From Desulfitobacterium metallireducens DSM 15288 (GTDB lineage Bacteria > Bacillota > Desulfitobacteriia > Desulfitobacteriales > Desulfitobacteriaceae): a stretch of 64,000 nucleotides of DNA. Shown piece after piece: positions 1-64,000 of the stretch; within the stretch, counting starts at the first letter, position 1, and every line of letters starts with the position of its first letter. The notes beneath the pieces were generated by a model. That model ran no database searches, was not told the origin of the DNA, and saw only the letters and a program-made list of their open reading frames with translations. The stretch spans positions 2,976,001 to 3,040,000 of the forward strand of contig NZ_CP007032.1 of assembly GCF_000231405.2 (NCBI RefSeq). The letters run 5' to 3'. A program made the translations under genes and the position numbers.

Positions 1-762
1 GCAGTGGGCATCATCACTGACTTTACAGTTCAATCCTATTGGGAGGATGTCGAGCACTTTGAATATATCGTAGTTGGAAGTGAGCTATTAAGCTTCCAGC
101 TCAAAAAGCGCAACATTCAACCAGAGCGAGTTTTGCCCTTCGGAATCCCGATCGCCGACAAATTCGCACTTCAAAGGAGCAAAACGCAAGCTTGCTCCCT
201 GCTCAATCTCAGTGATCACACTAAGAATGTCCTAATTATGGGCGGCGGTATGGGCTTTGGCAATATCGATAAATATATTGAGGAAATCGATAAAAGCGTT
301 TTGGACCTGCAGATGATCGTCGTCTGCGGAAGCAATAAAAGCTTATATAAAAAGCTTCAAGGAAAATCCACCCGTAAAAAGATGGTCGTCCTTGGTTACA
401 TCAATTATGTAGATATCCTCATGGATGCCAGCGATTGTATTCTGTCCAAACCGGGCGGGATTACAACCTCTGAAACATTAGCCAAAGGGTTACCAATGAT
501 TATGATTGACCAGCTTCCCGGCGTGGAAGATCGCAACGTTGAATTCTTGCTTAACAATGGAGCCGCTCTTTTCGTGACGAAGACTTTTTCGATCGATGAG
601 GCATTGCATGTTCTGTTGGAATCCTCACAGCGGCAACGAACGATTAAAGCCACTATAAAAACCTTAGCTAAACCCGATTCTACCCAGCATTTATGTGATT
701 TCTTGATTGATAAAATATCCTATCAGCAACATGCCAAATTGGCCAAAGGAGACCTCCAATGA
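1..762 (+). CDS. MGDG-synthase/UgtP-like glycosyltransferase, 3' part
   Basis: C-terminal 253 residues of a family-28-type glycosyltransferase; the reading frame is open to the first base, so the start lies outside the window. The nucleotide-sugar-binding half is present: a GIPI motif near residue 48, a glycine-rich GGGMGFGN strand-loop near residue 79, and SKPGGITTSE followed by GLPMIM near residue 150, typical of the UDP-sugar site in processive diacylglycerol glucosyltransferases (UgtP) and plant MGDG synthases. By family knowledge it would transfer a sugar to diacylglycerol at the inner membrane face; the acceptor cannot be read from sequence. It overlaps the next gene by 4 bases (ATGA), so the two are probably translationally coupled. 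Confidence 0.8.
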   Translation, partial: AVGIITDFTVQSYWEDVEHFEYIVVGSELLSFQLKKRNIQPERVLPFGIPIADKFALQRSKTQACSLLNLSDHTKNVLIMGGGMGFGNIDKYIEEIDKSVLDLQMIVVCGSNKSLYKKLQGKSTRKKMVVLGYINYVDILMDASDCILSKPGGITTSETLAKGLPMIMIDQLPGVEDRNVEFLLNNGAALFVTKTFSIDEALHVLLESSQRQRTIKATIKTLAKPDSTQHLCDFLIDKISYQQHAKLAKGDLQ

Positions 763-1151
763 ATTGGTTTAAACAATTTATGGCAGGGAGATATGGAGTA
801 GACCCATTATCTATTGCCTTACTGATTGCTTATCTACCCGTAACTTTAATCGCACAACTTTCAAATCTAAAGATACTTAATCTGCTTGCATTAGCTATTC
901 TCTTCGTAAGCTACTTTAGAATCTTCTCACGCAATATTCCAAAACGCAGCCAAGAAAACCAGAAATTTTTACTCAAGTGGTATCCGGTAAAAAATTGGCT
1001 CACTCTCAAAATTTACCGAATTAAGGACAGAAAAATACATCGCTATTTCAAATGTCCAAACTGTGAACAAAACGTACGTGTGCCTAAAGGTAAAGGAAAA
1101 ATCCGCATTACCTGTCCCAAATGCAAAAAGAGCTTTGTCAAAAGGACTTAG
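759..1151 (+). CDS. membrane protein with C-terminal zinc ribbon
   Basis: A 130-residue protein with two hydrophobic segments (about residues 17-35 and 38-52), a basic middle and a C-terminal CPNC...CPKC pair (about residues 104-124) that should bind one zinc. Its ATG overlaps the stop of the preceding glycosyltransferase, so the two are co-transcribed and it may assist that enzyme at the membrane. I do not recognise a named family with certainty; it resembles short clostridial zinc-ribbon membrane proteins. The function is unknown. Confidence 0.75.
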   Translation: MNWFKQFMAGRYGVDPLSIALLIAYLPVTLIAQLSNLKILNLLALAILFVSYFRIFSRNIPKRSQENQKFLLKWYPVKNWLTLKIYRIKDRKIHRYFKCPNCEQNVRVPKGKGKIRITCPKCKKSFVKRT

Positions 1152-1167
1152 ACACTATACAGCCAGC

Positions 1168-2160
1168 CTAGTCTATACGCAAACACCCGCTTGCTCCTTT
1201 TGTAATTTCTTCAACCCAATGGAGTAATTCTAACAAATACCCTTTATTAGAGCCTGAATAACTGGGATCGGTTTCAATACGATTATGAATCAATGTGATA
1301 TGTTCCGTCGTCTCAAGATAAATCGAGGGGGCTACTGAAGCCTTGGGATCCATAATTAACGAGAGTAAATAAAAGCTTTCCGACAAGAGCTTTGTCAGAT
1401 CGCGCTCCAGTTCAGCTGAAAAAGGCCTTATCCATCCTTTACGAAGCGCTAGGATTTGCTCAACCGCAAAGCTCATTCGTTCTAACCGCTTCAACGGCTC
1501 GACATAAGATAATCGAAACGTTTCATCCGTTTTTCCCCGTAGATTCTCTTTTCCAGAAAGAGTCACCAGCTTTTTCGCATGGCTTATCGTATCGTTTAAA
1601 TTTTGGATAGACTCTTTTCTCACCGTTTTTTCGGAATCGAGCACTGCTCGGAAAACATGTCTATATATTTTTATCACCTGATCCCGTGCCTCATCAAAGG
1701 TGTTTTCCACCTGTTCTTTGTACTTTGGAGGGAAAATGAGCCAATTCACCATAAAGGCAATCGAAATACCGAGAGCGGTATCGATGAAGCGATTGAAAGC
1801 GTAATTCAAAGGTTCTCCCATGATGTTAAGCGTAATGGCAATAAAAACAACACTTGCGATTTGCATGGATGCATTCCAGCGCATATAGTTGAGCACCGCA
1901 AAGGTGACGATAATTCCAAGCCCTATCCATAACGGATTATTTATCGCCACTAAAGCAAAAAGATAGCCAAACACTGCTCCCACGAAAGTCCCTTTTAATC
2001 GATTCACACCCTGCTTAAACGAATCCGCCATCGTGGCTTGTAAAGCAATCACTGTTGCAATTGCTGAGTAGAAGGGATATTCCATATGCAGAAGTTGGGC
2101 TATAAAAACACATAAACAGACTGCTACTCCCGTTTTTACAATGCGCCAGCCAAATTTCAT
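1168..2160 (-). CDS. aromatic acid exporter-like (FUSC/ArAE, DUF939) membrane protein
   Basis: A 330-residue protein. The first 150 residues hold about five to six closely packed membrane helices ending in NWLIFPPKY, and the rest is a soluble helical domain. This is the layout of the Gram-positive aromatic acid exporter family (FUSC-like, formerly DUF939), thought to export small aromatic or other weak acids. The GGAGGGAGGAAAA-type ribosome site supports the ATG at 2160. It runs convergently toward the zinc-ribbon gene with only 16 bases between the stops. The substrate cannot be predicted. Confidence 0.75.
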   Translation of the reverse strand: MKFGWRIVKTGVAVCLCVFIAQLLHMEYPFYSAIATVIALQATMADSFKQGVNRLKGTFVGAVFGYLFALVAINNPLWIGLGIIVTFAVLNYMRWNASMQIASVVFIAITLNIMGEPLNYAFNRFIDTALGISIAFMVNWLIFPPKYKEQVENTFDEARDQVIKIYRHVFRAVLDSEKTVRKESIQNLNDTISHAKKLVTLSGKENLRGKTDETFRLSYVEPLKRLERMSFAVEQILALRKGWIRPFSAELERDLTKLLSESFYLLSLIMDPKASVAPSIYLETTEHITLIHNRIETDPSYSGSNKGYLLELLHWVEEITKGASGCLRID

Positions 2161-2233
2161 ATTTTTCCTCCCTCTCCTTCAAAAGCAGTGATATCAGGTA
2201 CATAGTGATACTCGATACATTATTTATAAAAGC

Positions 2234-2278
2234 GGACCCTCTAGAATAGACTTTTGCATGTTCTGTTCAAGAGGGTCC
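2234..2278 (-). terminator. terminator after queE
   Basis: Stem GGACCCTCT (2234-2242) pairs with AGAGGGTCC (2270-2278). On the minus strand it is followed by CGCTTTTAT, and it sits 14 bases after the queE stop. Confidence 0.7.
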
Positions 2279-2291
2279 CGTTATTCTACAA

Positions 2292-2885
2292 TCATCTCAC
2301 ATTCAGAAATTTATGCAATTGTATTCCCAACCGTAGCCGACGTTCTGGAAAACGCTGAATTAAATCATAAGCTTTTTGAGCGGACTCAGGTCGTCCACTT
2401 TCGACCTGAAGGAAGATCCTTCCCTCAATCATTTCATGATCCGTTATGTACTCGATGCTAAATTCATCATCCACGACATACTTCAATTCATCCGCAGAAC
2501 ACGCTAAGGCGAACCCACTCCCAGGTTTAGGAGATGCCGTAACCCAATCAATTCCCCATTCAACCGGGATTGGGTTGGTGCCGTTGGTTTCAATCGCGAC
2601 ATATTTACCCAACTTATGGAGTTCATAAACTAAGGGCCCGAGATCATAGAGAGTAGGTTCTCCCCCAGTGATCACGATATGCTGATGGGGCATTGGAATT
2701 TCGTCCACGATCTCTTGGGCACTCATCAAGCGTGCTTTCGAGGGATCAAAGGAATAAGAGGTATCACACCACCGACAACGCAGATTGCAACCCGCGACCC
2801 GAATGAAGGTTGCTCCTTTTCCCATATGCATCCCCTCGCCTTGAATGCTTGTAAAGCTTTCAATGATCGGATATTGTATGCTCAT
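2292..2885 (-). CDS. queE: 7-carboxy-7-deazaguanine synthase QueE
   Basis: Radical-SAM enzyme of 197 residues that converts 6-carboxy-tetrahydropterin to 7-carboxy-7-deazaguanine in preQ0/queuosine synthesis. The cluster-binding cysteines are in C33-x3-C37-x2-C40, preceded by the family's SIQGEGMHMGKGATFIR stretch; TGGEPTLY near residue 74 is the SAM-binding GGE motif. It is shorter than the E. coli enzyme but typical of the compact Gram-positive form. The ATG at 2885 starts one base after the queD stop, so queD and queE form a tight operon. queC and queF are not in the window. Confidence 0.93.
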   Translation of the reverse strand: MSIQYPIIESFTSIQGEGMHMGKGATFIRVAGCNLRCRWCDTSYSFDPSKARLMSAQEIVDEIPMPHQHIVITGGEPTLYDLGPLVYELHKLGKYVAIETNGTNPIPVEWGIDWVTASPKPGSGFALACSADELKYVVDDEFSIEYITDHEMIEGRIFLQVESGRPESAQKAYDLIQRFPERRLRLGIQLHKFLNVR

Positions 2886-2886
2886 T

Positions 2887-3282
2887 TCATGCCCGCTCTA
2901 CTTCCGCATAAGAGTCTGGAGTCTCATATAACTTGATCTTTTCGACTTTAACACCCAGCGGTTGGAATTTATCAGTTAAAACACTAAAAATATGGGCTGC
3001 CATATTCTCTGCAGTAGTCCGAAAAGGGAATACTTCATTGAGCAGTTTATGGTCCACTTTATCTATTATTTCAGCTTTTACAATGGCTTTAAGATCGGAA
3101 AAATCAATAACCATGCCCTCATCTGAACCACGCTCAATCAATTTCCCATTCTCGCGAAGTACTGTGACTTCCAAGCGATAGGTATGGCCGTGCATGGAAG
3201 AACACTTACCCTTGTGATTGGGTAAAAAATGGGCTGCATCAAAGGTAAAGCTCTTGGTTATTTTTATTACTGCGCCTGTCAT
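2887..3282 (-). CDS. queD: 6-carboxy-tetrahydropterin synthase QueD
   Basis: A 131-residue member of the PTPS/QueD family; it makes 6-carboxy-5,6,7,8-tetrahydropterin from dihydroneopterin triphosphate, the substrate of the QueE encoded just downstream. Zinc ligands are visible as H18 in DAAHFL and the HGH pair at 31-33; C27 is the catalytic cysteine position. The DHKLLN and TAENMAAHIF stretches and the C-terminal ETPDSYAEVE are family hallmarks. No preQ1 riboswitch pattern is evident in the 220 bases upstream. Confidence 0.94.
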   Translation of the reverse strand: MTGAVIKITKSFTFDAAHFLPNHKGKCSSMHGHTYRLEVTVLRENGKLIERGSDEGMVIDFSDLKAIVKAEIIDKVDHKLLNEVFPFRTTAENMAAHIFSVLTDKFQPLGVKVEKIKLYETPDSYAEVERA

Positions 3283-3508
3283 GTTCGAAGCCTCTTTCTC
3301 GTATAATACGAACGGATTGTCAGTATGAACTTAGTTTACTTCAACAAGCGTAGTAACACAAGTCAACCGAAACTAGGGGGAATTCCCTTATTTATTTCTA
3401 ACCTAGAAAAATAAAAAATTGAATATTGATTGAAGTGAATATCCTGTCAAATATTCCTATCAATAAGAAAAGCGGAAATGGGTAAATTAATCTACGGAGG
3501 TGATAAAT

Positions 3509-3706
3509 TTGAATAACAATAATCAAATGTCAGAAGCTCAAAAAATCAAACAAGACATTCAACAAGACTTGCAGTCTGCTAACACACAAGGTCAGCAAGC
3601 CGGTATGGGAATGGGCACTGGTACAAGTGCATCAGGATCAGCCATGACCAACGCAGCAGAGATTCAAAAAATTAAGCAAGATATTCAGAATGACCTAAAT
3701 AGCTGA
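3509..3706 (+). CDS. small Gln-rich SASP-like (gamma-type?) protein
   Basis: A 65-residue hydrophilic protein with two near-identical segments, QKIKQDIQQDLQ and QKIKQDIQNDLN, separated by a Gly/Thr/Ser/Met linker. I chose the TTG at 3509 because a perfect GGAGG (3496-3500) lies 8 bases upstream; the GTG at 3500 overlaps that site. The duplicated Gln/Asn-rich layout recalls gamma-type small acid-soluble spore proteins, which serve as an amino acid store in spores, and the presence of ger genes fits a spore former. The assignment is by composition, not by a decisive motif. Confidence 0.6.
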   Translation: MNNNNQMSEAQKIKQDIQQDLQSANTQGQQAGMGMGTGTSASGSAMTNAAEIQKIKQDIQNDLNS

Positions 3707-3720
3707 TAATTGCCAATAAA

Positions 3721-3768
3721 AAGCCCTCCAAAGTTAGTCCATGATGAAGACTAGCCTTGGAGGGTTTT
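3721..3768 (+). terminator. terminator after the SASP-like gene
   Basis: CCCTCCAA (3724-3731) pairs with TTGGAGGG (3757-3764), with further inner pairing, followed by TTTT. A-rich on the other side, so it may also serve kimA on the minus strand. Confidence 0.75.
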
Positions 3769-3802
3769 GCCGTGGGAAACTTAATGTTAAATTCAAACCC
3801 GT

Positions 3803-5629
3803 TTATTTCTTGAGATGGTACGGTACCGTAGTGATGACTACATTTCTCCTATAAAGTAAGTAAGCACGAATCAATAGGCTGGATTGGTTATGAAGAATAT
3901 TGTGCCATCCTTTTTTCGGAATAAATTCCGGAATAAGAACCGTAACTTGATGGTTCGATTCATTCGCTTTATGTTCAATGGTATCAATAAATTTGGTTAG
4001 AGGTAAAATAAGGCTTCGGTGAAGTGATAACAACGTGACTAATCGAATACCCGTATTCCAGTTTGCCCATTTTTCGTCAAACCTTTTTTCATCTTCCCTA
4101 TCGAAAGAGACATAAACAGCAATAATGTTTTTAGCCGATAGCGATTTAGCATAGTTTAAAGAATTTTCAACAACGCGGGTAATCCCCGCAACAGGTATAA
4201 TGATTACATTTCCTTCGATAGGCATTGTTGGTTCACTCGGTGAAACCCGCAGTTGATCAGCTACCGCTAGGTAGTGCTTGTGAATTCTGTGGAACGTCAA
4301 AATAATGAGCGGTAAAAAAATCAAAACAGGCCAAACCTGTGTGAATTTAGTTAAAAAGAAGATACTCATAACGATGAAGCTAATAAGGGCACCCGTTGTA
4401 TTAATAATAAACTTGGAAAGCCACCCCTGAGGTTTTTCGCGCATCCATTTAACCATCATTCCCGTTTGGGACAAAGTAAAGGGGATAAATACACCCACTG
4501 CGTAAAGGGGAATAAGATGCCCTGTTTGTCCTTTGAAAGCAATAATCAAGACTATTGATGCAAATCCAAGGGCCATAATTCCATTCGAGTATCCAAGACG
4601 GTCTCCTCGAATGGTAAACATTCTAGGTATAAATTTATCGTTGGCAAGATTAACCGCAAGTAGAGGAAAAGCTGAATATCCCGTATTCGCGGCTAAAGTT
4701 AATATAAGTGCTGTCGTTCCTTGAATAAAATAATACATAAAATTCCGTCCGAAGGTCTTCTCAGCGATCTGAGAAACAACGGTTACATCTCCCCTAGGGG
4801 AAATACCATAATAATAGGCTAAAAATACGATTCCGGAAAATAACAGGGCAAGTAAAATTCCCATGGCCATTAATGTTTTAGCCGCATTATTAGGGGCAGG
4901 ATCTTTAAAATTAGGGATTGCATTGGATATCGCTTCTACTCCTGTTAATGCAGAACTCCCCGAAGCAAAAGCTCTTAGAAGTAAAAACAAACTTATTCCT
5001 GCCACAGGTGCTCCGATTGGGGTATGTAATTCAGCCGGAACTTGGCCGGTTACAATATTGTACAGCCCTACGCCAATTAATATAAATATGGCAACAACAA
5101 ATAAATAAACAGGATATGCTAAAATCGAAGCTGACTCTCTTATTCCTCGCAAATTTAGAACTGTAATAAAAAGGACAAACAAAATAGCGATAGCTACCGT
5201 ATGCGCACGTAAGATCGGAAATGCCGATGTGAGAGCATCTGTGCCTGCAGACACACTAACAGCCACAGTTAAAATGTAGTCCACTAACAGGGATCCCCCA
5301 GCTATTAGCCCCGGATTAATACCTAAGTTATTCTTTGATACCACATATGCTCCACCCCCATGTGGATAAGCATAAATAATTTGCTGATAAGATAATATAA
5401 GAGCCGCTAAGAGAATTAAAACTCCAATTGCTATTGGAATGGAATACCAAAAAGCTGCTGCACCAATTGTCACAAGGACAATCAAGATTTGCTCTGGACC
5501 ATAGGCAACAGAGGATAACGCATCCGAAGAAAGAATGGCTAAAGCCTTCTTTTTATTCAGTTTCTGTTCTCCTAGCTCTGTTGACTTTAAAGGATGTCCA
5601 ATAAAAAAGCGTTTTATTGAAGATATCAT
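3803..5629 (-). CDS. kimA: KimA-type high-affinity potassium importer
   Basis: A 608-residue APC-superfamily protein closely resembling B. subtilis KimA (YdaO) as I recall it: KRFFIGHPLKS start, SSDALSSVAYGPEQI, AYPHGGGAYVVSKNNLG, SGSSALTGVEAISNAIP, a 12-helix membrane part to about residue 450, and a cytoplasmic C-terminal domain ending TVPYHLKK. KimA is a proton-coupled K+ symporter inhibited by c-di-AMP. In Bacillus its mRNA carries a c-di-AMP riboswitch; I do not see one in the 150 bases upstream here. It is a single gene between two terminators. Confidence 0.9.
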   Translation of the reverse strand: MISSIKRFFIGHPLKSTELGEQKLNKKKALAILSSDALSSVAYGPEQILIVLVTIGAAAFWYSIPIAIGVLILLAALILSYQQIIYAYPHGGGAYVVSKNNLGINPGLIAGGSLLVDYILTVAVSVSAGTDALTSAFPILRAHTVAIAILFVLFITVLNLRGIRESASILAYPVYLFVVAIFILIGVGLYNIVTGQVPAELHTPIGAPVAGISLFLLLRAFASGSSALTGVEAISNAIPNFKDPAPNNAAKTLMAMGILLALLFSGIVFLAYYYGISPRGDVTVVSQIAEKTFGRNFMYYFIQGTTALILTLAANTGYSAFPLLAVNLANDKFIPRMFTIRGDRLGYSNGIMALGFASIVLIIAFKGQTGHLIPLYAVGVFIPFTLSQTGMMVKWMREKPQGWLSKFIINTTGALISFIVMSIFFLTKFTQVWPVLIFLPLIILTFHRIHKHYLAVADQLRVSPSEPTMPIEGNVIIIPVAGITRVVENSLNYAKSLSAKNIIAVYVSFDREDEKRFDEKWANWNTGIRLVTLLSLHRSLILPLTKFIDTIEHKANESNHQVTVLIPEFIPKKGWHNILHNQSSLLIRAYLLYRRNVVITTVPYHLKK

Positions 5630-5773
5630 GATATTACACCATCCGATTAAATTTAACTATTGAGCTAAACGTATATTACCTCGATTCAGAAATGTCAGTC
5701 ATATCTCACCACCCTTAAGTAGGTAATTATACTCGTATTAAGGGAATCCATCAATACGATTTTTCATAAAATA

Positions 5774-5808
5774 GTAAACCGGCATTGTTATCAACAATGC
5801 CGGTTTAC
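5774..5808. terminator. bidirectional terminator
   Basis: A perfect 16-bp stem, GTAAACCGGCATTGTT paired with its complement at 5793-5808, with a 3-base loop. It lies between kimA's upstream region and the end of the 5843-6385 gene, which it terminates on the minus strand. Confidence 0.75.
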
Positions 5809-5842
5809 TACTCAATGTCTAAAGAATTTAGTAAAGGAAAAT

Positions 5843-6385
5843 TTATTTTGCAGTGGCTTTATAAGATCCTTCAGAAGCTTCGTTATTCTTCATTGCTTGA
5901 TAGATTAAAGCTACAAGGAACATTGCTGTTCCAACAACTACAGTCCCGACCCCAATTACTGCATAAATATGACCTGAAGCTTTGGCAGCTGGGCCACCAA
6001 GTGTACCGAGATTGCTTGCTACCATAAGCCAAGAAATAGGATAGGAGATTGCTCCAATACCCATGAAAAGAGATCCAATTTGTTTGTACCACGTTGGAAC
6101 AGCCTTAATTCCTGATAAAATAACGGACATAGCGAGAGTTGCAGCTCCGAGACCAGCCCAATGTAAGTGTGCCCGCATTAGACAAGTCCAAGATTTATCG
6201 ATTATTCCTGCAAGTTTGGCAGGGTCATTACCCCACAAGGTCGCCAATGCCGGTTGAGCAGCTGCCGTCCAACCTTCTCGGATTGCATCTTCAGAATTAC
6301 CCATCCACGCTCCTGTTAAGAAAGCAAGAAGAACTGCAATACCAGATAATGCGAGACCCCATTGAAATTTACTAAGTTTTGACAT
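5843..6385 (-). CDS. small four-helix membrane protein, unknown function
   Basis: A 180-residue protein with four hydrophobic segments (about residues 9-28, 74-95, 100-124, 135-163). The loop before helix 2 and the helix itself hold CLMRAHLHWAGLG; the paired histidines recall helices of haem-copper oxidase-like proteins, but the protein is far too short to be one. The ATG has an AAGGAGGT site. A strong terminator separates it from the response-regulator gene upstream, so it has its own promoter. No family is assigned; a membrane haem- or quinone-linked role is a guess only. Confidence 0.7.
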   Translation of the reverse strand: MSKLSKFQWGLALSGIAVLLAFLTGAWMGNSEDAIREGWTAAAQPALATLWGNDPAKLAGIIDKSWTCLMRAHLHWAGLGAATLAMSVILSGIKAVPTWYKQIGSLFMGIGAISYPISWLMVASNLGTLGGPAAKASGHIYAVIGVGTVVVGTAMFLVALIYQAMKNNEASEGSYKATAK

Positions 6386-6478
6386 GATTTTACCTCCTTC
6401 GAATTTTTAATACGTATTTTTGATTCCTTGTACATTATTTCATTTATCTAGTTCTCGGAATAGTAAGAAAAATACCAA

Positions 6479-6506
6479 AAAGGATAGTACAAATGTACTA
6501 TCCTTT
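6479..6506. terminator. terminator after the two-component operon
   Basis: AAAGGATAGTACA (6479-6491) and its exact complement (6494-6506) with a 2-base loop; 23 bases after the response-regulator stop. Confidence 0.7.
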
Positions 6507-6528
6507 CAATGCACTATTCTTTCAGTGA

Positions 6529-7170
6529 TTAATATCCTTTATGTTTCTGCTCCAAGGCATAAACTGTGGCCTGAGAACGATTCTTAAACCCCAGTTTATG
6601 AAGAATACTTGAGACATAATTTCGAACTGTATTTTCACTTAGAAAAGTGCTCCGGGCAATTTCTCTATTGGTAAAACCTTGTCCAATCAAAATGAGAATT
6701 TCACATTCTCGTTCCGTCAGGTGCTCTTTCTGAAGTTTAGGAGAGTCGTTATGCTGGAGTTTCTCTAAAACATTTCGGGTCAGAACCGAATCCAAGATCG
6801 TTCCCCCTGAGGCTACTGTCATAATGGCTTTGGAAAGGGCGTCACTGCTTACTTCCTTCATAACGAAGCCCTGGGCCCCAGCTAAAATCGAGGCAACAAT
6901 TGCATCTTCATCAGCATAGGAGGTTAACATAATCACTTTAATATCTGAACGTTCAGCAAGAACCTCTCGGCATGCCTCAATTCCTGAGCGGACGGGCAGC
7001 CTGACATCCATGAGAATCACATCGGGTTGAACTTCCCGAGTTTTCTCTATACATTCTTCCGCTGTTCCCGCTTCTCCAACAATCTCTAAATCATTGACAT
7101 CGGATAAAACTGCACGTAAGCCCATTCGAACAATCTCATGATCATCTACTAATAGCAAGCGAATTGCCAT
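6529..7170 (-). CDS. NarL/LiaR-type response regulator
   Basis: A 213-residue two-domain regulator. The receiver domain shows DD at 9-10, the phospho-acceptor Asp55 in ILMDVRLP, the switch Thr in MLTSYAD and a Lys in VMKEVS. The C-terminal LuxR/GerE helix-turn-helix spans about residues 145-205 (LTERECEILILIGQGFTNREIA, NYVSSILHKLGFKNR). It should bind DNA as a dimer after phosphorylation by the kinase encoded immediately upstream; only one base separates the two genes. The regulon cannot be read from sequence. Confidence 0.92.
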   Translation of the reverse strand: MAIRLLLVDDHEIVRMGLRAVLSDVNDLEIVGEAGTAEECIEKTREVQPDVILMDVRLPVRSGIEACREVLAERSDIKVIMLTSYADEDAIVASILAGAQGFVMKEVSSDALSKAIMTVASGGTILDSVLTRNVLEKLQHNDSPKLQKEHLTERECEILILIGQGFTNREIARSTFLSENTVRNYVSSILHKLGFKNRSQATVYALEQKHKGY

Positions 7171-7171
7171 T

Positions 7172-8602
7172 TTATTGAGATACCTCCTTCGGTATACGCA
7201 ATGTCACGATGGTTCCTCCAATTGACGGATTAAAATAATCGATTTCTCCCCTTAAGATAGTAACCCTTTCCCGAATGTTACGCAAACCCATTCCGGAACC
7301 TTGACAACAACATTGTCCTTCTTGTTTAACCCAAAATTTTTGGAGTGGATTTTCGTTGCTTTGGCCATTGTCCCAAAGACTTAGCACCAAGTCCGTTTCT
7401 TCTTCCTCTAGTTTTAAATGAATTTTATTGGCATCAGTATGTTTTTCAATGTTATTTAAGAGTTCTTTTAAAACATAGTAAAGATGATTCTGCCGATTCG
7501 GTGTCAGTTGTAAACAAATATCGCCCACAAAACTGAATTCGACCTGAATTCTATTCTTCGCTTTAATTTCCGAAAATATATTTTCGAATACGGTTTTTAA
7601 GGGCATACGGGAAATATCTTCACTCTTTAGCCCCATAATATAATGCCGCAAATCAAGAAGTGAAGTATTTAAACTTTTGATACAGAAATTCAGTTGTTCA
7701 CGAATAGGCGATTCTTGATCCAGCTTACGAACCGTTGCTTCAAGCATCATGCCCGTTGCATAAAGGGTCTGAATCACACCATCATGCAAATCCTGGCTAA
7801 TTCGTTCGCGTTCTGAAAAACGCATCGCATCTTCCTCAGCTTGTGCGAGTATTCGATCTGTCGTGCTATTGAATTGCCGCAATAGTTTAAGCGTCACAAT
7901 CATAATCGACGTCCCAACCAGTCCTTGGCTCAGCTCAAAAGGGATATGGGTTGAATTGTAAAAAACCTCAGAATTGATGAGGTTTGCCGGAAAGAATGGC
8001 CCCGGATCTACCATTACAAAAGTAAGCACGGCTAAAAACAAAAACACTCCTGATAATTCATTAAGACTCGTGATGATTTTATGAGGCAATCTTTTACCCT
8101 GCGCTTTGCCTTCGCGATAAAGGGCCAGCGAAGTCAATATACTCGCGGGAAATAAGAGCATATAATGAGAAGATTCCTGAGAATAGCTTAACACCTCCGC
8201 AGGAATAACCCCTTGAGCCAATAATATTCCTACTATCATACACCAAAACAGAAATATCCCTATAGGAATAACTATTGCACGCAAGAACCTCCTAGAAAAG
8301 AGTAAACGAAAGCTAAATATATAAAGAAAAATAAACGAAGATGATTCAAGCAAAAGAGGAACCAACTCTAATAGTTGCTGAAGTTGTGGACTGAAATGGC
8401 TTGCTTGAAGAGGAATAAATGTATACGACCATTCGGAAGTAGCATGGATAAGAGCGTAAATTCCCATTAACCATAAATCCTTGGCAAAACGGAAAGGATA
8501 TTTTTTCCGATGTTGAATCATAATCCCTAACCCTGAGGAAAAGTAAATCAGACCGTAAAAAAAATAAAAATTGTTCTGGATTAAGGTATTATAATCAAAC
8601 AA
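7172..8602 (-). CDS. NarL-family membrane sensor histidine kinase
   Basis: A 476-residue HisKA_3-type kinase. The first 245 residues hold about seven membrane helices, a sensor region embedded in the membrane. The H-box ERISQDLHDGVIQ carries His273, and the ATPase part has ELLNNIEKH (N-box), DNGQS and GMGLRNIRER (G-box). Just before the G-box are three adjacent cysteines (QCCCQGSG, about 430-432), unusual and possibly a redox or metal site. It is co-transcribed with the response regulator downstream. Confidence 0.9.
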   Translation of the reverse strand: MFDYNTLIQNNFYFFYGLIYFSSGLGIMIQHRKKYPFRFAKDLWLMGIYALIHATSEWSYTFIPLQASHFSPQLQQLLELVPLLLESSSFIFLYIFSFRLLFSRRFLRAIVIPIGIFLFWCMIVGILLAQGVIPAEVLSYSQESSHYMLLFPASILTSLALYREGKAQGKRLPHKIITSLNELSGVFLFLAVLTFVMVDPGPFFPANLINSEVFYNSTHIPFELSQGLVGTSIMIVTLKLLRQFNSTTDRILAQAEEDAMRFSERERISQDLHDGVIQTLYATGMMLEATVRKLDQESPIREQLNFCIKSLNTSLLDLRHYIMGLKSEDISRMPLKTVFENIFSEIKAKNRIQVEFSFVGDICLQLTPNRQNHLYYVLKELLNNIEKHTDANKIHLKLEEEETDLVLSLWDNGQSNENPLQKFWVKQEGQCCCQGSGMGLRNIRERVTILRGEIDYFNPSIGGTIVTLRIPKEVSQ

Positions 8603-8615
8603 AATAGTGAGCCTC

Positions 8616-9371
8616 CTAAATCAAAATTTCTAAACCAATCGGGCAATGATCCGAACCTAAAACATCATTATATATAACTGCATCCTTTAGCTGATCTTTT
8701 AACTCTGCAGATACACAGAAGTAATCAATTCGCCATCCCGCGTTATTTGCCCGAGCATTAAACATATAGGACCACCAGGTATACGCTTCAGTCTGCTCAG
8801 GATAAAAATAACGAAAGGTGTCGGTAAACCCCTGGTCCATTACCCGAGTCAATTTCCCTCTTTCTTCAGCCGAAAACCCTGCGTTGTTCTTATTCGCCTT
8901 AGGATTTTTCAGGTCTATTTCCTTATGGGCAACATTTAAATCTCCGCAAAAAATAACCGGCTTTAATTGCTCCAGATCCCTTAGATAGTGTAAGAAATCA
9001 TCTTCCCATTTCATCCGATATTCCAGCCGAGCAAGTTCTCTCTGAGAATTGGGAGTATAAACTGTAACCATATAGAACTTCTCAAATTCCAGAGTGATTA
9101 CTCTTCCTTCTTGATCATGCTCCTCTATTCCTATTCCATAGCGGATATTTAGGGGTTCTTTTTTCGAGAATATGGCTGTCCCAGAATACCCTTTCTTCTG
9201 GGCAAAATTCCAGTACTGATAATAACCCTCGAGTTGAAAGGGAATCTGCTCCTCCTGCACTTTAGTTTCTTGAATAGAAAAAATATCCGCGTTTTCTTTA
9301 TTAAAAAAATCTAAAAAGCCCTTATTTACACAAGCACGAATGCCGTTAACATTCCAAGATATTAATTTCAT
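8616..9371 (-). CDS. exoA: exodeoxyribonuclease III / AP endonuclease ExoA
   Basis: A 251-residue member of the exonuclease-endonuclease-phosphatase family. It begins [13 protein letters not shown], has SIQETKVQ with the metal-binding Glu, a CGDLNVAH loop, the TWWSY segment and the C-terminal SDHCPIG with the catalytic His. ExoA cleaves at abasic sites during base-excision repair and removes 3' blocks. It is 13 bases before the kinase gene start and could share a transcript with it, though function gives no reason for the link. Confidence 0.93.
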
Positions 9372-9518
9372 GAAGATCTCTCCCCTTCACGCTTAAATGA
9401 TATATCTTTTCATTAACTATTTATTGAATATTTCTCTTCCAATCGTATTATAATATTTTTCTTAAAATAATTCAGAAAAAGATTTCCACTTGATCATTGG
9501 CAAAGATAGGATTATTAT

Positions 9519-9550
9519 ATGTTAGTTATCTAATATTAGTCGACTAACAT
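9519..9550. promoter_or_regulatory. double palindromic operator before the ABC exporter
   Basis: Two neighbouring palindromes, TTAGTTATCTAA (9522-9533) and TTAGTCGACTAA (9536-9547), sit within an outer inverted repeat ATGTTAGT/ACTAACAT (9519-9526, 9543-9550). They end 18 bases before the exporter start. The MarR-family gene that closes the operon is the obvious candidate binder; this is an inference from position and symmetry. Confidence 0.65.
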
Positions 9551-9568
9551 TAAGAAGGAGTTAAAGCG

Positions 9569-11686
9569 ATGTTCAAAATACTTAAACACCTGAAGGGCTC
9601 AGCATTAGTTATGACAGCGATCATTACGTTGTTATTCTTACAGGCGTTTTGTGATCTTTCACTGCCAGCCTATACCTCCGATATTGTCAATATCGGTATC
9701 CAGCAGGGCGGGATTAAGGATGCTGTCCCAACGGACATTCGGCAGAGCGAACTCGAAAAGCTAACGTTCTTTATGACCCCAGAGGATGCAGCTTATGTGC
9801 GCCAATCTTATAAACTCGGGGAACCCGTGAAGGGCGAACCCGTCTTACAGCTTGCGAAGATAAGTCAAGAGGAACGAAGTAACCTTAACCGCATTCTCGG
9901 AAAAGCGATCTTGGTACGAACTGCTCAAGCTAAAGGGCTTGTTTCCTCCGATTTTCAATTGCAAAGCCAGCTGCCAGATACCCTCATCACTCAAATCGCC
10001 GTTTCCTATGTCAAAAGTGAATATCAAGCTTTAGGCAAGGATCTCAATACGCTTCAAGCAAACTATATCTTACTAGCAGGGGCAAAAATGATCGCTCTGG
10101 CGTTACTCGCCATGCTGTTTTCGGTGTTAGTGGTCATTCTATCTGGCCGTGTTGCCGCTTCTCTCTCACGAATTCTGAGAGATAAAGTCTTCAAAAAAGT
10201 CATTTCCTTTTCTAATACGGAGTTAGACCGATTTTCTACAGCTTCTCTGATTACCCGTAGTACTAACGATATCCAACAAATTCAGATGATGATGACGATG
10301 CTATTCCGTTTTGTGATCTATGCTCCAATTCTTGCCATCGGTGGCACGATCATGGCCGTGAAAACTGAAGTATCGATGGCGTGGATTATTGCGTTAGGTG
10401 CAGGAACAATTCTCGCCTTGATCGCAATTCTAATGTCTGTAGCTATGCCAAGATTTAAAAGGCTACAAACCCTTATTGATAAACTCAATCTCGTATCCCG
10501 TGAGATTTTAACAGGGATTCCCGTTATCCGTGCTTTTGTGACTCAGAAGCATGAGGAAAAACGGTTTGATGAAGCCAATAAAAACCTGACGGAAATCAAC
10601 CTCTTTGTTAACCGAATCATGACGTTTATGATGCCTACGATGATGCTGATCATGAACGCGATCACCGTTCTGATTATCTATAAAGGGGCTTACGCAATCG
10701 ACAGTGGAGCCATGCAGGTAGGGGATATGATGGCGTTTATCCAGTATACCATGCAGATTATTATGTCCTTCCTAATGATCTCCATGTTATCCATCATGCT
10801 CCCCCGGGCGAGTGTCTCTGCAACTCGGATCAATGAAGTTCTTGAGACCGAGCCGATTATTCATGATCCAGTTCAGCCCCTTTCTCCTGACGCTGTGCAA
10901 AAAGGAATCATCGAATTTCGTAACGTTTCCTTCCACTATCCCGATGCCAATGAAGATGTGTTATCTCAAATTTCCTTTACCGCTAAACCAGGAGAAACTA
11001 CGGCTTTCATTGGTTCTACAGGTAGTGGTAAAAGCACCCTTGTCAACCTGATCCCTCGTTTCTTTGATATCAGTGAGGGAGAAATTCTTGTAGATGGTAT
11101 GGATATTCGGCAGATGTCCCAGAAGGAACTGCGTCAAAAAATTGGCTATGTTCCTCAAAAGGGCGTGCTGTTTTCTGGCACCATCTCTTCAAACTTGCGC
11201 TTTGGTCAACACGATGCCGCCGATGAAGAAATTAAAAAAGCGGCTAGAATCGCACAAGCAACAGAATTTATCGAGCAAAAAGAAGAGCAATATGCGTCAC
11301 CTATTGCTCAGGGCGGTTCAAATGTCTCCGGTGGGCAAAAGCAAAGATTGTCGATCGCTCGTGCCATTGCCAAAAAACCAGAAATTTATATCTTTGATGA
11401 TAGTTTCTCTGCCCTTGACTATAAGACGGATGTCTTGCTGCGCCGCGCACTAAAACAGGAAACCGAAAGCAGTACAACCCTCATCGTTGCTCAGCGAGTC
11501 AATACCATTCTCCAGGCCGAACAAATTTTAGTCCTGGAAGAAGGCCGCATTGTTGGCAGAGGAACACATAACGAACTGCTTGAATCCTGTGAAATATACC
11601 GCCAGATTGCTCTGTCGCAGTTATCCGAGGAAGAACTCAATATCCAATTCAAGGATGCTCTAAAGGAGGATTCAACCAATGCCTAA
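9569..11686 (+). CDS. ABC multidrug exporter half, degenerate-site subunit
   Basis: A 705-residue exporter with a fused membrane domain and nucleotide-binding domain. An extracytoplasmic insert of about 120 residues follows the first helix. The Walker A is GSTGSGKST and the signature VSGGQ is intact, but the Walker B ends FDD instead of the usual DE and the H-loop reads VAQR with Gln in place of His. This is the pattern of the non-catalytic half of heterodimeric exporters such as BmrCD, LmrCD and TM287/288. The partner follows with an 8-base overlap. The likely role is drug or lipid efflux; the substrate is unknown. Confidence 0.9.
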   Translation: MFKILKHLKGSALVMTAIITLLFLQAFCDLSLPAYTSDIVNIGIQQGGIKDAVPTDIRQSELEKLTFFMTPEDAAYVRQSYKLGEPVKGEPVLQLAKISQEERSNLNRILGKAILVRTAQAKGLVSSDFQLQSQLPDTLITQIAVSYVKSEYQALGKDLNTLQANYILLAGAKMIALALLAMLFSVLVVILSGRVAASLSRILRDKVFKKVISFSNTELDRFSTASLITRSTNDIQQIQMMMTMLFRFVIYAPILAIGGTIMAVKTEVSMAWIIALGAGTILALIAILMSVAMPRFKRLQTLIDKLNLVSREILTGIPVIRAFVTQKHEEKRFDEANKNLTEINLFVNRIMTFMMPTMMLIMNAITVLIIYKGAYAIDSGAMQVGDMMAFIQYTMQIIMSFLMISMLSIMLPRASVSATRINEVLETEPIIHDPVQPLSPDAVQKGIIEFRNVSFHYPDANEDVLSQISFTAKPGETTAFIGSTGSGKSTLVNLIPRFFDISEGEILVDGMDIRQMSQKELRQKIGYVPQKGVLFSGTISSNLRFGQHDAADEEIKKAARIAQATEFIEQKEEQYASPIAQGGSNVSGGQKQRLSIARAIAKKPEIYIFDDSFSALDYKTDVLLRRALKQETESSTTLIVAQRVNTILQAEQILVLEEGRIVGRGTHNELLESCEIYRQIALSQLSEEELNIQFKDALKEDSTNA

Positions 11687-13523
11687 TGAAGAACAAGCAA
11701 AACGCGGACCTAGGTTTGGTGGACCTATGCATGGTATGGGCAACGTTGAGAAGGCTAAGGACTTTAAAGGAACCCTAACCAAGCTGGCAAAATACTTAGG
11801 GACTTATAAATTACGATTGCTTGGAGTGTTACTTTGCGCCATTGCCAGCACCGTTTTTAATATCGTTGGTCCAAAAATTTTAGGAAATGCGACCAGTCAA
11901 ATTTTTGAAGGTTTGATCGCCAAAATCGGAGGAACAGGTGGCATCGACTTTGAAAGTATAACCCGCCTCCTTCTCTTCCTGCTCAGTCTCTATCTTATTA
12001 GTGCCCTATTCTCCATGATCCAAGGTTGGATCATGACCGCCATCGCCAATGATGTAACGTATCGTTTAAGGAAGGAAATCTCTCAAAAGATTAATCGCAT
12101 CCCTTTAAAATATTTTGAGAGCCGAACCTTTGGTGAAGTCTTATCTCGCATAACGAATGATATCGATACACTGGGACAAAGCTTAAACCAAAGTTTAACT
12201 CAGTTAATCACCTCGGTCATTACCTTGATCGGCGTCATTATTATGATGCTGAGTATCAGTATCCCCATGACACTCGTCACTTTTCTTATTCTGCCCTTAT
12301 CAGCAGCATTGATTGGTAGCGTCATGAAGTATTCCCAAAAATACTTCCGTGCTCAGCAAAAATATTTAGGTGAAATTAATGGTCAGGTTGAAGAAGTTTA
12401 CTCCGGACTCAATATTGTCAAGGCTTATAATCAAGAAGAAGTTTTCGTCAAAGAGTTTGAGCAAACCAACGATAAACTCTATGATTCCGGATGGAAAGCC
12501 CAAGTTATTTCCGGCATGATGATGCCGATCATGCAATTTATTGGGAATCTAGGGTATGTCGCTGTTGCCATCCTGGGTGGGTACCTCGCCATCAAAAATG
12601 CGATTCGCGTCGGAGATATTCAAGCCTTTATCCAGTATGTCAGAAGTTTTACCCAGCCCATACAGCAGCTGGCCCAAGTCACCAATATGCTCCAATCGAC
12701 CGTCGCTGCCTCGGAGCGTGTCTTTGAGTTTTTAGAGGAAGCTGAAGAACAACAGTTAACGAATAATCCCGCTTCACTTGAACACTTAGTGGGCGACGTC
12801 TCCTTTCAGCATGTCGCTTTCGGTTATAATCCAGAGCAGCTCATTATCCACGATTTCTCCACGGATGTAAAAAGTGGACAAAAAGTGGCGATCGTAGGCC
12901 CCACCGGCGCAGGTAAAACAACTATAGTCAAGCTGCTTATGCGCTTTTATGATGTCAACAGCGGCTCCATTCAGCTTGACGGTCATGACCTAAGAGATTT
13001 TGATCGCAATGAACTCAGAAATATGTTTGGAATGGTCCTTCAAGACACTTGGCTCTTTAATGGCACGATCATGGAGAATATCCGTTATGGCCGGTTAGAT
13101 GCCAGTGATGAAGAAGTTATCGCAGCCGCCAAAGCCGCTCACGCCCATCACTTCATTATGACTCTGCCCGAAGGCTATAACATGATGCTTAATGAAGAAA
13201 GCAGTAACCTCTCTCAAGGTCAAAAACAGTTGCTGACTATTGCCCGAGCGATTCTTGCAGATAATAAGATCCTGATTCTCGATGAAGCGACAAGCTCTGT
13301 AGATACCCGAACGGAGATCCTCATTCAAAAGGCGATGGACCATCTGATGAAGGACAGAACGAGCTTTGTCATCGCTCACCGACTCTCGACGATTAAAAAT
13401 TCCGATTTGATTCTCTGTATGAAAGATGGAGATATCATCGAGCAAGGCACCCATGATGAATTAATATTAAAAGATGGCTTCTATGCGAATCTTTACAACA
13501 GCCAGTTTGAAAATGCATCTTAA
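11679..13523 (+). CDS. ABC multidrug exporter half, catalytic subunit
   Basis: A 614-residue partner of the preceding protein: six membrane helices to about residue 345, then a canonical nucleotide-binding domain with Walker A GPTGAGKTT, signature LSQGQ, Walker B ILILDEATSSVD and H-loop IAHRLSTI. One consensus and one degenerate ATP site are expected in the heterodimer. The ATG overlaps the upstream stop region by 8 bases, so the subunits are translationally coupled. The N-terminus has a Gly/Met-rich leader of about 35 residues (GPRFGGPMHGMG) seen in several Firmicute homologues. Confidence 0.92.
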   Translation: MPNEEQAKRGPRFGGPMHGMGNVEKAKDFKGTLTKLAKYLGTYKLRLLGVLLCAIASTVFNIVGPKILGNATSQIFEGLIAKIGGTGGIDFESITRLLLFLLSLYLISALFSMIQGWIMTAIANDVTYRLRKEISQKINRIPLKYFESRTFGEVLSRITNDIDTLGQSLNQSLTQLITSVITLIGVIIMMLSISIPMTLVTFLILPLSAALIGSVMKYSQKYFRAQQKYLGEINGQVEEVYSGLNIVKAYNQEEVFVKEFEQTNDKLYDSGWKAQVISGMMMPIMQFIGNLGYVAVAILGGYLAIKNAIRVGDIQAFIQYVRSFTQPIQQLAQVTNMLQSTVAASERVFEFLEEAEEQQLTNNPASLEHLVGDVSFQHVAFGYNPEQLIIHDFSTDVKSGQKVAIVGPTGAGKTTIVKLLMRFYDVNSGSIQLDGHDLRDFDRNELRNMFGMVLQDTWLFNGTIMENIRYGRLDASDEEVIAAAKAAHAHHFIMTLPEGYNMMLNEESSNLSQGQKQLLTIARAILADNKILILDEATSSVDTRTEILIQKAMDHLMKDRTSFVIAHRLSTIKNSDLILCMKDGDIIEQGTHDELILKDGFYANLYNSQFENAS

Positions 13524-13546
13524 GTCTAGAGAGGGGTCGCTAAATC

Positions 13547-13984
13547 ATGAAAGCCCATTCTTCTATTGTCATCTTAATCATGCAGGTTTTCCATTCTCAT
13601 CTTCATTATAATTTCGCTAAGCTAGAAAAAGTCGATATGCATCCCCGGCAATTTCCCATGTTAAAGATAATATCTGAGTACCCTGGACTTAAGCAAAGCG
13701 AAATTGCGGAAAAGCTACGCATCAAACCGCCAACCGTTGCAGTGAGTGTCAAACGTTTGGAAAAAGCTGGCTATATCGAAAAAAAGCATGATGACCATAA
13801 TCAGAGAATCTCCAGGATCTACATTACTGATACAGGAGCTCAAGTGATGGAACTAGGGAGAGCGATTATCTCAGAAGAAGAACAGACGCTGTTACAAGGC
13901 TTTTCTCCTGAAGAAATAGCTTTAGTCCGTGAGTATTTACAACGGATAAATCAAAATCTTACAAAACAAAATTCACTTATATAA
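13547..13984 (+). CDS. MarR-family regulator of the ABC exporter operon
   Basis: A 145-residue winged-helix regulator: PRQFPMLKIISEYPGLKQSEIAEKL leads into the recognition region PPTVAVSVKRLEKAGYI, then the wing KHDDHNQRISRIYITDTG. It is the third gene of the exporter operon, 23 bases after the second subunit. Regulators in this position usually repress their own operon and release on ligand binding. The palindromes at 9519-9550 are the likely target. Confidence 0.9.
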   Translation: MKAHSSIVILIMQVFHSHLHYNFAKLEKVDMHPRQFPMLKIISEYPGLKQSEIAEKLRIKPPTVAVSVKRLEKAGYIEKKHDDHNQRISRIYITDTGAQVMELGRAIISEEEQTLLQGFSPEEIALVREYLQRINQNLTKQNSLI

Positions 13985-13992
13985 AGATAAAT

Positions 13993-14023
13993 AGCAAGCA
14001 GCTCAATAAAAAAGCTGCTTGCT
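13993..14023 (+). terminator. hairpin between the MarR gene and the NapH-like gene
   Basis: AGCAAGCAGCT (13993-14003) pairs with AGCTGCTTGCT (14013-14023). No T-run follows, so it may act as a weak terminator or an mRNA-end stabiliser; the next gene's ribosome site begins 9 bases later. Confidence 0.5.
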
Positions 14024-14045
14024 AATAAGGCCAGGAGGAGTAGGC

Positions 14046-14639
14046 ATGAAGAACCTATGGATTAAATATTCGTACTTATTCACAATCTCGTTTTTTATCT
14101 TAGGTATTTTTAATATTATATTTGCCTGGATTGGATTTTTCTGTCTTATTATGCCCTTTGTTTTTATCATCAAAGACAAGGAAAAAACGTGGTGCAAAAG
14201 TTACTGTCCTCGATCCAATCTTTTTAACAGGGTATTTGCAAAAATTGGCTTAAAACGCTCAGCTCCAAAGTGGCTGGTAAACGGTATAGGTAAACGAATT
14301 ATGCTTACCTACTTCTTACTTAATTTCACGATGATAAGTCTATCCACGTTAATGGTTTTTCTGGATAAACGAGATCCTGTAGAAAAAGTCAAATTTCTAA
14401 TTGCTTTCCAACTTCCTTGGAATATACCCAACCTTCTAGATGTTGGCATTATGCCTGATTGGGTCGTCCATTTGGGATTTAGAGTGTATTCTATGATGTT
14501 TACAACAATAATTATAGGTCTCTTGATTGGTTTCTTCTATAAAGCGAGAACCTGGTGTTCAATATGTCCGATGGGTACTTTATCAAGCATGGCGTTAAGG
14601 AAGCAGAATCATTCAGTGAACCTAGAAAAAGGAGCCTAA
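14046..14639 (+). CDS. NapH-like membrane protein with two CxxxCP/CxxCP motifs
   Basis: A 197-residue protein with about four membrane helices. WCKSYCPRSN near residue 55 and WCSICPMGT near residue 177 are the membrane-side cysteine motifs of the NapH/NosR/RdxA group, but the 2[4Fe-4S] ferredoxin domain that usually follows is absent. I chose the ATG at 14046, with GGAGGAG upstream. By analogy it may pass electrons across or along the membrane to another ferredoxin partner. Its placement after the drug-export operon gives no clear functional link. Confidence 0.75.
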   Translation: MKNLWIKYSYLFTISFFILGIFNIIFAWIGFFCLIMPFVFIIKDKEKTWCKSYCPRSNLFNRVFAKIGLKRSAPKWLVNGIGKRIMLTYFLLNFTMISLSTLMVFLDKRDPVEKVKFLIAFQLPWNIPNLLDVGIMPDWVVHLGFRVYSMMFTTIIIGLLIGFFYKARTWCSICPMGTLSSMALRKQNHSVNLEKGA

Positions 14640-14656
14640 AAATATAGGCTCCCTTT
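14631..14656 (+). terminator. terminator overlapping the NapH-like stop
   Basis: GGAGCCTA (14631-14638) pairs with TAGGCTCC (14645-14652), then CTTTCG; the left arm includes the stop codon. Confidence 0.6.
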
Positions 14657-14678
14657 CGCTATACCCATTATTTCGCTT

Positions 14679-15284
14679 TTATGGAGCAAACCTCAGATTT
14701 TTTAGAAACTTATCATCGAAGAGAGCAAGGTTTACAATCTTATCTTCACCATTTTCCTTAGCTACCGTAAAAGTGCTATTCACTAGCATTTTATCTAGGC
14801 TATTTTGAACTTTATCCTCTTTCAAGGTGATATTGATCACATTTTCACCCACTTCATCAAGCATGAAATCGTTAACTTCATGCTTATTATACATTGCCAT
14901 AAAAAGACCGATCTGCCAAAGCCGTAATCCTACATATTTTGTATCATTTTGTGATAAGCCAGGAGTAAGGTCGCTCCCAAGATATTGAGTTATCCCTTTG
15001 CTTTTCAAAAACTCATACATTGCTGCAGGATCATCTAAGGAAGAAGAACTGGACACCCTTTTATTGAGATCTATTATTTCCTGTTGTGTCAAAGAATTAT
15101 CTACGAGTGATTGAACAAATTCTTGTCCAAAAGAACTCGCTTCGGATTGTACTGCCTTAGTTTGACTGGCCAATAAATAGTCTCTGGTCGGCTGATACGA
15201 AATTGCTAGAATGAATAAAATCATCATAGCGGCAATAATTTCTGTTAACCTTCTAAAGCTAATAATCCCTTTTAAGAAACCCAT
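14679..15284 (-). CDS. membrane-anchored protein of unknown function
   Basis: A 201-residue protein with one N-terminal membrane helix (about residues 14-32) and an exported or peripheral soluble part rich in charged residues. The ATG at 15284 (MGFLKG) is preceded by GGGGAG, better placed than the in-frame start further upstream, which would overlap the patatin gene. It starts 12 bases after the patatin stop, so the two are likely co-transcribed. No recognisable motif. Confidence 0.65.
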   Translation of the reverse strand: MGFLKGIISFRRLTEIIAAMMILFILAISYQPTRDYLLASQTKAVQSEASSFGQEFVQSLVDNSLTQQEIIDLNKRVSSSSSLDDPAAMYEFLKSKGITQYLGSDLTPGLSQNDTKYVGLRLWQIGLFMAMYNKHEVNDFMLDEVGENVINITLKEDKVQNSLDKMLVNSTFTVAKENGEDKIVNLALFDDKFLKNLRFAP

Positions 15285-15295
15285 TACTATCTCCC

Positions 15296-16171
15296 CTAAC
15301 ACAGAAAGTCTTTCCATCGATGTAAATCCCGTTTACCTTGAGCATAACCCAATTCATAACTTTTAGATAGCTTTTTAAAATTGATCTCGCGATTAGCAAC
15401 CGGCATGATTTCAGGGTAAACAAGAAAAGCTTTCCCTTCACTTTCTAATTCTTCAAGTTCCTCAAGCGTTTGATTGTAAAGGACATAACGATTGATCATA
15501 GCTTCCACTACTAGGGGATACTTTCGGTAATAGGCTTTAATCGCCCCTTTGAATTTTACGGGACTTTTTCTGTATCCTTTTTCACGGGTAAGCACAACAA
15601 AAAACTTCTTCATACCATCTCTTTTGGCAATATCAAGGGCAATCCCCCCGCCCAGACCACCATCTATGTAATAATGTTCTCCATAATAAGTTGGGGGCAT
15701 GAAGATGGGCATGGAGGATGAGGAACGAACAATTTTCATTAAGTCCTGTATATCATGAATATCATCCTTAGCATAATATTTTATTTCTCCGCTATCTCGT
15801 TCAAAAGTCCCAATGCGCAGCTGGGCAGGATTGGCCATAAAGGTTTTAAAATCAAAAGGCAGTGAAGCATCAGGGTAAGATGTTTCTTCGTAAATATACT
15901 GAGAGTTAAAAAAACCTTCCCCTCTAAAAAATGATTTCCATCCGCCAAAGCTGGGATCTAAAACCAAATCAACAAAGGATCGTTTAGTGCGTTGAACATC
16001 CCTTGATAAATAATTAACACTATGGGTCGAACCTGCAGAAATACCTGCTACATAATCGAAGTATATCTCGTTTTCCAATAAATTGTTTAAAAAGCCTGCA
16101 GTGTAACTTGCCCGCATTCCCCCGCCTTCCAAAATCAGAGCAGTATCTTTGATATTGTTAATAATCTCCAT
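15296..16171 (-). CDS. patatin-like phospholipase
   Basis: A 291-residue serine acyl hydrolase of the bacterial patatin group (YjjU-like). The oxyanion loop EGGGMRASY lies at about residues 15-23, the nucleophile Ser45 in GISAGS, and the dyad Asp in IDGGLGG near residue 168. Such enzymes hydrolyse phospholipid or other acyl esters. No signal peptide, so it should act in the cytoplasm or at the inner membrane face. It probably forms an operon with the anchored protein downstream. Confidence 0.88.
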   Translation of the reverse strand: MEIINNIKDTALILEGGGMRASYTAGFLNNLLENEIYFDYVAGISAGSTHSVNYLSRDVQRTKRSFVDLVLDPSFGGWKSFFRGEGFFNSQYIYEETSYPDASLPFDFKTFMANPAQLRIGTFERDSGEIKYYAKDDIHDIQDLMKIVRSSSSMPIFMPPTYYGEHYYIDGGLGGGIALDIAKRDGMKKFFVVLTREKGYRKSPVKFKGAIKAYYRKYPLVVEAMINRYVLYNQTLEELEELESEGKAFLVYPEIMPVANREINFKKLSKSYELGYAQGKRDLHRWKDFLC

Positions 16172-16231
16172 CGGTTACTTATCTCCTCTATGCCTTTAAA
16201 GCGATTTCTTATTATATTCTATAACACATAA

Positions 16232-17710
16232 TCAGATTTTTACAAACTTTGTTGCTATATGCTCACTGAATGTTCTGTCATGCTCTACAAACAGAATAGT
16301 CGGTTGGTATTTAAGCAATAGCTCTTCGATTTGTATACGAGAAATTAAATCAATATAGTTAAGGGGTTCATCCCAAATATAGAGATGTGCATGTTCGCAT
16401 AGACTTTTGGCAATCAACACTTTTTTCTTTTGGCCACCGCTAAAAGTTGACATATCCTTTTCAAATTGAACTCTAGAAAAACCAAGCTTTCTTAAAATGG
16501 ATTTAAAAAGGCTTTCATCAATTTCGTGATTTGTAGCATAGTTAGTTAATTTACCCTGAAGATGCGATGTGTCCTGTGAAACATAGGATATTTCAAGCTG
16601 ACTTCCTTTCCTGAACGTGCCTGTATAGCTTATGTTCTCACCACAAATCAGTTTGATAATACTTGATTTTCCCGATCCGTTTTTACCCATAAGCGCAATT
16701 CGGTCACCTTGCTCAATAGTAAAGTCCATATCTTTACAAACCATCTTATCATCGTAAAAAATCGAAACATGATCAAGTTCAACAAGCCGATCTTTATGAT
16801 AAGCAAGGTGAGAAATCTTCAGGCTATCGGAGTCCTCAATGTTTTTGAGAAGTTTAGACTTCTCATCAAGAGCCGATTGCTGTCTATTTTCGATTGACTT
16901 GGAGCGTTTCATCATTTTAGCTGCTTTATGGCCAACATAACCTTTATCCAGCTTGGAACCCGAATTTTTTGTTCCGTTTTTTGTTTTCTCCACTTCATGT
17001 GACCAGCTGCTCGTTCGTTTGGCCGAATCTGACAAGCGATTAATATCTTTTCTCAGCTTTTCGTTTTCTGCAAGCTCAAAGCTATCCTGCCTTTTTTTAT
17101 TTTCCCACCAACAGGAAAAATTGCCTTTTTGGATTTCTATATTGGTCTTATTGATTGAAAGAATATGGTCAACGCAGTTATCCAGAAATACTCTGTCGTG
17201 CGATATCAGAATAAAACCGCTTTTCGTATTAAGATAGTCACTAACCAGTTTTCTTGCAGTCATATCAAGATGATTGGTTGGCTCATCGATCAATAGAAAA
17301 CTATTTTCCTTAAGAAACAAAGTAGCAAGCAACACTTTCGTTTGTTCTCCGTAGGATAATGAATCAAAAGGACGATATAAAACATCCTCAGAAACTTCTA
17401 GCAATGAAAGTTCACGCATCAATTTCCAGTGAAGAAAGTCTGGGAAAATGTCGCTGATTACATCAAGCGTATTATTTTCCTTGTTTACTCCGCTAAAAGG
17501 AAAATATTCGAAGCTGACATTTGCAGAAATATTACCGCTGTATTCATATTTGCCAAGCAATAAATTGAGAAATGTCGTCTTTCCTCTACCATTTCTCCCC
17601 GTAAATCCCAATTTCCAATCGGTATCGATTTGGAAACTTACGTTTTCAAAGAGGGTATCATAACTACCCTCATAACCAAACGTCAGATTTGTAACATTTA
17701 TTAGAGACAT
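16232..17710 (-). CDS. ABC-F ribosome-protection protein (Lsa/Vga-like)
   Basis: A 492-residue protein with two ABC nucleotide-binding domains and no membrane segment. The first domain has GRNGRGKTT, LSYGEQ and LLIDEPTNHLD; the second has GKNGSGKSS, FSGGQ and IWDEPLNYIDL. The inter-domain linker (about residues 190-290) is long and basic. This is the architecture of antibiotic-resistance ABC-F proteins such as Lsa and Vga, which displace lincosamides, streptogramins A or pleuromutilins from the ribosome. I chose the ATG at 17710, with AGGAGG upstream. The 140 bases before it form an apparent attenuator. Confidence 0.87.
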   Translation of the reverse strand: MSLINVTNLTFGYEGSYDTLFENVSFQIDTDWKLGFTGRNGRGKTTFLNLLLGKYEYSGNISANVSFEYFPFSGVNKENNTLDVISDIFPDFLHWKLMRELSLLEVSEDVLYRPFDSLSYGEQTKVLLATLFLKENSFLLIDEPTNHLDMTARKLVSDYLNTKSGFILISHDRVFLDNCVDHILSINKTNIEIQKGNFSCWWENKKRQDSFELAENEKLRKDINRLSDSAKRTSSWSHEVEKTKNGTKNSGSKLDKGYVGHKAAKMMKRSKSIENRQQSALDEKSKLLKNIEDSDSLKISHLAYHKDRLVELDHVSIFYDDKMVCKDMDFTIEQGDRIALMGKNGSGKSSIIKLICGENISYTGTFRKGSQLEISYVSQDTSHLQGKLTNYATNHEIDESLFKSILRKLGFSRVQFEKDMSTFSGGQKKKVLIAKSLCEHAHLYIWDEPLNYIDLISRIQIEELLLKYQPTILFVEHDRTFSEHIATKFVKI

Positions 17711-17737
17711 AATTTGTCCTCCTGTGTAAAATATAAT

Positions 17738-17767
17738 GAGCTGCAAGAAAGCGAATTCTTGCAGCTC
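17738..17767 (-). terminator. attenuator-type terminator stem before the ABC-F gene
   Basis: On the minus strand GAGCTGCAAGAA pairs perfectly with TTCTTGCAGCTC across a 6-base loop, followed by ATTATATTTTA and 11 bases later by the AGGAGG of the ABC-F gene. A TGCAAGAAAG copy upstream (17840-17849) can pair with the 3' arm instead, giving a possible antiterminator. Ribosome-dependent attenuation is well known for ABC-F resistance genes. Confidence 0.7.
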
Positions 17768-17814
17768 GCAAATACACAGCAAAGCCAGCCCCATAAAGGG
17801 TAGGTAAGGATGTA

Positions 17815-17850
17815 TTATTTGAGTGAAAAGAGATTGTATCTTTCTTGCAT
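17815..17850 (-). CDS. possible leader peptide of the ABC-F gene
   Basis: An 11-codon frame, ATG through TAA, reading MQERYNLFSLK. Its first codons contain the antiterminator arm TGCAAGAAAG. No good Shine-Dalgarno sequence is adjacent, which weakens the case. Its position 105 bases before the ABC-F start fits a regulatory leader sensed by the ribosome. Inference from layout. Confidence 0.35.
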   Translation of the reverse strand: MQERYNLFSLK

Positions 17851-17992
17851 TAAGCACAATAAAACAAGCGGTTTCTGCTCCCGTTTCTATTATTTCATTA
17901 TGCTTTATAAAATTAGCAAGAAAAATTACGCATCTTTTCATCTCCGTTCTTTTTTTATAATTGTATCATACTATATAAGCTAAAAAAAGAGA

Positions 17993-18880
17993 TCAATCTT
18001 CGCGCTTGTCACCTAAAAAGAAAAGTGCGACAGTCCCAGGTCCCGTATGCGAACCGATTACGGTGCCCACACTGTTAATCATGACTGGGCCGTTAAGATG
18101 GGGAAATTTTTTCTCAATGAGATCGGCCACCTTGCGTGCATCGTCATAGCATGCTGAATTGGAGATAAAGCACTTGCCCGAATAATTAGTACCCTTTTGC
18201 GCATGCGCTTCCATCATGTGTACAATCTCGGCGATGACGTGCCTTTTTCCGTGAATCTTTGCGCGAGGAATGAGCTTCCCGTCATAGCTCATATTCATTA
18301 AAGGACATATGTTCAGCAAAGTTCCCACAACTGCAGAAGCCGCTGATATACGGCCACCGCGTTTATAGTGCGTCAGGTCAGTAGAAAAGAACCAATGATG
18401 CACATTAAGTTTGTTTTCCTCTACCCAATTGTACACCTCTTCAAGGGTTGTGCCATTGTCCCGCATGTCGGCAGCCGTATCAGTGAGTAGGCCATAACCC
18501 GATGATGCCCCCAGCGAATCCACAATCAGGATTCTTCGATCCGGATATTTTTGTAAAATTTCCTCTCTCGCAATACAAGCTGAGTTGTATGCTCCTGACA
18601 ACCCTGAGGAAAAAGAAATGTGCAAGATATCCTTACCCTCCTTTAAATACGGTTCAAAAAAGCGGATAAACTGCCCTACGTTCACCTGTGAGGTAGTCGG
18701 CATCGATCCTGCTGCAATTCTCGCATAAAATTCCTCAAAAGACATGGTTTGCCCCAAATCATCTAGGTATTCTTCCCCATTCATAGTGTAATGAAAACAG
18801 ACCAATGGGATATTTCTCTTTTCGAAGTACTCAAATGGCATATCTGCTGTGGAACAACACGTTAGCACATAATCAGACAT
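17993..18880 (-). CDS. DegV-family fatty-acid-binding protein
   Basis: A 295-residue DegV protein: DYVLTCCSTADMP start, MPTTSQVN near residue 60, FSSGLSGAYNSA near residue 93, and DSLGASSGYG near residue 124, all family blocks that form the fatty-acid pocket. In Firmicutes such proteins (FakB-like) present bound fatty acids to the kinase FakA; no fakA is nearby. I chose the ATG at 18880 because AAGGGG lies 9 bases before it. It is a single gene. Confidence 0.88.
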   Translation of the reverse strand: MSDYVLTCCSTADMPFEYFEKRNIPLVCFHYTMNGEEYLDDLGQTMSFEEFYARIAAGSMPTTSQVNVGQFIRFFEPYLKEGKDILHISFSSGLSGAYNSACIAREEILQKYPDRRILIVDSLGASSGYGLLTDTAADMRDNGTTLEEVYNWVEENKLNVHHWFFSTDLTHYKRGGRISAASAVVGTLLNICPLMNMSYDGKLIPRAKIHGKRHVIAEIVHMMEAHAQKGTNYSGKCFISNSACYDDARKVADLIEKKFPHLNGPVMINSVGTVIGSHTGPGTVALFFLGDKRED

Positions 18881-18997
18881 ATTCAACGCCCCTTTATATC
18901 ACAGTCGAAGAGCCACGTCGCTCCGATCATAATATTATATTATCACACTTCTTGTTTTTGCTTGAAATAATTTTAAAAGCACTTTTTAACAGCAAAA

Positions 18998-19027
18998 AAG
19001 CCTTGAATCATCATTCCTTCAAGGCTT
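18998..19027 (-). terminator. terminator after gerB
   Basis: AAGCCTTGAA pairs with TTCAAGGCTT, followed on the minus strand by TTTTGC. The sequence just beyond resembles that beyond the tmRNA terminator (see findings). Confidence 0.75.
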
Positions 19028-19093
19028 TCGTTATATATTTCTACCTCATTCAAAGATTTGTTTGGGGAAAGTGAAACACACTTACCCAAACTA

Positions 19094-20200
19094 TTATTTA
19101 CTTTTTGGGGTTAATTTTTTTAACCCTAGCGCTGAAAAAAGAATTAAAGGAACTCCAAAATCTATGGGTACAGCAAAATACTTCCACAAATGTTCTCTTA
19201 AATTTAAAAACAAGACATCATCTTTACCTATAAGATAAGTAAGAATCATTATCATCAAACCAAAGGGAATAACAATATATGGGCTTTTCTTCTTTATTCC
19301 GGTGGTTTGCATGAAAGCTTTATAAGAACAATAAGAATAAATTCCTGCTTGAATCATTATGCTCCAATACCACAGCGCCACCATAAAGGATTCAAAACGG
19401 TGGAGATATTGAGTAATTTGAATAGACCTGACAAAATCCATACTGGGAATACGCATTATTGCGACGACCTGAGGTCCCATGACCATCAATTCTGCAACAA
19501 AATAGAAGATGAAGAAAAATCCCCCGATAAACAAACCTGAAGAGGCTGAAGCAAACGCTTTTTTGGGATTAGATACCATGGGTAGAATCATGGCTACGAG
19601 TAAGGGTGTTATCCCCACAAAAGTATCCGCCTCTATACTTGATTTAAGGACTGGCATTACCCCTAAGTCAAAAAAAGGCATAATCCTGTCCATGTTTATT
19701 TCAGCCAAAGAAGCCATAAAAACAAGGATAAAAAAGATTATACCAAATCCAAAAGCAAAAATGGCTGTTCTCGCAATGACTTCAGGTCCGTTCCATACTA
19801 AATAGAAAATGACAAAAACATGTAATGCTGCCACGACTAGAAAAGGTGTTTTCGGCAGCAAGAAACCCGTAAGATGTTGGATGTACATGGATATTGAACT
19901 TGAGGCATTCAAAAAAAAATACAGTGTAAGTATTAATCCTAAGACCTTTCCCAATAATCGACCCAGCAACTCAGAGCTATATTCCACGATTGTTTTATCC
20001 GGAAAATTTCGTCCGATATAAATCATTAAAAAAAGAAAGGGAAGTACAGTTAAAACACTGACAATACCACTGATCCACATATCATGGCCGACTTTCCTCG
20101 CCAAAATACCACTCGCATAATTAATGGTTGAAGGCCACATCGTGCATATCAAAAGATCTCTGAACTGATTGTTATTAATGACTTCCTTTCCTTTGATCAA
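19094..20200 (-). CDS. gerB: spore germination permease, GerAB family
   Basis: A 368-residue APC-type membrane protein with about ten helices, the B subunit of a GerA-type nutrient germinant receptor. TTG start at 20200 with AGGAGCAGG upstream. In Bacillus the B subunit binds the germinant and works with the A and C subunits in the spore inner membrane. The gene order here, A-C-B, is common in clostridia. It is the last gene of the operon, followed by a terminator. Confidence 0.88.
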   Translation of the reverse strand: MIKGKEVINNNQFRDLLICTMWPSTINYASGILARKVGHDMWISGIVSVLTVLPFLFLMIYIGRNFPDKTIVEYSSELLGRLLGKVLGLILTLYFFLNASSSISMYIQHLTGFLLPKTPFLVVAALHVFVIFYLVWNGPEVIARTAIFAFGFGIIFFILVFMASLAEINMDRIMPFFDLGVMPVLKSSIEADTFVGITPLLVAMILPMVSNPKKAFASASSGLFIGGFFFIFYFVAELMVMGPQVVAIMRIPSMDFVRSIQITQYLHRFESFMVALWYWSIMIQAGIYSYCSYKAFMQTTGIKKKSPYIVIPFGLMIMILTYLIGKDDVLFLNLREHLWKYFAVPIDFGVPLILFSALGLKKLTPKSK

Positions 20201-20215
20201 TGACTTCCTGCTCCT

Positions 20216-21364
20216 TTACTGCACCTGAATAGGTTCCATTGGCTTTGCCAAGGATACATGATTGATATCAACGTTTACATCAACATCGACCTTCGTCTTT
20301 TCAATACGTTGATTCCAATTTGAAGATATCTGATGCCATTCTTCCTTATGCTGTCTGTTCAGTACACGGCTAAAACCAATAAAGTCTATTTGCAAATCCT
20401 TTGCCTTTGTTACTGAAGATTGTATATCTTGACTAATGGCCATCTCCATTGTTTTTTTCAGTTCAGCCAGTTTGTCCATATCGTTAAAATCTGTATTACA
20501 TGCTTGTTCGTTAATAATTGCCGTAACTTTAACGTTAATTGTAAAATTCGGCACCTCATTATCTAAAGAACTTTTAAAGGATGATTTTTCATTTTTAATT
20601 TCAAGCGTGATTGGCTTATCATCATAAGGACAATTAACAACCCTAATCGATTCATCCATTTTGTTTTTAATCCATAAAAGGCCTCTCGTCTGCACTTCAT
20701 CCAGCGAATCAGCTAATTTATCGTGGTTAAAAACGTAGGCCCCACTTGTTTTTACAATAGGTTCTGATTTTGATTGATCAAGAACAATCTTCGAAGTTAC
20801 AGGGCCTATATTGGGATCAATATAATCTTCAAGAAAATCTTTGAGCAACATTTTATAAGACTTACCTGTTGTGCTCTCACTATCAATTATTTCTTCCAGA
20901 TAGGTTGCGGGGTCTTTCTCCATCTCAGGCATTATTTTCAAAAGATCTCCTGCCTCACCTGGAGTAACTGCGACTAATGTCCTTAAACGAAGCTCAGGAT
21001 TTCGACTAAAGAAATCAAATATTTCAAGATTATCTCCTCTTGCCAGCTGTTCACCTATTAGTATGACCTTAATATGAGACCAGAAGATACGACGGGAAGA
21101 TATGGAAGCCATATTACGTATCGCTTCAAAGATTGTCTTACCGGTTCCTGTGACGATCCAAAAAGGTTTAGTTTGAGGAGCGCCTGATGGTGTTTTGCTG
21201 TAAGTCTCCGGATTTGCGATTTGTGCTGTGACCTTAAATCCATCATCTGACTTATCAAGACCAATGCTTAAGACAAAGCCTAGTTCATTGATTTCTCGAG
21301 CATCCCAACAACCCGTGAGAAAAAATGAAAGAGTAATCACTAAAATAAAAGCAATTTTTCTCAT
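20216..21364 (-). CDS. gerC: spore germination lipoprotein, GerAC family
   Basis: A 382-residue Ger(x)C protein. The lipoprotein signal is clear: a hydrophobic run followed by FLTGCWD with the lipidated Cys at about residue 19, and the family's GCWDAREINELGFV signature directly after. It anchors on the outer face of the spore inner membrane and supports the A and B subunits. The C-terminal part holds the helical domain ending in the HKEEWHQ region. RBS AGGAGGAGAG; 25 bases after gerA. Confidence 0.9.
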   Translation of the reverse strand: MRKIAFILVITLSFFLTGCWDAREINELGFVLSIGLDKSDDGFKVTAQIANPETYSKTPSGAPQTKPFWIVTGTGKTIFEAIRNMASISSRRIFWSHIKVILIGEQLARGDNLEIFDFFSRNPELRLRTLVAVTPGEAGDLLKIMPEMEKDPATYLEEIIDSESTTGKSYKMLLKDFLEDYIDPNIGPVTSKIVLDQSKSEPIVKTSGAYVFNHDKLADSLDEVQTRGLLWIKNKMDESIRVVNCPYDDKPITLEIKNEKSSFKSSLDNEVPNFTINVKVTAIINEQACNTDFNDMDKLAELKKTMEMAISQDIQSSVTKAKDLQIDFIGFSRVLNRQHKEEWHQISSNWNQRIEKTKVDVDVNVDINHVSLAKPMEPIQVQ

Positions 21365-21389
21365 TCATCTCTCCTCCTCCACAATCGTG

Positions 21390-22985
21390 CTATTTTTTAC
21401 CGGTGTCTGTATTGGGTTCCGGTTTCATGTTGGGACCCGTCTTAATAAATTCTTTGCGAGCGATATAACCTGGAAGTCGATTCATTCCCCACCATGGATG
21501 TCTTACCAAAATGTCTTTATAGTTATGATTTGCTGATATAAAGGGCTCCATGTAGTTTACTCCAAAAGAACGCATACTATTTAAGTGAATAAGGATTATA
21601 GTTAGCCCTGCCATTATACCCGGTAACCCGAGTATAGAAGCCAGCAACATCAAAGGGAATCGGAGCAGACGTCCTGAACCTGCGGCATTAAAAGCCGGAA
21701 TAGCAAAGGAACTAATCCCCGTTAAAGCTACAACAATGACCATAGATTGTGAAACAATGCCGGCTTGAACTGCAGCCTGACCTATAACGAGGCCCCCTAC
21801 GATACTTACCGCTTGACCTGCCTGTTTGGGTAAGCGCAGGCCTGCCTCTCTTAGAATTTCAAATGTAGCCTCCATTATAAATGCCTCTCCTATGCTGGGA
21901 AAAGGCACCCCTTCGCGTGAAGCTGCAATAGCCAAGGCGAGTGTAGTCGGAATCATTTCCTGATGATAGCTTGTTAAAGCAATATACGCTGCAGGAAGAA
22001 TAACTGAAATAAAATAAGCAATAAGTCGAACAAATCTCGTCAAAGAGCCTATAGGATAACGTTCGTAATAGTCATCTGAGGATTGAATAAACTGAAAAAA
22101 TATGGTAGGAACGAGTAAGGCATAAGGCGTTGTATCGACAATAATAGCCACTCGCCCTTCTAAGATAGATGCAGAGACCTTGTCAGGGCGTTCAGTGTGC
22201 TCTATCTGAGGAAATGGAGAAAAGGGAGTATCTTCTATTAATTCTTCAATATAACCACTCTCAAGTATGCCATCAATTTCAATTCGTCCGATTCGGTCTC
22301 TGACTTCTTGTATTAATCCTTCCTTGGGTATTCCTTCAAGATAGACTAATAAGACCTTTGTTTTAGTTGTTGTTCCTACTTGAAAGGGTTCCATCCTTAA
22401 ATCAGGGCTTTTAATACGGCGCCTTATGAGTGCCGTATTATTATAGATATTTTCTGTAAAACCATCCTTGGGTCCTCTGACCACATTTTCAGATTCTGGC
22501 TCAGAAATTGCTCTGTCTTTCCATCCTATACTTCCTAAAACAAGTGCTTTGTCAACCTTATCCAAGAGTAAGATCGTATTCCCATTCATCAGTTCATTTA
22601 AGATAGAATTAACATCAAATTCTTCCTTTACAATCGTATTGGGTATGCCATATTTTTTTAGAATCTCAAAACAATCCAAGTTATTTTTCAGACTGTTAAA
22701 TCGGTCATTTAACATTAATGATCCAATAATTTGTTCGTTTATAAGCTCTCTTTCAACCAAACCTACAATAAAAATGACAGCTGCATTAATTTCGGTATCT
22801 GCGGTAAATGTGAATTCTCTAACGAGTATGTCATTGGCAAAACCCATAATGCTTTGTATCTTTTCAATATTGGAAGCAATATCTAACAAGAGATTTCCCT
22901 GTAAAGGTGATTCTCTTTGGTATATTTGACTTTGTTCTTTAATTTTATTTTTTTCTTTATTACGGGCATATTTGGAAAGCGGCAT
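21390..22985 (-). CDS. gerA: spore germination protein, GerAA family
   Basis: A 531-residue GerA protein: a soluble N-terminal region of about 275 residues, then four to five membrane helices. Family blocks include FPQIEHTERPDKV, EGRVAIIVDTTPYALLVPTIF and GQAAVQAGIVS. I chose the ATG at 22985 (MPLSKYARN) with AAGGGAG 8 bases upstream; a longer frame begins inside the repeat region and is unlikely. In current models the A subunit forms an oligomeric ion channel opened by germinant binding. First gene of the operon. Confidence 0.9.
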   Translation of the reverse strand: MPLSKYARNKEKNKIKEQSQIYQRESPLQGNLLLDIASNIEKIQSIMGFANDILVREFTFTADTEINAAVIFIVGLVERELINEQIIGSLMLNDRFNSLKNNLDCFEILKKYGIPNTIVKEEFDVNSILNELMNGNTILLLDKVDKALVLGSIGWKDRAISEPESENVVRGPKDGFTENIYNNTALIRRRIKSPDLRMEPFQVGTTTKTKVLLVYLEGIPKEGLIQEVRDRIGRIEIDGILESGYIEELIEDTPFSPFPQIEHTERPDKVSASILEGRVAIIVDTTPYALLVPTIFFQFIQSSDDYYERYPIGSLTRFVRLIAYFISVILPAAYIALTSYHQEMIPTTLALAIAASREGVPFPSIGEAFIMEATFEILREAGLRLPKQAGQAVSIVGGLVIGQAAVQAGIVSQSMVIVVALTGISSFAIPAFNAAGSGRLLRFPLMLLASILGLPGIMAGLTIILIHLNSMRSFGVNYMEPFISANHNYKDILVRHPWWGMNRLPGYIARKEFIKTGPNMKPEPNTDTGKK

Positions 22986-23057
22986 GATAAAACTCCCTTT
23001 AGAATAATCACAGTTTAGTATGTGTTCAAAGCGATTTGGATTATTCATGATGTGAAC

Positions 23058-23215
23058 CAGTGGCGCCGCTAACCCACGCAAGCCTCGTGCGCTAAACCGT
23101 TCCTCCGCGCAAATCGTTCACTCCTGTGCGTTATAGGAGACTCGCTTTGAATTGAGGAACGAAACTCAAAGCTTAGTCGACTTATCCTCGAAGGGGAGAA
23201 ACTACGCTTGAGGGT
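23058..23215. repeat. dispersed palindromic repeat, copy A
   Basis: GC-richer, hairpin-prone stretch with CGTTCACTCCTGTGCG and AGGGGAGAAACTACGCTTG. Related strings occur at 55567-55629 (CGTTCACTTCTGTGGG; AGCTACGCTTG). This suggests a REP-like family in this genome. It has no coding sense. Confidence 0.5.
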
Positions 23216-23221
23216 CTTTTT

Positions 23222-23272
23222 GGAGGAAAAGCAAGGGGCTGTTACGTTGTAACAGCCCCTTGCTTTTCCTCC
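23222..23272 (-). terminator. long perfect hairpin after the chemoreceptor gene
   Basis: A 24-bp perfect stem (23222-23245 with 23249-23272) and a 3-base loop. It lies 50 bases after the chemoreceptor stop and before the ger promoter region, so it insulates the two units. No long T-run follows; its strength comes from stem length. Confidence 0.7.
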
Positions 23273-23321
23273 CTTTAACATCCTATTTAGGGTCTCTAAG
23301 TGTCCCGCCTTTTGTCAATTT

Positions 23322-24392
23322 CTAGGACATCGTTGTAAGCTTTTCCCCTACCAACCTAAGGCCATCCAACCTCTGAGACAACACTTGGGTAGCCTTTGCC
23401 TGCTCTTGGGTTATAACATTACTCTGTTCCACATTTTTCTGCACCAGGATCACCGACTCTCGGAACCTATTAAGCATTTCATCGATATTCCGGGCTGACT
23501 TGTTACTCTCCTCAGCCAGCTTGCGCACTTCCTCAGCCACCACCGAGAATCCCCGTCCCTGTTCACCTGCACGAGCAGCCTCAATGGCAGCATTTAGTCC
23601 CAACAAGTTGGTCTGCTGAGCTACCCGCCGAATAACTTCCAATATCTCAGAAATACCATTCACCTCTTGCGTGGCTGTTTGGGCGATATTGAATGATTCC
23701 TGGCTTGAAGCGGCAAGTTCTTCAGAGGATGCAGCTAGTTCCTCTACAAAAGAAGCCGACTGTTCTAATTCCGAATAAAGTTCAGATAACACCTGCTCGA
23801 AACGGCGCCTTTTCTCCCGTTCCCTTTCCCGCTCTCGCTCCTGAGCCTGAGCTATTTTCAATGCCTCGTTTATAGCCCGCTTCACTGCCAACAATCCTGA
23901 TTCCAGGAGGTCCACTTTATAACCACGTTCCTTGGCCGCCGTGTAACCGCCTTTGTCTCCCGTAATGGCATTAACCCCTATTTGACTCAACTGCTCTAGT
24001 ATCTTGGGCAGATCCTCAGCCGTATTCCATGGCCTCACATGGATAGTCGTTTCACCTAAAACAAAGTCTGAATTACCCATTTCCAAAAAGCCCCTATGAG
24101 CCACCACTCCCACTTTAGATGCACCACCAGCTATCAGTCGCTGCACCGCTTCTAGGATCTCAGTAATGGTCATGGTAAGCCCCACCACTGGCTTGTCGGT
24201 ATGTTCCCGTAACAAATCAACCATAAGGCCCCTGCTAATCATGACATCCACTTGTGGGTTGGCTCTAACCACCTCTGGGCCTTTATCAAAGCTTACTACT
24301 TCAATGGGAAAAGATAAATGGAGCTCGCGCATCACCTGTTCCGCGACCTGAGCCATACCTTGCGTCAATGCTGCAAAAAAAATGGATTCCAT
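23322..24392 (-). CDS. soluble chemoreceptor with PrpR-N-type sensor domain
   Basis: A 356-residue protein without membrane segments. Residues 1-180 look like the PrpR N-terminal sensor domain ([45 protein letters not shown]), known from propionate-catabolism activators. Residues 183-198 are a run of Glu-Arg repeats, then a methyl-accepting signalling hairpin with the conserved tip [20 protein letters not shown] (259-278). The signalling arms are short, as in B. subtilis YfmS. It should bind a small cytoplasmic metabolite and talk to CheA/CheW, but no che genes are nearby. ATG with GGGAGGTG upstream. Confidence 0.85.
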
Positions 24393-24546
24393 TATTCTAC
24401 ACCTCCCATGATACTATGCTCCGTGCAATTTCTATATTAATCTTAATATTTCGGCAAGTAATAACAATATTCCTTCAAATTTCCCCCAAGAGCTTATTAT
24501 TTCGTAGTCACTTGTTCCAGATTTTCATATTTATATCATTAATCCC

Positions 24547-24583
24547 AAAAAAGCCATCACAATATATGCTGGATGGCTTTCTT
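24547..24583 (-). terminator. terminator after the NapH-like ferredoxin gene
   Basis: AAGCCATC (24551-24558) pairs with GATGGCTT (24572-24579); on the minus strand TTTTTTGGG follows. Confidence 0.7.
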
Positions 24584-24626
24584 GGATCATAACAATTAAG
24601 CTAGGTCCCTAATGTTTCCACGATTC

Positions 24627-25343
24627 TTAGGGCTTAAGCCACTCGATGGCCTTTGGAGAACAGACATCAACACATTTTAAACAAGTTAGGCAGTTTTTAT
24701 CAATGGTTCCGCCTTTTCGACCAATCGCGCCTTCTAATACTTCCGGTTGAGGACACACCGTTGTGCACGCTTTACAATCAGTGCATTTTGTTGTGACTTT
24801 CAATTGTGGTTTACCTAGAGCTACCCCAATTGCTCCCCAAGGGCAAACATAATTACACCATGTTCGGCCACCTTTCCAGAAACCCAAGATAAAAATAAGA
24901 GGGAAAGCTATCACAAAAGGACAAATAATCCATAGGACCCAAAACTTTGAGAAGGCGGCTGCCCAATACGTCTGAGTCATGGATTCCGGAAGCCCCATTT
25001 TCCAGGGACTGAATGTCGTGAGAAAAATACCTACAAAAAGTAATAAAAATACTTTACGCAAATGACGACTCTTAAGAATTTTTCCCGCTCGATTGACAGG
25101 ATTAATTCCATCCGTAATAAAACTGGTAGGACAATACTGCCCGCAATAATGCCGTCCAAACTTAGCTGGCAAAATAAACGCTCCTACCACCCCTAAGACA
25201 GGTATGAAGTACCATTCAATCGGTGCTTTATACCAGGGATTTCCGATTAAGGATAAGAGCATGAGAATGAACAAAACGAGAAAAAGAAAAAACGAGGTTC
25301 GTTGATTGCGTCGCCGAATATCAGAAAACTTTATTTTAGACAT
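24627..25343 (-). CDS. NapH-like membrane polyferredoxin
   Basis: A 238-residue protein with about four membrane helices, the cysteine motifs YCGQYCPTS and WCNYVCPWG, and a C-terminal ferredoxin domain with two four-cysteine clusters (CTDCKACTTVCPQ and CLTCLKCVDVCS). This is the NapH/NosR-type layout for electron transfer between quinol and a partner oxidoreductase. No partner enzyme is encoded beside it. The TetR gene lies 47 bases upstream on the same strand, so the pair is likely one autoregulated unit. Confidence 0.85.
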   Translation of the reverse strand: MSKIKFSDIRRRNQRTSFFLFLVLFILMLLSLIGNPWYKAPIEWYFIPVLGVVGAFILPAKFGRHYCGQYCPTSFITDGINPVNRAGKILKSRHLRKVFLLLFVGIFLTTFSPWKMGLPESMTQTYWAAAFSKFWVLWIICPFVIAFPLIFILGFWKGGRTWCNYVCPWGAIGVALGKPQLKVTTKCTDCKACTTVCPQPEVLEGAIGRKGGTIDKNCLTCLKCVDVCSPKAIEWLKP

Positions 25344-25390
25344 CTCTTAATATCCTCCCTATAATTGCTGAATGATTATATTTCTATCCT

Positions 25391-25969
25391 TTACTTAGCG
25401 ATACTTCGCCAAGCCAATGTAAATGTTTTGTCAACCACCTCCGGGAGGGGCTCTTTCAGGACTCCCCTTAATTTAAGTTCAACGACTTTTAAAATCCCCC
25501 CCATAAACACTCCGGCCAAGAGTAAGGGCTGGCCCGGGATAACATCGCCGGAGGCTATTCCATCTTCGATCCATTCTTCAACGGCTTGAAAGGGTTCAGA
25601 AAGGCAAATAGGGACTTGTTCTGGAAAAATCTCATTGTGACGCACAAAAAGCATGTATTCCATCTGAATAGGACTATCCTCGCATAATGTATAAATAAAC
25701 TGTACCATTGCATAGAGTTTATTCTTAACATCAGTTAAAGGATCTGTGCAGGAGTGCATCTCCCTTGTAAAAGATTGCAGAGTTTCTTCATAAAGAGCCT
25801 TTGCTAGATCCTGTTTATTCGAAAAATGATGATAGATCGAGCCAATGCTTATTTTTGAATCGCGTACAATATCCGGGATGACCGTATTAAAATATCCCCG
25901 CTCAACAAAAAGGCGCTGTGCCGAATCCATAATCTTTTGACGCGTGTCTTCAGGCTTTAAGCGAGCCAT
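25391..25969 (-). CDS. TetR/AcrR-family regulator
   Basis: A 192-residue regulator with an N-terminal TetR helix-turn-helix (about residues 10-55; QRLFVERGYFNTVIPDIVRDSKISIG then SIYHHFSNKQDLAKALYEE, read here as two blocks). The C-terminal ligand domain is not assignable. A perfect 20-bp palindrome lies 19 bases before the ATG, the expected autoregulatory operator. It probably controls itself and the NapH-like gene downstream. Confidence 0.9.
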   Translation of the reverse strand: MARLKPEDTRQKIMDSAQRLFVERGYFNTVIPDIVRDSKISIGSIYHHFSNKQDLAKALYEETLQSFTREMHSCTDPLTDVKNKLYAMVQFIYTLCEDSPIQMEYMLFVRHNEIFPEQVPICLSEPFQAVEEWIEDGIASGDVIPGQPLLLAGVFMGGILKVVELKLRGVLKEPLPEVVDKTFTLAWRSIAK

Positions 25970-25987
25970 TAAAATTCCCCTTTCAAC

Positions 25988-26007
25988 TAGAATGAATGTT
26001 CATTCTA
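25988..26007. promoter_or_regulatory. TetR operator palindrome
   Basis: TAGAATGAATGTTCATTCTA is perfectly self-complementary over 20 bases and ends 19 bases before the TetR start. The GAATGAA/TTCATTC half-sites are of the type bound by AcrR/QacR-group TetR proteins. Strong candidate for autoregulation. Confidence 0.75.
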
Positions 26008-26130
26008 ATAATAAATTATTTTATTCCCATGTTCAAGAGCTTATTTATCCTTAATTCGGTATAATTTTTGCTCTGTATAATTGAGTGAGTTGCATATAGA
26101 CCCCCCGTTTTATTTTAAGACAATAAAGAT

Positions 26131-26171
26131 GGGACTGATGCAAACGAACATGAAGTTCGTTTGCATCAGCC
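26131..26171 (-). terminator. terminator after the alcohol dehydrogenase gene
   Basis: A 15-bp perfect stem, CTGATGCAAACGAAC (26135-26149) with 26155-26169, extended by G-C pairs; 30 bases after the stop of the dehydrogenase gene. Confidence 0.75.
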
Positions 26172-26201
26172 CCTGGGCCTTGTTCTGTAATTTAATTCTA
26201 G

Positions 26202-27389
26202 CTAGATTTCAACATTCTTATTCAAGTAGGCTGCAGTATAAATTTGTTTGATATCCTCTACGACAGGTATGCGTGGATTCGTTCCAGTACATGGGTCACC
26301 TAAGGCGTTTCGGGATGTTTCGTCAAGAACAGCAAAGAATTCATCCTCTGGAATATCAGTCTCATTCAAGGCGACAGGCATTCCTACACGACGATTTAAA
26401 TCTTTGATGAACTCGACCAGTTTTTCTACAGCTTCACCAGAGTCTGGCTTATTAATCCCAAGTACACGAGCGATATCAGCATATCGTTCAAGAGCGTTCT
26501 TGGCGTTGTACTGAATTACATAAGGAAGTAGTGTTGCATTCGCTTCACCATGCGGAATATGGAATTGGGCGCCGATTTTATGAGCCATACTATGAACAAC
26601 GCCTAATAGTGCATTAGTAAAGGCCATACCGGCTAGACACTGAGCATAGTGCATTTTAGCCCGGGCCTCTTTATCCTCTCCATTATCAAAGGCTTTTGGC
26701 AAATAGGTACAGATTGTCCGAATCGCTTCTAGCGCCAAAGGATCCGTATAGATACTATTGGCTGTAGATACATAAGCTTCAATCGCGTGCGTTAACGCAT
26801 CCATCCCCGTATATGCAGTCACTCGGGAAGGCATTGTTACGGTGAGATCCGGATCAACAATTGCAACATCCGGAATAATTTCATAAGAAACCAAAGGATA
26901 TTTTAATGAATTATGGGTATCGGTATCTGTAATAACAGTAAAGGCCGTCACTTCTGTCGCCGTTCCGCTGGTTGAAGGGATCGCAGCGAACCTTGCCTTT
27001 TTGCGCAGTTGGGGAATACTAAACGGCTCGATGATTTCAGAGAAAGTCAATTCAGGATGTTCATAGAAAACCCACATTGCTTTGGCCGCGTCAATAGCAG
27101 AGCCGCCTCCAATAGCAACAATCCAGTCAGGACAGAATTCCTGCATAGCTTTTGCCCCTAAGAAAACCGTCTTAACTGAAGGATCCGGTTCAACACCGTC
27201 AAAGAGGGTGACTTTCATTCCTGCTTCTTTTAAAAGATCCGTAGCTTTGTCCAAAAAGCCAGATCGTTTCATAGAACTACCACCAGTCACAAGCATTGCT
27301 TTTTTGCCCTCTAACTGTGCGAGATAACTAATGGCTTCCTCACCGTAAACAATGTTCCCTGGAATGCGAAAAGCTTGCATCGTCTCCAA
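26202..27389 (-). CDS. iron-containing alcohol dehydrogenase
   Basis: A 395-residue group III (Fe-ADH) dehydrogenase that interconverts alcohols and aldehydes or ketones with NAD(P)H. The nucleotide loop GGGSAIDAAKA lies near residue 98. The metal site is formed by the Asp and His of MDALTHAIEAYVS near residue 200 and the histidines of GVVHSMAHKIGAQFHIPHGEAN near residue 265-280, read here as consecutive blocks. Length is normal for the family. The substrate may be butanol, ethanol or 1,3-propanediol and cannot be set. A Rex-like site lies about 105 bases upstream. Confidence 0.9.
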   Translation of the reverse strand: METMQAFRIPGNIVYGEEAISYLAQLEGKKAMLVTGGSSMKRSGFLDKATDLLKEAGMKVTLFDGVEPDPSVKTVFLGAKAMQEFCPDWIVAIGGGSAIDAAKAMWVFYEHPELTFSEIIEPFSIPQLRKKARFAAIPSTSGTATEVTAFTVITDTDTHNSLKYPLVSYEIIPDVAIVDPDLTVTMPSRVTAYTGMDALTHAIEAYVSTANSIYTDPLALEAIRTICTYLPKAFDNGEDKEARAKMHYAQCLAGMAFTNALLGVVHSMAHKIGAQFHIPHGEANATLLPYVIQYNAKNALERYADIARVLGINKPDSGEAVEKLVEFIKDLNRRVGMPVALNETDIPEDEFFAVLDETSRNALGDPCTGTNPRIPVVEDIKQIYTAAYLNKNVEI

Positions 27390-27718
27390 CTCCTTTTAGA
27401 ATCCTTTATTCGATTCGGTTTATTGAAAAGTAGCTTTGGCTGTTATGACTCTTTCTACAATTCTAATATAGCATCTCAATGGGCTCTTGCATAGTGAAAA
27501 TAATCACGTTCACAAAGTTCTAATCTTGTTGCTTTTCACTTTTTTCTCCCTTTTTGAAATAATAATACAATTTAATTCACGGTGAAATTATATTAAGCAA
27601 AAAGTAACCTACTCATATAAAGCCCTCAGGAGAACTGGGGACCTATATATACCATTGTTCATCTTTTTCATCTCATGATACAATTTTAGTACTTGTATAC
27701 GAAAGAGATGATGATAAA
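27390..27718. other. divergent intergenic region (alcohol dehydrogenase / restriction gene)
   Basis: 329 bases, AT-rich, without a gene. It should hold the promoters of both flanking divergent genes. The only distinct element I see is the Rex-like palindrome listed separately. Confidence 0.6.
27494..27507. promoter_or_regulatory. possible Rex operator
   Basis: GTGAAAATAATCAC, that is GTGA-N6-TCAC, the core of the Rex redox-repressor site (TTGTGA-N6-TCACAA) but lacking good flanking T/A symmetry. Rex controls alcohol dehydrogenases in many clostridia, which supports the reading. Confidence 0.4.
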
Positions 27719-28267
27719 TTGAACGCAAAAATTTCAGAGTTCCGTGACGGTATATTTGCACTTAGAACAAGAAGGTTTGGAACAGTTGCAGAATTGATGA
27801 TTCAACATTTAATCAATGCTTCAAAAGGGAAGAATCAATTCCATGATCTTTATGATGAGGCTGAAGGAAAAAGAATTGAAGTTAAATTTTCGACTGTTAT
27901 GAAGGCCAACGACGCTAAAATTAATGATAAAAACATAATTGAACAATGCGCTAAAGCGACGCTAGCCAAAAGAGCAATGAGAACGGATGAAATCAAGGAA
28001 AACGACTTCGATTGTAATATTCAACAAGTTAAAAGAAAAGAATTTGACCTGCTTTATTATGGCTTATTCTTCGCTGATAAAATTGCAATATTTAAGATCG
28101 ACTCATCTGATATACTTAACTGCTTTGGCTACTCCGATTTCCAACATAAAGGTAACGAAGGTGAGGGTCAATTTCATCTAAACCCCTTATCGATTGATTA
28201 TCATTTGAATAACCACTTTGTAGAATGGCTAAGCTACGAAGATTTATATAATCTATTTACTCCCTAA
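27719..28267 (+). CDS. probable type II restriction endonuclease, PD-(D/E)XK fold
   Basis: A 182-residue protein with no close family that I can name. A conserved-looking nuclease core is visible: Glu25 in a helix, D43/D46 in FHDLYDEAEGK, then E54-V-K56 after a beta turn, matching the D...ExK pattern of PD-(D/E)XK enzymes. TTG start at 27719 with AAAGAGATG upstream. It is convergent with a DNA adenine methyltransferase and overlaps its 3' end by 15 bases, the typical context of a restriction partner. Recognition sequence unknown. Confidence 0.65.
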   Translation: MNAKISEFRDGIFALRTRRFGTVAELMIQHLINASKGKNQFHDLYDEAEGKRIEVKFSTVMKANDAKINDKNIIEQCAKATLAKRAMRTDEIKENDFDCNIQQVKRKEFDLLYYGLFFADKIAIFKIDSSDILNCFGYSDFQHKGNEGEGQFHLNPLSIDYHLNNHFVEWLSYEDLYNLFTP

Positions 28268-30286
28268 AAGAAATGGATTCGATTTGGATATCGATGTTTT
28301 GATAATTTGGTAATCTGATTCCGTTAGTCCAAATAACTTTGAGACTTCTGCATCAAGATCTTCGTATAGTTTACTCATTTCTGATGGATCTTTGATTTCT
28401 ACCCATTCGTCAACTTTCCGGATAATTTGCGACTGCAATTCAGCGCTTACAACCGGTATGGGTAAGCTTTCGAGATGTGCCCGAAGAATTTTAACCGATT
28501 TGAACTTATTATTAAAGAAATATTGAATTGTACTGGAATTTAAAATTGCCAGGATGTACTTAATGCCTATTCCCGGTATTCTAGGGATGAGGATATTAGC
28601 ACTATTTAACGTAAGCGTTTGATTATTATCATAGGCGAAAACTAAACGATTACAAATAAACCTATATATTAATTTTTCAGGAGCACGGTATAAATGGGTT
28701 GGAGCGACTTGTTGAAATCTTTCCGGTTCAAATCGGATGTAGTTGTTTGAAGGTACAAATTCATATTTAAAAATGTCGCTTCCTCTAAGAATTATTTCTG
28801 AACCTTCAGATTGAACCTTTGAAATATAGGTTGAATTGTCACCCGTTACAATTCCAAGTGCAAAATCAGCGTTATCCTTTAAGTAAGTAACCTGAACGGA
28901 TGATTCTATCTTTTTAATGAGTTCCATTTCCTCATCTGTTAAATCGAAGTACCAGTTCGTCCGATCTAAATCCCTCGATCGCTTTATCGTAAACGTTCTT
29001 TGATCCGTAACAACTTCCATTCCTTCGATACTAAAACCCGAGGGGATTTTTTCAAATACAAGGGTCATCGCTGGACACTGCACTCCGTCAAATATATTTT
29101 CCCAGTATCGAATTCGTTTTATATAGCTACTACCCAATAAATAGTCACGTATGGGTTGGTGAATCTTTACATTGAGCAAGGATTGGGGCAAAACAAAGCA
29201 TACAATACCGTTTTGAACTATCGTTTTTGAAGCATATTCTGTAAAAACACAAAAGGATTCCACTGTTTTAGCTTGGGATGCTTGATATCTTTCCTTTAAT
29301 ACCGTCTGCTCATCTTCGCTATAATTGAATCCCCATGGAGGATTACCTATAACAATATCGAAATCTAACGCCTCTTTGCCTATTAAAGCATCTTTACATT
29401 CAAAATTCTTATAAAGCAGCTCTATATTTTGGGTTCTACTGACGAGTGCCATATTTATTCTTGTTAGAGCGATACTCAGCGGACTAATATCAAAGCCATA
29501 TATTCCCTCTAGATTTTGGATATATTTATGGGCATACATTAAAAAATTCCCTGTACCACAGCAAGGATCGAGTAGTTTTGTATTTTTATGGATCGATTTA
29601 AGATTATCGACAGCATCTTTGACAACCGTTAAAGGAGTATAGTAAACGCCATTTGATTTACGTTCTCCGAGACTTTGCAAAGACATATAAAGCAAGCCTA
29701 AAAAATCCTGATCTTCCAAAAAACTAATAGGGATACATAAAGCGGGTTCTAATTCTCGAATTTTAACTTCGAGCTGAGAAACATTTGATAAAACATCATC
29801 AATCAACGCAGAGTAATCACCAAAAACCACTTTGTCTGTAATGTACTGGTGCAGCAAACAATTAGAGGAATCACACTCAAATGGAACAAGTTCACGGCTC
29901 AATAGAAGTTTTAAGGCATACTCAGCTAAAATGATTCGTTCATAACCCTCCGGTAAATTAATAGTGTTTATCTGAGAGGTGATTTTGTCTACGGCATCTA
30001 TCCCCTCTTTGCTTTGAATATATGTTTTAGGGATAAAGGCTCCCGAAACATAACTTTTGTTCCGACGACTTTTAAGCCTAGCCTCTTTTCCACTTTTTAT
30101 ATTATCTAATAATAATTCGATTTCATCCTTTGCGAAAAGTATTTCACGCCCAGCGGATTTTATAGGTTTGATTTTTTTGCCTTTAATCCAATTTCGTGCT
30201 GTAGCGGTTGATATTGATAATAACTTACTTACTTCTTCTAAGTTCATCAAATTATCCTTTGCCGAGAATAGCTCTAATTGCTTCAA
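28253..30286 (-). CDS. N6-adenine DNA methyltransferase with N-terminal HTH
   Basis: A 677-residue Eco57I/TaqI-like methyltransferase. Residues 14-55 form an excisionase/MerR-like helix-turn-helix (NLEEVSKLLSISTATARNWI). The SAM site DPCCGTGNF starts at residue 240, the catalytic NPPW motif is at 315-318, and the C-terminal half resembles the TaqI-type target-recognition domain. It should methylate adenine at the site cut by the convergently encoded nuclease. The HTH may let the enzyme control its own or its partner's promoter, replacing a separate C protein; this is inference. Confidence 0.85.
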   Translation of the reverse strand: MKQLELFSAKDNLMNLEEVSKLLSISTATARNWIKGKKIKPIKSAGREILFAKDEIELLLDNIKSGKEARLKSRRNKSYVSGAFIPKTYIQSKEGIDAVDKITSQINTINLPEGYERIILAEYALKLLLSRELVPFECDSSNCLLHQYITDKVVFGDYSALIDDVLSNVSQLEVKIRELEPALCIPISFLEDQDFLGLLYMSLQSLGERKSNGVYYTPLTVVKDAVDNLKSIHKNTKLLDPCCGTGNFLMYAHKYIQNLEGIYGFDISPLSIALTRINMALVSRTQNIELLYKNFECKDALIGKEALDFDIVIGNPPWGFNYSEDEQTVLKERYQASQAKTVESFCVFTEYASKTIVQNGIVCFVLPQSLLNVKIHQPIRDYLLGSSYIKRIRYWENIFDGVQCPAMTLVFEKIPSGFSIEGMEVVTDQRTFTIKRSRDLDRTNWYFDLTDEEMELIKKIESSVQVTYLKDNADFALGIVTGDNSTYISKVQSEGSEIILRGSDIFKYEFVPSNNYIRFEPERFQQVAPTHLYRAPEKLIYRFICNRLVFAYDNNQTLTLNSANILIPRIPGIGIKYILAILNSSTIQYFFNNKFKSVKILRAHLESLPIPVVSAELQSQIIRKVDEWVEIKDPSEMSKLYEDLDAEVSKLFGLTESDYQIIKTSISKSNPFLLGSK

Positions 30287-30416
30287 TTCTTTTTCCCCCG
30301 ATTAAAGCTTTCTTTTTCTTGTGCCTTGCCTTAGTTAATATTAAACTGTCAATCCAGTCTTAGTCAACGTGATATCCTCTTCTCAGCGAAGGAAAGGCAC
30401 TCTGTTAATATTGCGC

Positions 30417-30833
30417 TTAGTAAACAGGAATGGAACTCGGTGACTCCTGCACCCTTCTATAGTCGCCGATTAAAGCAATTATTCCACCAAAAAGGGAGGT
30501 CCACGAACCAATCACGATATAGGTAATAGGCACGAGAGTACCTTGCATCGGTTCATGACGCAAAACCTTTTGAGCACGCTGAATCAAACGTAGAGTAGTT
30601 GTGCTGGCTGCTATAAAGCCTGCAGCAACAAAAAATAGACGTCCTAAAAATGCCGTTACGTCAGGGTTTAAATTTGAATTACCTGGATTTCGTCTGAAAT
30701 ATGAAGACAACAAAATATCCTTTGCAGTAGTGGAGGCAACAATAAAAAGTATCAGTCCGATGATTGCCGTTAACGACCCGATTATCTCTAAATTTAATAA
30801 AGTTAAGGTCATCCGGTCATCTTGATTGAGCAC
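30417..30833 (-). CDS. small membrane protein, unknown function
   Basis: A 138-residue protein with four hydrophobic segments (about residues 10-34, 62-78, 102-122 and a weaker one between). It starts from an ATG at 30833 region whose ribosome site is not strong. No cysteine, histidine or catalytic motif stands out. Its neighbours are a restriction-modification pair and a broken permease, so the area is accessory and the gene may be a passenger. Confidence 0.55.
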   Translation of the reverse strand: MLNQDDRMTLTLLNLEIIGSLTAIIGLILFIVASTTAKDILLSSYFRRNPGNSNLNPDVTAFLGRLFFVAAGFIAASTTTLRLIQRAQKVLRHEPMQGTLVPITYIVIGSWTSLFGGIIALIGDYRRVQESPSSIPVY

Positions 30834-30948
30834 AATTTATCACCCTAAACATTTTATTATATAATATGCTCGCCCCTACATTTTGGACGTACTTATAATT
30901 AAGAAAATATGACTCATTGAAAGCGTAACATTTACCCCTTTACACCCA

Positions 30949-31319
30949 TTAAATGTCTAAATCCTTTTCGTTAAATGCGTAAATTCCTAAACGGAGAAGA
31001 ATGATGGTTCCTCGGTAAGTCCAATGATTTTTTCGCGGGATTGGCAGTACCTCTAAGACCTCCTGAGGCTGGTAACACTGAAAAAGGGATAATTTACGTA
31101 CCCAAGATAATTTATCACTAAGTCCTCCTGCTACATCTAAAGCATAGCCCAAATCCGTGCAAAAAATTGAGCCGAAATAAAGGCCTCGAAGGTATCTACG
31201 CGTGCCTCCTCGGAAACTCCTAAGACCGTCTTAACGGCAGAGGGTATGGATTCAGCGATTTGTGCTACGTCAGGATTTTCTGAAATCACAGGATAAACCC
31301 AAGTTAATAGCCCATTCAT
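30949..31319 (-). pseudogene. ABC-2 type permease relic with internal deletion
   Basis: The first part (MNGLLTWVYPVISENP ... SAQFFARIW) reads like the start of the extracellular loop region of an ABC-2 permease. It then runs, in another frame, into a segment (GYALDVAGGLSDKLSWVRKL ... AFNEKDLDI) that resembles the C-terminal end of the same kind of protein. The central helices are missing, so a deletion fused the ends out of frame. No ATPase partner is near. Confidence 0.6.
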
Positions 31320-31400
31320 GTAAGTTAACGGCGTTAGATAAACGCCAAAAATATTGTACCCTATATATAATGCAATGTACTTTTTAAAGGAGGTTCAAAA

Positions 31401-31544
31401 ATGAAGCACAGAGTTCGCCGTGGAGAGTCATTGCACAAAATTGCAAAACGTTATGGCACAACTGTTCATTGCTTAATTCGTATAAACCCTCACATTTATA
31501 ATCCGAATCTTATCTACCCTGGTCAAAAGATTCAGATCAGATAA
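31401..31544 (+). CDS. LysM-domain miniprotein
   Basis: A 47-residue protein that is a single LysM module: HRVRRGESLHKIAKRYGTT, a middle asparagine loop INPHIYNPNLIYPG and QKIQI at the end. AAAGGAGG lies 5-12 bases before the ATG, so it is translated well. LysM binds the N-acetylglucosamine of peptidoglycan; spore-coat assembly proteins also use it. There is no signal peptide, so it may act in the mother cell or after lysis. It is followed by a strong terminator. Confidence 0.8.
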   Translation: MKHRVRRGESLHKIAKRYGTTVHCLIRINPHIYNPNLIYPGQKIQIR

Positions 31545-31601
31545 TTGATAAGGAATTCAATGCCAGTTAAGGGAAAGTAAATCTTTAAATCTTAATAAGA
31601 A

Positions 31602-31638
31602 TTGGGGGCGTGTGAATTTTGCTTTCACACGCCCCCTT
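31602..31638. terminator. strong terminator between convergent genes
   Basis: A 13-bp stem, GGGGGCGTGTGAA (31604-31616) with its exact complement (31624-31636). It serves the LysM gene on the plus strand and the ORF ending at 31643 on the minus strand. Confidence 0.75.
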
Positions 31639-31642
31639 AAAC

Positions 31643-32029
31643 TTATTGCCTACTTTTTTCAGACTGCCCAACTACGATATACTCTCCCATCGAAAAAAGC
31701 CGGTTCTCAAAATAGGCCTGCATCACTGTAGATTTCTCTTTTTCCGATAATTGATCATACGAAAGACAGCGTTTCTCCAGAATAATTTTACTCCCTGACC
31801 GCAAAACTTGCCGCCACAAACTCTGCCTTCAGAAACTCGGTTCCGGAAATCCGATAACCTCATCCAGTTCGATAGGCTGTCCGTTGACTTGAAATTGTCG
31901 GGTTTCGCTATTGATTTTCTCCACTTTGCCTTCTACAAAAGCGAGAATCAACGCTGATTTTTCTCTCAGCAGCAAAGCCACATCACTCCCAGAGTGATAA
32001 CATTCTTCGAGATATTCGGAAATGTTCAT
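31643..32029 (-). pseudogene. YolD-like ORF interrupted by an in-frame TGA
   Basis: A 66-residue frame starts at 32029 and stops at a TGA (31829-31831); the same frame then continues for 61 more codons to TAA at 31643. The first part (VEGKVEKINSETRQFQVNGQPIELDEVIGF) has the beta-strand pattern of YolD-like proteins, and the second part (CLSYDQLSEKEKSTVMQAYF ...) looks like protein-coding sequence. A nonsense mutation is the simplest reading; stop-codon recoding is possible but I see no clear SECIS-type hairpin. Confidence 0.5.
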
Positions 32030-32371
32030 CCTATCCTTCCTTTCTCGCGCCGAATCCTAAGTTTAATTCAGCGAATTCTGGCACCCTATTTCAATGAGGA
32101 GTTTGACTGCCAAATGTCAAGCGGATTTTGAGCCCAGTTTAACACATTCAAGTTCTCAATACAGTGATTTTCAGCACATTTCTGCTATGCCTTGTCAAAA
32201 AACAGTCAGTACCAATTAAGTACTAACTGTTTTTTTAACTTTAATTTTTAAAATAATGCAAACCAGAATTCAATAAACTTATAATACGTTATAGTTTTAC
32301 TGATATGGTATTATTTACTATTTTAAAAATCGTAAACATGATATATTTATTCGTAAAGGAGGGGATTTATC
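32030..32371. other. intergenic region with a bidirectional terminator
   Basis: 342 bases without a gene. AACAGTCAGTAC (32201-32212) pairs with GTACTAACTGTT (32220-32231) with A- and T-runs on both sides, a bidirectional terminator. The AT-rich last 100 bases should carry the promoter of the next gene. Confidence 0.6.
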
Positions 32372-33877
32372 ATGGAGAGAAGACCATTAAATATATTGAT
32401 TTTCTTGATATGCACTATTTTCTTTATTAGCTTATGGCCTGCTTCAACTAATGCAGAAGCACCTGACACTAATATTAACATTAAAAAAATAGATGAATTC
32501 GTAAACATGAGAATGAGTGCGTTAAATATTCCGGGACTTTCAGTAGGAATTGTGAAGAATGATAAGATTTTATATATTAAAGGCTACGGTAAAGCAAATG
32601 AAAATGGTAAAGATGTTCAAGCACAAACTCCATTTATAATTGGTTCATTAAGTAAATCATTTACGGCAACAGCAATAATGCAGCTAGTTGAGAAGGGAAA
32701 AATAAAACTTGATGATCCTGTGCAGCAATATCTTCCCTGGTTTAGCTTGGCTGACAGTGAAGCATCAAAGAAGATTACTTTAAGAAATCTCCTGACTCAT
32801 ACAAGCGGCATTTCAGGATATGACAGCGCAAAATTCATAATGAATGACAATATGAATTTAGAGCAGTTTGTGAGAAATCTAAAAAATACTCAAATAAGTA
32901 AGCCTGTTGGCTCTACTTTTCAATATTGCAATGTTAACTATGGCATTTTAGGTGAAATTATTCAAACGGTATCTGGAATATCCTACGAGGAATATATTCA
33001 GAAGAATATTTTTAATCCATTAGAAATGAATAACAGCTATACGTCTCAAATTGAAGCAAGAAAGGCAGGACTTGCAGTGGGACACAATTCAATTTTAGGA
33101 ATTGTAATGCCCACAACGCAGCCATTACATCAGGGAAGCATACCATCTGGATATTTGATTTCAACTGCAGAAGATATGAGTCATTACTTAATAGCTCAAA
33201 TGAATAATGGCAGGTATAAAAACAATTCCATTCTTTCACCAGACAGTGTAAACCAAATGCATGAAGCCTCCTCCGCCGCTGCAAATGACTATGGCATGGG
33301 CTGGATGCTTTTGCCTGACATGATATTTCATAATGGTGATACAGAAAATTTTCATTCCCATATGAGGATATTGAGAGGAACAGATTATGGCCTAATAATA
33401 TTACTTAATTTTAATGATAGTCTGATGCCTATATCCTTAGGCAAAGACGGATTTGAGAGTATTCCCAATGGAATTATCGACATAATTTCAGGTAAGGAAG
33501 TACAGTCGAACTCTACCCGTAATATGAATAACATATATCTTAAAATAAACATACTGATTGTTCTTGTCATTATAATATTCATCTGGCGCGTTTTCAGGCT
33601 TAAAAAGTGGAGCAAAAGACTTAGGAGCGCTTCTTTTAATACTAAAATAACTGTTGCATTTTTACTGCTTTTTAATGTATTGCTGCCTTCTGCTCTACTT
33701 ATGTTAATTCCAAAAGTATTTAATTCTCCTTGGAGGACTATCTTAGCTTTTGGGCCAGGCCTTGGTCATTTTTTGCTATTTTTACCTATATCCTTTTTTA
33801 TTATTGGCTTTATAAAAACTGTAATTCTGCTCTCACATGTTGTTCGTCTTAATATCTCAAATGCAGAAAATTTATAA
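32372..33877 (+). CDS. secreted/anchored beta-lactamase-fold serine hydrolase (S12 family)
   Basis: A 501-residue protein: signal peptide (residues 1-28), S12/class C beta-lactamase-like domain (about 35-370) and four or so C-terminal membrane helices. Catalytic motifs are GSLSKSF (SxxK, near residue 92), YCN (near 188) and HNGDTENF (near 317). Proteins of this layout are D-Ala-type peptidases or esterases on the outer face of the membrane; some protect against peptide antibiotics. RBS AAAGGAGGGG. Base composition is more AT-rich than the neighbouring housekeeping genes, suggesting transfer. Confidence 0.85.
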   Translation: MERRPLNILIFLICTIFFISLWPASTNAEAPDTNINIKKIDEFVNMRMSALNIPGLSVGIVKNDKILYIKGYGKANENGKDVQAQTPFIIGSLSKSFTATAIMQLVEKGKIKLDDPVQQYLPWFSLADSEASKKITLRNLLTHTSGISGYDSAKFIMNDNMNLEQFVRNLKNTQISKPVGSTFQYCNVNYGILGEIIQTVSGISYEEYIQKNIFNPLEMNNSYTSQIEARKAGLAVGHNSILGIVMPTTQPLHQGSIPSGYLISTAEDMSHYLIAQMNNGRYKNNSILSPDSVNQMHEASSAAANDYGMGWMLLPDMIFHNGDTENFHSHMRILRGTDYGLIILLNFNDSLMPISLGKDGFESIPNGIIDIISGKEVQSNSTRNMNNIYLKINILIVLVIIIFIWRVFRLKKWSKRLRSASFNTKITVAFLLLFNVLLPSALLMLIPKVFNSPWRTILAFGPGLGHFLLFLPISFFIIGFIKTVILLSHVVRLNISNAENL

Positions 33878-34431
33878 GTTTATTCTTAATATTATTAACT
33901 CTGTGCAATTTTATAAAACATGCCTAATCATGCTTGTTGACACAATACTTAGTATGCAGAAGCGAGGGGGCGTATCACTTTTTCAGCTAAACAATTTCGC
34001 AAAACTCCTATTCTTTTCACGCAATTGTCTATTTTTGCATAAAAATCCGCCCCTCCTAATAAAAAACTATCAGTCTGGGGAAACATTAAACACACATCAA
34101 TTTTAAATAAAATCCGTTAAAGCCTTTGATATCAATCTATTTCCGCTCTATCAAAGCAACACACTCGACGTGCTGTGTCTAGGGGTACATTTTATCGAGC
34201 GGGTTTATACTTTTTAACGATTCCTCAAACCTTTTAATTATTCTTATACTTTTAATTAAAGGTCGGATTTGCCCCCAAGGGGGGTGCATCTTTTAATAAT
34301 AAGGGTGTAAAAACAAAAAAGCGCACCGCTTAAAACGATGCCTCATTGGCCCTAATAAGCCGAAAAGCCCAGTATTAGTATTACTGGACTTTTTATGTTC
34401 TTTATTTTTCTCTTTAATTCGAGGGTTTGAT
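33878..34431. other. 554-base gene-poor region before the ssrA copy
   Basis: A short frame here overlaps the preceding gene and lacks coding character. The stretch is AT-rich with one terminator-type hairpin at 34363-34395 (AAAAGCCCAGTA paired with TACTGGACTTTTT), which is placed as a terminator for the minus-strand ssrA fragment. I see nothing else. Confidence 0.6.
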
Positions 34432-34617
34432 TGGTGGAGGCGAGGGGACTTGCACCCCTGTATCGAAGAGCCGCCACAAAAGCATCTACGCGTGTGTCTT
34501 CTGCTTAAGTTTCACCTCATAGTCTCCAGAAGACGGGATACGTCCGAGGATATCTCGATAATCTTAGCTAACAACTCCGAGAGTTTTCATTAGATCAGTC
34601 CTACTGTTTGACACCCT
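34432..34617 (-). repeat. partial ssrA copy (tmRNA 3' half), attachment-site scar
   Basis: About 186 bases that match the 3' half of the tmRNA gene at 43351-43538, with roughly one base in seven different by eye and a few short gaps. It keeps the CCA end, the T-arm (GGGG-TGCAAGT-CCCC) and the late pseudoknot region but lacks the tag frame and 5' half, so it cannot make tmRNA. Homology runs about 15 bases past the gene end (TTCGAGGGTTTG). Such copies mark the far end of elements that integrate in ssrA. Confidence 0.85.
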
Positions 34618-34671
34618 AAACAGATTATAATATTTAGATTCTAGGGATGATATAGCCCAACTGATTGGTTG

Positions 34672-36591
34672 TTATTTAGGCTCTTTCACCTTACTGTTCA
34701 TTATAGGTATTATAGTAGCTACTACCAGAGCTGCTAATATTATAAATGCCATTCCGTTAGAATTAGCAAACCCGCTTGGCTCTATTCCTTTTATAACACC
34801 TGATACTTGAAGTATTATGCCTATAAGTCCTATTATAGATCCACCAGCAACAAGTCCAGAAGATAAACTTATACCATTAGCAACTTTAACTTCTTTGTCC
34901 TGTTCAGATGCGGAAGTTCTTTCTACAAGGGAACGAATTAATGCACCGATGAGAATTATAGAAGTCGTCGAAATGGGTAAGTAAAATCCAATAGCAACTG
35001 TCATTATAGGAAGGTTTAGAAAGAAAAAAACAATTCCCATAACCACACCAAAAATAACCATGGCCCAAGGTAATTTTCCTGAGATTATACCAGCCGTTAA
35101 TGTTGCTATTAAGTTAGCTTGTGGTAGTGCGAATGGAACGTTATCTCCAGTCATGGCAAGTTGATTGGACAGCAATAATATAGTCCCCGTGACGACTGCA
35201 ACACCAACTACACCCGCTATGGCGAAGTATTTTTGCATTTCATTTTTGTCTCCGCCTATTATAAAGCCAACTTTTTGTGACTGACTGTAACCACCAGCTG
35301 TCGCTATAGCCGTAACAATAAATGTACCAAATAGAAGCAAAGATCTGTTACTTTCAGGATTTGTCCATCCCATGACAACGAATAAAAAGGTTACAATAAC
35401 TAAAGAAGATATTGTCATGCCCGATACAGGGAGGTTTGAGGTTCCTATAGTACCCGTTAAACGACCAGAAACAATAACAAATAGTAGCGATAAGACTAAT
35501 GACAACACTGAAACAGCTATTGCCATTAAAAAATTGCCACCAGAGATTAAGAAACCTGCAATAAAGCCTACTACTATACCACAAAGTAGTAATAATTTTG
35601 TAGCAGATGAACTTTCAGCATCATTTGTGGACTTAGCATTAAGGGTTTCTTTTATAGAAGAAATTATGGTAGGAATTAGCCTTATCGCACCAATTAAACC
35701 ACCGGAAAGCATCATACCGGCGCCGATATATTTTACATAACTACCAGCGATATGACTCACTTGCATAGCGCTTACAGTAACATCTGGATTATTCCATACG
35801 GTTATATCGCCTTTGGCAAGAGCTGTGAAGTAACCTATTAAAGGCAAAATACCGAAGTTAGCCAATATAGAACCAGCAAACATAATTAATGAAACTTCTA
35901 AACCCACTATGAATCCTATACCTAATAATAAAGGATTCACTTCAACTTGAAATCTCCACTTGTAAAACGATTCGTTCACATAGCTTATAACGTTATTCGC
36001 TACATTTAAAAATGGACTGGTTATAACTGTTATCACACCACCTATTCCGAACCCGATTCCCATGTACTTAAGAGATTCTCCAGCACCTTCTGAAGCCACA
36101 AGTGTTTCAGATATAGCCATTGACTCAGGGTATACTAATTTACCGTGTTCTTCAACGATTAAGTAATTATAAACCAGGGAAGCTATTGCCAAACCAAATA
36201 AGACCCCACCTACACCCACCACAAGAGTTTCCCAAAAAGAAACTGTCGAACCGATTAAAAGAATTGCGGGTAAAACGAAGATCATACCACTGGCAATGGA
36301 TTCACCACCACTAGACATACCTTGAAGTAGATTCTTCCCAAGAATACCTTTTTGTTTAGCAAATGCAGCTATTAGTGCTGAGCCAATGATAGAACCAGGT
36401 ATACCCGCTGCAACTGTAAGACCTGATTTCATACCTGAATAAGCGGTAGATGCTGCAAACAAAGCCGCCAAAATAATACCGATTATTAATACCGCAGCGT
36501 TTCCACCAGAATTTTTACCACTGGATATGTAAGGTACGTAGTCTTTACCAGCTATGCCGCCATATGCATCTTTAGATAACTTTTTATCCAT
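34672..36591 (-). CDS. OPT-family oligopeptide transporter
   Basis: A 639-residue membrane protein with about 14-16 hydrophobic segments. VPYISSGK near residue 20, then GMKSGLTVAAGIPGSIIG and the YPESMAISETLVA block near residue 155 are features of the bacterial OPT (oligopeptide transporter) family. It should import small peptides by proton symport. Next to it is a dipeptidase gene, which suggests uptake and hydrolysis of peptides as one function. RBS GAGGGTG. The codon use is AT-rich and differs from the glycolytic block. Confidence 0.88.
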   Translation of the reverse strand: MDKKLSKDAYGGIAGKDYVPYISSGKNSGGNAAVLIIGIILAALFAASTAYSGMKSGLTVAAGIPGSIIGSALIAAFAKQKGILGKNLLQGMSSGGESIASGMIFVLPAILLIGSTVSFWETLVVGVGGVLFGLAIASLVYNYLIVEEHGKLVYPESMAISETLVASEGAGESLKYMGIGFGIGGVITVITSPFLNVANNVISYVNESFYKWRFQVEVNPLLLGIGFIVGLEVSLIMFAGSILANFGILPLIGYFTALAKGDITVWNNPDVTVSAMQVSHIAGSYVKYIGAGMMLSGGLIGAIRLIPTIISSIKETLNAKSTNDAESSSATKLLLLCGIVVGFIAGFLISGGNFLMAIAVSVLSLVLSLLFVIVSGRLTGTIGTSNLPVSGMTISSLVIVTFLFVVMGWTNPESNRSLLLFGTFIVTAIATAGGYSQSQKVGFIIGGDKNEMQKYFAIAGVVGVAVVTGTILLLSNQLAMTGDNVPFALPQANLIATLTAGIISGKLPWAMVIFGVVMGIVFFFLNLPIMTVAIGFYLPISTTSIILIGALIRSLVERTSASEQDKEVKVANGISLSSGLVAGGSIIGLIGIILQVSGVIKGIEPSGFANSNGMAFIILAALVVATIIPIMNSKVKEPK

Positions 36592-36901
36592 AATTACACC
36601 CTCACACTATATTTCATTTTTTGTATTGTAACTCAGTTTCCAACAAAATATGTTGTTTAAGGTATTTAAAATAAAATGGCTATGTGCCTCAGTGCCCCTG
36701 CAATTGAAGGTCAATCAAGTCGCCGATGTGGCTGGATAATAAAACCTTTCTAAGAGTATAAAATATACAAGGTTTGCGAAAGTTCTAGAATAAAAAAATG
36801 AGTAAGGGATTTTCCCCTTACTCACACTTTTAAGGAACCAGTTTAATACTAGGAGTTCTACTGTTTAGCTCGACCATCATCGTAGAAAGTTCCATATAAA
36901 A
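36592..36901. other. intergenic region between pepD and the OPT gene
   Basis: 310 bases. It holds the pepD terminator at 36799-36824 and presumably the promoter of the transporter gene. Nothing else is evident. Confidence 0.55.
36799..36824 (-). terminator. terminator after pepD
   Basis: TGAGTAAGGG pairs with CCCTTACTCA (36815-36824); the minus strand continues TTTTTTTATTC, a clear T-run. Confidence 0.8.
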
Positions 36902-38365
36902 TCAATGTAAATTTTTTAATATTTCCAGTAAGTATTCCCACGTCCTTTGAACTGAAGAAATACTCATATGTTCATTAGGAGTGTGAACATCATATAGATT
37001 GGGTCCAAAGGAGATTGCATCCATTTCGCCAAACTTTTCTGCAAACAGTCCGCACTCAAGGCCAGCATGTATTGCCGTTATATGTGGTTTCTTTCCGTAC
37101 ATTTTTGCATATACATCTTCAAAAATTGTTCTTATTTTTGAAGTAGGATTATATGCCCATTCAGGATAAACAGATTCGGTAACGACAGTTCCGCCATTTA
37201 GTTTAGCGGTGACAACGAGTCGATTTAATAATTCATTCTTTAAACTCCTGACGGAACTTCTGATTGAGCTTATGAATTCTATCGAATCTTCAAGAGTAGA
37301 AACTACTCCGAGGTTCAAAGAGCTTTCTACTAAACCCTTAATATCCATGCTCATCGAAGTAACTCCATTTATAACTAAGTATAAGTAGTTAACTCCATTA
37401 TTCGTTGATTCTTTTGTAAGCATTTCTGGTGGCAGGGTAGGTAAAACTTCAAATTCCACTCTTACGTCAGGATCTTGTGTCCTCAATTCAGAGGTAAACA
37501 ATGCTTCACAATCAGATATTCTTTTCTCAACTAAAGCTTTATCCTCTGCTTTTACCATAATAACAGCATCTGTCTCACGTGGAATAGCATTACGCTTTGA
37601 TCCGCCGTTTAATGAACTGAGTCTAAAATCTATTTCAGATAATACAGACATAAGTATACGACCCATTAATTTATTCGTGTTTCCTCTTTCTTTATCTATT
37701 TCCATTCCAGAGTGTCCACCCTTTAGGCCTCTTATTTTAATTATATACGGCACTAGGTTTGCATCTACGGGTTCCCATGCTGCAGGAATTAGTGTTTTAG
37801 CTGTAACTCCACCAGCACAGCTAACTAATAGCGTACCCTCTTCTTCCGAGTCTATGTTAATAAGCGTTCTTCCTTCTATATTTTTAGGATCTAATGCCAT
37901 CGCTCCATCCATTCCTGTCTCTTCCGAGGTGGTAACAAGTAATTCTATAGCCGGATGTTGATATTCATTAGAAGCTAATATTGCTAATCCCATTGCAACC
38001 GCAATTCCGTTATCCGCTCCTAAAGTTGTGCCAGTTGCATATATCATGTCATCAATTACTCTTAACTTTAGTGGATCCTTAGTAAAATCATGCTCATTCC
38101 CTATATTTTTTTCGCATACCATATCCATATGTCCCTGCAAAACAACAGTAGGGCTATTCTCATATCCTGGTGTTGCCTTCTTTTTTATAACAACATTTAA
38201 TGCAGAATCCTGAACAAATTCTAAGCTATACTCCTTTGCGAAGGATACCAAATAATCGCTAACCTCTTTTTCATTTCCAGACCCTCTTGGAATCTGTGAT
38301 AGCTTTTCAAAGTATTTAAATACTTCAACTGGTTGTAGGTCTTTAAGCATCTCTAACATTTTCAT
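36902..38365 (-). CDS. pepD: aminoacyl-histidine dipeptidase (M20C, PepD)
   Basis: A 487-residue M20 metallopeptidase that hydrolyses Xaa-His and other dipeptides. Zinc ligands: H in LQGHMDMVCEK near residue 80, D in GADNGIAVAMG near 118, catalytic EE in TTSEETGMDGA near 148 and the C-terminal HTPNEHMSI. LINIDSEEEGTL is a PepD signature. I prefer the ATG at 38365, two codons inside the longest frame, because AAAGGA is better spaced. With the OPT transporter it forms a peptide-utilisation pair, though each has its own terminator or promoter region. Confidence 0.92.
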   Translation of the reverse strand: MKMLEMLKDLQPVEVFKYFEKLSQIPRGSGNEKEVSDYLVSFAKEYSLEFVQDSALNVVIKKKATPGYENSPTVVLQGHMDMVCEKNIGNEHDFTKDPLKLRVIDDMIYATGTTLGADNGIAVAMGLAILASNEYQHPAIELLVTTSEETGMDGAMALDPKNIEGRTLINIDSEEEGTLLVSCAGGVTAKTLIPAAWEPVDANLVPYIIKIRGLKGGHSGMEIDKERGNTNKLMGRILMSVLSEIDFRLSSLNGGSKRNAIPRETDAVIMVKAEDKALVEKRISDCEALFTSELRTQDPDVRVEFEVLPTLPPEMLTKESTNNGVNYLYLVINGVTSMSMDIKGLVESSLNLGVVSTLEDSIEFISSIRSSVRSLKNELLNRLVVTAKLNGGTVVTESVYPEWAYNPTSKIRTIFEDVYAKMYGKKPHITAIHAGLECGLFAEKFGEMDAISFGPNLYDVHTPNEHMSISSVQRTWEYLLEILKNLH

Positions 38366-38518
38366 TAGCATCCTTTCTTACAATTATTCATAAAATATTT
38401 GGAAATTAGATGTATATGTTATCATGTTCAAATTTACTATACATTAAAAAATTAATAAGTACCAATTTATGTATCTTCTCATACTTATGGTAATTAAAAT
38501 ATAAAAGTGACGGAAAAC

Positions 38519-38637
38519 AAGAGGTCTAGGTCTAGGTCTAGCTATAGCTAAAACGAAACCCGATTTAATTAAGGTTTTCTAGCCTAACTAGACCTCTCAG
38601 TAGTCAAAACAAAAGAGCGTTCAAAAAGAACGCTCTT
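38519..38637. terminator. hairpin cluster with tandem GTCTAG repeat
   Basis: GAGGTCTAG at 38520 is followed by two further GTCTAG units and pairs with CTAGACCTC at 38590-38598, a large stem-loop. Next to it is a tight terminator, AAGAGCGTTC (38613-38622) with GAACGCTCTT (38628-38637). Confidence 0.6.
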
Positions 38638-38650
38638 ACTCGTTATGTAT

Positions 38651-38686
38651 TGGTGGAGGTGAGGCACACCTATCCAAACCCTCGAC
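38651..38686. repeat. third short copy of the ssrA 3' end
   Basis: TGGTGGAGGTGAGG (38651-38664) is identical to the last 14 bases of the intact tmRNA gene (43351-43364). It is preceded by CGTTATGTAT, also found before the intact gene's end. Shortly after comes CAAACCCTCGA, the complement of the TCGAGGGTTTG that flanks the other two copies. It looks like a second attachment scar inside the island. Confidence 0.55.
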
Positions 38687-38762
38687 AACAAAATTCTTCA
38701 ATTTGTGGCATAACCTAAGGTTCTTAGAGTCATGCCACGTATGCCTGTTGTTTTTCTAGTAC

Positions 38763-41700
38763 TTATTTCCCAATTAACTGTTCAAGCTGCTGCTCAATGT
38801 CTTTACTGACAACAGCCTCTCCTCCGAATAGGGTCGCTCCGGTCAGTTTTCTGGTCTTTAGATAATTCATGACCTGATCGGACAATCTGCCATCCGATAG
38901 AATAATCGGAGAATTGTGATTTGCCGAATAGACACTTCCTGCCAGGGCATCTGGGAAGTTGTTGCCGGTGGCTATACAGACACTTCGCCCGGATAAGTTG
39001 AAGTATTGGGCTACCGCCAAAGAGGTTTCATAGCGGTCTGCTCCAGCGATTCTCACAATATTCAGATTGTCTAAAGAAGTGATCTGCGCTACTTGGCTTT
39101 CTACAGTTGCACCGATGACCCCTTCTCCTCCGATGATAAAGACTTTGGTGGGCTTAATTGCGGCAATCTCATTCTTGACCGAGTCACTGAGTCCGTCTTT
39201 TTGAACTAAAAGTATTGGGTACTGCATTTCTGCTTCAATACTACTAATGGATAAGGCGTCAGGATAGTTTTCACCATAGGCAAGCACAATCGGGGTTCCG
39301 GTCTTGACCTTCAATTGATCCGCTATTTTAACAGAAGTTTCATACCTGTCAGTTCCATCTAATCTGGCTATATTTGCAAAACCACTCGCTGTTACTTTAC
39401 CTTCCATAGCACCGCTAACGACGGACGTGCCACCTAGGATATAGACAGTTCCTGTCTGGTTCATATTATCCTTCATATAGTCCAATACCTTTTCTTGATC
39501 GGCTTCAGAGCTTCCAACCAGTAGGATTGGCGCATTAAGCTTGTAGGCCAATACACTTCCAGCTAAGGCATCCGGATAGTTATCGGCGGTAGCTAAGATG
39601 ACATTCGCAACTTTTCCTGTGTAGTTTTCTTTAGCGATGGCTAGCGCAGTATCGACTCTGCTCGAACCCGCAAGTCTTGTAACTCCAGAGGTGGTTTGAT
39701 TCATTTTAAAATCCCATTTGACGATATCCTGTTCCACAGAAATTGTCGGGCTTGTATAGTTGTTGTAACCATCTTTTGTGGCAACGATGTAGTAATCTGT
39801 AGTAGGGAATACCATGAAGCCATAGGCTCCTGAGTCATCACTTATCTGTGGATTTATATTATTATTGGGCTTAAATCCATCTATACCAGGCAATGGTACT
39901 ACTGTGTCAGGAGTTTTACCATTTGTATTGTTTCTTTCCGTATTGGCATAATACAAGGTTACATTTGCTCCTGCAACAGGCTTGCCTGTAGCTGCATCAA
40001 TGATGACTCCATAGGGGTCGATTAGGGTAGTGGTTAAGTTGACATTCCCGCTGCTGTCAATTTTAATCTCCATTGTTCCAATCGTAATCGTTTGTCCATT
40101 GTCTAAATTATACCTGATATTCAAGTGATTGTCCGTTCCCTTTGCTAGGTTCGTCACTTTTATTGTTCCATCCGCAGAAATTGTTATAGGCGAACCTGCT
40201 GCTGTTGCAAACGTCACTTTAGAAAGATCACTTAAAGAACTCATAGTTCCGTTAGGTTGTTTTAGCATTACAGTTTGAGCTTCATTCATGGAAACTGTAT
40301 AATTCCGATTACTATCAGTAGTTACTATAGCCGTCAGATTGGAAACCGGTGTACTGTTACCGTCAATTACACTGCCGGTAACTGTAGTTCCTCCAGTTGA
40401 TGAACTCCCTCCACCGCCATAGCCACCGTTGGTTGAGTTTGCCGTCAGAGTGAAGTTTATACCCGAGGTTGTTGTATTTGCTGTTACTGCCACACCTATC
40501 ACATTGGTACTAATATACCCAGTCTTGCTGGCAGTCACGGTATATCCCGTGCCTACCGGCACGTTTAATATCGTATAGATTCCATCCGAGGTTGTTGTTG
40601 TTGAATAAACACTTCCGGTTACAGTCACGTTGGCCCCGACGAGCGGTGTACCGTTTATATCCATTATAGTACCGCTGATTGCCCCTGGGGTTGTCGACGT
40701 GGCGGGAACTACCACGTTTCGCGCTAACCCGAAGTCATAGCCGCTCTTAGTTGCCGTAACCGTGTACGTTTGACCTGCACACAACGCTGCACTAATCGCG
40801 TAAGTTGCCCCACCATCTGATGTTGACGCGCCTGTAATGGTTACAGGATTACTCGCACTGTCCTTCAGCGTAAAGTCGCTTGCCACTAAGCCGGAAAGGG
40901 ATGGGCTTAACCCTACTGTGAATCCGGTGGTCGCTGGGCTACTCACTGTCAAAGCTTCGGGTATGGAATGGTATAATATTACTAATCCATTGTTATAATC
41001 TGCTATAGCAACATCGGGAGCACCGTCTGAGTTAATGTCGCCAATCGCAAGACCCTGGGGGTTATAGTGTGAGGCATAGGGAAGACTATAACGCGAGTAC
41101 GGCATCATTCCCCCATTACCATCTTGAAGGTAAAGGCTTAATGCGTCCCAGCCCCCATTCAAGGAAATAACATCCATTTTTCCGTCGGAATTGACATCTG
41201 CTACTTTAACCGATTCAGGGCAATCATATGCTGCATAATTAACCACCGGATTAAGAGTACCTTGACTATTCTGGTTGAAAGTACCGATAAACGATGTAGG
41301 CTGATTGCCACCGTGACTGACTATGATGTCGTTTAATTTATCATTATTTATATCCCCAATTGCAACTCCATGAGTGAGTATATTACTACCAACACTGGAG
41401 TATGCCGGTGAAGAAAATCCATTTGATTGTTGGTATAGTATCCCGATATTGGGGTCGGCGTACAATTGCCCACTCATTACAATTAAGTCGGTCAACCCAT
41501 CATTATTCACGTCACCGGCTTCTAACTGATCGTATCCCCCATGTTGTACGGAATATGTAATCGGCGTCCCCAACGTACCATCGCTTTTTTGGAACAAGAT
41601 GTCAACACTATTCGAACCCCAACCTATTCCCGCTACATCCATCAACCCATCATTATTAAAATCCCCTGTTTTTATGCTCTGCGAATTAGTTGTGCTATAG

Positions 41701-42116
41701 TTCACACCAGAATCAAGTCCGCCTGATTGGTTTTGGATGAAAACCTCAATATTTACACCTTTATTCCCAACTACTACATCCTTTTTACCATCATTATTCA
41801 GGTCACAAATATCAACAGAGGTTGGCACGCCGCTAACAGAATACTTAATTGGTGGATTAAGCCCTCCGGCGCTATTCTGTATGAAAACAAAAAGCTTATA
41901 ATCATTTACTGGATCAGAGTTAGATGATGTTGATGTTGTCATTACTACATCATTTTTTCCGTCTCCATTGACATCCCCTATCGCAACAGCCTCAGGGTAG
42001 GATCCTGTTTTATAGTTGATATATGGCTTAAAGATTTGTCCCTCTGAGGAGTAAGCAGTTTGTGGCAATACTAATAAAATTATGAACGCAAGAAATATTC
42101 CAATTTTAATTTTCAC
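38763..42116 (-). CDS. large surface protein: FG-GAP repeats, Ig/CarboxypepD-like domains, three CWB2 domains
   Basis: A 1117-residue secreted protein. After a signal peptide come about seven FG-GAP/VCBS-type repeats (residues ~35-390), each with a D-x-N-x-D-G loop (GDVNGDGKNDV, CDLNNDGKKDV, GDFNNDGLMDV and so on) that should bind calcium and form a beta-propeller. Then come Ig-like and carboxypeptidase-regulatory-like segments (GTPLVGANVTVTG, GKPVAGANVTL). The last 300 residues are three cell-wall-binding type 2 repeats (RLAGSSRVDTALAIA, RLDGTDRYETSV, RIAGADRYETSL), which attach to wall polymers. I chose GTG 42116 because GGAGGGG lies 7 bases upstream. Probably an adhesin or S-layer-like protein. 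Confidence 0.88.
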   Translation of the reverse strand: MKIKIGIFLAFIILLVLPQTAYSSEGQIFKPYINYKTGSYPEAVAIGDVNGDGKNDVVMTTSTSSNSDPVNDYKLFVFIQNSAGGLNPPIKYSVSGVPTSVDICDLNNDGKKDVVVGNKGVNIEVFIQNQSGGLDSGVNYSTTNSQSIKTGDFNNDGLMDVAGIGWGSNSVDILFQKSDGTLGTPITYSVQHGGYDQLEAGDVNNDGLTDLIVMSGQLYADPNIGILYQQSNGFSSPAYSSVGSNILTHGVAIGDINNDKLNDIIVSHGGNQPTSFIGTFNQNSQGTLNPVVNYAAYDCPESVKVADVNSDGKMDVISLNGGWDALSLYLQDGNGGMMPYSRYSLPYASHYNPQGLAIGDINSDGAPDVAIADYNNGLVILYHSIPEALTVSSPATTGFTVGLSPSLSGLVASDFTLKDSASNPVTITGASTSDGGATYAISAALCAGQTYTVTATKSGYDFGLARNVVVPATSTTPGAISGTIMDINGTPLVGANVTVTGSVYSTTTTSDGIYTILNVPVGTGYTVTASKTGYISTNVIGVAVTANTTTSGINFTLTANSTNGGYGGGGSSSTGGTTVTGSVIDGNSTPVSNLTAIVTTDSNRNYTVSMNEAQTVMLKQPNGTMSSLSDLSKVTFATAAGSPITISADGTIKVTNLAKGTDNHLNIRYNLDNGQTITIGTMEIKIDSSGNVNLTTTLIDPYGVIIDAATGKPVAGANVTLYYANTERNNTNGKTPDTVVPLPGIDGFKPNNNINPQISDDSGAYGFMVFPTTDYYIVATKDGYNNYTSPTISVEQDIVKWDFKMNQTTSGVTRLAGSSRVDTALAIAKENYTGKVANVILATADNYPDALAGSVLAYKLNAPILLVGSSEADQEKVLDYMKDNMNQTGTVYILGGTSVVSGAMEGKVTASGFANIARLDGTDRYETSVKIADQLKVKTGTPIVLAYGENYPDALSISSIEAEMQYPILLVQKDGLSDSVKNEIAAIKPTKVFIIGGEGVIGATVESQVAQITSLDNLNIVRIAGADRYETSLAVAQYFNLSGRSVCIATGNNFPDALAGSVYSANHNSPIILSDGRLSDQVMNYLKTRKLTGATLFGGEAVVSKDIEQQLEQLIGK

Positions 42117-42142
42117 ATTATTCCCCTCCAATTTTTGTTAAA

Positions 42143-42583
42143 TCATTTATAATAATTTTCAATCTCATCTGGTTCAAATGCTTTCCTGAAATCCTTCAAG
42201 ACCAGCATGACAGAATTGGAGAAAGAAAAGCATTGGGAATAAACAGACAAAAACTGAATATTAAGAACACGGCGGTTAAAAGATAAGGGAAGATAGCCTA
42301 CGGTATGTTCAAAATGTAAAGGTCTATTATCAAAAGTGGTTTCTAATTTATTCGCTGCTACTTCCAATCGAAAAGTATTTACCAAACTCCCTGCATCTAA
42401 GTCAAGGAAACGAGCATAAGAATGCAAAAATCCTACCGTGTAAACCCCACCAAGAAGAACACAGTAGTCTCCTTCTTCCGAAGCTTGCAGGTATTTACTA
42501 CGAATTTTAGTAATTTCCTCAACCTTTCAACTCCGATCCTTTAGCTTTTCTGGCCTTACGTAACTGTGGACAACTTTATCCAT
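42143..42583 (-). pseudogene. RodZ-like HTH protein relic
   Basis: ATG at 42583 with GGGAGGTTGAA upstream begins a former gene. Two frame changes and a stop break the first 25 codons: LRKARKAKGSELK lies in one frame, then VEEITKIRSKYLQASEEGDY continues in the original frame, followed by VYTVGFLHSYARFLDLDAG. These are the HTH_25 blocks of RodZ-type cell-shape proteins. The rest, to the stop at 42143, has no recognisable domain. It is a decayed gene inside the ssrA island. Confidence 0.65.
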
Positions 42584-43270
42584 ATTTCAACCTCCCTGTC
42601 AGTTCAGTAGCAACGGTCTGTCGAAGTATTTGGTTAAACAGGCAGCATTATAACGAACACCTAATTTAAAAAGAGAAAACAAAAAGAACTCCATACCAGA
42701 GATACTAGTCCCGGCAGGGGCTCTAATTTCTTCTCCGGCAACCTGGCGATCATGGCAGTGTCTTTCCTGCTGTAGACCCATGGCTTTGCGTCACACCTTT
42801 TCAGATGTTTTGCCTTTATCAGAACAATTTTTTAAATTAAATTGCAATAGATGAATATTATACAAAGATAGGTAAAACTATGTTATGATGTCGTATTTTG
42901 GAAGAACCCTCTTGTGAGATATTCTACCATATTTGTCTATAACTTTAAAGGTTTTTTAGTACCTATATTTGAACATGAGCCCCGTATGGATAACTGATCA
43001 TAAAGCTTATTACAGATTGTTCACATGCTTCCATGCCCCATTTATTTGCACAGCTCCAGAGATGAACAACAAAATTTTATCTCATGATGCTCCATTATTA
43101 ATCATCTCATTTCTGGTAGATATACATTTTCTTAGCCAACTAGATTAATCGCGAAAGCCTTAATGTTGTAAATAGGTTTAATTATCTTGTCACAGCCACT
43201 ATTAATACCCATCAGATATGGCAAAATTTATCCTTTTTTGCAAAGCCAGACGGTGATTCATTTCAAAAAT
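42584..43270. other. gene-poor AT-rich part of the ssrA island
   Basis: About 690 bases with no convincing gene. A 60-codon frame (42599-42781, minus) has no ribosome site I trust and no family resemblance. The rest is AT-rich with many stops in all frames, consistent with decayed DNA. Confidence 0.55.
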
Positions 43271-43276
43271 GCAAAA

Positions 43277-43313
43277 AAGCCTTAAGCGTACAACTTCATG
43301 TACCTCAAGGCTT
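43277..43313 (-). terminator. tmRNA terminator
   Basis: AAGCCTTAAGCGTAC (43277-43291) pairs with GTACCTCAAGGCTT (43300-43313), ending in TTTTTTGC on the minus strand, 38 bases after the tmRNA 3' end. Confidence 0.75.
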
Positions 43314-43350
43314 TCGTTATGTATCTCCACCTAATATTCGAGGGTTTGCA

Positions 43351-43701
43351 TGGTGGAGGTGAGGGGACTTGCACCCCTGTATCGAAGAGCTGCCACAAAA
43401 GCTTCTACGCGTGTAGTCTTCTCTTTAAGTTTCGCCTCTTAGTCTCCAGAAGACAGGATCCATCCAAGGCTATCTCGATAATCTTAGCTAATGACTCCGA
43501 GAATTGCCATTAGAGCAGTCCTACTATTTTGACACCCTGGCCCTTCATCGTAGGCGCAGAAGGCAGGATGCTAGCGGCAATTAAGCTGCTAGAGCGTAAT
43601 TATTGTTGTTAACTATTAAGGTCCACCGTTTAACGAGACCAGGTGGAATCTCGACGCGCAACTCTTGCCACCGCTTCCCCGAGCGAGTCTAAAACACCCC
43701 C
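43351..43701 (-). ncRNA. ssrA: transfer-messenger RNA
   Basis: About 351 nt, one-piece tmRNA. The 5' GGGGGTG pairs with the 3' CACCTCC (one G-U), followed by A and an encoded CCA at 43351. The T-arm is GGGG-TGCAAGT-CCCC. The tag frame ends at the TAA at 43581-43583 and encodes ...NNNNYALAA; the resume codon is either AAC or the preceding GTT. The ALAA ending is the usual protease signal. SmpB, its partner in rescuing stalled ribosomes, is encoded 7 kb away on the same strand. Confidence 0.95.
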
Positions 43702-43838
43702 GTATTGAGTTTACATTGATAGTATATCATTTTTTTCTGTTTTTTATAGAGGTACATCTTACTTTACCATGATTTATTTAGATTAATTTGATAGGAATTC
43801 CATAATTCTTTTATAGGCAAGTACATGAGCATATAAAA

Positions 43839-43868
43839 AGAGCAACGGACTAAACAATCCGTTGCTCT
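43839..43868 (-). terminator. terminator after the DoxX gene
   Basis: AGAGCAACGGA pairs with TCCGTTGCTCT (43858-43868), 14 bases after the gene stop; the minus strand continues TTTTTATATG. Confidence 0.75.
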
Positions 43869-43881
43869 CTCTAAACTTCAA

Positions 43882-44421
43882 TTACATATTTACTGAGTTT
43901 TGTGCCGTTTTCTTTTGTTGTTTTTTAAAATCAAGGTATCCGCTTACACCAATAAGTTCACTATATTTTGCAAATTTCATAAAAGCTAAGTCAGACCAAA
44001 TATAACCGAAATTATTAAACGAACCTGCTGCATTGAATTGTAGATTCATGTATACAGCGACTAAAGCACTCCAGAATACTTTAAATCCTAGAACAAGAAC
44101 GATACCAACTAAAATCTCACAAATGACAACCATTACATCAGTAACGGAAGGCATCGTATTTACAAAGATACCTTGGGCAACCCAAGCATATAAATTATTA
44201 ATACCGAGTGGATCGTTTTTGGCAGCTGCTAGATTACCTACCATCCCTTTAATTAATCCAATAGAATCGAGTTTTCCATCAGAAAACCATGTTAATTTGT
44301 GTTCTCCAGCTTGAATCCAAGCAATTCCATAAATTACTCTTGCTACTGTGAATACAAGTGTTAATAATGCTACTTTCCAATCCTTCAATTGAGTTTTTAC
44401 ATAATTAATATAATCAGACAT
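43882..44421 (-). CDS. DoxX/DoxD-family membrane protein
   Basis: A 179-residue protein with about four membrane helices. RVIYGIAWIQAGEHKLTWF near residue 28 is the DoxX-type start, and GIVLVLGFKVFWSALVA and the late NFGYIWSDLAF match DoxD-like subunits. DoxD is the small subunit of archaeal thiosulfate:quinone oxidoreductase; bacterial relatives are tied to sulfur or redox stress. I chose the ATG at 44421 with GGAGGAG upstream. It lies directly upstream of the tmRNA gene on the same strand, separated by its own terminator. Confidence 0.82.
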   Translation of the reverse strand: MSDYINYVKTQLKDWKVALLTLVFTVARVIYGIAWIQAGEHKLTWFSDGKLDSIGLIKGMVGNLAAAKNDPLGINNLYAWVAQGIFVNTMPSVTDVMVVICEILVGIVLVLGFKVFWSALVAVYMNLQFNAAGSFNNFGYIWSDLAFMKFAKYSELIGVSGYLDFKKQQKKTAQNSVNM

Positions 44422-44651
44422 TAATACTCCTCCTTCTATTTTAGGAAAAAATAATAAATTAATAATAATACCTATTGATACTACTTGAACGAGATTCTCT
44501 TTCCTCCCATCTCTTTTTAATATCTGCTGTTGCTTATACTTATTAAAATTATCACAACAGCATTTAAATTTGACGAATTTAGTTATTGCAAATAGCATGC
44601 CAAGGCGAAAAGTTATGAAAATAGGCTTTTCTTATGTTAACCTGTCGATAA

Positions 44652-44698
44652 GTTAACGTTGGCGTTAACCTTTATAGTTAACAATAACGTTAACTATA
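44652..44698. promoter_or_regulatory. pair of GTTAAC palindromes
   Basis: GTTAACG-TTGG-CGTTAAC (44652-44669) is followed by TATAGTTAAC-AATAAC-GTTAACTATA (44673-44698). Four GTTAAC cores in 47 bases, two dyads in tandem, upstream of the DoxX gene and beyond the end of the DUF2680-like gene. Probably a double operator. Confidence 0.5.
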
Positions 44699-44701
44699 AT
44701 C

Positions 44702-44734
44702 AAAAAGGCTGATCCATCTTTTGATGAATCAACC
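44702..44734 (-). terminator. terminator after the DUF2680-like gene
   Basis: GGCTGATCCATC (44707-44718) pairs with GATGAATCAACC (44723-44734) around TTTT; the minus strand continues TTTTTG. Confidence 0.7.
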
Positions 44735-44761
44735 CCTTTGCGTTAATGGCTATTTTCTTTA

Positions 44762-45243
44762 TTATTGAGTCAAACCAGCTCTGCCCATACCGACTCCATA
44801 GCCCATGCCTCCGCCGAATCCGCCCCGGCCTTGACCTCTACCTTGACCTTGCATCATGCCGCTACCAAAACCGACCCCATTTGCTCTCCCAATTTGGGCG
44901 CTTCCTGTGCCATCACAGGTTGCTTGGTTTGCTTCAAGTGCACTCTTAACTGAAGCTGCCTGCTCCTGAGTCATTGTTCCCTCAGCTACACGCTGATCTA
45001 ATACGGCTTCTTTCTGTGCCAGTATTTCTTGTTTAAAGGAATCCAGCACTCCTGCATCATTGGCTATCGTTCCATAAGTAACACCAGTAGCTCTTTCTGT
45101 CGTTACCTGTTCAACCGTCTTACCCGTCAAGCCTGCGACAATATCCGCCGGTGTTTTATATCCATCTGCTGCCAAAGCTGTTCCGGCTACTCCAAGAATC
45201 CCCAGTGTCGCGATCACTGCGATCAGTTGTTTTTTAAATTTCA
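44762..45243 (-). CDS. secreted DUF2680-like protein with Gly/Met-rich tail
   Basis: A 160-residue exported protein: signal peptide with ALAA at about residue 25, then a helical domain (ADIVAGLTGKTVEQVTTERA ... KEAVLDQRVAEGTMTQEQAA) typical of DUF2680 proteins, and a low-complexity tail rich in Gly, Met, Gln and Arg (GMMQGQGRGQGRGGFGGGMG). I chose the ATG at 45243, with GGAGAG upstream. Such proteins are common in sulfate-reducing and metal-handling Firmicutes; the methionine-rich tail could bind metals, but that is a guess. Confidence 0.75.
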
Positions 45244-45509
45244 TATAATCCACTCTCCTTTTTATTTCAGTTGTTCCATCAACCTTGATTGAATTATACG
45301 AAACCTTTATGGCAAAACTTTGTCAAAACTTTGAAACAAATATGTCATTTAATATATATTTCTTTAATTCATGAATCTTTACCTTGACCCTATGACATCT
45401 TTGTCATATATTCAAAGTGACACAGCTGTCATATTTAAATTTTCTCTTTAATACACTATCTTGAGAATATCAAAGCTGACAAACTCATTTTATAGAAAGG
45501 ACGGTTGCT

Positions 45510-46214
45510 TTGCCTACTCAAACCTTCTTTAATTTATCCGATGAAAAAAGAAAACGAATTATTGATGCTGCCCTTGAAGAGTTTGCCGCCTATTGCTTTG
45601 ACCAAGCGAGTATTGCTCGCATTATTAAAAGTGCTGGAATTCCACGGGGAAGTTTCTATCAATATTTTGAAAATCTAAAAGACTTATATAAATTTATTCT
45701 TAATCTAGCCGGAGAACAAAAAATTACGTATTTCAGACTAAACGTTCCTCAATTTGAAGGAGATGGCTTTGATTTTTTCCAAACCCTTCGCGCTCTCTGT
45801 CTAGCTGGCCTTCAATTTGCGGAAGAAAATCCTAAACTCCTATCCATTGGGAATAACTTTCTCAAAGAAACCAATAAAGCGCTCCAGGAAGAAGTCATGG
45901 GAGAACAACTTCCTAAGGCTCAAAACATCTATACGTTAATGATCAAGAAGGGAATCGAGCTTGGACAGATTAATCCTCAGATTGATCCCCTTCTCGCGAA
46001 TCATTTCCTAGGAGTCTGGAGTGCCTCACTAAGCGAGTACTATATCGCTGAACTCAGGAATCTACCCGAAGATCATCAAGCAGACACCCTTTCCTTAATA
46101 AAAGATAATCCATTTCTCAAGCGAATGGACCAAATGATTGATCTCTTGGCAAATGGATTGGGTCCCCACTCTGCTCTGGGAGGTGAGCCCCTTGACAATC
46201 TTGCTCGAAGGTAA
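45510..46214 (+). CDS. TetR-family regulator of the export operon
   Basis: A 234-residue TetR protein with the DNA-binding domain at residues 10-55 (EKRKRIIDAALEEFA, then QASIARIIKSAGIPRGSFYQYF). TTG start with GAAAGGA upstream. The long C-terminal part should bind a ligand. Its end overlaps the ABC ATPase gene by 23 bases, so regulator and exporter are one operon, and it probably represses its own transcription. Confidence 0.9.
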   Translation: MPTQTFFNLSDEKRKRIIDAALEEFAAYCFDQASIARIIKSAGIPRGSFYQYFENLKDLYKFILNLAGEQKITYFRLNVPQFEGDGFDFFQTLRALCLAGLQFAEENPKLLSIGNNFLKETNKALQEEVMGEQLPKAQNIYTLMIKKGIELGQINPQIDPLLANHFLGVWSASLSEYYIAELRNLPEDHQADTLSLIKDNPFLKRMDQMIDLLANGLGPHSALGGEPLDNLARR

Positions 46215-46896
46215 AGGGATCCGGAAAAACTTCAAAACGGGAACCGTTGAAACTGAAGTTCTCAAAGGGATTGATTTTCAAGTCTTGCAAGGAGAATTTA
46301 TTGTCGTCCTCGGCCAGAGTGGTTCAGGCAAAACAACATTGCTAAATATTATTGGAGGAATGACTCAGGCCTCGGCAGGTGAACTTTATTACCAAGGGCA
46401 GCCCCTTCATGAAGCGAAGGAAGGTGAACTGACACTTTACCGTCGAAAGGAAGTCGGTTTCGTCTTTCAGCATTATAATCTCATGCCCAATCTGACCGCC
46501 TATGAAAATGTCAAATTAGCCTCTGAGATTGCAGTCCATCCTCTTGTTATTGAAGAAGTCCTTGCTGATGTTGGATTAGAAGACTTAAAAGATCACTTTC
46601 CTTCACAACTCTCGGGAGGGCAACAACAACGAGTCGCAATAGCCCGTGCGATTGTCAAAAAGCCTTCCCTACTTCTGTGTGATGAACCTACCGGAGCCTT
46701 AGATATTCAAACTGGAATCCAGGTATTAAACGCGCTTCAGACACTGAATCAAAACTATCATATGACGATTTTGATTATTACTCATAATGGTGAGATTGCT
46801 AAAATGGCTAATCGTGTCTTTTTTCTTAAAGATGGGATCATGGACCATATCACGGTCAATGTACATCCCTTAGCACCGGAGGAACTCACATGGTAG
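46192..46896 (+). CDS. MacB/LolD-type ABC transporter ATPase
   Basis: A 234-residue ATPase with Walker [10 protein letters not shown], signature [14 protein letters not shown], Walker [13 protein letters not shown] and His in IITHN. I chose the TTG at 46192, 8 bases after GGAGGTGA; the longer in-frame start overlaps the TetR gene further. It powers the FtsX-type permease encoded next, with which it overlaps by 7 bases. The group extrudes peptides, antibiotics or lipoproteins by mechanotransmission rather than by membrane-channel transport. Confidence 0.92.
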
Positions 46897-49268
46897 TTCT
46901 GCATCAAAAAGTTTTAAGAGAAGTCAAAGAGAATAAAGGCGTTTACGTGGCTTGCATGATTGTTATTGCGATCGGCCTGCTGGCCTTTACCTCGATGTCG
47001 ATCGTTGTTGAAAACTTAGAGCGAGCGCAACAGAATTTTTACGAAAGCACTCACTTTGCAGATGGTTTTATCCAATTAACAGGCTATCCCGAGAACAAAG
47101 TACAATCTCTTACTAATCTACCCGGTATTGAGGAAATTGAGGGTCGAATTGTTAAGGATGTTCACCTATTGGATGAAAATAGCGCTTCAAAACGTTCTTT
47201 GCGTCTTGTTACCTTAAACCCACCCAGTCATTCAACCCTTAATCAGGTTCAAATTGAAATTGGCCGCTTACCGAGTGACGGTAATGCTGAAATTTTAGTC
47301 GATCCTAAGTTTTTTAGGGCTAACCAACTTTCCCTAGGTGATAGTCTAACCCTCATCCTCGAGGGAAAACGCATCCCTTTTACGATCGTTGGCACTGCCC
47401 AAAGTCCGGAGTTTATTTATGCTCTTAAAAATGCTCAAGATCTTTATCCCGATCCTCAGACGTTCGGAATTGCTTATGTCCCCAAGAGTACGCTCAGTGC
47501 CCTCATTAAGGAATCCAACCAGGTCAATGATATGGTCTTTACTCTAGAGCCAGGTGCAGATTTTACGACGGTCAAAGACACCCTGCAAACGAGTCTTAAG
47601 GGTTATGGTATCCAAAGTATTATTCCACGCAAGGATCAAACCAGCGATGCTATTCTGAGCAATGAATTATCCTCCCTCAAAGCGACGGCCACATCTCTTC
47701 CTATCGTTTTCCTTGGTGTGGCTACGATTATTCTCTATACCATGCTATTACGTCTAATCGAGCAACAAAGAGGAATCATTGGAATACTTAAGGCTTTTGG
47801 CTTCACGAACCGAGAAATCATCCTGCATTACCTTTCTTATCCCCTTTTCATTGGGAGCTTGGGAGGACTTCTCGGCGGATTATCCGGGATCGCCCTGTCC
47901 TTTCCGATGACGACACTTTATCAAGAATATTTTGCGCTTCCTGGCCTTAAAAGTACCTTTTCTCTAAAATACTTATTTCTCGGTATAGTACTCTCCCTTA
48001 CCTTTAGTCTTCTCAGCGGAATCAAGGGCAGCCTCAACATTCTCCGCTTAGAACCTTCTGAGGCAATGCGGCCTGCTGCTCCCGTATCAGCCCGCAAAAC
48101 TAAAATTGAACAAATTACGTATCTCTGGACTAAGCTATCGTCTCAAGCCCAGATGGGGATTCGCAATGTTTTTCGCACTCCAGCTCGCAGTCTGATTACC
48201 ATCCTCGGTATGGCTGTCATCTTTAGCTTGATGAGTGTCTCCTGGTCGATGCAAAATATGACAGATAAACTCACCACCTTTCAGTTTGACAGCGTCCAAA
48301 CCTATGATGTGAAACTTTCTTTGAACCATCCGATTGCTACGAATGAAGCAGTCTATGCCCTAGCTCGTGAACCCGGGATTACCCAAGTCGAACCTGTTTT
48401 AGACGTCCCTGCGACCTTGAAAAATCAATGGCACAAGAAAGAAGTCCCGATTATGGGATTAACTCAGGATTCCACACTCTATAACATTTTAGATAAAAAA
48501 GAACACAAAATTGGAGTTCCCACCAGGGGTATCCTGATTTCTGATCGTTTAGCGAACCTTCTTCAGGTTAAAGTTGGAGACTCTCTTACCGTTGAAAGTC
48601 CACTCCGACGAGAGCGGCTTGATGATAAGGAACAAACCTTAGTGGTACAAGGAATCGTTCCCCAATATGTCGGTCTTAACGCCTTTATGGAAATTAATGC
48701 TCTCCAAGATTTTCTTCAGCAGGGCGAAATCAGCACTTCAATGTTAGTTCAAATGAGTCCTGAGGAAATAAGCGCTATCAAAAACAAATACCAAGATGCG
48801 AGTCAAGTTAGCTCAATTGAAGATATCCAAGAAAGCAAAGCAAAAATCGAGAAGATGATGGGCTCCTATGGTTTCACGACCTATTTTCTGGCTGTTCTTG
48901 CTGGTATCGCAGGCTTTGCTCTGATCTATAATTCGAGTATTATTTCGCTCTCTGAACGGCAACGCGAACTCGCTTCTTTACGCGTTCTGGGCATGACACC
49001 TAAAGAGGTTCTACGTGTGATTACCTCAGAACAATGGACATTGACCCTCTTCGGTATTATCTTAGGGATTCCGCTCTCCTATGGGCTTCTCGCAGGTATG
49101 GCTCAAGGTCTAAGTACTGATTTATATTCCATACCGACTGAACTTCCCTTTTCTGCGCTCGTTGGTGCTGCAGCAGGCACTCTATTTTCAGTATGGATCG
49201 CTCAGACCCGTACTTACCTAAAGATTAAGACTCTACCTTTCGTCGAAATTCTGGCTACGAAAGAGTAA
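46890..49268 (+). CDS. FtsX-type ABC transporter permease
   Basis: A 792-residue permease with two FtsX modules. One N-terminal helix (about 17-38) is followed by an extracytoplasmic domain of about 230 residues, three helices, a short cytoplasmic part, another helix and a second extracytoplasmic domain, then three final helices. RQRELASLRVLGMTPKEVLRV near residue 690 is the coupling segment that contacts the ATPase. It overlaps the ATPase gene by 7 bases. Works with the adaptor protein encoded next. Confidence 0.9.
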   Translation: MVVLHQKVLREVKENKGVYVACMIVIAIGLLAFTSMSIVVENLERAQQNFYESTHFADGFIQLTGYPENKVQSLTNLPGIEEIEGRIVKDVHLLDENSASKRSLRLVTLNPPSHSTLNQVQIEIGRLPSDGNAEILVDPKFFRANQLSLGDSLTLILEGKRIPFTIVGTAQSPEFIYALKNAQDLYPDPQTFGIAYVPKSTLSALIKESNQVNDMVFTLEPGADFTTVKDTLQTSLKGYGIQSIIPRKDQTSDAILSNELSSLKATATSLPIVFLGVATIILYTMLLRLIEQQRGIIGILKAFGFTNREIILHYLSYPLFIGSLGGLLGGLSGIALSFPMTTLYQEYFALPGLKSTFSLKYLFLGIVLSLTFSLLSGIKGSLNILRLEPSEAMRPAAPVSARKTKIEQITYLWTKLSSQAQMGIRNVFRTPARSLITILGMAVIFSLMSVSWSMQNMTDKLTTFQFDSVQTYDVKLSLNHPIATNEAVYALAREPGITQVEPVLDVPATLKNQWHKKEVPIMGLTQDSTLYNILDKKEHKIGVPTRGILISDRLANLLQVKVGDSLTVESPLRRERLDDKEQTLVVQGIVPQYVGLNAFMEINALQDFLQQGEISTSMLVQMSPEEISAIKNKYQDASQVSSIEDIQESKAKIEKMMGSYGFTTYFLAVLAGIAGFALIYNSSIISLSERQRELASLRVLGMTPKEVLRVITSEQWTLTLFGIILGIPLSYGLLAGMAQGLSTDLYSIPTELPFSALVGAAAGTLFSVWIAQTRTYLKIKTLPFVEILATKE

Positions 49269-49296
49269 AATTTCTCATGATCTAGGAGGGATCTCT

Positions 49297-50583
49297 ATGT
49301 CGTTACCTCAATTTAAACTTATATCCCGACTCAAAGAAAAAAAGGGGAAGAGAATCCTGATTATCGGAGGAATCGCCCTGCTAAGCATTGTGGGAGTCCT
49401 TGCCTCCTCCACTTTACCGCTTGAAGGGGAAATTTTAACTGTACACCCAGCTGAATTTTCCAAAGGATTTACGGAAGAGGCCCAAGTCCAGGCCTTAAAC
49501 GAATTATCCGTCTATAATTCGGTTGATGGAAAAATCGCCACACTCCACGTTCAAAACGGCGACTCTGTTGCGAAAGGGCAAGTCTTAGTCGAACTTGAAA
49601 CTCAGGATTTACAGAACCAAGTTGATGTACTCAAGGCTCAACTCACAAGTTTAGAGGGACAACGTCAACAAACCTATCGCACACCCCAACCTGCACTGAT
49701 CCAACAACAAAATTTGCTAATTAGCCTTGCGGAACAAGATGTTCTCGCTCAAGAACAAGCCCTTGCCCGAAGCAAAGCCCTCTATGAGGCAGGTGCGATT
49801 CCCCTTGTTAATTACGAAGAGGCTCAACATCTAACGGAAAAGGCCAAAAGTTCACTCGAACAGCAGAAGCTTGCTCTTCAGCTCCTCTATCAGCAAGGAG
49901 AGCCCGCTCCCGGAACAGAGCTCTATTTTTCTGGCCAGACAAAAGCCCTAGACACGCAAATCAGTCTACTTGAGGATAAAATTCAAAAATCTATAATCAT
50001 TTCACCCCAGGACGGATTGATCAAAGATCTTACCCTTAAAACAGGGATGGTCATGCCCTCCGGTCAATTCTTGCTCTCTATTGCTCCAAATCAGGGCTAT
50101 CGACTCAAAAGCTATATCTTAGCCAGTGATGCTTTGGATATCAAGCTGGGAAGTGAGGTTAAGCTTTTTCAGGAGACAAGTACTGGCACTGTAACGCGAA
50201 CGGGGAAAGTAGAATCCGTTTCCCCTTCAGCTAGCGAACGTATCTCCCCGCTTGGACTTAAAGAAAATCGGGTTGAAGTCACGATCCTCTTGCAAAGTGA
50301 TACCCCGGTTATTCTCGGAAGCAGCATGGATGTTCAGTTTATTACCCATCAGGAATCCAATCGTATCCTGATCCCTAAAACAGCACTCTTTCCTTACCAA
50401 GATGGGCAAGCCCTTTGGGTCATCCGAGATGGGAAGGCAACCTTACAACCGGTGACCAAAGGCTTAGAAAATGACAAAGAAAGCATCATCGAAAAAGGCC
50501 TCGAGGATGGGGATCAGGTCTTACTCGATACCGAACTTAAAGGACTGAAGGAAGGTAAACGAATAAAGGCTGCTCAAACGTAA
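49297..50583 (+). CDS. HlyD/MacA-type membrane-fusion adaptor
   Basis: A 428-residue adaptor with a single N-terminal membrane helix (about residues 21-40). A lipoyl-like half motif lies near residue 80 (VDGKIATLHVQNGDSVAKGQVLVEL), then a coiled-coil hairpin (about 105-210), the second lipoyl half (IISPQDGLIKDLTLKTGMVM) and beta-barrel domains to the end. In Firmicutes such adaptors (YknX-like) assist MacB-type exporters at the cell surface. Last gene of the tetR operon, followed by a strong terminator. Confidence 0.9.
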   Translation: MSLPQFKLISRLKEKKGKRILIIGGIALLSIVGVLASSTLPLEGEILTVHPAEFSKGFTEEAQVQALNELSVYNSVDGKIATLHVQNGDSVAKGQVLVELETQDLQNQVDVLKAQLTSLEGQRQQTYRTPQPALIQQQNLLISLAEQDVLAQEQALARSKALYEAGAIPLVNYEEAQHLTEKAKSSLEQQKLALQLLYQQGEPAPGTELYFSGQTKALDTQISLLEDKIQKSIIISPQDGLIKDLTLKTGMVMPSGQFLLSIAPNQGYRLKSYILASDALDIKLGSEVKLFQETSTGTVTRTGKVESVSPSASERISPLGLKENRVEVTILLQSDTPVILGSSMDVQFITHQESNRILIPKTALFPYQDGQALWVIRDGKATLQPVTKGLENDKESIIEKGLEDGDQVLLDTELKGLKEGKRIKAAQT

Positions 50584-50633
50584 GCTTAAGCGAACCTACC
50601 GGCAAGTGACAATAAAATATTCAGAGAATCAAA

Positions 50634-50672
50634 AAAATGACGCTTAGGTTCAATAAACCAAGCGTCATTTTT
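50634..50672 (+). terminator. terminator of the export operon
   Basis: AAAATGACGCTTAGGTT pairs with AACCAAGCGTCATTTT across a 5-base loop, then T; 51 bases after the adaptor stop. Confidence 0.8.
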
Positions 50673-50692
50673 CTTGTCAGTTGAGTGCAAAC

Positions 50693-50779
50693 TCAAATTT
50701 CCTCAACTCTGAGGTTAAAAAACAGAAAAAGGATCAGGGCAACAACAATTACAAGCATTACAATTCCAAAGATCCACAT
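50693..50779 (-). CDS. 28-residue single-helix membrane peptide
   Basis: ATG at 50779 to TGA at 50693. The peptide begins MWIFGIVMLVIVVALILF and ends FNLRVEEI: one membrane helix with a charged tail. A GGGGGTG ribosome site lies 7 bases before the ATG. The size and layout match small membrane proteins that bind larger complexes (for example CydX-type), but no partner can be named. It is 100 bases downstream of smpB and may share its transcript. Confidence 0.6.
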   Translation of the reverse strand: MWIFGIVMLVIVVALILFLFFNLRVEEI

Positions 50780-50881
50780 ATATGGACACCCCCTTTTCTT
50801 AGAAATCAAAGGATTAGAGGGCTTGCCTACTCCATTATATGTTAATCAAGCATAACTGTTCATCCAAACCGGTAGTCACCC

Positions 50882-51352
50882 TTAGAACCCCTTTTGGCGA
50901 TCGCGCAGGGTGCGCTCAATGTCTCGTTTCGCATCGCGTTCAGCAATAGCGTCACGCTTATCATAGTTTTTCTTTCCTTTACAAACTCCCAGCTCGATCT
51001 TGGCCATACCTTTTCGCAGATAAATCCGTGTCGGAATCAGGGTCAACCCCTGAAGCTGAATCTTGCCTACCAATTTTATAATTTCGGAATGGTTCAAAAG
51101 AAGCTTCCGTTTTCTTAAAGGGTCATGATTGTAACGATTACCTTGTTCATAAGGGCTGATGTGCATCTGATATAGCCAAACTTCGCCATTATCAATCCGA
51201 GCATAGCTATCTTTCAGATTCACCCGACTATTACGAATCGACTTGATTTCTGTTCCTGTTAAAATGATCCCCGCTTCAAGCTTCTCCTCAACAAAATAAT
51301 CGTGATACGCTTTTTTATTTTCGGAAATGACCTTAATTCCTTCAGATGCCAC
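50882..51352 (-). CDS. smpB: SsrA-binding protein SmpB
   Basis: A 156-residue protein that binds tmRNA and brings it to stalled ribosomes. Family blocks are [36 protein letters not shown], and the C-terminal basic tail [22 protein letters not shown], each recognisable as separate stretches. Length is normal. It is the last large gene of the block that begins with rpoN; its RNA partner, ssrA, lies further along the same strand at 43351-43701 with an export operon on the other strand between. Confidence 0.95.
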
Positions 51353-51499
51353 AATGACCCTCCTCTCACTCTTTAGTATTTAAGTATACCACAGCTTTAT
51401 TTTTTTTTCAGTATAGGGGACTTTAGCTTAGACTTGGACTTTGTCCCTATAGCTTATCCGTGATTTCCCCTTGCTAAACGAAGTGGGCCAAGAAAAGTA

Positions 51500-51539
51500 G
51501 GAAAAGGACGCCACTCTAGCCAGAGGGGCGCCCTTTTCC
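51500..51539 (-). terminator. terminator after hppA
   Basis: GGAAAAGGACGCC (51500-51512) pairs with GGCGCCCTTTTCC (51527-51539) allowing one bulge; 37 bases after the hppA stop. Confidence 0.7.
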
Positions 51540-51575
51540 GTTCTACGATATCTATAGGCAATCTTAGTCCAAGCC

Positions 51576-53600
51576 CTATCTTAAGAAGGGAGCAATAATC
51601 AAAGAAATCGTTCCCATAACCTTAATCAAAGCATTTAAGGAAGGACCTGCTGTATCCTTGAAGGGGTCTCCAACAGTATCTCCGATAACAGCTGCTGCAT
51701 GAGTCGGAGTTCCTTTTCCACCAAGGTTTCCCGCTTCAATGTATTTCTTCGCATTATCCCAGGCTCCGCCGGCATTCGCCATAAATATAGCCATCAACAA
51801 GCCAGCAACTGTTCCGCCTGCGAGCATTCCGCCCATGGCATCCTTACCCAAACCAAAACCAACAAGTAACGGAGTTCCTACAGCTAGCAAACCAGGAACA
51901 ACCATTTCACGAATTGCAGCCTTGGTGGAGATATCGACGCAAGCCCGGTAATCCGGTTTCGCTTTACCTTCCATCAAACCAGGAATTTCTCGGAACTGCC
52001 GGCGAACTTCTCCGATCATTTCAAAGGCTGCTTTCCCAACCGCTTCCATTGCAAACGCGGAGAAAAGGAACGGAACGGCAGCTCCAATGAACAAACCAAT
52101 AATGGTCGTTGGGACAAGAATATTGATACTCTCTAAATGAGCTAACTCCGAGAAAGCACTGAACAGTGCGAGACCTGTCAAAGCTGCAGAGCCAATAGCA
52201 AATCCCTTAGCAACAGCAGCCGTTGTATTTCCAACAGAGTCTAATTGATCTGTTGTTTTACGAACATTAGGTTCGAGTTCAGCCATTTCAGCAATACCCC
52301 CGGCATTATCTGCAACAGGTCCGAAGGAATCGATGGCCACAACCATACCTGCTGTGGAAAGCATCGCCATCGCCGCAATTGCAATTCCATAAACGCCTGC
52401 GGCTTGGAAGGAGACATAGATCGCTACGCAAATCACAATAACAGGAAGTGCTGTACTCTTCATCCCTGTTGCCAGACCTGCAATGAGATTCGTCGCTGCT
52501 CCGGTTTCTGACGCTTTTGCAATCGCTTGGGCAGGTTTCTTTTGGTTTGAGGTGTAATACTCCGTTAACATACCGATCAGCACGTTAACAACTAACCCTG
52601 CAATAACTGCGATAAATACGCGATTCGGAGTTATTGTTAAGGTATTACTTACTTTTAAAGTGGATGGCAACATCACATTGACCAGCCCAAAAGCCCCGAG
52701 TGCAGTTAAAGCATTCGTGCCCCAAAGTCCTTTATTTAAAGCCGTTTGAGGGTTAGCATTTTCACCCGTTCGTACAAAGAAGCTGGCGATGATTGCCGAA
52801 AGAATTCCAACTACACCAATCATTAGAGGCAGCATAATTCCGGGTAAGCCGCCATTGACTTGAGCAAAGACTGTTCCGCCAACTAACATAGCTGCAATCG
52901 TTGAAGCCGCATACGACTCGAACAGGTCAGCTCCCATGCCTGCTGTGTCTCCGACATTGTCACCTACGTTATCCGCAATAACAGCCGGATTACGCGGATC
53001 ATCTTCAGGAATTCCAGCTTCAACCTTACCTACAAGGTCTGCACCCACATCTGCCGCTTTGGTATAAATTCCTCCGCCAACACGAGCAAAAAGAGCGATC
53101 GCACTTGCACCAAAGGCAAAAGAGTTAATAATTACAACATCACGGAACAACAAATAAAGCACTGCAACTCCGATAATACCTAAACCCACAACAGATAACC
53201 CCATGACTGCGCCTGCGCGGAAGGAAACTCCCAGCGCTTTGTTAAGGCTTGTCCGAGCCGCTTCTGTTGTCCGAGCATTAGCCCGGGTTGTAATACTCAT
53301 CCCGATATATCCTGCTCCTGCGGAAAGAATAGCACCAAACAGGAAGGAGACTGCCGTTTGCCATCCTGTTGCCCCTTTTAAGAAAAACAAAAGGATAAAT
53401 ATAATAATAACAAAAGGAATCAGCGTACGATATTGACGATTGAGGTAAGCCATCGCTCCCTCTTGGATAGCTTGGGAAATTTCTTGCATCCGGGCATTTC
53501 CCGGACTAGCCTTTAATACACTCGTTGCAAAATAAAATGCAAATATAAGACCAAGTACACCTGCCACGATGGCAATGAAAGGCATTGAAGCAAAATCCAT
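51576..53600 (-). CDS. hppA: membrane ion-translocating pyrophosphatase, K+-dependent type
   Basis: A 674-residue protein with about 16 membrane helices that couples PPi hydrolysis to H+ or Na+ pumping. The substrate-site motifs [19 protein letters not shown], then DNVGDNVGD, and the C-terminal [15 protein letters not shown] are all present. [10 protein letters not shown] carries Ala at the position where K+-independent enzymes have Lys, so it should need potassium. The choice between Na+ and H+ cannot be made by eye. It helps energy-limited anaerobes recover energy from biosynthetic PPi. Confidence 0.95.
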
Positions 53601-53812
53601 GATGAAAACCTCCTAAGTTTTTGATGGATAACTAAGCCTGGCCCACGGTGTGCATTTATTCAGTTTCCCTTGTCCTAGACGTCTAAGCTACATTCCCTAT
53701 TCAATAATTATGTAAGATTGAATTATCATTTTGTGCTTCTGAGTAAATGAAGTTTTTCACTCAAGATCAAAAATATTCCGAAAAAATTAAAAGAATGGAG
53801 TGATGTAAAAAA

Positions 53813-53850
53813 AGGAGCCCTGGACTTATTTTAAAAGCCAGGTTACTCCT
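53813..53850 (-). terminator. terminator overlapping the secG stop
   Basis: On the minus strand AGGAG-TAA-CCTGG pairs with CCAGG-GC-TCCT and is followed by TTTTTTT. The left arm lies within the last codons of secG. Confidence 0.7.
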
Positions 53851-54050
53851 AATGAACTCACTAAAAAGAGCGCAGCTGAAATAATGCTCAATTTCTCGAA
53901 CAGTTCATCCATACCCTTCTTTTTGCCAAAGAAAGATTCACCCGCTCCACCGATCGCTCCAAGACCAGCTCCAGTGCCAGATTGAAGAAGTACCGTCGCA
54001 ATTAATCCGATTGAACTAATCAGTAGTATAATCGTTAGAAAAACCAACAT
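53826..54050 (-). CDS. secG: protein translocase subunit SecG
   Basis: A 74-residue protein with two membrane helices joined by the conserved loop LLQSGTGAGLGAIGG and FFGKKKG. SecG assists SecYEG during protein export. I chose the ATG at 54050, with GGAGGTG 9 bases upstream. Position after eno is common in Firmicutes. Confidence 0.92.
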   Translation of the reverse strand: MLVFLTIILLISSIGLIATVLLQSGTGAGLGAIGGAGESFFGKKKGMDELFEKLSIISAALFLVSSLGVTWLLK

Positions 54051-54215
54051 GTTGTCATTCACCTCCTCAACTCGAGTACGTTCATTCGTCATGTTTTTTT
54101 ACAATTACTAGTAACCTATTTTAGCATAGAAAAAGAAAGAATGGCAAGGGACCTAGATCCGTATAACGGTACTAAGTCCCGAGTTTTTATTTTAATAATG
54201 GATAAAGCGATATTG

Positions 54216-55535
<1,320 letters not shown>

Positions 55536-55566
55536 TTAGGATTACGGAAAAAATCCGGTAACCTCG

Positions 55567-55629
55567 ATGGTCGTGTAGCTTCTCCCCGAAAGCGTTCACT
55601 TCTGTGGGAAAAGCTACGCTTGCAGGTCA
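55567..55629. repeat. dispersed palindromic repeat, copy B
   Basis: GTAGCTTCTCCCC (55574-55586) pairs with GGGAAAAGCTAC further on, around CGTTCACTTCTGTG. Related to the 23058-23215 copy. It lies between gpmI and eno and may slow or stabilise the transcript. Confidence 0.5.
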
Positions 55630-55637
55630 ATAAATCC

Positions 55638-57191
55638 TTAGGCTGTTATCAAACTTTTCCCCGTCATATCCATAGGCTGAGGGATATTCAAAAGCTTAAG
55701 CATCGTCGGTGCGATATCGCAAAGTGCTCCACCTTCGCGCAATTTACTGGCTTTGTATGTATCGTTAATCAAAATAAAGGGTACAGGATTCGTTGTATGT
55801 GCGGTAAGGGGTCTCCCCGTCTTAAAATCAATTTTGGCTTCAGCATTGCCATGATCAGCCGTAATCAGGATAGTACCCCCCTGTTTTTGGACCGCCGGGA
55901 TGATCTTCCCGATGCATTCATCAACCGCTTCAATCGCTTTAATCACAGCCTCGAATTCCCCAGTATGACCCACCATATCGGAGTTTGCAAAATTTAAGAT
56001 AATCACGTCATAAGAACCCTTCTGCACGCGTATCAAAAGTTCCTCTGTTACCTCAAGCGCACTCATTTCTGGTTTTAAATTATAAGTGGCTACCTTCGGT
56101 GATGGAATCAAGCATCGGTCTTCTCCTGGGCATGGATCCTCGACCCCGCCATTAAAAAAGAAGGTCACATGAGCATATTTTTCTGTTTCCGCAATACGGA
56201 GTTGTTTCTTATGCTGTTGAGCAAGCACCTCTCCCAGCGTATTCTCCAGATTTTGCGGAGGAAAGGCCACCGGTGTTTTAAGCGTAACATCATACTCAGT
56301 CAGACAAACATAATGAATGCTCGGATGTTCTTTGCGCTTAAAGCCTGTAAATTCTTCATCCACAAAAGCATGTGAGATTTGTCGGGCACGATCGGAGCGA
56401 AAATTAAAGAAGATGACACTATCGCCCTCCTGAATTTTCCCTAGAGGTTGCCCTGCACCGTCAATGATCACCGTGGGAACGACAAATTCATCGTTCACCC
56501 GAACATCATAGGATTGTTCAACCGCTGCAAAGAGATTGGGCGCTTTCAGGCCCTCACCTTGAACAAGTGCATTATAGGCCTTTTCTACTCGATCCCAGCG
56601 TTGATCACGATCCATAAGATAATACCGGCCGGATACTGAGGCAACTTGGCCAACTCCCAGTTCTTCCATTTTTTCATTCAATTGCCCCAAATAGGTCTTG
56701 GCACTTTGAGGTAGAACATCTCGCCCATCCAAAACCACATGGATAAACACGTTTTTTACACCTATCATTTTCGCCATCTCCAGCAGAGCAAAAAGATGGT
56801 CTAGATGAGAGTGGACTCCGCCATCTGAAACTAAGCCCATTAAATGTAAGGCTCCAGGTCCATTTTTAACCCGCTCCATGGCTTCCTCTAAAACGGGATT
56901 CTTCGCAAACTCTCCTGTTTTGATGGCTTTAAAAATCCGCGTTAGTTCCTGATACACGACCCGTCCGGCTCCAATATTTAAATGCCCGACTTCAGAATTT
57001 CCCATCTGTCCAGCAGGGAGACCTACAGCCTCACCTGAAGCTTCTAATCGTGTATGGGGATAGGTTTCTAATAAATGATCAAAATGGGGTTTATGCGCTT
57101 GAGCAATTGCATTTCCCTTCAACTCTGGGCTATAACCCCAACCATCCAGAATCATCAAAAGCAGGGGTTTTTTTGCCCGTTCATCTGTCAA
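55638..57191 (-). CDS. gpmI: cofactor-independent phosphoglycerate mutase
   Basis: A 517-residue iPGM of the alkaline-phosphatase superfamily, interconverting 3- and 2-phosphoglycerate with two Mn2+. The metal ligands are in [11 protein letters not shown] near the start, [12 protein letters not shown] with the phosphorylated Ser near residue 64, [12 protein letters not shown] and TADHGNAE near the C-terminus. TTG start with GAGGTG upstream. Manganese dependence makes this enzyme pH-sensitive in sporulating Bacillus. Confidence 0.96.
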
Positions 57192-57232
57192 CGCTACTCA
57201 CCTCACTTACAAAACTAAAATTTATACGGACC

Positions 57233-58000
57233 TTAAAGGGAAATTCTTGCATTCTCAATGAGTTGAGCAAAACCCTCTGCATCCAGACTGGCACCACCCA
57301 CTAAGGCTCCATCAATATCGGGCTGAGTCATCAATTCTGCAATATTATCCGCTTTGACACTCCCACCATATAGGATGTTGACCTCATCCGCAACAGCACC
57401 CGCAATTCCCGCTAAGGTTGAGCGAATGGCTGAACACATATCCTGAGCATCTTGGCTGGAAGCCGTTTTCCCCGTTCCTATAGCCCAGAGTGGTTCATAG
57501 GCAATGACGACTCGCTTAAGCTCCGCTGGTGGCAAGTCCATTAAATCCTTCTCGACTTGTCCCCGGACCATAGCCAGCGCCCGTCCTTCCTCTCGATGAG
57601 CAAGATTTTCACCCACACAGAGGATAGGCGTCAATCCAGCTTTCAAAGCAGCCTTCACTTTTTTCGCAATCTCTTCATCTGTTTCATGTAAAATCTCACG
57701 ACGCTCTGAATGCCCTACAATCACGTAGGTACAAGCGATATCGACAAGCATCTCTGCCGAAATCTCCCCTGTAAATGCGCCTGCTGATCCCCAAAATAAA
57801 TCCTGCGCTCCAATATGGATCACGCTTTCTTCGAGATCATCTTTCAAAGCATTCAAAGCCGTGAAAGGAGCACAAACGACAACATCCACGTCTGTTACCT
57901 CTCCGACTCGGGCGAGAAGTTCACCGGCATAATCTTGTGCCTCCCGGACATTTTTGTTCATCTTCCAGTTCCCGGCGATAATCGGATGCCGTTTCGACAT
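57233..58000 (-). CDS. tpiA: triosephosphate isomerase
   Basis: A 255-residue TIM barrel. N-terminal PIIAGNWKMNK with the catalytic Lys, VIVGHSERR with the catalytic His, the AYEPLWAIGTGK loop with the catalytic Glu, and the phosphate-binding NILYGGSVK and GALVGGASL. It equilibrates dihydroxyacetone phosphate, the product of the GlpABC enzyme encoded upstream, with glyceraldehyde 3-phosphate. Confidence 0.96.
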   Translation of the reverse strand: MSKRHPIIAGNWKMNKNVREAQDYAGELLARVGEVTDVDVVVCAPFTALNALKDDLEESVIHIGAQDLFWGSAGAFTGEISAEMLVDIACTYVIVGHSERREILHETDEEIAKKVKAALKAGLTPILCVGENLAHREEGRALAMVRGQVEKDLMDLPPAELKRVVIAYEPLWAIGTGKTASSQDAQDMCSAIRSTLAGIAGAVADEVNILYGGSVKADNIAELMTQPDIDGALVGGASLDAEGFAQLIENARISL

Positions 58001-58027
58001 TAAATCAGTCTCCTTTGTCGTAAAAAA

Positions 58028-59212
58028 TTATCTATCGTTTAAGGCTGCCACCCCAGGAAGAACTTTTCCTTCTAAAAACTCTAAGGAAGCACCGCCTCCG
58101 GTCGAGATATGGGTTAACTGCTCCGCAACTCCCATTTTTTCGACAGCTGCTACCGAATCTCCACCGCCAACAATCGTTGTTCCTGAACAGGCGGCTACAG
58201 CTTGGGCAACTTTTTCGGTCCCTTTTGCAAAGTTTTCCATCTCGAAAACACCCATCGGTCCATTCCATACAATGGTCTGAGCTCGGGTAATATGATTGGC
58301 GAACACTTCAGCACTCGCTGGGCCAATATCTAAGGCCATTTCGTCTTCACCTATTTGGTCTGCCGAAACGGTGCGATGCTCAGCCTCCGCCTTAAATTCC
58401 TTCGCAACAACAACATCTTGGGGAAGAGCAATTTCAACTCCTGATGTTTTTGCCTTAGTAAGCAACTCCGAAGCGAGAGCGATTTTATCCTCTTCCACTA
58501 AAGATTTCCCAATAGAATATCCTTGAGCCTTCAGGAAAGTATTTGCCATTCCTCCCCCGATAATGAGTACGTTGACTTTACTCAAGAGGTTCTCAATCAC
58601 TCCGATTTTATCACTGACCTTTGCTCCCCCGATAATTGCCACAAACGGGCGTGCCGGATTCTCTAAGGCTTTGCCCATAACCTCAACTTCCTTCTGTAAA
58701 AGAAGTCCGGCTACCGCAGGTATATAATGGGCAACCCCTTCAGTCGAAGCATGAGCTCGATGAGCCGTTCCAAAAGCATCATTAACGTAGATTTCCGCTA
58801 AAGAAGCGAGTTGCTTTGCAAATTCTGGATCATTTTTTTCTTCTTCAGCATGGAAACGAACATTTTCCAGAAGAATAGCTTGCCCCTCTTTCAAAGCTTT
58901 CACCTGAGTCATTACTTCAGGGCCGATACAATCCTTGGCCAAAGAAACCTCTTGACCTAAGAGTTCGCTTAAACGACCTGCAACAGGAGCTAACGAATAT
59001 TTAGGATTGACTTGCCCTTTCGGACGTCCAAAATGAGAAATAAGAATAAGTTTTGCGCCCTCTCCAAGTAAGTAACGGAGGGTAGGTAAAGCCGCTCGAA
59101 TGCGGGTATCATCTGTAATTTTTTGCTGCTCATTCACAGGTACATTAAAGTCTACGCGCACCAGTACGCGCTTTCCCTGCACCTGAATTTCTTTAACACT
59201 TTTTTTATTCAT
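58028..59212 (-). CDS. pgk: phosphoglycerate kinase
   Basis: A 394-residue kinase making ATP from 1,3-bisphosphoglycerate. RVDFNVPVN near the start, [23 protein letters not shown], the nucleotide-binding [17 protein letters not shown] and the final [13 protein letters not shown] and [14 protein letters not shown] (each as separate stretches) are all family blocks. Full length. It is normally preceded by gap in this gene order; here glpC precedes it. Confidence 0.96.
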
Positions 59213-59307
59213 ATCTGCACTCCTTCCTTTCTGTACCTTCTTTCTATACGCATTTTCTATTATTCCTCAGATTGGATTTCCTACACATGAAATCCATTAA
59301 CCCTTTC

Positions 59308-60588
59308 TTATTCTCTCTTTAGCAAAAGATTCCTGCAAAAAAAACGAGAAGATAATCTATACGCTTTTACCAAGGTCCATACCGGATGTTCAGTCTCTAT
59401 GCCTGTACCCTGTTTGATTTGTACCTTGCAACCGCCACATTCTGTGATTATCTTTTGAAAATTTCCTTCAGCGACTCCCCTTTTCGCAGCCTGAAAGAGA
59501 GGGCTACCTATTTTCTGTGCTAAAAGATACTTTTCTTCCTTGAAACCAAAGCTACCGGAGAGGCCACAACATCCAGCATCCAGGTCCTCAACCTCAACAC
59601 CTGGAATCAAACGTGAAAGTCGTAGCGCTGGATTTCCAATTCCCTGTGCCTTTAAATGACAAGGTGCATGATAGCCCAAGGAAATCGGGACCTCTTGAAA
59701 ATTCTCTCTGAGCTTCCCTTGTTCATGCAATTCCCAAAGAAATTCAAACAAATCATAAGTCTGTAGCCCAATACGCTCTGCTCCCGCTGCATTGACACGT
59801 GGATACTCCTCCTTCAACGCTAAACCGCAACTAGTGCAAGAAGTGATCACCGGTAAGCCTGCTTTCAAATATGGCGCCATGAGAGCCAGATTCTGCTGCG
59901 CGTTCTCCTCTGCTGCTCCAAAATTTCCATTGGCTTGCAAAGGAACGCCGCAACAATGAAAATCCGGTACAATCACCTCAAACCCGTTATGTTCAAGAAC
60001 ATTTACTACAGCTTCTCCTGTCTGAGGCTCATTATAGTTAACAAAGCATCCTGGAAAATAGACGACCCTTTTTTCACGGTCTGAGCTTGCAGAATTTATA
60101 TTATTCTTCTGTCTCATTCTTAGCGTCTTTTGGAAACCGATTTGGTACTCTGGAAGCGGCGCGAATTGACTGAGTCCTAAGGACTTCTCCATTAGCCAAC
60201 GTACCGGAGCTCTTCGCAGCACTCTTTGAGTTAGGCTGGGCCAGAGCGTCCCCATTCTTCCTAAATAATCAGCACGTCCGAGTAGACTATTCCTCAGCGT
60301 ATGACGAGAGAAAGAATGAGAAATTGCAGCTCGCCGTGCACCAAGGATCATTTCTGTGATTTTTACCCCTGAAGGACAGGTCACCTCACATGTTTTACAA
60401 TTTGAGCAGTAATCTAAGATGGACGTATCCAACCACACACCCTCAAGCCGTAATCGCTCTAGATCAGGTCCCAAATTTTTGGGTCCAGGAAAAAGAGGAT
60501 AAACAGCCGCAACTGGGCATTGAGCAGTACAGGCACTGCACTTGATACACGCATCAAGCTTCTGATCTCTTTCCCACTCTGATTCCAT
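59308..60588 (-). CDS. glpC: anaerobic glycerol-3-phosphate dehydrogenase, Fe-S subunit GlpC
   Basis: A 426-residue subunit with two N-terminal [4Fe-4S] motifs (CIKCSACTAQCPV near residue 17 and CSNCKTCEVTCPSGV near residue 63) and two CCG domains in the C-terminal half (CCGVPLQ, CCGLSGSFG and ECGGCK). It anchors GlpAB to the membrane and passes electrons to the quinone pool. I prefer the ATG at 60588; a GTG lies one codon before. Confidence 0.9.
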   Translation of the reverse strand: MESEWERDQKLDACIKCSACTAQCPVAAVYPLFPGPKNLGPDLERLRLEGVWLDTSILDYCSNCKTCEVTCPSGVKITEMILGARRAAISHSFSRHTLRNSLLGRADYLGRMGTLWPSLTQRVLRRAPVRWLMEKSLGLSQFAPLPEYQIGFQKTLRMRQKNNINSASSDREKRVVYFPGCFVNYNEPQTGEAVVNVLEHNGFEVIVPDFHCCGVPLQANGNFGAAEENAQQNLALMAPYLKAGLPVITSCTSCGLALKEEYPRVNAAGAERIGLQTYDLFEFLWELHEQGKLRENFQEVPISLGYHAPCHLKAQGIGNPALRLSRLIPGVEVEDLDAGCCGLSGSFGFKEEKYLLAQKIGSPLFQAAKRGVAEGNFQKIITECGGCKVQIKQGTGIETEHPVWTLVKAYRLSSRFFCRNLLLKRE

Positions 60589-60631
60589 CACTTGACCAGC
60601 CTTTCATTCTCGTTCGCTTAACGCTCTTTTG

Positions 60632-61849
60632 TTATAGGCTTTCCCCAGCGAGATAACCACTCACGATAGAAACTCCGCCTCCACAGTGCTCAACCCAGGG
60701 ATCCCAATGAGCAAGCATACGTCCGACAACTCGGACATTTTCCAAGCCAATATCCCCCTCTTGCAGATCAAGAGGACGAAGTTCTTGATCGACCTCAACC
60801 CCAAGGCGAGCATAGGGTTGTTCTCCCAAGAACTGAGCCTGAGTCCACCCTTCGGGTACAAAGAGAGGGAGTCCTAAAACTTTTTCTCTGACTCCGTCTG
60901 GCGTCACTTCGATTCCTCCTCCGAAAATCCCGCCTGTCGCGAGAATAAATTCCCGTGCCTTGAAAAGGGAATCTCTCCCTTTGCTTTGCACATGAACTTG
61001 CTTACAGATTTTCCCCTCAACATCGGCCTTTAAAACTCCGCTCCCCAGGATAATTTCTCCTCCGAATGCTTTAAATTTTGTTTTTAGAGCTCTCTCAAGA
61101 ATTGTTCCTCCGAAAGCTGGCGGCATGTCTGTCATCTCGACGACAGGGTAGGGAAATTGAGCGAAGAGATTCTGTAGATCCTCCGAAAAAATGCGAGTTA
61201 AACCCGGGAAAATAACAGCCACCTCACTTCTTTCTCTTCCCGCTTCCTTTCCAGAGATATCTTTAGCCAACTTATCCAGCAACTGCTTTAGCTCTTTCCT
61301 CCCCGCCTCCGTACGCCAAAAGCGAGCATATTCCATTCCATTTACAGCCTTACCTGCTTGTTCCCAATCAGCAAAAGCTGAAACGCGGAAGGGATAAACA
61401 CTGACTTTGCTTTGAGGAAACTCCTTTTCCAGGTTCGCTTTAACGACCGCTGCAAAAAAATCTCTCATCTCGCGAGGTGCCAGTAGCACAATCTCTCGAG
61501 ACTGAGCTAGTACCTCAGCCTTTAGGCCCATCGGCACAATTTCGGTTGTTCGACAAGAACCCAGAGGAGTCAGAATGAGGAAAGACTCTCCCTCATTCAT
61601 TTGATACTCGGGAAATAAGGTCTGGAAATAGTGGAGCCCGGCCCGAATATTCTTCTGCTGGAAAAGAGCATACGGATGTTTCTCAAGTTGGGCTAACCGT
61701 GCAGTAGCTCCAATATCCAACGCTCCTGAACTATAGGTAAGACTTCCTGTCCCTTCGGAAATGAGCAACATCTTAAGTCCACGTTCGGAAGCACGGATCC
61801 CTGCGACTAATCCAGCCAATCCCCCTCCAATAATTACTCCATCCCACAT
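60632..61849 (-). CDS. glpB: anaerobic glycerol-3-phosphate dehydrogenase, flavoprotein subunit GlpB
   Basis: A 405-residue FAD protein. The Rossmann motif VIIGGGLAGLVAGIRASERG begins at residue 5, and the ATGGIFGGG loop lies near residue 300; the C-terminal VSGYLAG closes the FAD site. ATG at 61849 with GGGGGAT upstream, 14 bases after glpA. Works with GlpA and GlpC as an anaerobic glycerol-3-phosphate dehydrogenase. Confidence 0.9.
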   Translation of the reverse strand: MWDGVIIGGGLAGLVAGIRASERGLKMLLISEGTGSLTYSSGALDIGATARLAQLEKHPYALFQQKNIRAGLHYFQTLFPEYQMNEGESFLILTPLGSCRTTEIVPMGLKAEVLAQSREIVLLAPREMRDFFAAVVKANLEKEFPQSKVSVYPFRVSAFADWEQAGKAVNGMEYARFWRTEAGRKELKQLLDKLAKDISGKEAGRERSEVAVIFPGLTRIFSEDLQNLFAQFPYPVVEMTDMPPAFGGTILERALKTKFKAFGGEIILGSGVLKADVEGKICKQVHVQSKGRDSLFKAREFILATGGIFGGGIEVTPDGVREKVLGLPLFVPEGWTQAQFLGEQPYARLGVEVDQELRPLDLQEGDIGLENVRVVGRMLAHWDPWVEHCGGGVSIVSGYLAGESL

Positions 61850-61863
61850 ACTCGGTATCCCCC

Positions 61864-63480
61864 TTAATCCTCTGCCCTAAGTCGTAATACTCCAGCATAA
61901 ATAGCCCGTGCCAATTCCGTCTCACGGAGCTGTTGACCCCACAAAACAGGCCGAATTCCCTTCCACCGTTGATCAAGAAATTGGGTCAATTGTTCATTTA
62001 AAGAACCGTATCTCTCTTCTTTCCAAAGCAAAGGTAAAGCCCGATAACTGCAAAAGGCCCCCTGACAGGTTCCCATCCCCAAACGAGTTTTGCGCCGAAT
62101 ATCCGACAGAGTGTAATCATCACTATCTTTAACAGCATGCTCGACCTCAGCAACGCTTACTCGCTCACATTCACAGAGCATCTGCCCCTTCGCCGGATTT
62201 TTCTCGATCTGATCCAGGACAACTTGGGATTGCTCTCCAAGCCGTTCCAACATTTTATCTGATGCTCCCAGTGGCAAAAGTTGAAAGGCCCGAGCTCGAA
62301 GCTCTTCTGTGATATGAGGAACAAGACTCTCCTCAGCCGTCCGACATGGGACCGTGTTTCCTAACTTTTGTGCGACCCAGTCTGCGACCTTTTCTGCCAT
62401 CAAGCGGTAGGTTGTAAATTTCCCCCCGACAATACTCAAAAATCCTTGAACGCCATCCTGAACTTCATGGTCAATGAGCGCAAAAGTCCGACTCACTTCA
62501 CGACCTTCTTCCTCTGATCCAGGAACTTCCGAATCCTCACGATGTAACGGCCTCACTCCGGAAAACGCCCGAATGACCCGTTGCTGGTTTATGGCCGGAA
62601 GAAGCTTTGCTCCTAGTGCCATCAACTGTCCGACTTCTTCTTCTGTCGGTCGGTTTTCCAAAGGGGAATTGACAACTTCCGAGGTCGTACCGAGGATCGT
62701 TATAGTCTCATGGGGAACAAAAATATCACCATCTCCAGGTGTCCGTAGGCGATTGATCACATGTTTGAAGAGGCGACGATTAAACGCGAGAAGTGTTCCC
62801 TTATCACAAATGACTTCAAGCGAAATATCCGCTGATAGGGCAACTTGTGATGTCCATGCTCCCGCTGCATTCACCACAATCTCAGCTTCTGCTTGAAATT
62901 CCTCCCCCGTTAAACGGTGAATTCCAGTTACACCCGTAATCTGATCCCCTTTGCGGAGAATTTGATTAACCTGATGATACGTCTTGTACTCTCCACCGTA
63001 GCGTTGCGCAGAGCGGGCATTCGCCCAAACTAGCTTAAAACCATCAACCGCAGCATCAGGCACTTCGAAAACCTGCACCGTATCTTGATTAAGCAGCGGT
63101 TCTTGAACAAGCGCTTCAGCAGTCGATATTTTTCGGACCGGAATTCCTGACCTTTGACAACCTGCTAACCAACGCCGTACAAAGCTAGGATCATCTTCCT
63201 CAGTCTGAATAAACCATCCTCCTGTATCGGCTACACAATTAGCCGCTATCTTTTTAAGTATGCGATTTTCTCGGATGCATTCCTCTGCTGAAACCGGATC
63301 TTTCACCGCGTATCGAGCTCCGCTATGCAACAATCCATGAAAGCGTGAACTCGTCCCATAAGCCAGATCTCCCTGTTCAAAAAGCAGGGCTGATATACCA
63401 CGCATACTTAAATCTCGTAGGATCCCAACACCGGTTGCTCCCCCGCCGATAATGATGACCTGAGCCGAATACGCTAACAT
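61864..63480 (-). CDS. glpA: anaerobic glycerol-3-phosphate dehydrogenase, catalytic subunit GlpA
   Basis: A 538-residue FAD enzyme oxidising glycerol 3-phosphate to dihydroxyacetone phosphate. IIIGGGATGVGILRDLSMRG is the FAD motif, SSRFHGLLHSGARYAV is the DAO-family active-site stretch, and the C-terminal BFD-type domain has cysteines at CECERVS and GTCQGAFC, fitting an extra cluster. ATG at 63480 with GGGAGGAAA upstream. First gene of glpABC. Confidence 0.93.
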   Translation of the reverse strand: MLAYSAQVIIIGGGATGVGILRDLSMRGISALLFEQGDLAYGTSSRFHGLLHSGARYAVKDPVSAEECIRENRILKKIAANCVADTGGWFIQTEEDDPSFVRRWLAGCQRSGIPVRKISTAEALVQEPLLNQDTVQVFEVPDAAVDGFKLVWANARSAQRYGGEYKTYHQVNQILRKGDQITGVTGIHRLTGEEFQAEAEIVVNAAGAWTSQVALSADISLEVICDKGTLLAFNRRLFKHVINRLRTPGDGDIFVPHETITILGTTSEVVNSPLENRPTEEEVGQLMALGAKLLPAINQQRVIRAFSGVRPLHREDSEVPGSEEEGREVSRTFALIDHEVQDGVQGFLSIVGGKFTTYRLMAEKVADWVAQKLGNTVPCRTAEESLVPHITEELRARAFQLLPLGASDKMLERLGEQSQVVLDQIEKNPAKGQMLCECERVSVAEVEHAVKDSDDYTLSDIRRKTRLGMGTCQGAFCSYRALPLLWKEERYGSLNEQLTQFLDQRWKGIRPVLWGQQLRETELARAIYAGVLRLRAED

Positions 63481-63588
63481 TAACTTTCCTCCCTATCCTG
63501 ACTCTCGGAATAACTAAAGCCACTGAAAAAACTGCTCCTGCGAACACTTCTTTCGGTGGCTTCTCTTCTTTCGCGGCAGTCAAAGGAT

Positions 63589-64000
63589 TTAATATCGTTT
63601 CCGCAACGCCGTTGATGGAATTCCTAATTCATCTCGATATTTAGCAACGGTACGACGAGAAATCTCCATTTCCTTCTCTTTTAATAATTCCGAAAGTTTT
63701 TGATCCGAATAAGGCGCTTTGGGGTTCTCACTGGCGATTAAATTCTTTAACGCTTGCTTAATCCCTTCAGTCGTCACGCCGGGTTCATTTTTTATTCCTG
63801 AAGCAAAGAAAAATTTAAATTCGAAAATTCCTCGCGGAGTCTGCACATATTTATTGGAGGTAGCTCGACTTACTGTCGATTCATGAACCCCAATTTCATC
63901 CGCAATATCTTTCAGTGTCAAAGGACGTAAGTATCGTACCCCTCGGCGTAAAAATTCCTCTTGTCGGTTTACTAGAGCATTAGCGACCTTATAAAGGGTG
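63589..64000 (-). CDS. rpoN: RNA polymerase sigma-54 factor RpoN, C-terminal part
   Basis: C-terminal 136 residues; the frame is open to the window edge, so the start lies beyond. The DNA-binding segment VRYLRPLTLKDIADEIGVH and ESTVSRATSNKY is followed by the RpoN box region ISRRTVAKYRDELGIPS near the end. RpoN recognises -24/-12 promoters with an AAA+ activator. Placement before the glycolytic genes is typical of this bacterial group. Confidence 0.93.
   Translation of the reverse strand, partial: TLYKVANALVNRQEEFLRRGVRYLRPLTLKDIADEIGVHESTVSRATSNKYVQTPRGIFEFKFFFASGIKNEPGVTTEGIKQALKNLIASENPKAPYSDQKLSELLKEKEMEISRRTVAKYRDELGIPSTALRKRY

Follow-up and report, generated by a model that had tools for sequence, protein, structure and literature searches.

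The SCC elements of Staphylococcus, with their CcrAB enzymes, are serine-recombinase islands that accumulate one behind another at a single gene, at its 3' end, and some of them lack a recombinase. Sites used by large serine recombinases have arms that are symmetric about a central dinucleotide and lie 10 to 12 nt away from it, whereas the arms of tyrosine recombinase core sites flank a spacer of 6 to 8 bp. In Dehalococcoides, tandem islands at the tmRNA gene ssrA are found with DsiB, a CcrB-like serine recombinase, and 15 ssrA islands have no integration module (McMurdie 2011, PMC3146451). The Islander approach to islands in tDNA requires a tyrosine integrase and treats the tyrosine family as the only one known to target tDNA (PMC4383910).

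Here, we analyze the ssrA locus of Desulfitobacterium metallireducens DSM 15288 in a window of 64,000 nt (G000:C1:2976001-3040000) of the 3.18-Mb single-contig genome. The closest known system is that of the Dehalococcoides ssrA islands (ssrA-GIs), which this locus resembles in the way it works and from which it differs in the crossover and the missing recombinase. (i) In both, tandem islands lie downstream of ssrA and are bounded by ssrA and by short repeats of its 3' end (PMC3146451), and many islands have no integration module (cis-mobilizable elements that grow by accretion); here, E1, E2, and E3 have accreted. (ii) Large serine recombinases are part of the Dehalococcoides ssrA-GIs, whereas here they were seen beside ssrA only in the relatives G016 and G064, and the DsiB-like integration module next to attL is missing. 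(iii) The crossover is at a TC dinucleotide 11 to 12 nt from the 3' end, compared with the T loop (333/334) in Dehalococcoides. (iv) The phylum is different, several arm classes occur here, and E1 carries a surface protein in place of reductive dehalogenases. With SCC, to which ssrA islands have been compared (PMC3146451), the locus shares tandem accumulation at a 3' end and members without recombinase; it differs in that the target is an RNA gene and that no such recombinase is present in this genome. The islands of Islander likewise leave a regenerated tmRNA gene and a 3' fragment farther on, but the 186-nt fragment of this locus is decayed and does not mark where one single island ends. The array is therefore presented as a variant of known genome traffic and not as a new kind of system; in the open-access papers searched, we found no description of such arrays in the Desulfitobacteriaceae.

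Results

The features of the locus are compiled in Table 1. An earlier, sequence-only reading of this DNA had recognized a full tmRNA gene, in agreement with Infernal; despite the high Infernal score, ARAGORN reported no tmRNA at this position. The gene smpB and its neighbors upstream of ssrA are kept in relatives, and the TetR-ABC transporter group upstream of ssrA in the window is also found in G016 and G018, indicating that the intact ssrA is at its ancestral place. Downstream of the CCA, the DNA of relatives differs, but it falls into a limited set of recurring types. The terminator of ssrA sits within island E1. Many Desulfosporosinus-type genomes (G006, G014, G020, G021, G023, G024, G025, and G033) carry a second complete tmRNA gene at another locus, often with B-class islands behind it. 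In the incomplete genome G067, the only ssrA copy found (L163 2235-2468, G067:C156) has lost some 160 nt from its middle, with positions 1-125 joined to 288-351.

Table 1. Features of the ssrA locus, in positions of the window
Feature	Position	Strand	Basis or content
Intact ssrA (tmRNA)	43351..43701	-	Infernal RF00023, 153.6 bits
Island E1, 4.7 kb	38661..43362	-	Both boundaries located
attL of E1	43310..43362	-	A-class left end, directly after ssrA in relatives
c-di-GMP-I riboswitch in E1	42734..42824	-	Rfam RF01051, 82.6 bits
Surface protein of E1	38763..42131	-	Pfam: FG-GAP repeats, CarboxypepD_reg, three CW_binding_2
attR of E1	38651..38687	-	Exact 13-mer of host ssrA end plus perfect GAGGGTTTGGATA; A-class right ends of relatives
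Unit E2	34618..38660	-	Left end ATACATAACGAGTAAGAGCG with terminator; dipeptidase and OPT transporter
Dipeptidase of E2, beta-Ala-His type	36902-38371		Pfam
OPT transporter of E2	34672-36591		Pfam
Relic, decayed 3' half of older ssrA	34432..34617	-	186 nt; BLAST, Rfam, and column comparison
Left end of older island E3	34120..34443	-	TC, A-class arm, terminator module that recurs in other ssrA islands
Decayed A-class boundary (about 19.07 kb)	18960..19099	-	Probable right end of E3, then another A-type left end

The flank behind the intact gene (flank A) also follows ssrA directly in G004, G061, G063, G028, G036, and G025 and also lies far downstream in G016, G021, G017, G022, and G032. The flank behind the relic, past its first 17 nt (flank B), occurs after ssrA in G016, after second ssrA copies, and in arrays elsewhere. 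Both flanks are the left ends of islands. Where an A-type left end is displaced, 12 nt of ssrA (TCGCCTCCRCCA) stand in front of it as a scrap, and ahead of the scrap comes the arm in mirror image (CGAGGGTTTGGATA ... TC GCCTCCACCA ATCAAACCCTCGAAT); the same layout was seen for class C (GGTACACCTAACAT) and class E (AAAACCCTGTATGT). When right ends of the A, C, and E classes were compared with 72 left flanks, the match peaked at offset 0 about TC, and the right ends of the window, G025, G067, and G021 paired best with a left flank of their own genome; several right-type sites (e.g., L185, L176, L093, L186, and L121) had no such partner among the 72. B-class ends, as read from the sequences, have arms of 18 to 20 bp centered on CA at the CCA terminus. 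Several island boundaries per genome were present in G021, G017, and G022. Relatives have arrays of the same kind, with several arm classes and, in some cases, serine recombinases beside ssrA. An array with B-class ends was also observed in G014 (L119 3427-17861), around two-component, transporter, and hydrolase genes and with no ssrA scraps at that place.

The first unit is E1. At its attL, the crossover TC (43362-43361) is followed by ACCTCCACCA, which completes ssrA, and by the A-class left arm CAAACCCTCGA. Its attR is composed of TCGAGGGTTTGGATAGGTGTGCC-TC-ACCTCCACCA, and the TC-ACCTCCACCA segment common to both sites includes an A that is found in this ssrA alone. The direct repeat TCACCTCCACCA bounds the island (43362..43351 and 38662..38651); an exact copy of the host ssrA end, CTCACCTCCACCA, lies at 38663..38651 behind TCGAGGGTTTGGATAGGTGTGCC, and upstream of the second repeat lies the mirror image of the E1 left end. 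The attP rebuilt from both ends has perfect 11-bp inverted arms, 12 nt on each side of TC, and the best match of the right end among the 72 left flanks is the left end of E1 itself. G025 has an A-class island at its own ssrA with the same end gene and 76% DNA identity through attR, and this homologous right end independently confirms the boundary at 38661; in G025 the right end is followed by a B-class end, unlike in the window. The circle junction of E1 is predicted to read TCGAGGGTTTG...TC...CAAACCCTCGA, and the empty site is predicted as CCACCA-ATACATAACGAG. E1 contains no recombinase, and its cargo consists of the riboswitch and one surface protein. E1 is complete at both ends and, in our reading, is the latest island of the array. 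The sequence-only reading had proposed island DNA at the 3' end of ssrA, which is supported here; it had taken the 9 kb between the two ssrA copies for one island, but the attR of E1 divides this segment into at least two units.

The left end that begins beyond the attR of E1 is a different one and includes a terminator (ATACATAACGAGTAAGAGCGTTC), and no mirror-image right end of E2 was found within the window. Similarity of the E2 OPT gene to Desulfosporosinus-type OPT genes ends at the gene end. We tried the OPT homologues of Desulfosporosinus-type genomes (87% identical) as a guide to the right end of E2; they do not lie beside ssrA and share no downstream DNA, so they do not reveal the missing end. 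The relic begins 54 nt beyond the OPT gene and has behind it TC, GCCTCCACCA, and an A-class arm, from which it follows that it would have been a whole ssrA at the time of E3 entry. The decayed boundary near 19 kb (65 bp at 75%, E 1e-6) is the probable right end of E3; its segment 19040-19099 matches the rebuilt E1 attP at 33 of 60 positions, modestly above chance given a shuffle maximum of 31. Inside E3, positions 28253-30286 encode a DNA methyltransferase of the Eco57I/TaqI type that has an HTH at its N terminus.

The relic extends from about position 165 of ssrA to its CCA end and is the sole other ssrA-like place in the whole genome (E = 1e-68, whole-genome BLAST). The two copies have 88.8% BLAST identity over 188 aligned columns; 33 of the 188 columns differ when gaps are included, so that the earlier estimate of about one different base in seven for this 186-base copy was fair. 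Its Rfam score of 39.9 bits is below the 47-bit cut-off. The relic breaks 17 of the 159 columns that are invariant in the nearest genera, compared with 0 to 4 in working genes. Relative to the other six genes of the clade, lone departures amount to 17 columns in the relic and 2 in the intact gene, and the branch of the relic in the tree has a length of 0.14 to 0.15 against a median near 0.04. Because of the broken invariant columns and the long branch, we read it as a decaying ssrA, one that apparently belonged to this or a near lineage and has lost its function. In the tree it falls among the ssrA genes of this genome, G012/G016/G004/G018, and G002/G010; a half gene of 190 nt is too weak to pick its sister, and other placements are formally possible. 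The clade placement and the column comparison give no support to a half from a distant host, and the suggestion that the island had brought its own foreign 3' half is not supported, since the relic falls in the clade of the host ssrA and breaks the invariant columns. We agree with the sequence-only reading that this is no fresh attachment-site duplication.

The 5' half of the relic is absent from the rest of the genome. Decayed partial copies of ssrA also occur in other relatives, with breaks at position 107, 128, 236, 243, 286, or 302; no integration site in mid-tmRNA shared among these copies was found, and their many breakpoints make position 165 unlikely as an attachment site. That TTCGAGGGTTTG flanks both copies in the window, as previously noticed, is correct, but the homology does not continue past the gene as had been supposed: the flanks diverge beyond some 17 nt, and the 12-mer that they have in common is an attP arm, belonging to one class of islands that many relatives carry after ssrA.

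No tyrosine integrase is encoded in the window, into which none of the 10 PF00589 matches of the genome falls, and the large serine recombinase domain PF07508 (ccr-type or other) has no match in the whole genome, in line with the earlier description of an island without integrase. Among relatives, G016 has an N-terminally truncated large serine recombinase ORF just inside a B-class island at ssrA, and in G064 two full-length large serine recombinases lie beside an ssrA 3' end (L172 226-9563, G064:C174) on a contig whose end is phage-like (tail-like, holin-like, and amidase-like ORFs). Full-length homologues also occur in G035 and G024. In none of the genomes examined did we find an A-class recombinase, so the enzyme of E1 has to be deduced. 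The att arms of the E1 class match the layout of large serine recombinase sites rather than that of tyrosine core sites; from this geometry and from the neighbors of the other classes we infer that the A-class enzyme would be a large serine recombinase. At two loci (L166 2970-3100, G023:C74; L176 10380-10640, G024:C4), an ssrA 3' end runs directly into a gene for a large serine recombinase, with the junction at the EESRSISEN codons, as though attP were part of the recombinase gene.

Discussion

We consider it likely that site-specific islands have built up at the 3' end of ssrA and now form a tandem array there, together with a decaying relic of that gene. The boundaries, the symmetry of the arms, the homologous ends in relatives, and the decay are read directly from the DNA; to these we add by deduction the enzyme type of the A arm class, mobilization in trans, and a deletion. 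Islands would enter by serine-recombinase-type exchange at the dinucleotide TC (CCCC-TC-RCCTCCACCA). The right half of the island attP would rebuild the last 10 nt of ssrA and bring a new terminator, so that the tmRNA would stay intact, and every island would leave a 12-nt scrap of ssrA at its far end. Since E1 encodes no recombinase, its movement presumably depended on an enzyme provided in trans; the islands either lost their own integration enzyme or never had one. The relic would be an older ssrA, with E3 already in place behind it, whose 5' half was lost and whose remainder is decaying. One deletion could have removed the right end from E2 and, with it, the 5' half from the older ssrA; as it would explain the two missing parts together, it appears to be the simplest account of both losses.

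For the relic alone, a second ssrA (with islands) that arose by tandem duplication or was gained laterally, the older copy then losing its 5' half, is a serious possibility that we place slightly below an even chance. Complete or decayed extra copies are common in the family, and an E2 without right end beside a truncated relic is what a deletion would leave; however, in none of the genomes examined are two complete ssrA genes adjacent, the extra copies being at other loci. The 9 kb could also be one tyrosine-integrase island that entered mid-ssrA (about position 165), brought a new 3' half, displaced the old one to 34432-34617, and then lost its integrase. The copy does reach the 3' end, in the right orientation and on the correct side, and at its 5' edge there is a small palindrome, CTGTTT-AGGGTGTC-AAACAG, of a kind that tyrosine core sites can show. 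A 3' fragment is thus present at the far end, in decayed form and preceded by an unrelated break and an internal attR. Against this reading, a complete E1 with its own attR lies within the 9 kb. Moreover, an insertion at this point of the tmRNA is seen in no other relative, the intact gene is not consistently more foreign in its 3' half than in its 5' half, and the acceptor pair U6-A67 is matched within the intact gene, all of which makes such an island improbable. We also rejected the idea that a distant donor had supplied the 3' half of the intact gene, since the distances of the 5' and 3' halves showed no consistent excess.

Construction of the array by ssrA-targeting Tn7-like transposons instead of serine recombinases seems very unlikely to us. 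Directly downstream of ssrA, G012 (L063 1200-9238, G012:C1) does encode a TnsB-like rve/Mu-C protein, a TniB/TnsC-like ATPase, and two TniQ proteins. The right ends of the A, C, and E classes, however, consist of the 12-nt scrap and exactly centered arms, with no 5-bp target duplication, and no transposase genes were recognized by eye in the A- and B-class islands with listed ORFs. The G012 element also holds other cargo genes and is apparently a case of Tn7-like use of the ssrA end.

The tandem array of serine-recombinase-type islands, our preferred reading, has several consequences. (i) Catalogues of tDNA islands that rely on tyrosine integrases miss or misread such arrays, as the first reading of this locus did. 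(ii) The class-specific palindromic ends permit islands without recombinase to be delimited exactly. (iii) The ends of the arm classes are candidate attP sites for new serine integrases. (iv) A gene central to ribosome rescue would have its 3' end rebuilt by successive mobile elements. For the Desulfitobacteriaceae as a whole, we lean somewhat toward the view that the last 12 nt of ssrA serve as a docking site for several unrelated large serine recombinase specificities (A, C, and E at TC and B at CA, a few bases farther along), and possibly for a Tn7-like element too. Most islands would lack a recombinase and each would carry its own ssrA terminator, amounting to an SCC-like cassette system on the tmRNA gene in bacteria other than Dehalococcoides.
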